NCBI GenBank assembly: GCA_030153605.1
Contig: JASKLO010000017.1
Span: 1-33,907, forward strand
Source of the DNA: Thermosipho sp. (in: thermotogales)
Lineage (GTDB): Bacteria > Thermotogota > Thermotogae > Thermotogales > Fervidobacteriaceae
Direction of reading: 5' to 3'
DNA length: 33,907 nt
Part shown: positions 1 through 33,907 of the stretch, one piece after another
Layout of the letters: each line of letters starts with the position of its first letter
Numbering within the stretch: position 1 is the first letter of the stretch
The notes under the pieces: model-generated
What the model saw: the letters and a program-made list of their open reading frames with translations, nothing else
Databases searched by the model: none
Told to the model about the DNA's origin: nothing
Program-made: the position numbers and the translations under genes

Positions 1-105
1 CTCTTTTTAAAGATAAAAGGGAAAGAATAATATTTTCAAAAAATTAAGAAAAAACAAATTTCAGGAGGCTAATTAAAAATATTTCTTTGAAGAGGAGGAG
101 ATTTG
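1..105. other. left edge and 5' flank of pfkA
   Basis: No gene can be assigned here. Two frames entering from the left edge stop at about positions 30 and 47, so the last codons of an upstream gene may be present. An AGGAGG at 63-68 is not followed at useful spacing by ATG, GTG or TTG. The AGGAGG at 93-98 serves pfkA. No convincing promoter was found. Confidence 0.4.
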
Positions 106-1065
106 ATGAAAAAAATTGCTGTTATGACTAGCGGAGGAGACGCACCTGGAATGAATGCCGCTATTAGAGCCGTTGTCAGATATTCTGTTAGAAATGATAT
201 AAAAGTTGTAGGAATTAAAAGAGGATATGCTGGTCTTTTAGATGAGGATTTTATTGATATGGATTTTTCCTCTGTTGGAGGAATAATGGAAAAAGGTGGA
301 ACTATTTTAAGAAGCAGTAGATGTCCTGAATTTGTAAGAAAAGAAACACGTGCCCAAGCAGCTAAAATTTTGGCAAAACATGGAATTGAAGGCTTAGTAG
401 TTATTGGTGGTGAAGGAAGCTTACATGGAGCAATGTTCTTAGAAGAAGAGCAAAAGGTACCTGTTGTTGGAATTCCTGGTACTATTGACAACGATATTGC
501 TTTTACTGACATGAGCATAGGAGTAGATACCTGTTTAAATACTGTAGTAGACGCAATTCAAAAACTTAAAGATACGGCTTCATCTCATGAACGAGCATTT
601 ATAGTTGAAGTTATGGGGCGATCTTCTGGATATATTGCAACTGTGTCTGGCTTGGTAACTGGTGCAGAAGCAATTGTAATACCTGAAATTCCTGTCAATT
701 ATGAAGCACTAGGAGAAAAGATTTTAAAAGAAAGAGAAAGAGGAAAAATAAATTGTATAGTTGTAGTTGCTGAGGGTGCAGCAAGTGCATACACTGTTGC
801 AAGACATCTAGAACACAGAATTGGTTATGAAACTAGAATAACAATATTAGGTCATATTCAAAGAGGAGGTTCACCAACAGCCTTCGATAGGCTTTTGGCC
901 TCACGTATGGGTGTTGCTGCAGTTGAATATTTGAAAAGAGGAACAAGTTATGTGATGACAGCTCTTCAGGGTGGGAAAATTGTACCCGTAAAACTTGATG
1001 AGGTATTGAAACAAAAGAAATCTTTAAATATGGAACTAGTGGAGTTAACAGCTCTTTTATCATGA
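106..1065 (+). CDS. pfkA: ATP-dependent 6-phosphofructokinase
   Basis: This cytosolic enzyme phosphorylates fructose 6-phosphate to fructose 1,6-bisphosphate, the committed step of the Embden-Meyerhof pathway. The N-terminal nucleotide loop reads [10 protein letters not shown] (residues 8-17). The catalytic motif PGTIDNDI follows, with the general base Asp at about residue 128, then MGRSSGYIA and the sugar-phosphate motif [17 protein letters not shown] rather than GDD favours ATP over pyrophosphate as donor. The length of about 319 residues is normal for the bacterial allosteric PFK-A family, and the Glu of IVIPE corresponds to the effector-site Glu187 of E. coli. The open frame begins with a TTG at 103, but the ATG at 106 fits the family N-terminus (MKKIAV) and lies 7 bases after AGGAGG. 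The stop overlaps the next start by four bases (ATGA), so the two genes are translationally coupled. Confidence 0.97.
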
Positions 1066-2345
1066 TTATAAAGAATGCGTATATATGGCTTGATGGTAAG
1101 TTTGTAAAAAAAGATCTTTGTATTAAAAACGGTAAGTTTGTAGAAAAGTGTACAATTGATGATAATATCATTAACCTGGAAGGTAAATATATCCTTCCAG
1201 GTTTTTCTGATTCTCATGCACATGTACTAGGTGTAGGTATTAAGAAAATTTCGTTAGATTTAAAAAATTTTTCTTTCGAAACAATATTTAGCTCAAAAGA
1301 AAATATTATTATTGGTAGAGGGTGGGAAGAACTTCCTGAAAATATACGTATTTTGGATGAAATAACAAAACCAATAATTTTGATTAGAAAATGTGGACAT
1401 GTAGCATGGTTAAATAAAAATGCCCAAAAAGAATTGGGTTTTAAAGATTATTTAATTTATGAAGATGAAATTGAAAAAGTTTGGACGCTTCTTCCTGAGG
1501 ATTTTTACGTATCAGCGTTCAAAAATGCTGAAAAGGAATTTATAAAGCATGGTATTACCAGTGTTCATTCTGATGATTTTCACGGATTGAGATTTGAAAC
1601 ATTAACAAAGCTTCTTAAAACTAGTAAATTGAGAATATTTGAAAAATTATATGCTACAGATCCTTGGAATTATGAATTTGGCGAATATGGAATAAGTAAA
1701 ATATTTGGAATTAAATTATTTGCTGATGGATCATTAGGCGGAAAAACTGCTTTTTTATCACAACCATATAAAAACACAAAAAATTTTGGGAAATTTGTAC
1801 TTGCAAGTAACTTTTCTAAAATAGTTGATTTTGCAAATAAAAATAATTTGCAAGTTTGCGTTCATGCTATAGGCGATGAAGCATTAACACGAGTTTTAGA
1901 TTTATTTGGTAAAAATTTCGGGCATAGAATAATACATGCTCAATTAATAAAGAAATCGGATTTTTCAAGACTTAAAAATTTTGTTTTTTCAGTTCAGCCG
2001 CATTTTTATTTTGAAGATGAAGAAATTCTTAAAAATATTTCTTTAAATGACGTTTTGTTTTATCCTTTTAAGGAAATGTATAATGATGGAATAAAAATTT
2101 CTTTTTCAAGCGATGCACCAGTGTCTCCATTTGAACCTAAATATATTTTAGAAAACGCCTTTAAAATGGGTTTTTCTTTTGAAGATTCTATAAAACTATA
2201 TACCGAAGCTTCAGGTGAAATTATTAATGAAAAAATAGGAAAATTAAAACCAGATTACAATGCCGATTTTGTGGTCTATAATGACAAGTTGCTTTCATCA
2301 ATTAATGCTGTTTTTATAAATGGGCAAAAAGTTTATGCTTCATAG
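1062..2345 (+). CDS. YtcJ-like metal-dependent amidohydrolase
   Basis: This is a member of the amidohydrolase superfamily, which hydrolyses C-N bonds with a metal-dependent TIM barrel. The metal-binding HxH lies in [10 protein letters not shown] (His52, His54). Later conserved blocks are [17 protein letters not shown] and [11 protein letters not shown], the latter carrying the catalytic Asp, and the C-terminal beta-strand segment [10 protein letters not shown] is typical. These features match the YtcJ group of exoenzyme regulators and predicted amidases, whose substrates are mostly unknown. At 427 residues it is shorter than many YtcJ proteins, which exceed 500. The start ATG overlaps the pfkA stop. 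The 3' end overlaps hydE, on the other strand, by 13 bases, leaving no room for a terminator between these convergent genes. A terminator-like hairpin lies within codons 38-49. The substrate is not predictable. Confidence 0.82.
1173..1206 (+). terminator. terminator-like hairpin inside the amidohydrolase gene
   Basis: A perfect 11-bp inverted repeat, AACCTGGAAGG (1173-1183) and CCTTCCAGGTT (1193-1203), has a 9-base AT loop and runs into five Ts (1202-1206). It lies about 107 bases after the pfkA stop, in codons encoding the conserved NLEGK...LPGF stretch. It has the shape of an intrinsic terminator on the pfkA-sense strand, but coding constraint explains part of the sequence. Confidence 0.4.
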
Positions 2346-3379
2346 TTTAGTAGAGTTTTTATTCTGAACCCATGAGTTTTTCCAACTTCCCTATTTAAAC
2401 TTTTAATCATTCCTCTTACACAATCTATGCATGCAGTATCTGCTTCAAACAAACAAATTTTGTTGGGATATAGAGTATAGTTTGGTCTGTAAGGATTTGG
2501 TGTTAAATTTGGCATTATTACATTTGCACCGCATTTTAAGGCCATTTGTCTTCCAAAAGGATGTATACTTCCCATAGCAGTGGTTGCAGGAATATTGGCA
2601 GTAGGAATTAAAATCCTAGATAAAGCGATCATTTTTAATGTTGTTGTTAAATCTCCGCCTTTTTCTCTATTCAAAGGTGTATCAGGATTAGGAATAAAAG
2701 GTCCAATTCCAATCATATCGGAATCTATTTCTCTTAAGAAAATTAAATCTTTTGCTAATTCTAATGGTCCTTGTCCTGGAAGTCCAACCATACAACCGGC
2801 ACCTATTTCATAACCTAGTTCTTTGAGTTTTATTAAATGATTTTTTCTGTTTTCAAAAGTATCACTAGGATGTAAATTTTTATATAATATTGGATCAGCT
2901 GTTTCATGCCTCATTAAATATCTATCTGCTCCTGCTTCTTTCCAGATTTTGTATTCTTCAAAATCTCTTTCGCCGATACTAAGTGTAACTGCAAGATTCA
3001 ATTTTTTTATTTCAATAATAAGATTTTTAATAATTTCGGTATTATAATATGGATCTTCTCCAGATTGTAAAACCACTGTTTTGATACCCTTTTCGGCTAT
3101 AAGCTTTGCGCGTTCTAAAATTTCTTGAGGGGTCATTCTGTATCTTTTTAAATTTTTATTCTCATTTCTAAGTCCACAGTACAAACAATCCATTCTACAA
3201 ATATTTGAAAATTCAATAATTGCTCTTATGTGTACTTCATTACCTACATATTTTTCTCTAATTTCATCAGCGATTTCAAATAATTTTTCATCAAATTTAT
3301 TTGTAGAAAGAAGGAAAACCAAATCCTCAATAGTTATGGAATCTCTTCTATACCTTAACTTATTTAATATTTCTGACAA
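2333..3379 (-). CDS. hydE: [FeFe]-hydrogenase maturase HydE (radical SAM)
   Basis: HydE is a radical S-adenosylmethionine enzyme that, with HydG and HydF, assembles the two-iron subcluster of the [FeFe]-hydrogenase H-cluster. The [4Fe-4S]/SAM motif CRMDCLYC (CX3CX2C) lies near residue 65. A C-terminal CX7CX2C triad in KICLFEADTACIDC matches the optional second cluster of Thermotoga maritima HydE, which many other HydE proteins lack. Other BioB-like blocks are VVLQSGEDPYY and MVGLPGQG. The frame is open from a TTG at 3385, but that codon abuts GAGGTGA. The TTG at 3379 has 6-base spacing and is the preferred start (348 residues). It overlaps the upstream small gene by 20 bases, implying coupled translation. 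HydF is not in this window. Confidence 0.95.
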   Translation of the reverse strand: MSEILNKLRYRRDSITIEDLVFLLSTNKFDEKLFEIADEIREKYVGNEVHIRAIIEFSNICRMDCLYCGLRNENKNLKRYRMTPQEILERAKLIAEKGIKTVVLQSGEDPYYNTEIIKNLIIEIKKLNLAVTLSIGERDFEEYKIWKEAGADRYLMRHETADPILYKNLHPSDTFENRKNHLIKLKELGYEIGAGCMVGLPGQGPLELAKDLIFLREIDSDMIGIGPFIPNPDTPLNREKGGDLTTTLKMIALSRILIPTANIPATTAMGSIHPFGRQMALKCGANVIMPNLTPNPYRPNYTLYPNKICLFEADTACIDCVRGMIKSLNREVGKTHGFRIKTLLNYEA

Positions 3380-3620
3380 TGTCAATCACCTCATTCAATA
3401 ATTGTTGTAATTCCGCATCTAATGAATTTAAATTTTCTGAAAATATCACAAAGTTTTCATTTTCCCAAAGTATTTTTGGTGGTAAAAAATATTCTTTTCC
3501 TGCTTTTAACTTGTTTATAAAAGAAATTCTTTTTCCGATTTTTTGTGCTATCCAAATTTTACAGTTATATTTTACTGATATCTTTTCTAATAGTTCTTTT
3601 AATTTTTCAAAATCTGACAT
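3360..3620 (-). CDS. small unknown protein between hydG and hydE
   Basis: This 86-residue soluble protein does not match a family I can name. It has an N-terminal charged helix (SDFEKLKELLEKI), a likely beta-rich middle (KIWIAQKIGKRISFINK, ILWENENFVIFSE) and a C-terminal leucine-rich helix (LDAELQQLLNEVIDIV). There is no membrane segment and only one Cys. The ATG at 3620 is preferred over a GTG at 3629 because AGGTG lies at good spacing before it. The start overlaps the hydG stop (3607) and the stop overlaps the hydE start, so it is a real gene locked into the maturase operon. By position it is a candidate hydrogenase-maturation accessory factor. That role is inference only. Confidence 0.75.
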   Translation of the reverse strand: MSDFEKLKELLEKISVKYNCKIWIAQKIGKRISFINKLKAGKEYFLPPKILWENENFVIFSENLNSLDAELQQLLNEVIDIVRNIK

Positions 3621-5022
3621 CTCTTTCACCTGAATTTATTTTTTCCAATCCTTTTATAATAGAAGATTTTTGAGGTTCTGTAATTTTATTTAATTCATTT
3701 TGAATTATTTTCTCTCCCAATTCTTGTGTTTTTAAAGATGCATAATCGTTTAAATATTCTTTTAATGTAAATAGTGCATTTGGGGTACAAAATCTTTTTA
3801 CAAAACCTGGAATAGCAAATTCCATGAAATGTTCTCCAGTTCTACCAGCTCTATAACATGCTGTACAGAAAGAAGGAATATAATTTTCTTTGAGAAGTTC
3901 ATAAATAACTTCTTCTAAAGATCTAGTATCACCTAAGATAAATTGGCTTTTTTTAATCACCTCTGGATCAGTTTCAGAATATGAACCAACTCCTATACTT
4001 GATCCGGCATCAATTTGAGAAACACCTAATTTTAATACTTCTCTTCTTAATTCTACTGGTTCTCTAGCAGTTAAAATTAAACCTGTATAAGGAACCGAAA
4101 GTCTTAAAATTGCAACAAGTTTTTTGAAGTCTTCATCATTAACTTGGTAAGGAGGTCTTTGCGCAATTGGAGTTCCCACTGCTGGTTCAATTCTAGGGAA
4201 TGAAATGGTGTGAGGCCCTACTCCAAATCTTTCTTCAAGATGGATTGTATGGTAAATTAATCCCATCACTTCATATTTCCAATCATATAAACCAAATAAT
4301 GCCCCTATTCCAACATCATCTATTCCGGCCATCATAGCTCTGTCTAAACCATATAATCTCCAAGCAAAATTCGATTTTGGCCCTCTAGGGTGCATTTTTC
4401 GGTATGTAGGTAGATGATACGTTTCTTGGAAAATTTGAAAAGTACCTATACCAACATTTTTAATGATTTTATATCCTTCAATTGTTTGTGGGGCAGCATT
4501 AACATTAACTCTACGAATTTCACCATTTCCAAGTTTTGTATTATAAATTAGGTCAATTGTTTTGGCCATAAATTCAGGAGAATATTTTGGATGTTCTCCA
4601 TATACTACAATTAATCTTTTATGTCCCTTAGAAATCAAAGCTTTTACTTCTTTTTGTAATTCTTCCATTGAAAGTGTTTTTCTTACTACTTCTTTATTGG
4701 AAATTCTAAAACCACAATATACACAATCATTAACACATTCATTACCAATGTATAATGGCGCAAAAAGTACTATTCTATTACCATAAACTTTTTCTTTTAA
4801 AGTTCTAGCTGCTTCAAAAATTTCTTCCCATAATTCATTGTCTTCGACATTTAATAAAGTAGCAACCTCATCTGGTTGAAGTCTTTGTTTTGAAATTGCT
4901 TTTTGTAGAATTTCTCTAACTTTAGTTTTATCAGGTTTTACATTTTGTTTTAAAAGATCAATAATTTTTTCTTCGTCAATGAAAGTTTTTAAGTTTTCTT
5001 TCTCTTTTATAAATATGTACAT
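3607..5022 (-). CDS. hydG: [FeFe]-hydrogenase maturase HydG (radical SAM tyrosine lyase)
   Basis: HydG cleaves tyrosine to p-cresol and dehydroglycine, producing the CO and cyanide ligands of the H-cluster as an Fe(CO)2(CN) synthon. The radical SAM motif CVNDCVYC gives ligands Cys96, Cys100 and Cys103. The C-terminal motif CTAC followed by 22 residues and another Cys (386, 389, 412) binds the auxiliary cluster that carries the dangler iron, and it separates HydG from its relative ThiH. The length of 471 residues is normal. The ATG at 5022 is preceded by AAGGAG at correct spacing. It lies 11 bases after the TM1266-like gene and overlaps the small gene downstream, so all four maturation genes look like one transcript. 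Confidence 0.97.
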   Translation of the reverse strand: MYIFIKEKENLKTFIDEEKIIDLLKQNVKPDKTKVREILQKAISKQRLQPDEVATLLNVEDNELWEEIFEAARTLKEKVYGNRIVLFAPLYIGNECVNDCVYCGFRISNKEVVRKTLSMEELQKEVKALISKGHKRLIVVYGEHPKYSPEFMAKTIDLIYNTKLGNGEIRRVNVNAAPQTIEGYKIIKNVGIGTFQIFQETYHLPTYRKMHPRGPKSNFAWRLYGLDRAMMAGIDDVGIGALFGLYDWKYEVMGLIYHTIHLEERFGVGPHTISFPRIEPAVGTPIAQRPPYQVNDEDFKKLVAILRLSVPYTGLILTAREPVELRREVLKLGVSQIDAGSSIGVGSYSETDPEVIKKSQFILGDTRSLEEVIYELLKENYIPSFCTACYRAGRTGEHFMEFAIPGFVKRFCTPNALFTLKEYLNDYASLKTQELGEKIIQNELNKITEPQKSSIIKGLEKINSGERDVRF

Positions 5023-5033
5023 TTTTCCACTCC

Positions 5034-5276
5034 TTATGTTAGAGGTATACTTTTTACTTTTACATTTTTAATCTGTCCAAGTTTTCCTGTAAATCCGCCT
5101 AGAATATCGTTATTAGCTTTGAAGATGACAAAAATTACTGCCATATTTTCTGATTCCAATGGATAACCAACTCTTAATTTTATGTACTTTGCATAGGCAT
5201 GAAGTAATTCATTAACTTTGCCATATGCTAGGTTTCTATCTTTAATAACAATATCCACTGAATAATATCTTTCCAA
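5034..5276 (-). CDS. TM1266-type iron-only hydrogenase system regulator
   Basis: This 80-residue protein matches the putative iron-only hydrogenase system regulator family (TM1266 of Thermotoga maritima), a small ACT/NikR-C-like ferredoxin-fold domain. Recognisable blocks are an opening beta strand (YYSVDIVIKDR), YGKVNELLHAYA, LRVGYPLESENMAVIFVIFKA and GFTGKLGQIKNVKVKSIPL. It has no DNA-binding domain, so a direct transcription-factor role is doubtful; the family name rests on structure and gene neighbourhood. The start is a TTG (5274-5276) that matches the family N-terminus. Its ribosome binding site, an AAGGGGG, sits inside the 3' arm of a leader hairpin whose U-tract runs into the start codon. 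Expression is therefore probably controlled by leader folding. Confidence 0.9.
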   Translation of the reverse strand: MERYYSVDIVIKDRNLAYGKVNELLHAYAKYIKLRVGYPLESENMAVIFVIFKANNDILGGFTGKLGQIKNVKVKSIPLT

Positions 5277-5373
5277 AAAAATTCCCCCTTCCTATTTTTG
5301 CACCAAGGAAGGGGGAATATTGTCCCTATAACTTTTTCCCCTTTCCTTGGTGTCAGGATTAAATCCCTTCACC
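5277..5373 (-). promoter_or_regulatory. candidate attenuator leader of the hydrogenase maturation operon
   Basis: Read on the minus strand, three segments compete. Segment A (5352-5338) is CACCAAGGAAAGGGG. Segment B (5318-5301) is ATTCCCCCTTCCTTGGTG. Segment C (5292-5281) is GGAAGGGGGAAT. B pairs perfectly with C over 12 bp (loop 14) and is followed by seven Ts, giving an intrinsic terminator that also buries the ribosome binding site of the TM1266-like gene. B can instead pair with A (10 bp, one A-C mismatch, 4 bp), which releases C. A further hairpin at 5373-5349 uses the CACC of A and could block A-B pairing. It matches no riboswitch consensus I know. Both folds cannot exist together, which is the hallmark of attenuation. 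Confidence 0.65.
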
Positions 5374-5414
5374 TCAGAAAGAAATATTTAATTTTAATAA
5401 AATTCAATTAATAA

Positions 5415-7166
5415 TTAATCTGATAAAACTTTATTTTTGTTTTTGGATCTATCTGTGTAGTAAGTGTGTAGTAATTCATGAGCAATATGACTATAAGGAT
5501 GTTCAAGAAATTCAGCGTATAATTTTTGTACATCTGGATTTTCGTGTGATCTTCTTAATGTGCTTCTTTCATCTATTGTGTAAATAGCATTAGCTCTTTT
5601 TTGAATAATATCAGGATCGAGACTCTTAGGTTGTCCGCCACCACCGATACATCCACCTAAACAAGCCATAATTTCAATAAAGTCATAATATCTTCGACCG
5701 TCTCTAATATCATCAAGAAGTCTTTTTACACTTGCAGTACCATGAGCAATAGCAACTTTAAATTTTTTCCCTTTTATTTCAATTTCAGCTTCTCTAATTC
5801 CTTCAAGACCTCTTACAGCGTTAAATTCAAGTTTTGGTAGTTTTTCTTCTGTAAGTATCTCATATGCTGTTCTAAGTGCTGCTTCCATAACACCACCAGT
5901 AACACCAAAAATTGCACCTGCACCTGTTGAAGTTCCCAAAGGATTGTCATAATCTTCATCAGGAAGACCAGCAAAGTTGATTTCTTTAAATTTGATTAAT
6001 TTTGCAAGTTCTCTTGTTGTAATAACGTAATCAGTAACTTTAATTTCTCTTCCATCTTCAAGTTTTATTTTTTGTTGAGGTCTTGTAATTTCATCTTTTT
6101 TAGCTGTACAAGGCATTATTGAAACCATTATTATATCTTCAGGATCTACTCCTATTTTTTTAGCAAAATATGTTTTAACAACACTACTCATCATTTGTTG
6201 TGGAGATTTAGCTGATGATACATTTTTAATAAATTCAGGGTATTGTTTTTCTAACAAATTAATCCATCCAGGGCAACAACTTGTAAACATTGGGAAGGGT
6301 CCGCCTTCTTTTAATCTATGAATAAGTTCTGTTCCTTCTTCCATTATAGTAAGGTCTGCTGCAAAATTAGTGTCGAAAACGTAATCAAAACCCAATCTTC
6401 TAATAGCAGCTACCATTTTTCCTGTACTTATTGAACCAGGTTCCATTCCAAATTCTTCACCTATAGCAACTCTTACTGAAGGTGCTGTTTGAGCAATAAG
6501 GATTTTTTCCTTCTTTTCTAAGATTCTTAATACTTTTTTCCAATCTGGGGTTTCATAAATTGCTCCAACAGGACAAAGATATGAACATTGACCACAAGAA
6601 ATACAATCAGTTTCATAAACAGGTTTGTCAAAAGCTGTTTGAGGAATTGATTTATAGCCACGTTCAACCATTGAATAAATTTCCATTCCCTGAATTTCAC
6701 TACATACTCTTACACATCTTTGACACTTTATGCATTTTGAAAGGTCCCTTTGAATAGAAGGACTACTGTCATCAAAAATATCACTAAGTTCGGATGGAGG
6801 GAAAAGTGGTTTAACATCATAAATATGAACAAGTTTTTTAAGTTCACATCTTTGATCTGCTTCACAATACATACAATCATTTGGGTGATTTGCCATTATT
6901 AAGGATAGATTAAATTTTATAGCATTAGAAACTCTTTCTGAATTTGTTTTTATCTTCATTCCATCATATACTTTTGTTGTACATGCAGGTTGAAGAGTTC
7001 TTGCGCCTTCAATTTCAACAACACAAACTCTGCAAGCACCAATTGGTTCAAGTTCAGGATGGTGACAAAGAGTAGGAATTTTAAATCCAACTTTTTGAGC
7101 AGCTTCTAATACAGTAGAGTTTTCAGGGACTTCATATTCTTTATCATTTATAAGAATTTTTACCAT
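5415..7166 (-). CDS. hydA: [FeFe]-hydrogenase catalytic subunit, M3 type, HndD-like
   Basis: This enzyme makes or oxidises H2 at the H-cluster. In order it carries an N-terminal [2Fe-2S] domain (Cys34, 45, 48, 62), a His-Cys cluster (His94, Cys98, 101, 107), two [4Fe-4S] sites (Cys145/148/151/155 and 188/191/194/198) and the H-cluster domain. That domain has all three signatures: TSCCPGW (with the proton-relay Cys297), MPCTAKKDE and EIMACLGGCIGGGG. At 583 residues it matches NADP-reducing hydrogenase subunit HndD. It lacks the extra C-terminal [2Fe-2S] domain of the T. maritima trimeric HydA. No diaphorase (HydB) or HydC partner lies alongside. The ATG follows GAGGAGG, about 100 bases downstream of an extended -10 promoter. 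The maturase operon lies immediately downstream behind the attenuator-like leader. Confidence 0.96.
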   Translation of the reverse strand: MVKILINDKEYEVPENSTVLEAAQKVGFKIPTLCHHPELEPIGACRVCVVEIEGARTLQPACTTKVYDGMKIKTNSERVSNAIKFNLSLIMANHPNDCMYCEADQRCELKKLVHIYDVKPLFPPSELSDIFDDSSPSIQRDLSKCIKCQRCVRVCSEIQGMEIYSMVERGYKSIPQTAFDKPVYETDCISCGQCSYLCPVGAIYETPDWKKVLRILEKKEKILIAQTAPSVRVAIGEEFGMEPGSISTGKMVAAIRRLGFDYVFDTNFAADLTIMEEGTELIHRLKEGGPFPMFTSCCPGWINLLEKQYPEFIKNVSSAKSPQQMMSSVVKTYFAKKIGVDPEDIIMVSIMPCTAKKDEITRPQQKIKLEDGREIKVTDYVITTRELAKLIKFKEINFAGLPDEDYDNPLGTSTGAGAIFGVTGGVMEAALRTAYEILTEEKLPKLEFNAVRGLEGIREAEIEIKGKKFKVAIAHGTASVKRLLDDIRDGRRYYDFIEIMACLGGCIGGGGQPKSLDPDIIQKRANAIYTIDERSTLRRSHENPDVQKLYAEFLEHPYSHIAHELLHTYYTDRSKNKNKVLSD

Positions 7167-7269
7167 CGTACCCCTCCTCTAAATAAAAAAAAGATTTTTT
7201 TCACATTTTAATAAAGAAAATTTTTAAAATTGCTATGTTTTAATCTAAACTATGGTCTTCTACATGTAA

Positions 7270-7278
7270 ATTATATCA
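7270..7278 (-). promoter_or_regulatory. extended -10 promoter for the hydrogenase gene
   Basis: On the minus strand TGATATAAT (TGnTATAAT, the extended -10 consensus) lies about 104 bases upstream of the hydA start. No good -35 box lies 17 bases upstream, which is acceptable for extended -10 promoters. The rest of the 209-base gap (7167-7375) is AT-rich with TTAATTAA repeats and shows no clear terminator for the preceding permease gene. Confidence 0.5.
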
Positions 7279-7375
7279 CAAAGTTTAGAAAAAATAAAGT
7301 ATATTTTATAAAGAATTTTGAAAAAATTTTTAATTAATTAAGAATAAACATTTGATATTAATTAAGAAGGAATAT

Positions 7376-8257
7376 TTAAAATAATTTATCTAAAATCATT
7401 GCCCAGATTGGAATAGTTATTATAGAAAATAAAGTTGTGGTTAATACAGTAAAGCTTATTAAAGATGTATTACCATTCAAAGCATCAATTAAAAGCACAC
7501 TATTTACAGCTGTAGGCATGGAGCTTTCTAATACAAAAACTTTAGATAACTCTGAATCCATTTTATAAAAATAAACAAAGATTAGCGAAAAAATTGGAAT
7601 AACAATTAATCTAAGAATAGTACTATAAAAAGCATCTTTAAAAGAAGATTTTTCAAATTTAATTCTAGACAAAGATAATCCAACAAACAAAAGTAAAATA
7701 GGGATAGCTGAATTTTTTATCATTACAATTGTTTCAAATATTGGATTTGGTAGCATTTTGTAGCTAATGCCATTAATTCCAAGAACATAGGCAATTGTAA
7801 TTACATAAATATAAGGTAATTTGAAAATATTTTTGAAATTTACTTTGTCTCCAATAAAAATAGGTAAAAATAATGAAGCTACAATAGTGTTAAGTGCTGC
7901 ATATATAACACCAAATGACATTGCTTTTTCTCCCCAAAGCGAAAAAAGAATAGGATATCCTAAATATCCGGAATTAACATATGTTCCAGATGTTAGAATA
8001 ACTTCTCTGTTAGTTTTTGAAAATCTAGAAAATAAATAAGATATAAAGAAAACAATAAGTATTCCAATGCCATAATCTTTTAGATTTGCCAAAGATGGAG
8101 GATAGTCATTTATAAATGTAAATGCAATAGTTGTGGCTAACAGCCACAAAGAAATTTTTGAAACTATTTTAATATCAAATGGAAAAATTTTTCCAAAAAC
8201 ATAACCAATTAAAATTAAAAAAAATGGGGGAAGAATATTTGAAAATGTATTTACCAT
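7376..8257 (-). CDS. auxin efflux carrier (AEC) family permease
   Basis: This 293-residue integral membrane protein has about eight to ten hydrophobic helices (for example NILPPFFLILIGYVFG at the N-terminus and VLTTTLFSIITIPIWAMI at the C-terminus). The block GTYVNSGYLGYPI matches the conserved AEC-family motif with its helix-breaking Asn-Gly and Gly-Pro. The C-terminal half contains SSMPTAVNSVLLIDALNG, the family's second conserved crossing segment. Bacterial members export or exchange organic acids such as malate or malonate, but the substrate cannot be read from sequence. The start ATG shares one base with the stop of the upstream 81-residue gene (TAATG). It is the last gene of the murJ-birA-rnc operon. 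Confidence 0.85.
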   Translation of the reverse strand: MVNTFSNILPPFFLILIGYVFGKIFPFDIKIVSKISLWLLATTIAFTFINDYPPSLANLKDYGIGILIVFFISYLFSRFSKTNREVILTSGTYVNSGYLGYPILFSLWGEKAMSFGVIYAALNTIVASLFLPIFIGDKVNFKNIFKLPYIYVITIAYVLGINGISYKMLPNPIFETIVMIKNSAIPILLLFVGLSLSRIKFEKSSFKDAFYSTILRLIVIPIFSLIFVYFYKMDSELSKVFVLESSMPTAVNSVLLIDALNGNTSLISFTVLTTTLFSIITIPIWAMILDKLF

Positions 8258-8502
8258 TATTCTTCAGATCTCCATATGATAGAGTTTTTGTCTTTAATTT
8301 CTTTAATTTCTTTAGGTATTTTTAAATTACTTCTCTGAAAAACTTCTAAAATTAAATCTTTAGGAAGAGAAGTTTCAAACCAAATTTCTTCTATTGTTAT
8401 AACTTCGAAACCACGTTCAACAAAATTTTTTAAGACATTTGAAATTGCTTTTTCGTATCTTTCCCAATTGATTTCATAATTTTTAGATTTTTTTTCATTC
8501 AT
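8257..8502 (-). CDS. small unknown protein downstream of rnc
   Basis: This soluble, highly charged 81-residue protein is not one I recognise. The predicted content is mostly helical (WERYEKAISNVLKNFVERG), then ITIEEIWFETSLPKDLILEVFQRS, which resembles a small helix-turn-helix or winged-helix arrangement, and a Lys/Glu-rich tail. The ATG at 8502 is preceded by AAGGAGGG at good spacing and overlaps the rnc stop by 8 bases. The stop overlaps the next start by one base. This tight packing makes it a real gene, probably translated with RNase III. Its function is unknown. Confidence 0.75.
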   Translation of the reverse strand: MNEKKSKNYEINWERYEKAISNVLKNFVERGFEVITIEEIWFETSLPKDLILEVFQRSNLKIPKEIKEIKDKNSIIWRSEE

Positions 8503-9211
8503 TTTTTATTCCCTCCTTTATAAGTTTCTTATAAGCTTCTTCAGCTGCCTTTTTTTCAGCTTCTTTTTTCGAATAACCTTTGCCCTTACCATATATTTTT
8601 TTGTTAATTCTAACAACAGCTTTAAACAACTCACCTTCATTTGATACCTGATAATCGGGAAGTATTTTAAAAATTTCTTGTGTAAGTTCTTGAAGTTTAG
8701 TTTTATAATCAAATATCTTTTTACCTTTAAGATACATAGTTATGTAATTATCAAGTAGCGGAAGAAAGATTCGAGATACAACATCTAAATTTTTATTGGA
8801 ATCAATAAATACAGCTGCCACTAAAGCTTCAAAAACATCAGCTAAAATAGATTTTTTATTTCTTCCTCCACTTGTTTCTTCACCTTTTCCAAAAAGGATA
8901 AAAGTTCCTAAATCTAATTTTTTGGCAATTTCAGAAAGTACGTCTTCGCTTGCAACAGCTGCCTTTATTTGGGCCATTATTCCTTCAGGTAAATTATTAT
9001 AATTTTCAAAAAGTCTTGTACAAACAAGTAATTCAACGACAGCATCTCCTAAGAATTCTAGTCTTTCATATGATTGTATATTTTTGTTTTTTCTTTTTTG
9101 TTCATTTACATAAGAAGTGTGACTTAAAGCAGTGAGCAAGAGCTTTTTTGATTTAAATTCATATCCAAGGAGTTGTTCAATAGCTTTGATTCTTTCTGAT
9201 AATTTTTCCAT
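8495..9211 (-). CDS. rnc: ribonuclease III
   Basis: RNase III is a cytosolic endonuclease that cleaves double-stranded RNA, releasing the rRNA precursors and processing mRNAs. The signature ERLEFLGDAV spans residues 49-58, with catalytic acidic residues Glu52, Asp56, Asp125 and Glu128 (DVFEALVAAVFID). The C-terminal double-stranded RNA-binding domain starts near residue 165 (DYKTKLQELTQ) and contains the basic helix KGYSKKEAEKKAAEEA. The length of 238 residues is normal. The ATG fits the family N-terminus and is preceded by GGTGG. The gene starts 88 bases inside the 3' end of the PP-loop ATPase gene, an unusually long overlap. Confidence 0.96.
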   Translation of the reverse strand: MEKLSERIKAIEQLLGYEFKSKKLLLTALSHTSYVNEQKRKNKNIQSYERLEFLGDAVVELLVCTRLFENYNNLPEGIMAQIKAAVASEDVLSEIAKKLDLGTFILFGKGEETSGGRNKKSILADVFEALVAAVFIDSNKNLDVVSRIFLPLLDNYITMYLKGKKIFDYKTKLQELTQEIFKILPDYQVSNEGELFKAVVRINKKIYGKGKGYSKKEAEKKAAEEAYKKLIKEGIKNE

Positions 9212-10158
9212 TCTTCCACCCCAACGACATGTATAGTCCTTAATTTATTGTTTTTCGATTCTTTCCAATTAATTTTTATAGGTACAGCAAACTCTGGTTG
9301 TAACTTTCCATATTGAATCCAATATTTAGATTCTTCTACTCTATAGATTGATGGATTGGCGATTACATGGAGAATGAGAGGTTTGTCGGCAATTATAACT
9401 TCATCAATTACATCTATTTCACTAATTTTTTTTGCAATTTCTTCTATATTATCAACCATTGGTTTTACATTAATTATTGCAATGTTTTTAGATAAAGGGC
9501 CAATAATTTTAACATTAGCAATTTCCATATTTTTTGGTAAAGAATTAAGTAAAATTTCATTTGAAAGTGAAACAGCTTTTCCATGATAATCTAAGTTAGT
9601 CATAATCTTAAGTAGATGTTTTAATTTACAACCTTCACGCTCAGAATGTTCTCCAATTCTTTCCAATTTAAATGAAAAAAATTCTAGAATCTTTTTAATC
9701 GTAGGTTTGTCTAAGTCTCCAAGTGGAGCATACATTCCGTTGAATAACTTAAGACCAGTTTTCCCCCAACTATCACTAGAATTTGAACCAGTAATAACAA
9801 GCCTATCTTTTGCATATTGTTTTACTGATTCCATTTTTACAGTTTTAGTACACATATTACAAGAAGGACCATATTTCCATATTTCTTTTTGTTTTAAATT
9901 TTCAACAAAAGTAAGTTTTAGTCCCATTTTTTTTGCAGCATTTTTTACAATTTCTTTACTTCTATTATAAGTAAAAGGACCATATACAATATTGACGAGT
10001 TCTATATTTTCAGGCCCTAAAGCTTCCTTTGCTAATAAACTAGCAACAGTACTATCAAGACCTCCAGAGAAAGCTATAACTACGGATTTGCTTTCGTAAT
10101 TTTTTACAGTTTCTCGAATCTCATTTATTAATTTTTTTATAATTGATTCAATTTTCAC
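9124..10158 (-). CDS. PP-loop (N-type ATP pyrophosphatase) enzyme with possible Fe-S cysteines
   Basis: The N-terminal P-loop FSGGLDSTVA is the SGGxDS motif of enzymes that adenylate a substrate, such as tRNA thiolases, LarE, QueC, GuaA and NAD synthetase. A second conserved-looking block is VITGSNSSDSWGKTG. Cysteines in GPSCNMC (CX2C) and in SEREGCKLKHLL about 74 residues later resemble the three-Cys [4Fe-4S] layout of TtcA/TtuA sulfur-transfer enzymes. The C-terminal half (about residues 200-320, including PLILHVIANPSIYRVEE) is a domain I cannot name. The frame opens at a GTG at 10182, but the AAGGAG in between favours the GTG at 10158. The last 28 residues are read through the start of rnc and are low in complexity. 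The substrate is unknown; a tRNA or cofactor thiolation role is a guess. Confidence 0.75.
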   Translation of the reverse strand: MKIESIIKKLINEIRETVKNYESKSVVIAFSGGLDSTVASLLAKEALGPENIELVNIVYGPFTYNRSKEIVKNAAKKMGLKLTFVENLKQKEIWKYGPSCNMCTKTVKMESVKQYAKDRLVITGSNSSDSWGKTGLKLFNGMYAPLGDLDKPTIKKILEFFSFKLERIGEHSEREGCKLKHLLKIMTNLDYHGKAVSLSNEILLNSLPKNMEIANVKIIGPLSKNIAIINVKPMVDNIEEIAKKISEIDVIDEVIIADKPLILHVIANPSIYRVEESKYWIQYGKLQPEFAVPIKINWKESKNNKLRTIHVVGVEEWKNYQKESKLLNNSLDMNLNQKSSCSLL

Positions 10159-10867
10159 TTTTAACATCTCCTTCAAGTTCACTAATGCTAAAAATTTTTT
10201 TCTTTTCTATTTCATTAGAAATAATTATATAATCATTTTCAATTTTTTCAATTGTATAATTTGCGTTTTTGAATTTTATTAAGTCTCCTTCTTTAAAAGT
10301 TAACAATTTTTTCCATTGCCTTGTCAATGCATATGGAGCTTTCCTATACTTTAAATAATACGTATTAAAACGTTTTAAAAAAAGCTTTAAAAATCCTGAG
10401 ATTTGTACATTTTTGTTTAAAATATCTTTTAAAGATATTGCTATACTTTTTAACTCATCAGGGATTTGATTATTTAAGTTGATCCCAATTCCTATAATTA
10501 AAGCGACAGGTTTTGACTTTTCATAAACTACTTCGGTTAAAATTCCGGCTAATTTTTTTCCGTTAACAAATATATCATTTGGCCATTTTATTCGAGCGTA
10601 AACCTTGTATCTTTTTAATATTTTGACTAAAGTAAAAGAGGCCAATTTAGTAAAAAAATATGTTGAAAATATGTTTTTAGGTTTTAAAAGGATGGAAAAC
10701 CATAAACCGCCTTTTGAAGAAATCCATTTTCTACCATATCTTCCCTTACCGGCAGTTTGCTCAATAGCTACAATTACGGTTCCGTTATTCAATTCTTTAT
10801 AATGTTTCTTTAAATATTCATTTGTACTATCAATTTTTTCAAAGATTAATATTTTATCTCCTATCAA
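10148..10867 (-). CDS. birA: biotin--[acetyl-CoA carboxylase] ligase, class I
   Basis: This cytosolic enzyme activates biotin with ATP and attaches it to a lysine of biotin carboxyl-carrier domains. The biotinyl-AMP loop GKGRYGRKW spans residues 40-48, followed by GGLWFSILLKP, the core motif KWPNDIFVNGKKLAGIL with its catalytic lysine, and a short C-terminal SH3-like domain. At 239 residues it begins directly with the catalytic domain (EKIDSTNEYLKK). It lacks the N-terminal winged helix of E. coli BirA, so it cannot be a DNA-binding repressor of that kind. The TTG start at 10867 has GGAGG 7 bases upstream and overlaps the murJ stop by 14 bases. Confidence 0.93.
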   Translation of the reverse strand: MIGDKILIFEKIDSTNEYLKKHYKELNNGTVIVAIEQTAGKGRYGRKWISSKGGLWFSILLKPKNIFSTYFFTKLASFTLVKILKRYKVYARIKWPNDIFVNGKKLAGILTEVVYEKSKPVALIIGIGINLNNQIPDELKSIAISLKDILNKNVQISGFLKLFLKRFNTYYLKYRKAPYALTRQWKKLLTFKEGDLIKFKNANYTIEKIENDYIIISNEIEKKKIFSISELEGDVKSEN

Positions 10868-12281
10868 TAAAAAACCTCCAAATACTTTTTCTATAAAAAA
10901 AGAAGATTACAGCAAAATAAACAACGATCGCTATTAGAATTTGAAAGAAGAACCAAAACTCACTTTCCGAAAAATTTGTATATTTAATAGATAATACCAT
11001 AACAAATGAAGCAAAAATAATTTTAAGTGTATCAATTATTGGAAATGTTTTAATTTTGGTCAATAAATATCCGAAAGCAATTATTCCAGAAATACTTGTA
11101 GCTAAAGCTACACCAAGAGGACCGTATTTTAAACCAAGTAAAATATCAAGTACAATGTTAGAAATTGAGACAATAAGAGTGGCATAAAATGGAGTTTTCA
11201 TATTTTTCATTGCATGAAAACTTCTTGAAATTGTGGAATATAAAGCATAAAAAGGAAGACCTATAACATAACCAATTAAAACAATTGCTGTAATTCTTGT
11301 ATCATTAGAGGAAAATTCACCATGTTCATAGAAAAATTTTATAACAGGTTTTGAAAGAAAAATTAAACCCAAAGAAGATGGGATTGTTAATAACATAGTT
11401 GAAATAAGTGCTTCTTTTAAATGCTCTAAATATTTTTCTCTGTTGTTTGAAATTTTTGATAGAATTACGGTTGAAACTGAAACTGCAAAAAGACCATAAG
11501 GTAGTAGATAAAATCTTGAAGCATATTGAAGATAGGAAATGCCACCTTTTCCAAAATAAGATACTACATTCATGTCAACAATTGTATTGAATTGGGAAAC
11601 AGTCATAGCTGCAAATGCTGGAGTAAATAGTTTTAAAAAGCTAGGGAAATAAGAGAGTGTAAAATAATATTTGTGTTGAAATATTTTTTTTGAAAGAGAA
11701 ATAAACATTAAAATATTTCCAAGTAAAAAACCAAAACTTGGACCATAAATTCCAAATTTATTAGATAGTAAAATTCCAAATATTATTGAAATATTAGCAA
11801 TTGCCGGTGTTAAAGCCGGCAAAAAAAATTTCTGTTTAGTATTATAAATTGAGTAAGAAATTGCCCATAAAAAAATAAAATAAATAGATGGTGCTGTTAT
11901 TTTTGCGAGTTTTTTTGCTAAGGTTTTAGTTTCTATAGGTGCTCCTGAACCAAATAATATTACTACTGAATTTGGATAAATAAAAACAATCAACAAAATT
12001 AAAAGGATTATCAAGGAAAATCCATTTATAACTGAAGATAAAAATTTGTCTCGTTCTTCTTTTTCAGTAATTTCTGAGTATAAAGGAACAAATGCAGAAG
12101 ACATTGCTCCTTCACCAAATACCTTTCTTAAAAAGAAAGGAAACATTATAGCAATAAAATAAGCATCTAAAATCGAAGATGCTCCAAAATATTTAGCAAA
12201 TAAAACATCTCTAACTAGACCAAGAATTCTTGAAATAAAAGTTGCTGCTGAAAAGAATATACTATGAAATAAGATATTCAT
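10854..12281 (-). CDS. murJ: lipid II flippase MurJ (MviN family)
   Basis: MurJ moves the peptidoglycan precursor lipid II across the cytoplasmic membrane. The 475-residue protein has about 14 hydrophobic helices. The N-terminus (SAATFISRILGLVRDVLFAKYFGAS) and the following block DAYFIAIMFPFFLRKVFGEGAMSSAFVPLYSE are diagnostic of the MviN/MurJ family, including the conserved Arg residues lining the cavity. The later block HAMKNMKTPFYATLIVSI is also typical. The ATG is preceded by AAAGGTGA. It is the first gene of a minus-strand operon driven by an extended -10 promoter about 30 bases upstream. Peptidoglycan synthesis genes are otherwise absent here. Confidence 0.94.
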   Translation of the reverse strand: MNILFHSIFFSAATFISRILGLVRDVLFAKYFGASSILDAYFIAIMFPFFLRKVFGEGAMSSAFVPLYSEITEKEERDKFLSSVINGFSLIILLILLIVFIYPNSVVILFGSGAPIETKTLAKKLAKITAPSIYFIFLWAISYSIYNTKQKFFLPALTPAIANISIIFGILLSNKFGIYGPSFGFLLGNILMFISLSKKIFQHKYYFTLSYFPSFLKLFTPAFAAMTVSQFNTIVDMNVVSYFGKGGISYLQYASRFYLLPYGLFAVSVSTVILSKISNNREKYLEHLKEALISTMLLTIPSSLGLIFLSKPVIKFFYEHGEFSSNDTRITAIVLIGYVIGLPFYALYSTISRSFHAMKNMKTPFYATLIVSISNIVLDILLGLKYGPLGVALATSISGIIAFGYLLTKIKTFPIIDTLKIIFASFVMVLSIKYTNFSESEFWFFFQILIAIVVYFAVIFFFYRKSIWRFFIDRR

Positions 12282-12311
12282 ACTATCACCTTTAGATGAA
12301 ATATCGCAATT

Positions 12312-12320
12312 ATTATACCA
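12312..12320 (-). promoter_or_regulatory. extended -10 promoter for the murJ operon
   Basis: On the minus strand TGGTATAAT matches TGnTATAAT exactly, about 30 bases before the murJ ATG, giving a short leader of roughly 20-25 bases. It lies back to back with a second extended -10 for the opposite operon. No strong -35 box is seen. Confidence 0.55.
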
Positions 12321-12348
12321 TTAAATACTAACAATTCTAATTTAAATA

Positions 12349-12357
12349 TGGTAAAAT
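12349..12357 (+). promoter_or_regulatory. extended -10 promoter for the plus-strand operon
   Basis: TGGTAAAAT (TGnTAAAAT) lies about 36 bases before the preferred TTG start of the RnfB-like gene. Together with the minus-strand element at 12312-12320 it forms a compact divergent promoter in the 111-base gap. The match at the -10 is good but not perfect, and no clear -35 is present. Confidence 0.42.
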
Positions 12358-12392
12358 AAAAAAGGATTAAACTCTTAATGGAGGTGTTGACA

Positions 12393-12677
12393 TTGGTAAT
12401 ATTATATTCAGCACTGGTTATGGGACTTTTAGGACTTGGGTTTGGAATTTTTTTAGCTTTTAGTAATGAAAAGTTCAAAGTAGAAGCGGATCCTAGAATT
12501 GAAAAAATTATTGAAGTATTACCTGGAATTAATTGCGGTGCTTGTGGTTATCCAGGTTGCGAAGGTTACGCCAATGCAATAGTTAAAAAAGGTGATGCCA
12601 TTGATAAATGTTTACCAGGGAAAAAATCAGGCGTTATAGATAAAATTAAAGAAGTTTTAGAAAGTTATAAAAAATAA
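12393..12677 (+). CDS. short RnfB-like membrane Fe-S protein
   Basis: This 94-residue protein equals the first part of RnfB, the Fe-S subunit of the Rnf ferredoxin:NAD+ complex. It has one N-terminal membrane helix (VILYSALVMGLLGLGFGIFLAF) and then the RnfB-type [4Fe-4S] domain with cysteines CGACGYPGC and a fourth Cys 16 residues on. The conserved DPRIEKIIEVLPGINCGACGYPG block is nearly canonical. It ends there: the ferredoxin domains of full RnfB are absent and no other rnf genes are nearby. The frame opens at an ATG at 12378, but GGAGGTG at 12380-12386 points to the TTG at 12393, which also fits the family N-terminus. The stop shares a base with the dprA start (TAATG). It may anchor one cluster in an unknown electron-transfer step. 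Confidence 0.8.
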   Translation: MVILYSALVMGLLGLGFGIFLAFSNEKFKVEADPRIEKIIEVLPGINCGACGYPGCEGYANAIVKKGDAIDKCLPGKKSGVIDKIKEVLESYKK

Positions 12678-13456
12678 TGACAAAAGCAGAAATTGTAGTT
12701 TTAGCTAAAAATGGTTATAATGCTCAACAAATAGAAAATATTCCATCATATGAAATAGAAGAATTTTTTAAAGTTCAAGAAAACAAATTTTATTTAGAAA
12801 GAATAAAAAAAGGATTAGAAAGAAAAGAATTTAATTTGGTAACTTATTGGGACAAAGATTATCCAAAAAATTTAAAAAATTTGTGGAATCCACCTCTTTT
12901 CCTTTTTTATAAAGGAAACTTTTCTTTATTACATAAAAAATCCTTAGCAGTTGTAGGTGCAAGAAAAATTACTGATTATGGTAAAAAAGCAACGAAATTT
13001 TTTGTTGCTGGTTTAAAGCAACATTTTGTTATTGTTAGTGGAATGGCTTTAGGTGTTGATTCTATAGCACACTGGAGTTCTTTGGGTAATACTATTGCTG
13101 TTTTAGGTTCAGGAGTAAATTATTGTTATCCAAAAAGTAATAAGATCTTGTACAGTAAAATCTTGAATTCTGGATGTATAATTAGTGAGTATTTTCCATG
13201 GGAAGGTCCTAAAAAAGAGTATTTTCCAATGAGAAATAGAATTATTTCGGGATTAACTGATGGAGTTTTAATTGTAGAAGGAAAATTAAAAAGTGGTACT
13301 ATGATTACTGCGATGTATTCTTTAGAACTAGGAAAAGATGTTTTTGCTATCCCGGGAGATATTTTTAGTGAAAATTCAGAAGGTCCTAATTTTCTAATTA
13401 AGAATGGTGCAATTCCCGTAACTTCTCCAAATGATATTATTGATTATTATTTTTAA
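12677..13456 (+). CDS. dprA: DNA processing protein DprA (Smf)
   Basis: DprA binds incoming single-stranded DNA during natural transformation and loads RecA. The extended Rossmann fold is recognisable from SLAVVGARKITDYG, then IVSGMALGVDSIAHWSSL, TIAVLGSGVNYCYPKSN, ISEYFPWEGPKKEYFPMRNRIISGL and KSGTMITAMYSLELGKDVFAIPGD. At 259 residues it is shorter than many DprA proteins and lacks the C-terminal winged-helix domain (DML1-like). The divergent N-terminal 60 residues may be a short SAM-like or helix-hairpin-helix domain. It is directly coupled to the RnfB-like gene; a functional link is not evident. Confidence 0.94.
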   Translation: MTKAEIVVLAKNGYNAQQIENIPSYEIEEFFKVQENKFYLERIKKGLERKEFNLVTYWDKDYPKNLKNLWNPPLFLFYKGNFSLLHKKSLAVVGARKITDYGKKATKFFVAGLKQHFVIVSGMALGVDSIAHWSSLGNTIAVLGSGVNYCYPKSNKILYSKILNSGCIISEYFPWEGPKKEYFPMRNRIISGLTDGVLIVEGKLKSGTMITAMYSLELGKDVFAIPGDIFSENSEGPNFLIKNGAIPVTSPNDIIDYYF

Positions 13457-13477
13457 CTTGAAAGGAGTTTCAAAGTT

Positions 13478-14314
13478 ATGAAGATAGTAAAAAGTATAGA
13501 TGAAATGAAAAAAATTTCAACGAAATTATTGGAAAATAAAAAAACGATTGGTTTTGTTCCGACAATGGGATATTTGCATGAAGGACATTTATCTTTAGTT
13601 AAAAAAGCAAGAGTAGATAATGACATAGTAATTGTTAGTATTTTTGTTAATCCAACCCAATTTGGGCCTAATGAGGATTATAATTCTTATCCTAGAGATT
13701 TTGATAGAGATTTTAAACTGTTGAAAGATTTAAATGTAGATTATGTTTTTGCCCCAGAGGTCAGTGAAATGTATCCCAGTGATTATTCAACTTTTGTTGA
13801 AGAAACTGATTTGTCAAGATTTTTGTGTGGTAAATCAAGACCAGGACATTTTAGAGGAGTTTGTACTGTTGTAACAAAACTATTTAACATTGTGAAGCCT
13901 ACGAGAGCATACTTTGGGCAAAAAGATGCTCAACAATTCAGAGTTTTGAGAAGAATGGTAAGAGACTTGAATATGGATGTTGAAATGATTGAAATGCCAA
14001 TTATTAGAGAAGAAGATGGACTTGCTATGTCCTCAAGAAATACTTATCTTTCTCCTGAAGAAAGAAAAGAGGCAACAAGATTGTATAAATCTTTATTGAA
14101 AGCTAAGGAAATGATTGAATCTGGCATAAAAGATGTTGAAAAAATCAAAGAGGAAATGAAAAAAATTTTAGATCATTCTTTACTTAAAATAGATTATATT
14201 GAAATAGTAGATGAAGAAACATTGAAACCTGTTAGTAAAATTGATAAAAAGGTAATTGTAGCTTTGGCAGTTTTTGTGGGGAAGGCAAGACTTATAGATA
14301 ACATCATTATATAA
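13478..14314 (+). CDS. panC: pantothenate synthetase
   Basis: PanC condenses pantoate and beta-alanine with ATP to give pantothenate, the coenzyme A precursor, via a pantoyl-adenylate. The nucleotidyltransferase HIGH-type motif lies in [14 protein letters not shown] (residues 28-41), followed by [40 protein letters not shown] and [10 protein letters not shown]. The KMSKS equivalent is [15 protein letters not shown]. The length of 278 residues is typical. AAAGGAG precedes the ATG. No panB or panD lies in the window. Confidence 0.97.
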
Positions 14315-14327
14315 TGGAGGGATATTT

Positions 14328-16442
14328 TTGATTTATCAAATTGAATATGGAAGACCTGATGTTGATAGTGAAGCAGTAATAAATAAAAACAGGGTTTTAA
14401 AGTTGAAGCCTTTAAGTAACGGTTTATATAAAATTGATAAACTTTTTGAGGATTTTAAGATTATCGAAAATGAAGGAGAATTAATTGTAATTAGGAAAAT
14501 TTTTCAAAATGTCAAAGTTTTTGGATTTGGAGATAAAGTCGGTTCATTCAATAGATGGGGTAAAAAATATGTATTTTGGAATACAGATAATTATACCCAC
14601 CATCCAGGTGCAGATCCATTATATAAAAGCTTTCCTTTCAGTATTTTTATTGCAAAAGATATTAGATATGGTATTTTCACTGATTATCCAGGTTATCTTG
14701 AAATAGATTTAGATAGCGAAGGAAAAAAAGAAATCACTTTTAAGATTAAAGGTTCGGGTTTTAAACAATATATTATTATAGGAAAAACAGTTAAGGATAT
14801 TTTAAGAGAATATCTATATTTAACTGGTAAGAATATTGCTTTTCCTAAATGGGCTTTTGGTTATCAGCAAAGTAGGTGGAGTTATTTTTCTGAAGAACAG
14901 GTTTTAGAAGTAGCAAACAATTTTAGAAAAAAGAAAATCCCTTGTGATGTGATTTATTTGGATATAGATTATATGGACGATTATAAAGTTTTTACTTGGA
15001 ATAAGAATAATTTTAAAAATTACAAAAAGATGATACAAAAGCTGCATAAAAATGGTTTTAAAATATCTTCAATTATCGATCCAGGTGTGAAAGTAGAAAA
15101 AGGATATAAAGTATTTGAAGAGGGTAAAAATAGATATTTCTTAAAAGATACTAAAGGTAAAGATTTTGAAGGTGCTGTTTGGCCTGGGAGGGTAAGGTTT
15201 CCTGATTTTAGAGAGCGAAAAGTTAGAAAATGGTGGAGTAAAAAAGTTAAAGAATTACATTCAGAAGGTATTGATGGTTTTTGGAACGATATGAATGAAA
15301 TTTCTATTTTTGCTTCTGAAAAAGATTTAGAAGAAATTAAAGAATTAGTAAAAGATGTTAAGTTAGAAGATGGTATTAATTTAGCTATTAAAGCTGGCTA
15401 TATTAGTGAAATTGGTAGACGTGATCGCGGAAACGAAATTGTTCATCTAGATGGTACCATTCATTACAAGGTAAAAAATGTTTATGGTTTGAATATGATA
15501 AGATCTTCATATGAAGGTTTTGAGAAGAACGAAAGAAGAATGTTAATTACTCGTTCTGCGTACTCAGGTGTTCAAAGATATGGCGGTGTTTGGACTGGAG
15601 ACAACCATAGTTGGTGGGAACATATAAATTTAGAAATGATGAGGTTAATGTCTTTAGGTTTAGTAGGTGTATTTTATAACGGTTGTGATATAGGCGGATT
15701 CAACGGAGATGTAACAGCTGAATTGTTTATAAGATTTATGCAGTTTGGAAGTTTTATTCCAATGTTCCGTAATCATTCAGCTTTAGGTACAAGGCCACAG
15801 GAGCCGTGGGCTTTTGGAAAGGAATATGAAGATTTGGTTCGGAAAATTATAGAATATAGATATAAATTGATTCCATATATTTATGGAGAATATATGATAG
15901 GCATTTTAAAGGGTTTTCCGTTGCTTTCTCCGTTGTTTTTTCATTTTGAATCTGATGAAAAAACATTTTCTATAGATGACCAATTTATGCTTGGAAGAAA
16001 TATTATTGTTTGCCCTGTTTATAAACCTGGTCAGGAAATTCGAATTGTTTACTTGCCAAAAAGGTCACTAGATCTAAACAATGGAAAATTTCTTAATAAA
16101 GGATGGCATGAAATTAAAACACCTTTAGAAGAAATTCCTCATTTTTTGATTGATGGTAGTATTTTACCTACCCAAGATGTAATGAATTATGTAGATGAAA
16201 AAGAAAGTGATATTACAGCAATAGTAAGTGCTTATAATGACAAGGCTATCGGTTATTATTACGAAGATGATGGAATAAGCAATAATTACAAAAAAGGAAT
16301 GTACAATTTATATAAGATAATTTACGAAAAAGGTCAAATAAAAGTTAAAGTATTAAGAGAAAATTATTTGCATACAAAAAAGACATGGAAATTTCAGATT
16401 TTTACAAAAAACGGAAAAAAAGAAATGAAAGTAAAAATATAA
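14328..16442 (+). CDS. alpha-glucosidase, glycoside hydrolase family 31
   Basis: This retaining alpha-glycosidase acts on oligosaccharides and has no signal peptide, so it is probably cytosolic and works on imported maltodextrin-like sugars. The N-terminal galactose-mutarotase-like beta-sandwich covers about residues 1-155. The TIM barrel follows, with the catalytic nucleophile in WNDMNE (Asp321) and the acid/base Asp in TGDNHSWWEH (Asp425). RNHSALGTRPQEPWAFG is another GH31 signature. The C-terminal beta domains run from about residue 540. At 704 residues it resembles bacterial GH31 alpha-glucosidases. Alpha-xylosidase activity cannot be ruled out. The start is a TTG behind GGAGGGA. Confidence 0.93.
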   Translation: MIYQIEYGRPDVDSEAVINKNRVLKLKPLSNGLYKIDKLFEDFKIIENEGELIVIRKIFQNVKVFGFGDKVGSFNRWGKKYVFWNTDNYTHHPGADPLYKSFPFSIFIAKDIRYGIFTDYPGYLEIDLDSEGKKEITFKIKGSGFKQYIIIGKTVKDILREYLYLTGKNIAFPKWAFGYQQSRWSYFSEEQVLEVANNFRKKKIPCDVIYLDIDYMDDYKVFTWNKNNFKNYKKMIQKLHKNGFKISSIIDPGVKVEKGYKVFEEGKNRYFLKDTKGKDFEGAVWPGRVRFPDFRERKVRKWWSKKVKELHSEGIDGFWNDMNEISIFASEKDLEEIKELVKDVKLEDGINLAIKAGYISEIGRRDRGNEIVHLDGTIHYKVKNVYGLNMIRSSYEGFEKNERRMLITRSAYSGVQRYGGVWTGDNHSWWEHINLEMMRLMSLGLVGVFYNGCDIGGFNGDVTAELFIRFMQFGSFIPMFRNHSALGTRPQEPWAFGKEYEDLVRKIIEYRYKLIPYIYGEYMIGILKGFPLLSPLFFHFESDEKTFSIDDQFMLGRNIIVCPVYKPGQEIRIVYLPKRSLDLNNGKFLNKGWHEIKTPLEEIPHFLIDGSILPTQDVMNYVDEKESDITAIVSAYNDKAIGYYYEDDGISNNYKKGMYNLYKIIYEKGQIKVKVLRENYLHTKKTWKFQIFTKNGKKEMKVKI

Positions 16443-16463
16443 ATGAAATTTGGAGGTGTTGAA

Positions 16464-18569
16464 ATGAGTGTTAAAGAATGGAAAAAGGAATTATTTGGAA
16501 GAGAATTTGTAGTTCAGCATGGAAAAGTAGCAAAACAATCAGCAGGTTCTATTTGGTTAAAATTTGGTGATAGTGTTGTTCTAGCAACTGTAAATATATC
16601 AGATAGAGTTATAGAAGGAATTGATTTTGTCCCTCTTACAGTAGAATATCAGGAAAAGTTTTATGCCGCCGGTAAAATTCCTGGAGGTTTTATAAAAAGA
16701 GAAGGGAGACCTACAGAGTCAGGAATTCTTTCTTCAAGATTGATTGATAGACCTATTAGGCCACTATTTCCAAAATATTTAAGAAACGATGTTCAATTAA
16801 TTGTTACTGTTTTGTCTGTTGATAATGATTCACCTGCTGATGTTGCTGGAATTACTGCTGCTTCTCTGGCTCTAAACATTTCTAAAATTCCTTTTGAAGG
16901 TGTTGTTGCTGGCGTTAGATTAGGATATGTTGACGGAGAATTTGTTGTTTTTCCAACTGAAAAACAACTTGAAAACAGTAAATTAGATATTGTAGTTGCA
17001 GGTAGTAAAGATGCTATTACAATGGTTGAAGGAGAAGCAAAAGAAATTAGCGAAGAGGAAATGGTAAAGGCATTGATGGTTGCACATGAAGCAATAAAGG
17101 AAATAATAAGTTTTGAAGAAGAAATTTTGAAAGAATTCAATGTAGAAAAAATGATAATTGAAGAACCAAAACCAAATGAAGAATTGCTAAAAAGATTTGA
17201 AGAACTACTTAGTGAAGAAGAATTAAGAAATAGGCTGTTAATAAAAGAAAAACTTGAAAGATCGTCAAAATTGAAAGAATATAGAGATGAAATTTTGGAA
17301 AAGATATTTGAAAATATAGATTTTGAAATTGATGAAGAAGAATTAAAAGTGCAGGAAAGCCTTTTAAAAGAGTACTTTGATGAAAAATCTAAAGAACTCA
17401 TGAGAAAAATAATTATTAACGAAGGAATTAGAGCTGATGGTAGAAAGCCTGAAGAAATAAGGCCAATAAGTTGTGAATTAGGTTTGCTGCCTAGAACACA
17501 TGGTTCAGCCTTATTTACAAGAGGAGAAACACAAAGTTTAGGAATTGTGACTTTGGGTGCACCAATGGAGGAACAAATAGTTGATACTTTAACCGAGGAA
17601 GGCACTAAAAGGTTCATACTACATTATAACTTTCCTCCATTTTCAGTAGGAGAAGTTAAACCATTAAGAGGACCAGGTAGAAGAGAAATAGGACATGGAC
17701 ATTTAGCAGAAAGAGCTTTAAAAGCTGTAGCTCCATCTGAAGATGAATTTCCATATGTTATTAGAGTTGTTTCTGAAATTTTGGAATCAAATGGTTCGTC
17801 TTCAATGGCCACAGTTTGTTCAGGGTCATTAGCATTAATGGATGCGGGGGTTCCAATCAAAACACATGTAGCAGGTGTTGCTATGGGACTTATTGTTGAA
17901 AATGGTAAAGCTGTTGTTCTTACAGATATTCAAGGATTGGAAGATCATTGGGGAGATATGGATTTCAAAGTTGCTGGTACAAGAGAAGGAATCACTGCTT
18001 TTCAGATGGATTGTAAAATTGCAGGAGTTGGTGAAGAACTTTTGAAAAAGGCTTTGGAACAAGCAAGGGTTGCTAGGATGAAAATTCTTGATATTATGTT
18101 TGAAACAATTGAAAAGCCAAGGGAAAGTCTTTCTCCGTACGCTCCGTTGATAGTTAATGTGCAAATTGATCCTTTAAAAGTTGGAGAATTAATTGGGCCT
18201 GGTGGAAAAGTTATAAAATCTATAATAAAAGATTATGATGTGGAAATTTCAATTGATGATACAACAGGCAAAGTTTCAGTTTATGGAAAGGATCAGGAAA
18301 AGGTAAATAAGGCAGTTGAATATGTAAAGACAATTACTAAAGATGTAGAAGTAGGAGAATCTTACGAAGGTAAAATAATTAGAATTGAACCATATGGATT
18401 GTTTGTAGAAATTTTGCCTGGTAAAATAGGCCTTGCACATGTTAGCAAATTAGGAAAAGATTCAAAAACATTTACTAAAAAATATAAAATTGGTGATAGT
18501 ATTAAAGTTATTGTGATTAATGTTGATGACAACGGAAGAATTCAATTACAAAAACCAGATGAAGAATAA
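16464..18569 (+). CDS. pnp: polyribonucleotide nucleotidyltransferase (PNPase)
   Basis: PNPase degrades RNA from the 3' end using phosphate and can add tails in reverse. The domains in order are a first RNase PH core (from [15 protein letters not shown]), an all-alpha linker (about 240-320), a second RNase PH core with the catalytic region ([40 protein letters not shown]), a KH domain (IGPGGKVIK near residue 578) and a C-terminal S1 domain ([20 protein letters not shown]). The frame opens at an ATG at 16443, but GGAGGTG at 16452-16458 lies inside that extension and directs the ATG at 16464, giving 701 residues. It sits upstream of an M16 peptidase, as in many Firmicutes. Confidence 0.97.
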
Positions 18570-18586
18570 GTCTAAGGAGAGATATA

Positions 18587-19813
18587 ATGAAGTGCTATAA
18601 ATTTGATGAAGGAATTGAACTATACTTTTATCCTATTGAAAATATAAGGTCAGTAACTATTGCTTTTAACGTAGGAGTTGGTTCAGTTTTTGAACCTGAA
18701 GAAGTTTCTGGCATTTCACATTTTATTGAACATCTTTCATTTAGAGGAACACAGAAATATGATATGAAAACATTAAAATTAAAGGTTGAATCAGTTGGAG
18801 GATTTTTAAATGCATGGACTGATAAAGAGAATACAGTATATTATGCAAAAGTTCCTTCTTTTAATGCATATGAGACTTTTGATGTGTTAAAAAACATTGT
18901 TTTTAGTCCACTATTTAGAAAGGAAGATTTAGAGTTAGAAAGACAAATAATTTATCAAGAATATTTATCTCATCTTGAAGATCCCGTAAGTAATGTTTTT
19001 GATTTAATGTACAGTAATGCATTGGATGGTCCTCATTCGAAGCCAGTTATTGGTAAAGAAGAAACAATTAAAAACATAACTTTGGAACAAATTAAAAATT
19101 TTCATGATGAATATTATACTCCATTAAATATTAAAGTAATAATTGTTGGTTATATAAGTGATAAAGATTTAAATTTAATTAAAGATGAATTAAAAATTTT
19201 TGGTGGAATACGAACCATAAAATACAAATCTAAGGTGAATACAGGAATAGTAAAAGGAAAAATTTTAAAAAATTCTCAACAAGTTCATTTGTTATATGTA
19301 AAGCCTGGTTTCTCTTTGCAAAGCGAAGAAAGATTTGCAGCAATGGTTTTGAATACGTTGTTGAGTAGTGGAATGAGTTCATATTTGTTTGATGAAATAC
19401 GAGAAAAGTCAGGCTTGGTTTATGATATATATACGATGAATATGTTTCAAAAGGATTGGGGACTTTTTACTTTATATGCAGCAACATCAGAAGATAAAGT
19501 AGAAATATTCCATTCTAAATTATTTGAAGTTTTATCTAACTTTAAACTAACTGATCAATTATTTGATTATGGAATGAAAAGATTGATAGGAAAACTTGAA
19601 CTTTCAACAGAGAGCACTTCTACACTTACTAATATGATTATAGATTATCTTACTAATGATATTAAACCCATGATGCCTTTAGAATTGATTCAAAGAATTA
19701 AAGAAGTAAGCAAAAATGATGTTGAAAAGGTTTATGAAAATTTGATGAACGAAAAATGGTCCTTATTTTATGTGACTCCATCTACCGATGAATGGATACC
19801 TAAAAATTGGTAA
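18587..19813 (+). CDS. M16-family zinc peptidase
   Basis: This is a pitrilysin/mitochondrial-processing-peptidase-like protein. The inverted zinc motif HxxEH is intact in GISHFIEHLSFRGT (His45, Glu48, His49). The third ligand is Glu125 in RQIIYQEY, exactly 76 residues on, so it should be catalytically active. The C-terminal inactive-repeat domain includes LNTLLSSGMSSYLFDEIREKSGLVYDIYT, the substrate-binding block of the family. At 408 residues it is a single-chain, two-domain M16B protein likely to dimerise. The ATG follows AAGGAGAG. Its position downstream of pnp resembles the pnp-mlpA (ymxG) arrangement of bacilli. The substrate is unknown. Confidence 0.93.
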   Translation: MKCYKFDEGIELYFYPIENIRSVTIAFNVGVGSVFEPEEVSGISHFIEHLSFRGTQKYDMKTLKLKVESVGGFLNAWTDKENTVYYAKVPSFNAYETFDVLKNIVFSPLFRKEDLELERQIIYQEYLSHLEDPVSNVFDLMYSNALDGPHSKPVIGKEETIKNITLEQIKNFHDEYYTPLNIKVIIVGYISDKDLNLIKDELKIFGGIRTIKYKSKVNTGIVKGKILKNSQQVHLLYVKPGFSLQSEERFAAMVLNTLLSSGMSSYLFDEIREKSGLVYDIYTMNMFQKDWGLFTLYAATSEDKVEIFHSKLFEVLSNFKLTDQLFDYGMKRLIGKLELSTESTSTLTNMIIDYLTNDIKPMMPLELIQRIKEVSKNDVEKVYENLMNEKWSLFYVTPSTDEWIPKNW

Positions 19814-19840
19814 ATTTTATAATTAATGGGAGGTAAAAAA

Positions 19841-21220
19841 ATGAGAAATTTCGATAATTTAACACCTCGAGAGATAGTTGAAGAATTAAATAAATATATT
19901 GTTGGTCAAATGGAAGCAAAAAAAGCTGTTGCTGTGGCTGTAAGAAACCGAATTAGAAGACAAAAACTTCCAGAAAATTGGAGGAAGGAAATCACACCCA
20001 AAAACATATTAATGATAGGGCCAACAGGTGTAGGTAAAACTGAAATAGCTAGAAGATTGGCTCAACTTTCAGGTTCGCCTTTTTTAAAAGTTGAAGCAAC
20101 ACGTTTTACTGAAGTAGGTTATGTGGGTAAAAATGTTGATTCAATGATACGAGAATTAGTTGAAATTTCTGTTAATATGGTTAAACAGAGGAAAATGAAA
20201 GAAGTTGAAGAAAAAGCTAAATTAAATGTTGAGAATAGAATATTAGAAGCCATGATTCCATCAAAAAGAAGAGAACAACAAATTCCATTTGCAAATATTT
20301 TTGGGATACAAGAAAAACCACAGGATCATGAGGAAAGCAGACAAATTAACGAAAAAAGAGAACAATTAAGGCAAAAACTAAGAGCAGGAGAGCTTGATAA
20401 TGAAGAAATAGAAATCGAAATCGAATCTTCAGCTTCACCTATAGGTTTTATAGGTTTACCAGAGATGGAAGATATGGGAATGGATTTATCAAATATGCTT
20501 GGAAATTTGCTACCTAAACAAAAAAAGAAAAGAAGAATGAAAGTTTCAGAAGCAAAAAAAATATTACTGCCAATTGAAGAAGAAAAATTAGTGGATATGG
20601 ACGAAGTCATTCAAGAGGCATTATCGCTTGCACAAAACAGAGGAATTATTTTTATTGACGAAATGGACAAAATTACAGGCGCAAGTTCTGGAAGTGGTCC
20701 CGATGTTTCAAGACAAGGAGTACAAAGAGATTTACTTCCTATAGTAGAAGGTACAACAATTAGTACAAAATATGGACCAGTTAAAACTGATTTCATATTA
20801 TTTATAGCCGCAGGAGCATTTCATGTTGCTAGACCGACCGATTTAATACCAGAACTTCAAGGAAGATTCCCTATAAGAGTTGAACTTGAACCTTTAGGAA
20901 AAGCAGACTTTGTAAGGATACTTAAAGAACCTGAAAACGCATTAACCAAACAATATCAAGCTTTACTTTATACAGAAGGTGTTGAACTTGAATTTACTGA
21001 TGACGGAATTGAAGAAATAGCAATTATTTCACATAATTTAAACCAAAAACTTGAAAATATTGGTGCAAGACGTCTGTACACTGTTCTTGAAAAAGTTCTT
21101 GAAGAGGTCATGTTTAAAGCTCCCGAAATAGAAAGTAAAATAGTTGTAGATTCTAAGTTTGTCCGTGATAGACTTAAAGGAATTATTGAAGATGAGGATC
21201 TTAGTTCTTATATTCTATAG
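19841..21220 (+). CDS. hslU: ATP-dependent protease ATPase subunit HslU (ClpY)
   Basis: HslU is the hexameric AAA+ unfoldase that feeds substrates to the HslV peptidase. It begins with the typical LTPREIVEELNKYIVGQ and has Walker A GPTGVGKT (60-67), the pore loop GYVG (93-96), an intermediate domain at about 110-235, Walker B IIFIDEMDK (Asp273, Glu274) and sensor/arginine-finger blocks including ELQGRFPIRVEL and GARRLYTVLE. The C-terminal tail EDLSSYIL resembles the tail that inserts into HslV, suggesting a functional partner exists. The usual upstream hslV is absent here. GGGAGGT at 19827-19833 indicates the ATG at 19841, not the ATG at 19826. Confidence 0.95.
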   Translation: MRNFDNLTPREIVEELNKYIVGQMEAKKAVAVAVRNRIRRQKLPENWRKEITPKNILMIGPTGVGKTEIARRLAQLSGSPFLKVEATRFTEVGYVGKNVDSMIRELVEISVNMVKQRKMKEVEEKAKLNVENRILEAMIPSKRREQQIPFANIFGIQEKPQDHEESRQINEKREQLRQKLRAGELDNEEIEIEIESSASPIGFIGLPEMEDMGMDLSNMLGNLLPKQKKKRRMKVSEAKKILLPIEEEKLVDMDEVIQEALSLAQNRGIIFIDEMDKITGASSGSGPDVSRQGVQRDLLPIVEGTTISTKYGPVKTDFILFIAAGAFHVARPTDLIPELQGRFPIRVELEPLGKADFVRILKEPENALTKQYQALLYTEGVELEFTDDGIEEIAIISHNLNQKLENIGARRLYTVLEKVLEEVMFKAPEIESKIVVDSKFVRDRLKGIIEDEDLSSYIL

Positions 21221-21254
21221 AATTTTAAATAACTTTTGATAAGGAGGCAAGGAT

Positions 21255-22541
21255 ATGATAGCAGCTAAGAAGAAACGTTTTAAAGAAACCCTTTTAGCAT
21301 ATTTGTTTTTATTACCCTCCTTTATTGTTTTGGGAATTTTTGTTTTTTGGCCTGTGGGTTTTTCTTTTGTTTTGAGCTTTTTTAAATGGGATTTTAGAAA
21401 TATGAAAACCCCTTATTTTAATGGGCTTGAAAATTACAAACAAATTTTTGAATTTAACTATCCACCAAAATATTCTTTTTTAGATGGATTAATTTATTCT
21501 TTAGGATACATTGCTCTTACGATTTTGATTGTTATGACTATTTATTCATTTATTAGCTTTGTAAAACATAAAAACAGATTTATTTTTCTTAATTTAGCTG
21601 TAATAGTTACATATTTTATTGCTTTTAACTTTTTGAATCACTTTACTTCTGTTATTGCAACTGCAATTTTATGGGGAATTTTAATATTTAATTTCTATTT
21701 AAAGGACCAAATGAAATACTTCAAATCACATATTTGGATAAATTTAGCATTGATTTTAACAATTTACGTTTTGATTGAAACAGGTATGGCTGGGGATAGA
21801 AGTTTTTTTGCTTTTTTCATTGATGCTAAAGACAAAAATTTATTTTTCAAAGCTCTTTCAAATACCTTTTATTATGTGTTTCTTTCAGTACCAATTACTT
21901 TAGCTTTGTCACTTTCTGTTGCAGTTTTATTGAATTCAAATATCAAATTCAAAATATTTTTTAGAACAGCTTATTTTATTCCTTTTGTTACTTCGGTTGT
22001 TGCAGTTTCACTTGTATGGAAATGGATTTTTAATGATGAATTTGGTTTGCTTAATTATATTCTTTCTTGGTTTAATGTTTCTCCGATTCGGTGGTTAAAA
22101 GATGAAAAATGGACTATTCCAACTATAGCAATTGTCTCAATTTGGAAACAATTAGGATATAATGCAATAATATTTTTAGCAGGATTGCAGAATATTGATA
22201 AGTTCTATTATGAAGCTGCTGAAGTAGATGGAGCAAATTCTTGGCAGAAATTTACAAAAATAACCTGGCCACTTCTTTCACCAACTACATTTTTCCTTCT
22301 AATTGTTTCAATAATTGGTGCTTTCAAAGTATTTGCACAAATTTATGTTTTATACGATGGTTTACCTGGTCCATATAACAATAGTGGATTAACTATGGTG
22401 TACTATGTATTCGATTTATTTTACAGACAACAAAGAATGGGATTGGCAAGTGCAGCCGCTTATTTATTATTTGCACTTATTTTGATATTTACCATGATTC
22501 AATTCAAGGTTGGTAATAAAGTTGTAGAATACGTTTCGTGA
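21255..22541 (+). CDS. sugar ABC transporter permease, MalF-like
   Basis: This is an integral membrane subunit of a carbohydrate uptake ABC transporter (CUT1 family). The N-terminal helix (LLAYLFLLPSFIVLGIFVFWP) is typical. Three or four additional hydrophobic segments at about residues 75-180 precede the core permease fold, as in MalF, which has extra N-terminal helices. The EAA loop that docks the ATPase reads YYEAAEVDGANSWQKFTKITWPLLSP near residue 318. The length is 428 residues. The ATG follows AAGGAGGC. It is paired with the MalG-like gene one base downstream. No binding protein or ATPase gene lies alongside, so those components must be encoded elsewhere. Confidence 0.92.
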   Translation: MIAAKKKRFKETLLAYLFLLPSFIVLGIFVFWPVGFSFVLSFFKWDFRNMKTPYFNGLENYKQIFEFNYPPKYSFLDGLIYSLGYIALTILIVMTIYSFISFVKHKNRFIFLNLAVIVTYFIAFNFLNHFTSVIATAILWGILIFNFYLKDQMKYFKSHIWINLALILTIYVLIETGMAGDRSFFAFFIDAKDKNLFFKALSNTFYYVFLSVPITLALSLSVAVLLNSNIKFKIFFRTAYFIPFVTSVVAVSLVWKWIFNDEFGLLNYILSWFNVSPIRWLKDEKWTIPTIAIVSIWKQLGYNAIIFLAGLQNIDKFYYEAAEVDGANSWQKFTKITWPLLSPTTFFLLIVSIIGAFKVFAQIYVLYDGLPGPYNNSGLTMVYYVFDLFYRQQRMGLASAAAYLLFALILIFTMIQFKVGNKVVEYVS

Positions 22542-22551
22542 GGTGATAATT

Positions 22552-24708
22552 GTGAAGAAGCTAATAATATATTTACTCCTTTCTTTTGGTTTTGTTGTTA
22601 TGATTTTACCTTTTGCTTGGATGTTGGTTACTTCTTTCAAATTGCCAAGTGAGGTTCAGGAATGGCCACCAAAATGGTATTCTAAAAACTTTTTTACTCA
22701 TAGAGAAGTTAAAGTGAATGTAAAACTTGGAGCAGTAAAAACAGTAAAAGGAATTAGTTTAAGTGAAGCTTTAAGTTTTACTTCTTCAAGTGATGAAGAA
22801 AATAATACTTTAAATATAGTGGTAGATGATGATCCGTTTTATAGAGGAACTTTAGTAATCAATACAATGGGTTTTAATTATATAGAATATGCAGATAGAA
22901 ATTCTTTTAATGAATGGATAAATGAATTGAATAATTTCAACGACTTTCCAACAGATAACCCTGAAAAATTCTTTGAAAGTGTATTCTTATTCTTTAAAAG
23001 TGGTCCAAATCCATATTTTCAAAGATTGAATTATAATAGCTCTTTAAATTCTAAAATTGACAATGCTTTAAATGGTATTCAATTAATTCGAAATTTTATT
23101 GAGAGAAGAATAACAGATGAAATTGAGAAAGAAAAGTTTTCAAAATTTTTAGAAGAAAAGGAAAAAGAATTAAAAGAACTAAAAGATTCAATTGTAAAAT
23201 TTAAGGCTGGAAAGTTTTTGGTTTTGACTGATGACGAAATTTACGAAATTTATAACATATTGAAAAAGTATGACTTTGCATATGAAGGTAATAATCCTTT
23301 GTTAAGTGTTTATAATAGTAAGGTTTTGAACGTTTTTAAAGATGAGATTCAAAAAGTCGAATTTTATTTAAAAACACTTGAATATTTCAAAAATATTCAA
23401 ACTAAAAATATAGATAAACCAATAATAGTTAAATCCATTAGTGAAAATGAAAAACTTGAATTATTAAAAAATTCTTTGCAAAAATTTAGTGATTTACAAC
23501 TTTTAAAGGAAGTAATTGATAACTATGGATATGAAAATATCCCTGAAAATTTCTCAAAATCAATCGATACGTATCTAAAAGAGAAATATAACATAACTAC
23601 ATCTCAGTTAATTGACTTAAAAGGTCTGATTGTTTCATTTAAAAATGTTTTGATTGATAATGATATTGATTTTAAAAAGTTTTTGCAAAATGGAAATTTG
23701 AATGATTTATTGATTTACACAGATAGTATTTTAACCGATAGTAATACTTATAAGATTTTCAAATCGAAACTAAATTCATATTCAAAAGATATTAAGGAAA
23801 TAAACAAATTGGTAAGTGATTTAATGATATACAGCGATTACTTGGATCAAGTGAGGAAAGTATACAATGATTCTTTAAATGCATGGAAAATTGAAAAAGC
23901 TCCTGAATTTGTTAAAGCAGTTAGAGTAAAAAATGGTGAAGTTATTGAAATAGAATTGGATGGTGTAAGTCCCGTATATTTAAGTGATGATAATTTGGAA
24001 AAAGTAGACTTAACTTTTTCATTTGGCGAAACACTTGCAAACATATTCCAAAATTATGTTGATGCATGGAAATCAGCACCTTTTGGAAGATATTATATTA
24101 ACACAGTTCTTGTAGCATCTTTAACAACAATTTTTGAAGTGATAATAGCTTCAATGGCTGCATATGCATTTTCATGGATGATTTTTCCAGGAAGAAATTT
24201 TATCTTTGGTCTATTTTTAGCAACCATGATGGTTCCTGGAGAAGTTCTACTGGTTCCAAACTTCATTACAATTTCTAAATTTGGATGGATTGATACTTAT
24301 TATGCTTTAATTGTGCCTTGGGTTGTCAGTGTTTTTGCTATCTTTTTAATGCGGCAACATTTCTTAACTATTCCAAGAGAGTTGTTTGATGCAGCCAAAA
24401 TAGATGGTTGTTCACATTGGAGATTTTTATGGCAAATTGTTGTACCATTAAGTAAGCCTGTAATTATAACTGGATCATTGCTGAAATTTGTTGGTAGTTG
24501 GAATGCCTTCTTATGGGTTTTAATAGTGACAAACAGCGATAAATATAGAACGTTACCAGTTGGTCTTCAAAACTTTAGTTCAGATGTTGGTACAATGTTT
24601 AACCAATTAATGGCAGCTGCGACCTTTTCAATATTACCTGTTATTATATTATTCTTATTCACACAGAAATATTTTATAAGAGGAATTGCAAGAACTGGTT
24701 TGAAATAA
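22552..24708 (+). CDS. sugar ABC transporter permease, MalG-like, with giant insertion
   Basis: This is the second permease subunit of the CUT1-type transporter. The N-terminal helix ([28 protein letters not shown]) and the C-terminal core from about residue 500 ([19 protein letters not shown] to GIARTGLK) are standard MalG. The EAA loop reads [18 protein letters not shown]. Between them lie about 430 extra residues, lysine- and glutamate-rich and largely helical with coiled-coil character ([17 protein letters not shown]), placed by topology outside the cytoplasm. Ordinary MalG proteins are near 280-300 residues, this one about 718. Long MalG proteins are known in Thermotogales. The frame opens at GTG 22543, but AGGTGAT precedes the GTG at 22552 by five bases. 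Confidence 0.9.
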
Positions 24709-24728
24709 AAGGAAGGGAGGGTTTTTAT

Positions 24729-25379
24729 ATGAAAATATTTTTAGACACTGCTAATATTGAACAAATAAAAAAGGGTGTTGAATGGGGTATAGTGGATGGA
24801 GTTACTACTAATCCTACTTTAATTTCAAAAGAGGGTAAACCTTTTGAAGAGACAATAAAGGAAATTTGTCAAATTGTTCAGGGCCCTGTTTCAGCAGAAG
24901 TAATTTCATTAGATTGGCAAGGAATGGTAAAGGAAGCAAGAGAATTGTCAAAAATTGACCAGCATGTTGTTGTTAAAATCCCTATGACACCTGATGGTAT
25001 AAAAGCAGTGAAAATACTATCTTCAGAAGGAATAAAGACAAATGTAACACTTGTTTTTAGTGCTAATCAGGCGCTTTTAGCTGCAAAAGCTGGTGCAACA
25101 TATGTTAGCCCATTTGTTGGAAGATTAGATGATATAGCAAATGATGGAATTAATTTACTTGAAGAAATAATAACAATATATGCAAATTATGGTTTTGAAA
25201 CTGAAATAATAGCAGCAAGTATAAGGCACCCAATGCATGTTTTACAGGCTGCTATGATAGGTGTAGATATAGCAACAGTTCCATTTAACGTTTTAGAAAA
25301 GATGTTTAATCATAGTTTAACAGATGTAGGTATTAAAAAATTTTTAGAAGATTGGGAAAAATACAAAACAGGTAGGTGA
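24729..25379 (+). CDS. tal: transaldolase, FSA/TalC-like short type
   Basis: This (beta/alpha)8 Schiff-base aldolase transfers dihydroxyacetone units between sugar phosphates in the non-oxidative pentose phosphate pathway. The N-terminus [13 protein letters not shown] and [14 protein letters not shown] are diagnostic (Asp6, Asn28). The Schiff-base lysine lies in VVVKIPMT (Lys83). The C-terminal block [26 protein letters not shown] is typical. At 216 residues it belongs to the short subfamily that includes both true transaldolases (as annotated in Thermotoga and Bacillus) and fructose-6-phosphate aldolase; the two cannot be separated here with certainty. The ATG follows GGGAGGG. Confidence 0.93.
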
Positions 25380-25384
25380 GGATT

Positions 25385-27130
25385 TTGTTAAGAACGCATA
25401 CGTGTGGAGAGTTGAACAAAAGTCATGTTGGTGAAAATGTTATACTTTCAGGATGGGTTTCAAGAATAAGAGATTTGGGTGGAATTAAGTTTATTATTTT
25501 AAGGGATCGTTATGGTGAAACTCAAATTGTTGTAAATCCAGATTCTCCTGTATATTCTCTTGCTCAAAAATTAGGCAGAGAATATGTAATCCAAGTTGAA
25601 GGTAAAGTAAATGAAAGACCTGAAGAAACAAAAACCAATACTTCAACTGGTGAAATTGAAGTATATGCTACAAAAATTAATATTTTATCTTCGTCGGAGA
25701 TACCACCATTTTTCCCTGGAGAAAAAGTATCTGAAGAATTGAGATTAAAATATAGGTATATTGATCTGAGATCAGAAAAGATGAAAGAAAATATAATATT
25801 AAGACATAAAATGGCTCAAGCCGCTAGAGAATTTTTAAACAGACATGGATTTTTAGAAATAGAAACACCATATCTAACTAAGAGTACACCTGAAGGTGCT
25901 CGAGATTTTCTGGTTCCTTCAAGGCTACAGAGGGGAAAATTTTATGCTTTACCTCAATCACCCCAACTTTTCAAACAGTTATTGATGATTTCAGGATTTG
26001 ATAAATATTATCAGTTTGCTAGGTGTTTTAGAGATGAAGATTTAAGAGCTGATAGACAACCCGAGTTTACTCAGATAGATATTGAAATGTCATTTGTCGA
26101 AGAGGAAGATATTTTGAATTTAATGGAAGATTTCATTCGTTTTGTTTATAACAGTGTTGGAATTAAATTACCAGAAAAATTTGATCGTTTAACTTATGAA
26201 GAAGCTATGGAAAAATATGGGAGTGATAAACCTGACAGAAGATTTGGAATGGAACTACAAGATTTCACCCAAGAATTCGTAGATACGGAATTTAAAATAG
26301 TTAAAAATGTACTAGATAATAAAGGTTCTGTTAAAGGCTTTATTACTAATATACCAATTAGTAGAAAGATTGCTTCTGAGTATGAGGAATTTGTGAAAAA
26401 ATTTGGCTTAGGTGGACTTCTTTGGTTTAAGGTTGATAATGGAGAAATAATTTCTCCAACTGCAAAATTTTTGTTAAAGAATTATTTGCAAATAAAAGAA
26501 AACTACAATTTAAAAAATGGTGATGTAGTGTTATTAGCTGCCAATGAAAATAGAGAAACTTTAAACGAAGCTTTAGGAGCTTTAAGATTAAATATAGGTA
26601 GAAAGTACTTTTCTGATAAAATGAAGTCTTTTGATGCACTTTGGATTGTTGATTTTCCATTTTTGGAATGGGATAAAGAAGAAGAAAGATATGTTGCAAG
26701 ACATCATCCATTTACTTTACCAAAAAACTTAAATGAAAGTCCTGATAAAATTAAGGCATATGCATATGACATGGTTTTAAATGGCAATGAACTTGGTGGT
26801 GGAAGTTTGAGAATATATAATAAGGAAATTCAGGAAAAAGTTTTTGAACTAATCGGTTTATCTAAAGAAGAAGCAAAAGAAAAATTTGGTTTCTTGCTTG
26901 AAGCTTTACAATTGGGAGCACCTCCACATGGGGGAATTGCTTTTGGATTTGATAGAATGGTTGCGATTGCTTCCGGTTCTGACAATATAAGAGATGTAAT
27001 AGCATTTCCAAAAACTGCAAGTGGTGTATGTCAATTAACTGGAGCACCATCAGAGGTTTCTAAGAAACAACTTGATGAACTTTCTATAATGATTAAAAAA
27101 GATGAAGTTAAGAAAAACTTTGAAGAATAG
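25385..27130 (+). CDS. aspS: aspartyl-tRNA synthetase
   Basis: This class II synthetase charges tRNA-Asp. The N-terminal OB-fold anticodon-binding domain spans about 1-105 ([26 protein letters not shown]). The catalytic core includes motif 1, the tRNA/ATP motif 2 block [20 protein letters not shown] and motif 3 [13 protein letters not shown] bacterial GAD insertion lies at about 285-410. This is the long bacterial type. Whether it also charges tRNA-Asn (non-discriminating) cannot be decided by eye. The frame opens at a GTG (25376) overlapping the tal stop, but the TTG at 25385 lies five bases after AGGTGA and gives the standard N-terminus [10 protein letters not shown], so I place the start there. 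Confidence 0.96.
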
Positions 27131-27138
27131 GTGATAAG

Positions 27139-27795
27139 ATGCCTTGTAGAATTGCTATTGATGGTCCAGCTGGTTCGGGTAAAACTACAGTTGCAAAGCT
27201 TTTAGCTAAAAAATTAAATTTTTACTACTTAGATACTGGTGCTATGTACAGAATTGTAGGCTTATTTTTAAAAAGTAAAAATATTGATGAAAATTCAATT
27301 GAGAAAATTAATGAAGAACTTAGAAATTTAAAAATAGAATTTAGAAATGGTCAGTTTTATGTTAATGGTGAAAAGGTTTCCGATGAAATTAGAACGCCTG
27401 AAGTGGGTATATATGCTTCTAAATTTGCAAGTATTCCGTTAGTTAGAGAATACCTAACAAAGATTCAGAGAGAAATTTCACTAAAAGAAAATATAGTTGT
27501 TGAAGGAAGAGATATAGGTACAGTTGTTATTCCTGATGCGGAAGTTAAAATCTTTTTAACTGCAAGTCCTGAAGAAAGAGCTAAAAGGCGATATAAGGAA
27601 TTGAAGGAAAAGGGAATAAATGTTAAATATGAAGATATTTTAAATGAAATAAGATTAAGGGATAAGCAAGATAGTGAGAGAAAAATTGCTCCTCTTACAA
27701 AAGCAGATGATGCAATTTTAATTGATTCTACAGGCTTAACCTTAGAAGAAGTTGTTGATATAATCTATGAGGTGGTAAAGGAAAGATGCAAATAA
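27139..27795 (+). CDS. cmk: cytidylate kinase
   Basis: This kinase phosphorylates CMP and dCMP with ATP. The P-loop GPAGSGKTT lies at residues 9-17, followed by YYLDTGAMYRIVG, the CMP-binding insertion, VVEGRDIGTVVIPDAEVKIFLTAS and the lid RRYKELKEKG. The block RLRDKQDSERKIAPL is characteristic of Cmk. The length of 218 residues is typical. The ATG follows AGGTGAT shortly after aspS. It overlaps ispH by 10 bases, in the conserved order cmk-ispH-rpsA-der found in several anaerobic Firmicutes and Thermotogales. Confidence 0.96.
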   Translation: MPCRIAIDGPAGSGKTTVAKLLAKKLNFYYLDTGAMYRIVGLFLKSKNIDENSIEKINEELRNLKIEFRNGQFYVNGEKVSDEIRTPEVGIYASKFASIPLVREYLTKIQREISLKENIVVEGRDIGTVVIPDAEVKIFLTASPEERAKRRYKELKEKGINVKYEDILNEIRLRDKQDSERKIAPLTKADDAILIDSTGLTLEEVVDIIYEVVKERCK

Positions 27796-28595
27796 TAGTA
27801 GCTAAAAATATTGGTTTTTGTTTTGGAGTTGAAAATGCTGTGAAAACAGCCAAAACACTGCTTGAAAAAGGATTTAAAGTTTTTACTGACGATGATATTG
27901 TTCACAATAAGTTAGTAATGAATGAGTTAAAAAATTTAGGATTATTAATCAACCAGCCTGGTGAGATTTTTTTAGTGCGTGCACATGGCTTGCCAAAAGA
28001 AAAAATTCAATTAATGTCCGAAAAATATAAAATTAAAGATCTAACATGTAGAATTGTTTATAACCTTTTTAAGAAGGCGGAAAACTTAGAGAAAGAAGGA
28101 TATAAAATAATAGTTTTTGGAAAACCAGACCATCCAGAAATGGTTGCTCTTAAAAGTTATGCTAAAAATTCAATAATTTCTTTAGAACCTGTATCTGTTA
28201 ATACAAAGAAAATCGCTATTTTAAGCCAAACAACAATGTCTGAAGAAGAATTTAAAAATTTTGTTGAAAAAACTTCTGAGCGATCTGTTTATGAAGAATT
28301 ATTAGTAGAAGAAACCATTTGTAATATTACAATCTTACGCGAAAAAGAAACTATGGAAATTGCTAAAAAAGTTGATATACTATATGTAGTAGGTGGTAAA
28401 CATAGTTCTAATACTAAGAAGCTTGCAAGAATAGCTTCTAAATTTACGAAAGTATTTCATATAGAAACAGAAAACGAAATTGATGATATTCCATCGAATG
28501 TTGAGAAAATAGGTGTGGTAAGTGGTACTTCAACACCTTATGATTTAGTAAATAAAGTCGTTAATAGAATAAAAGAATTAGGAGGGATTCAGTAG
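27786..28595 (+). CDS. ispH: 4-hydroxy-3-methylbut-2-enyl diphosphate reductase
   Basis: IspH makes isopentenyl and dimethylallyl diphosphate in the last step of the MEP isoprenoid pathway, using a [4Fe-4S] cluster. The three cluster cysteines are at GFCFGV (Cys12), LTCRIV (Cys88) and ETICNITI (Cys179). Substrate-binding residues appear in VRAHG, in DHPE (with the proton-relay Glu118) and in SQTTMS. At 269 residues it is a compact single-domain form. The second cysteine block is DLTCRIV instead of the usual D-A-T-C-P, a mild deviation that keeps the cysteine. In some bacteria ispH is fused to rpsA; here they are separate genes one base apart. Confidence 0.94.
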   Translation: MQIIVAKNIGFCFGVENAVKTAKTLLEKGFKVFTDDDIVHNKLVMNELKNLGLLINQPGEIFLVRAHGLPKEKIQLMSEKYKIKDLTCRIVYNLFKKAENLEKEGYKIIVFGKPDHPEMVALKSYAKNSIISLEPVSVNTKKIAILSQTTMSEEEFKNFVEKTSERSVYEELLVEETICNITILREKETMEIAKKVDILYVVGGKHSSNTKKLARIASKFTKVFHIETENEIDDIPSNVEKIGVVSGTSTPYDLVNKVVNRIKELGGIQ

Positions 28596-28596
28596 T

Positions 28597-30228
28597 ATGG
28601 AAAACAACTTTGAGAAAATGTTAGAAAATTATTTGTTTGAAGAAGTTAAAGGAAGATCTTTGGTAGAAGGAGTTGTTATAAAAACCACAGATACAGATGT
28701 ATTTGTAGACTTTGGTTGGAAAGGCGAAGGAGTAGTACCATCCGATGAACTGATTAAAGAACCTGCCAGTTATAAACCTGGCGACAAGTTAAATTTAATT
28801 GTATTAAAAATAAATGATGAAGAAGGAACAGCACTTTTATCTGAAAAGAGAGTTTACTTAAGAAATGCAAGAAATTTACTAAAAGAAAAGTTTGAAAAAG
28901 GAGAAAAAGTCTTAGGTAAAATTAAAGAGACAATTAAAGGCGGCTATAAAGTTCTTATAGACAATGTTATCGAAGCATTTTTACCACAGAGTGAATCATT
29001 GATAAGAAAAGGAGAAAAAATTCCTGAAGAATTTCTCGAGTTTAAAATTATTAAATTTGAAACTTCAAGAAGAAAACTTAATATTGTTTTATCAAGAAAA
29101 GCAATAATAAATGAAATGAAAGAAAAATTTTATTCTGAAAGAAAACCTGAAGATGTTGTAGAAGGTATAATCGAGAGAATTGAAAAATTTGGAGCATTTG
29201 TAAGAATTGCTGAAGGTATAACAGGACTGGTTCCAAATTCTGAAGTTTCATATGATCCTTCTTTAACTGCTGAAGATGTTTTTAGAATAGGACAATCAGT
29301 AAAATTATTGATCAAAGAAATTGATAAGGATAGAAAGAGAATTACTTTGAGTTTAAAGGCTTTGATGCCAGATCCATGGGAAAATATTGAAAAAAAATAT
29401 CCTGTAGGATCTATTGTGAGTGGCACTGTAAAGAAAATCATGCCATTTGGATTTTTTGTTAATTTAGAACCAGGAATTGAAGGTTTAGTCCATATAAATG
29501 AAGTTTTCTGGGGAAGGCCAGGTAAATTAAGAGATGTGGTTTCAGAAGGAGATATTGTAAAAGTAGTAGTAAAAGAAATAGACAAAGAAAACAGAAAATT
29601 GTCATTGAGTTATAAAGAAGTAAAAGGGGATCCATGGGAAAATATTGAAGAAAAATATCCAGTAGGAAACATTGTTACTGGTACTGTTGGAGCCATTTTG
29701 AATTCTGAAATAATAATTGATTTAGAAAATGAAATTAGTGGATTTTGTCCAATTTCTGAACTTTCCTGGAAATATGTGGAAAAACCGGAAGATGTTGTTA
29801 AAACTGGGCAAAAGGTTAAAGCTATAGTAGTTGATTTAAACAAAAATGAAAGGAAATTAAGATTGAGCATTAAAAAAGCAACAGAAAATCCATGGAAAAA
29901 ATTTGTGGAAAATTATAAAGAGGGAGATTTAATTACAGGAAAAATTGTCAAGGAAGTTAAAAGTGGTTATATTGTTGAAGTCGATGAAATCGAGGCTTTT
30001 CTTCCTAAGTCACATGTAGTTGAAGCAAAAACAATAGGTGAAGAAGTTTCCGGAACAGTTTTAAGAATAGTAAGCGATAATGAGATTTATAAAATTACAA
30101 TAAGTGAAAATAAAAAGGAGGAAGTTGAACAAATAAAGAAACTCGCTGAAGAAGCAGAATCGGAAAGAGTTGTATCACTTGAAAGGAAGGTAAAAAATGC
30201 CGACAGTATTGATAGTAGGGAAGAGTAA
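28597..30228 (+). CDS. rpsA: ribosomal protein S1-like, six S1 domains
   Basis: This RNA-binding protein has six S1 (OB-fold) repeats at about residues 18-85, 100-165, 187-255, 272-340, 358-425 and 441-500. Repeats 3 and 4 are the most canonical (VEGIIERIEKFGAFVRI, VSGTVKKIMPFGFFVNL). Repeats 2 and 6 are divergent. It is expected to sit on the 30S ribosome and help bind mRNA, although its importance where leaders carry strong Shine-Dalgarno sequences is less clear. Linkers before repeats 4 and 5 share a 39-base near-identical DNA segment. The final 32 bases overlap the start of der. GGAGGG precedes the ATG. Confidence 0.94.
   Translation: MENNFEKMLENYLFEEVKGRSLVEGVVIKTTDTDVFVDFGWKGEGVVPSDELIKEPASYKPGDKLNLIVLKINDEEGTALLSEKRVYLRNARNLLKEKFEKGEKVLGKIKETIKGGYKVLIDNVIEAFLPQSESLIRKGEKIPEEFLEFKIIKFETSRRKLNIVLSRKAIINEMKEKFYSERKPEDVVEGIIERIEKFGAFVRIAEGITGLVPNSEVSYDPSLTAEDVFRIGQSVKLLIKEIDKDRKRITLSLKALMPDPWENIEKKYPVGSIVSGTVKKIMPFGFFVNLEPGIEGLVHINEVFWGRPGKLRDVVSEGDIVKVVVKEIDKENRKLSLSYKEVKGDPWENIEEKYPVGNIVTGTVGAILNSEIIIDLENEISGFCPISELSWKYVEKPEDVVKTGQKVKAIVVDLNKNERKLRLSIKKATENPWKKFVENYKEGDLITGKIVKEVKSGYIVEVDEIEAFLPKSHVVEAKTIGEEVSGTVLRIVSDNEIYKITISENKKEEVEQIKKLAEEAESERVVSLERKVKNADSIDSREE
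29371..29667 (+). repeat. internal 39-base direct repeat in rpsA
   Basis: The segments 29371-29409 and 29629-29667 are identical except for two positions and encode the linker DPWENIEKKYPVG / DPWENIEEKYPVG before S1 repeats 4 and 5. The 258-base period is exactly one S1 unit (86 codons), so recombination would remove or add one domain in frame. The flanking repeat bodies have diverged much more. Confidence 0.85.
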
Positions 30229-31510
30229 TGTTGGAAAATCAACACTTTTTAATAGATTAGTTGGAAGAAAAAAATCAATTGTTGATGATGCAGAAGGTGT
30301 AACAAGAGACGCGGTCTCAGACCGCGTCGTTTACTATGACAAAGAATTTGAACTAGTAGATACTTGTGGGATTTTTGAAAATCCTGATGATTTTTTTACT
30401 AAAAAATCCAAGGAAAATACGTTAAAAATGTTAAAAGAGGCTGATCTAGTTTTATTTGTAGTTGATGGTCGTAATGGTATTTCTTCTGAAGACTTCTATC
30501 TTGCTGATTTGTTGAGAAAAAGTTCTGTAGATGTAATGTTGATAGCTAATAAAGTTGAAAATGAAAAAAAATATTTGGAAGTTGAACCAGATATATATAC
30601 TTTAGGATTTGGTGAGCCTTTGAAAATATCCTCAGAGCAAGGAAAAAACATAGATGTTTTAATTGAAAAGATAATTGATAATTTGGAAAATAAAGGATAT
30701 GATTTGAAAGTTAAGGAAGACAGAAAAGAAATAATAAGAGTGTCTCTTGTTGGAAGACCAAATGCAGGGAAATCTTCATTGTTTAATTCAATTTTAAATA
30801 CAGAAAGAGCCCTTGTTACTCCTATTCCTGGTACTACTAGAGATTCAATAGATGAACTTGTAGATTTAAATGGTAAAAAATATTTGTTTATTGATACAGC
30901 AGGTCTTAGAAGAAAGAGCAAAATCAATTACAAAAGTATCGATATGTATAGTAATGTTAGAACAGTTAGAAGTATAGAACTTTCTGATGTAGTTGTTCTT
31001 GTTGTTGATTCAGTGGAAGGAATTACCCATCAAGATCAAAGAATTGCAGGCATAGCAGAAAAAAGAGGAAAAGCTACTATTGTAGTCTTCAATAAAATTG
31101 ATTTGATAAAGAATTTTAAAGAAAGAAAAAGGGAATTTTTAGAACAATTCGAAGAAAAGCTATATTTTATAAATTACAGCCCAGTGATTTTTACAAGTGC
31201 AATAACAAAAGCTGGAATCGACTCATTGATTAAATCAATTGATTTAGTTTATAATTCTTTACATCACAGGGTTCCTACAAGTGCTGTTAATGCGGCTATT
31301 CAAAGAATGATGATGTTTACACCTCCACCAAGGGGATTAAAAATTTTATATGGAACCCAAGTTGATATTCGACCTCCTACTTTTTTGTTTTTCACTAACG
31401 GTAGAAAAGTTCCAGAATCATATCAAAATTTAATTAGAAGAACAATTAGAGAAAACATTTACCCATTTGTTGGGGCACCAATATTTTTAAAATTCAAATC
31501 TAGACATTAA
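30197..31510 (+). CDS. der: ribosome-associated GTPase Der (EngA)
   Basis: Der is an essential GTPase with two tandem G domains and a C-terminal KH-like domain, needed for 50S subunit assembly. The first P-loop is GKSNVGKS (8-15), with VDTCG as G3 and ANKVEN at the G4 position; the Thermotoga protein is similarly degenerate there. The second G domain has GRPNAGKSS, DTAGLRRKSK and FNKID. The KH-like domain runs from about 350 and includes RGLKILYGTQVDIRPPTFLFF. The length of 437 residues is typical. AAGGAAGG precedes the ATG, which lies 32 bases inside rpsA. Codons 38-44, in the switch I region, form a GC-rich perfect palindrome. Confidence 0.96.
   Translation: MPTVLIVGKSNVGKSTLFNRLVGRKKSIVDDAEGVTRDAVSDRVVYYDKEFELVDTCGIFENPDDFFTKKSKENTLKMLKEADLVLFVVDGRNGISSEDFYLADLLRKSSVDVMLIANKVENEKKYLEVEPDIYTLGFGEPLKISSEQGKNIDVLIEKIIDNLENKGYDLKVKEDRKEIIRVSLVGRPNAGKSSLFNSILNTERALVTPIPGTTRDSIDELVDLNGKKYLFIDTAGLRRKSKINYKSIDMYSNVRTVRSIELSDVVVLVVDSVEGITHQDQRIAGIAEKRGKATIVVFNKIDLIKNFKERKREFLEQFEEKLYFINYSPVIFTSAITKAGIDSLIKSIDLVYNSLHHRVPTSAVNAAIQRMMMFTPPPRGLKILYGTQVDIRPPTFLFFTNGRKVPESYQNLIRRTIRENIYPFVGAPIFLKFKSRH
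30308..30328 (+). repeat. GC-rich perfect palindrome within der
   Basis: The arms GACGCGGTCT (30308-30317) and AGACCGCGTC (30319-30328) are perfect reverse complements around a single C. They encode D-A-V-S-D-R-V with GCG, GTC, CGC and GTC codons that are unusual beside the AT-rich codons around them. Compared with the Thermotoga Der sequence as I remember it, the protein length is unchanged, so it looks like a replacement rather than an insertion. Confidence 0.85.
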
Positions 31511-31524
31511 GGAGGGGGATTGAA

Positions 31525-32598
31525 GTGAAAAAACTTATTTTTCTTCTTTTTGTAAGTATTTTATTAGTAAATGTCTTTGGTTTTAAGGTTATTATGGTTA
31601 CAGATATTGGTGGTTTAGGTGACGGGTCCTTTATGGACGGTACATGGTCTGGAATAGTGAAAGCTTGTAAAGAGTTAGGAATTGAATATGATGTAATACA
31701 ATCAAAAGAACAAAGCGATTATGTTCCAAATTTAAGTAAAGCAGCAGAATTAGCAGATGTAGTTTTTGCTGTAGGATTTTTGATGTCTGATGCTTTTTAT
31801 AAAGTAGCTCAACAATATCCCGGAACATATTTTGTTGGTATTGATTTTGATAGTGGTCAAAGATTGCCAAATGTTATGACATTTACTTTTAAAGAACAAG
31901 AAGGAAGCTTTTTAACTGGTTATCTTGCTGCTGGAATGACTAAAACTGGAAAAGTAGCTATTCTAGGCGGTATTCCAATTCCTCCGGTTCAGAGATATGC
32001 GATCGGATTTCTTGCTGGAGTAAAAGCATATAATCAGATACATGGTAAGACTGTCGAGGGTAAAATTGTATATGCAAACTCATTTACTGATCCAAAAAAG
32101 GGAAAAGAACTAACTCAATCTCTTATTGCTGATGGATTTGATATTATTCAACAAGCTTGTGGTGGCACTGCATTGGGAATTATTGAAGCAGTAAAAGAAG
32201 AAAATAATAGAAATTCAAATGCTAAAAACCTAGCAGAACTTATTGATTATTTATATGAAAATGGTGGTTATTTCATGCTAGGCGGAGATGTTGAACAAGA
32301 ATGGCAAGCTCCTGGTCATATCTTAGCAAGTGCCATTAAAAGAGTTGATGTAGCAAGTTATTTGGGAGTTATAAATGCATATAATGGAACATGGGAACCT
32401 GGTAATACTGAACTTGGAATAAAAGAGGATGGAGAAGGTATTAGTAATATGCCATTTACAAAGGGCCTTGTTCCAAATAGGCTTCTTGCTGAAATTGAAT
32501 ATTTAATAAAGTTAGTAAAAGAAGAAAAACTGGTAATACCTTCTACAGAAGATGAATTAAATGTATTTAGGGTACAAAAAATAGAATTTCCGTTTTAA
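31525..32598 (+). CDS. BMP-family ABC transporter substrate-binding protein
   Basis: This is a basic membrane protein/PnrA (TmpC)-like periplasmic binding protein, a family that typically binds nucleosides for import. The signal peptide covers about residues 1-19 (MKKLIFLLFVSILLVNVFG). The family block DIGGLGDGSFMDGTWSGI follows, then DVVFAVGFLMSDAFYKVA and KEQEGSFLTGYLAAGMTKTGKVAILGG. No lipobox cysteine is present, so it is a soluble secreted protein rather than a lipoprotein unless anchored otherwise. The length is 357 residues. The start is a GTG six bases after GGAGGGGG. The cognate ATPase and permeases are not in the window. The ligand is inferred from the family only. Confidence 0.9.
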   Translation: MKKLIFLLFVSILLVNVFGFKVIMVTDIGGLGDGSFMDGTWSGIVKACKELGIEYDVIQSKEQSDYVPNLSKAAELADVVFAVGFLMSDAFYKVAQQYPGTYFVGIDFDSGQRLPNVMTFTFKEQEGSFLTGYLAAGMTKTGKVAILGGIPIPPVQRYAIGFLAGVKAYNQIHGKTVEGKIVYANSFTDPKKGKELTQSLIADGFDIIQQACGGTALGIIEAVKEENNRNSNAKNLAELIDYLYENGGYFMLGGDVEQEWQAPGHILASAIKRVDVASYLGVINAYNGTWEPGNTELGIKEDGEGISNMPFTKGLVPNRLLAEIEYLIKLVKEEKLVIPSTEDELNVFRVQKIEFPF

Positions 32599-32609
32599 GG
32601 AGGGGAAAG

Positions 32610-33797
32610 ATGGAGAGAGTTATAAAAATCACTGATGATATTTTTTATGTTGGAGTAAATGACAGAGAAACTCATTTGTTTGAAGGTTTATGGCCTTTGC
32701 CTAAAGGTGTTAGTTATAATTCTTATTTAATTAGAGATGAAAAAAATGTTTTGATTGATACTGTAAAAATTTTAAAATCTGACTTATTTATTCAAAAAAT
32801 AAAAGAGGTAATTAATGGAGATTCATTAGACTATTTAGTAATTAATCATATGGAACCAGATCATTCAGGTTCGATCTCAGCTATTATTAATGCTTTTCCA
32901 AATATCAAAATAATCGGTAATAAAAAAACATTTGAATTTTTGAAAAACTTATATGGAATAGAGAAGAATCTTTTAGAAGTTAAGGATGGAGATGAAATTT
33001 CTTTAGGAAAACATAAATTAAAATTTTATATGACACCAATGGTTCATTGGCCAGAGACTATGGTGACATACGAATTAACTGAAAAAATTGCTTTTACTGG
33101 TGACGCTTTTGGTGGTTTTGGAACCTTAGATGGTGGAATTTTTGATGATGAAGTAGATATTGAGTATTATAAAAATGAAATTAGAAGATATTATTCTAAT
33201 ATTGTTGGAAAATTTGGGCCTATGGTTCAAAAAGCTTTACAAAAACTTTCAAATTTAGAAATAAAAGTAATAGCATCAACACATGGACCAGTTTGGAGAA
33301 GTCATCCAGAATTAATTATAGATTTATATGATAAATGGAGTAGATACGAAGCTGAAGAAGGGGTTGTAGTAGTATATGGTTCTATGTATGGAAATACTGA
33401 AAAAATGGCAGATTATTTAGCCAATATTCTAGCCAAATATGGAATTAAAAATATTAGAGTTATGAATGCGGCTAATGTTCATGAATCTTTTATAATTAAT
33501 GAGATTTGGAGATTTAAAGGAGTAATTATTGGTACTTGTACTTATAATAATGGGATTTTCCCACCTATTGAAAACCTATTAATTAATTTAGCGCATAAAG
33601 GTTTAAAAAATCGTATTTTTGGAGTTTTTGGTACATATGGATGGAGTGGAGGAGGAGTTAAAGGAGTTGTCGAATACTTGAACAAAAATAATTGGGAATT
33701 AGTTTGCGAGCCTTGTGAAGTTAAATTCAGCCCGAAACCCGAAGATTTAGAAAAGTTAGAAGAAATGGCTAAATGTTTTTCCGAAAAAATAAAATAA
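32610..33797 (+). CDS. flavodiiron protein (rubredoxin:oxygen oxidoreductase type)
   Basis: Flavodiiron proteins reduce O2 to water, and in some cases NO to N2O, protecting anaerobes and their oxygen-sensitive hydrogenases. The metallo-beta-lactamase-like domain carries the diiron ligands in NHMEPDHSGS (His80, Glu82, Asp84, His85), His146 (MVHWPE), Asp165 (TGDAFGGFG) and His225 (STHGPVWR); all are present. The flavodoxin domain from about residue 250 binds FMN through YGSMYGNTEKMA, with TYGWSGGGVKGV near the end. At 395 residues it is the basic class A form without fused rubredoxin. The electron donor, probably rubredoxin, is not in the window. AAGGAGGGG precedes the ATG. Confidence 0.95.
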   Translation: MERVIKITDDIFYVGVNDRETHLFEGLWPLPKGVSYNSYLIRDEKNVLIDTVKILKSDLFIQKIKEVINGDSLDYLVINHMEPDHSGSISAIINAFPNIKIIGNKKTFEFLKNLYGIEKNLLEVKDGDEISLGKHKLKFYMTPMVHWPETMVTYELTEKIAFTGDAFGGFGTLDGGIFDDEVDIEYYKNEIRRYYSNIVGKFGPMVQKALQKLSNLEIKVIASTHGPVWRSHPELIIDLYDKWSRYEAEEGVVVVYGSMYGNTEKMADYLANILAKYGIKNIRVMNAANVHESFIINEIWRFKGVIIGTCTYNNGIFPPIENLLINLAHKGLKNRIFGVFGTYGWSGGGVKGVVEYLNKNNWELVCEPCEVKFSPKPEDLEKLEEMAKCFSEKIK

Positions 33798-33865
33798 TAT
33801 TTCCAACTATTGGACTTACCCCCGAAAGTGAAACGGATAAAAAAATAACTATACACTTTTCAAAC

Positions 33866-33902
33866 AACATGGTTTCGGTATTCCACCGGAGCCATGTTTT
33901 TT
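33866..33902 (+). terminator. intrinsic terminator after the flavodiiron gene
   Basis: AACATGGTTTCGGT (33866-33879) pairs with ACCGGAGCCATGTT (33885-33898) over 14 bp with two G-T wobbles and a five-base loop, and six Ts follow (33897-33902). It lies about 70 bases after the stop and should end the long plus-strand run of genes. Confidence 0.88.
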
Positions 33903-33907
33903 AACCT

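Follow-up and report, generated by a model that had tools for sequence, protein, structure and literature searches.

The DNA analysed here is a 33,907-nucleotide stretch from Thermosipho sp., referred to below as the window, and carries on its minus strand, in this order, hydA, a gap of 138 nt, a TM1266-like gene, hydG, an 89-amino-acid open reading frame (ORF) and hydE (Table 1). The leader RNA under study sits ahead of the TM1266-like/hydG/hydE genes, as an earlier sequence-only reading of this DNA had stated, and a scan of it for a sigma-70 promoter returned none. The 89-amino-acid ORF occupies the same place in most Thermotogota operons and has no match in NCBIfam or Pfam. The TM1266-like product scores well above the cut-offs of its family (94.8 vs 60.8 bits; 87.4 vs 27), and its predicted model (pLDDT 95.9) superimposes on TM1266 itself (PDB 2NZC) with a TM-score of 0.95 and shows fold similarity to the C-terminal domain of NikR (E 7e-5) and to IlvN (E 4.6e-5). 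TM1266, of which the 2NZC entry holds four chains, is a stand-alone regulatory domain of the NikR-C/ACT type that lacks a DNA-binding part. A weak second paralogue of about 90 amino acids, below the family cut-off, is encoded at G000:C25:22181-22399 and has equivalents in most Thermotogota genomes.

Table 1. Genes and RNA features around the maturation-operon leader (window coordinates)
Feature	Position	Strand	Description
HydA	5415..7166	(-)	[FeFe] hydrogenase, group A6; upstream of the RNA element
Four-segment leader	5383-5275	(-)	predicted attenuator with segments Z, A, B and C
Z-A hairpin	5341..5381	(-)	conserved anti-antiterminator hairpin; compensatory changes in P1, P2 and P3
P1	5381-5377 / 5346-5341	(-)	CUUUC / GGAAAG; extended to 5383/5339 in the minimum-free-energy (MFE) fold
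P2	5373-5370 / 5352-5349	(-)	GGUG / CACC; internal loops on both sides
P3	around 5367-5356	(-)	
Left half-site	5366..5377	(-)	CUGA-N4-RAGG, CUGAGGUGAAGG; conserved in 96 unique sequences
Right half-site	5345..5356	(-)	CUGA-N4'-RAGG, CUGACACCAAGG; two-fold related to the left half-site in the hairpin
Segment A	5338..5352	(-)	CACCAAGGAAAGGGG; shared by the hairpin (as 3' strand) and the antiterminator (as 5' strand)
Segment B	5301..5318	(-)	AUUCCCCCUUCCUUGGUG; shared by the antiterminator (as 3' strand) and the terminator (as 5' strand)
Segment C	5281..5292	(-)	3' strand of the terminator; ribosome-binding site AAGGGGG at 5290-5284
Seven-T run	5275..5281	(-)	after the terminator stem; overlaps the TTG start codon (5276-5274)
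TM1266-like gene	5034..5276	(-)	TIGR03959, PF21699; first controlled gene, proposed effector, ACT/NikR-C-like fold
hydG	3607..5022	(-)	radical SAM maturase for the H-cluster
89-amino-acid ORF	3360..3629	(-)	between hydG and hydE, overlapping both; no family match
hydE	2333..3385	(-)	radical SAM maturase for the H-cluster

The sequence-only reading had described segments A, B and C at exactly the positions of Table 1 and had proposed that B pairs with either A or C, with an extra hairpin at 5373-5349 that could block A. The mutually exclusive folds were borne out, and the B-C stem is indeed a perfect, GC-rich helix of 12 bp (13 in the MFE fold) that runs through seven T into the TTG codon and sequesters the ribosome-binding site within its C strand. 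The extra hairpin is present but had been drawn too short; it spans about 5383-5339, 10 nt longer on its 5' side, and it does more than block A, since segment A forms its 3' strand and the four segments thus compete in three pairings (Z-A, A-B and B-C). The A-B antiterminator stem comprises 15-16 bp, and the 3' end of B, which lies inside the terminator loop, still matches A. Folding is stronger than in shuffled sequences for the leader (z -3.25), for B-C alone (-3.75) and for the A-B part (-3.54), with 0 of 200 shuffles as good. In a series of growing transcripts the MFE fold is Z-A alone at 52-70 nt (-20.1) and A-B at 88 nt (-33.4), and for the full-length leader it is Z-A plus B-C (-42.7, compared with -35.4 when A-B is enforced), which suggests that A-B can win as B emerges, unless Z-A is held. 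Anti-antiterminator, antiterminator and terminator are thus predicted to be built from four overlapping segments, the logic of PyrR-type systems, and this predicted structure together with the A-B covariation described below would identify the leader as a transcription attenuator. We regard the four-segment architecture as well supported and very probable.

As the sequence-only reading had anticipated, the leader fits no known riboswitch class. A scan of the window against Rfam 15 gave no family at its gathering threshold, and across fifteen related loci no leader was matched, the only matches being RNase P and a cobalamin riboswitch elsewhere. The PyrR RNA model scored 24.5 bits against a threshold of 54 and the L10_leader model 18.6 against 44; weak matches to eukaryotic microRNA families were rejected because they merely reflect the long stem. 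The main texts of several RNA-discovery papers and an attenuator survey (PMC2864571, PMC8632094, PMC11109978, PMC2965389) make no mention of a hydrogenase element; the leader may have been listed earlier under another name.

The Z-A hairpin is kept, with compensatory changes, in 14 leaders of the same family upstream of TM1266-like genes, and a covariance model search detected it in 64 of 103 Thermotogota genomes, all of them among the 70 that carry HydG, and in 0 of the 33 that do not (Fisher p ~3e-21, kinship ignored). The covariance models were built from the very sequences that they describe, which are related by descent, and their E-values are rough. In this search, 77 of 79 motif copies lie directly 5' of maturation operons that begin with TM1266-like/hydG/hydE, with hydE, with hydG, with hydF (identity confirmed by TIGR03918) or with an operon-heading copy of hydA, so that comparison between genomes ties the element to the maturation genes. 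One exceptional copy (G036:C78) is found just 3' of hydA with no maturation gene after it, and the last match (G096:C75), inside a reading frame, was discarded as chance. In a 56-sequence model that covers the phylum and beyond, 93.4% of the cells in the hairpin are paired and 123 are double-changed, compared with at most 29 when the pairing is slid and a mean of 38 in shuffles; a covariance model that includes other phyla agrees with it.

The competing A-B pairing was examined in 61 terminator-type Thermotogota leaders (55 unique). Cognate A-B duplexes reach -26.3 kcal/mol, and permuted partners reach -19.5 +/- 0.43, with -21.7 as the best of 5000 permutations. Moreover, N4', the four variable bases of the right half-site, pairs fully with the terminator-loop part of B in 28 of the 55, compared with 20.1 +/- 1.8 when partners are swapped (2000 swaps, none above 26) and 2.1 when the loops are shuffled. 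These loop bases are not needed for B-C, and their match to N4' is therefore direct comparative evidence that A-B matters. Covariation is strong both in the hairpin and in A-B. Among the relatives A is retained with changes that compensate those in B, the opposite of the outcome that the sequence-only reading had named as its refutation. Athalassotoga and Mesoaciditoga are among the f8 genomes, where, as in some Neomarinimicrobiota, the hairpin supplies the AGGAGG ribosome-binding site from its own 3' strand. In the terminator type, by contrast, Z-A leaves B free to pair with C. Comparison thus shows that the two types have an OFF logic in common, in which a held hairpin would turn the genes off.

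The core of the hairpin consists of two half-sites that are strongly conserved in 96 unique sequences (left/right: C 100/100%, U 100/96%, G-or-A 100/100%, A 97/98%; then R 94/100%, A 96/90%, G 94/93%, G 100/99%) and are identical to each other at a mean of 7.1 of the 8 conserved positions. The bases between them, N4 and N4', are complementary and not identical (378 of 384 pairs, in 25 versions, in the extended set), and the half-sites are 4 to 14 nt apart. The half-sites are predicted to pair into a symmetric helix that reads C-G, U.G, tandem G.A, four base pairs, tandem A.G, G.U and G-C, with the geometry of the G.A pairs inferred from the sequences. Such a two-fold symmetric RNA site suits a dimeric protein. 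The dyad-symmetric core goes beyond what had been read from the single locus, as do the occurrence of the element throughout the phylum and more widely, its copies before hydF and its versions that hide a ribosome-binding site.

Outside the Thermotogota, the motif recurs at maturation genes in Neomarinimicrobiota, Ignavibacteriales and some Clostridia. A DNA pattern scan located it ahead of TM1266-like genes in two MAGs, one from Ignavibacteriales and one from Neomarinimicrobiota; pattern matches in Butyrivibrio, inside a peptidase U32 reading frame, were set aside as chance. With the covariance model it was detected in 15 of the 199 genomes of Neomarinimicrobiota searched, where it precedes hydG or TM1266-like/hydE, several copies having the A-B-C attenuator and others the form that overlaps the ribosome-binding site; three further matches in this phylum look like chance. 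One Neomarinimicrobiota genome (G127) has three copies, one of which is split from TM1266-like/hydE/hydG by a two-gene insertion that looks AbiE-like and another of which has no hydrogenase gene nearby. Matches in Clostridia are found in the interval between TM1266-like and hydG, ahead of hydG or of hydF, or beside aspA, and divergent copies beside TM1266-like genes have N4 sequences that are wholly different yet complementary (UUGC/GCAA, GUCA/UGAC, GCUC/GAGU). A strict symmetric rule gave 6 matches in 40 clostridial TM1266-like loci and 0 in 20 shuffled sets. Detection in this class is low, with 9 matches in 391 genomes, some of them chance, and about 8 of 40 TM1266-like neighbourhoods on close inspection. 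TM1266-like proteins above the cut-off are encoded in 234 of the 391, mostly without a recognised motif, which leaves two readings: in these genomes the protein acts on other targets, or its RNA has changed too far to be recognised. Six matches with no hydrogenase gene nearby (L153-L155, L160, L186 and L187) were treated as chance. Five clostridial hydG leaders also contain, some 60-200 nt past the motif, a conserved stretch, CCUGACGAGAUGGA ... AAGGGGGAAyrGAUAUG, and a separate terminator; this stretch is possibly a second regulatory RNA element.

The sequence-only reading had named iron, a metabolite or the TM1266-like protein as candidate signals; co-occurrence and symmetry favour the protein, through which iron or a metabolite might act. 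All 64 motif-bearing Thermotogota genomes encode a TM1266-like protein, in at least eight of them (G027-G030, G038-G040 and G101) at a site away from the motif. Five genomes with HydG and without TM1266-like (G066-G070) have no motif (0 of 5), and a congener (G071) has both; the five belong to one genus, in which a single loss could have removed both neighbours. Genome G023 encodes HydG and TM1266-like, and no motif was found in it. In G066-G070, a tRNA-like sequence precedes the start of the hydG-hydE-hydF operon by a few hundred bases. The co-occurrence, the symmetry of the RNA and the NikR-C/ACT fold without a DNA-binding domain lead us to favour TM1266-like as an RNA-binding feedback partner, and we infer, with somewhat better than even confidence, that it is the effector of the leader. 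NikR shares this fold and adds a DNA-binding domain; TM1266-like stands alone, and an RNA target would therefore be a new use of the fold, no RNA-binding protein of which was identified in this analysis.

The leader probably works as an OFF switch: a TM1266-like dimer would lock Z-A and thereby force termination or hide the ribosome-binding site. The Z-A hairpin would form first during transcription. Left unheld, it would yield A to B, and the polymerase would read through into TM1266-like, hydG and hydE. A TM1266-like homodimer that clamps the hairpin at the two CUGA/RAGG half-sites, 4 bp apart, would keep A occupied; B would then pair with C, transcription would stop in the U-run, and any longer transcript would have its ribosome-binding site hidden. 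The RNAs before hydF would be switched in the same way in trans, and the versions with the ribosome-binding site in the hairpin would have translation blocked directly. The ACT/NikR-C-like domain may sense a signal, which could be iron, a maturation intermediate or an amino acid, tyrosine for instance. Whether TM1266-like proteins make up a group of RNA-binding attenuation proteins, stand-alone dimers that sense H-cluster assembly, clamp a tandem-GA hairpin and govern a maturation regulon in several phyla, we consider an evenly balanced question.

The main rival is a metabolite riboswitch, in which the hairpin would be the aptamer of an unrecognised OFF class whose ligand is a metal or small molecule (SAM, tyrosine, iron and an H-cluster precursor are examples), with TM1266-like a merely co-inherited gene of the pathway. 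The highly conserved unpaired bases, the use of both terminator and ribosome-binding-site platforms, the occurrence in many phyla and the restriction to genes of a single pathway would all be expected of a riboswitch. However, the core is a small, single, two-fold symmetric hairpin, unlike most aptamers, and in HydG-bearing Thermotogota the motif and TM1266-like are present or absent together; we judge this explanation unlikely. Another protein, such as a maturase, a general factor or the product of the 89-amino-acid ORF, could bind in place of a co-inherited TM1266-like, as a symmetric tandem-GA helix suits protein dimers in general and most Thermotogota operons keep the ORF, but G066-G070 have HydG without the motif and the ORF is not recognised in several motif-bearing genomes, for example G058-G065, which makes this improbable. 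A strong intrinsic terminator does stand between hydA and the operon, and the leader could be no more than a constitutive terminator of the ordinary kind, or a spurious fold without switching. This would account poorly for four mutually exclusive segments with compensatory changes, or for an element that also occurs before hydF and in forms that hide a ribosome-binding site, and is very improbable. A DNA operator for a transcription factor, suggested by the direct repeat that the two 12-mers form at the DNA level, was rejected as scarcely credible because their spacing is variable (4 to 14 nt) and the covariation of N4 with N4' preserves complementarity, not a repeated sequence.

With TM1266-like as the proposed binder, the leader resembles the PyrR attenuators of pyr operons, which also have the order anti-antiterminator, antiterminator, terminator, are turned off by stabilisation of the first hairpin and have a regulator whose gene stands first in the operon. 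They differ in RNA sequence and in the genes controlled, and the symmetric core and the ACT/NikR-C-like proposed protein are particular to the hydrogenase leader. The L10 (rplJ) leader, as set out in PMC4538822, is bound by a protein of its own operon and acts by transcription attenuation; the likeness lies in the proposed binding by an operon protein, and the protein and pathway are different. OFF riboswitches follow the same switch logic, with one sensor hairpin joined to two expression platforms (terminator or ribosome-binding site), but the hydrogenase leader has no Rfam riboswitch match, and its symmetric core and co-occurrence with TM1266-like point to a protein.

How the output of the HydE, HydF and HydG maturases is matched to need is poorly understood, and for the TM1266 family, whose members carry no annotation beyond that of putative regulators and which has had a crystal structure since 2006, no established function was found. 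A conserved RNA switch that lies on exactly the maturation operons, and whose symmetric form predicts a partner, bears on both; the leader also adds an unlisted class of cis-regulatory RNA to genome annotation and offers a means of adjusting hydrogen output in thermophiles. When T. neapolitana is exposed to CO2, TM1266-like rises 5.98-fold, hydG 6.39-fold and hydE 7.52-fold, compared with 1.78-fold for hydA and 1.28-fold for hydF (PMC7039931). The maturation operon is thus able to respond separately from hydA. As hydF does not follow the TM1266-like/hydG/hydE operon, another input exists; the two operons that carry the motif do not simply respond in parallel, which counts against the switch proposed here. 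In C. thermocellum, a Rex site has been reported at hydG (PMC8457756), which indicates that DNA-level control coexists. The uncoupling of hydA from the maturases that the sequence-only reading had proposed fits the Thermosipho genome, but in three genomes (G001, G003 and G005) the element precedes a copy of hydA too; the motif there lies between tandem hydA paralogues, so that the hydA copy heads the controlled operon.

Several further arrangements were observed at these operons. At nine loci an aspartate ammonia-lyase gene lies after or before hydF behind the same leader, and its product is a possible ammonia source for the bridge of the H-cluster. In one genome, hydG occupies two open frames (G060:C16:13137-14521), through either a frameshift or an assembly error. 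In G027-G030, the motif hides the ribosome-binding site of a short ORF before hydG, with a terminator hairpin inside the ORF or just after it, and translation of this ORF could prevent termination.
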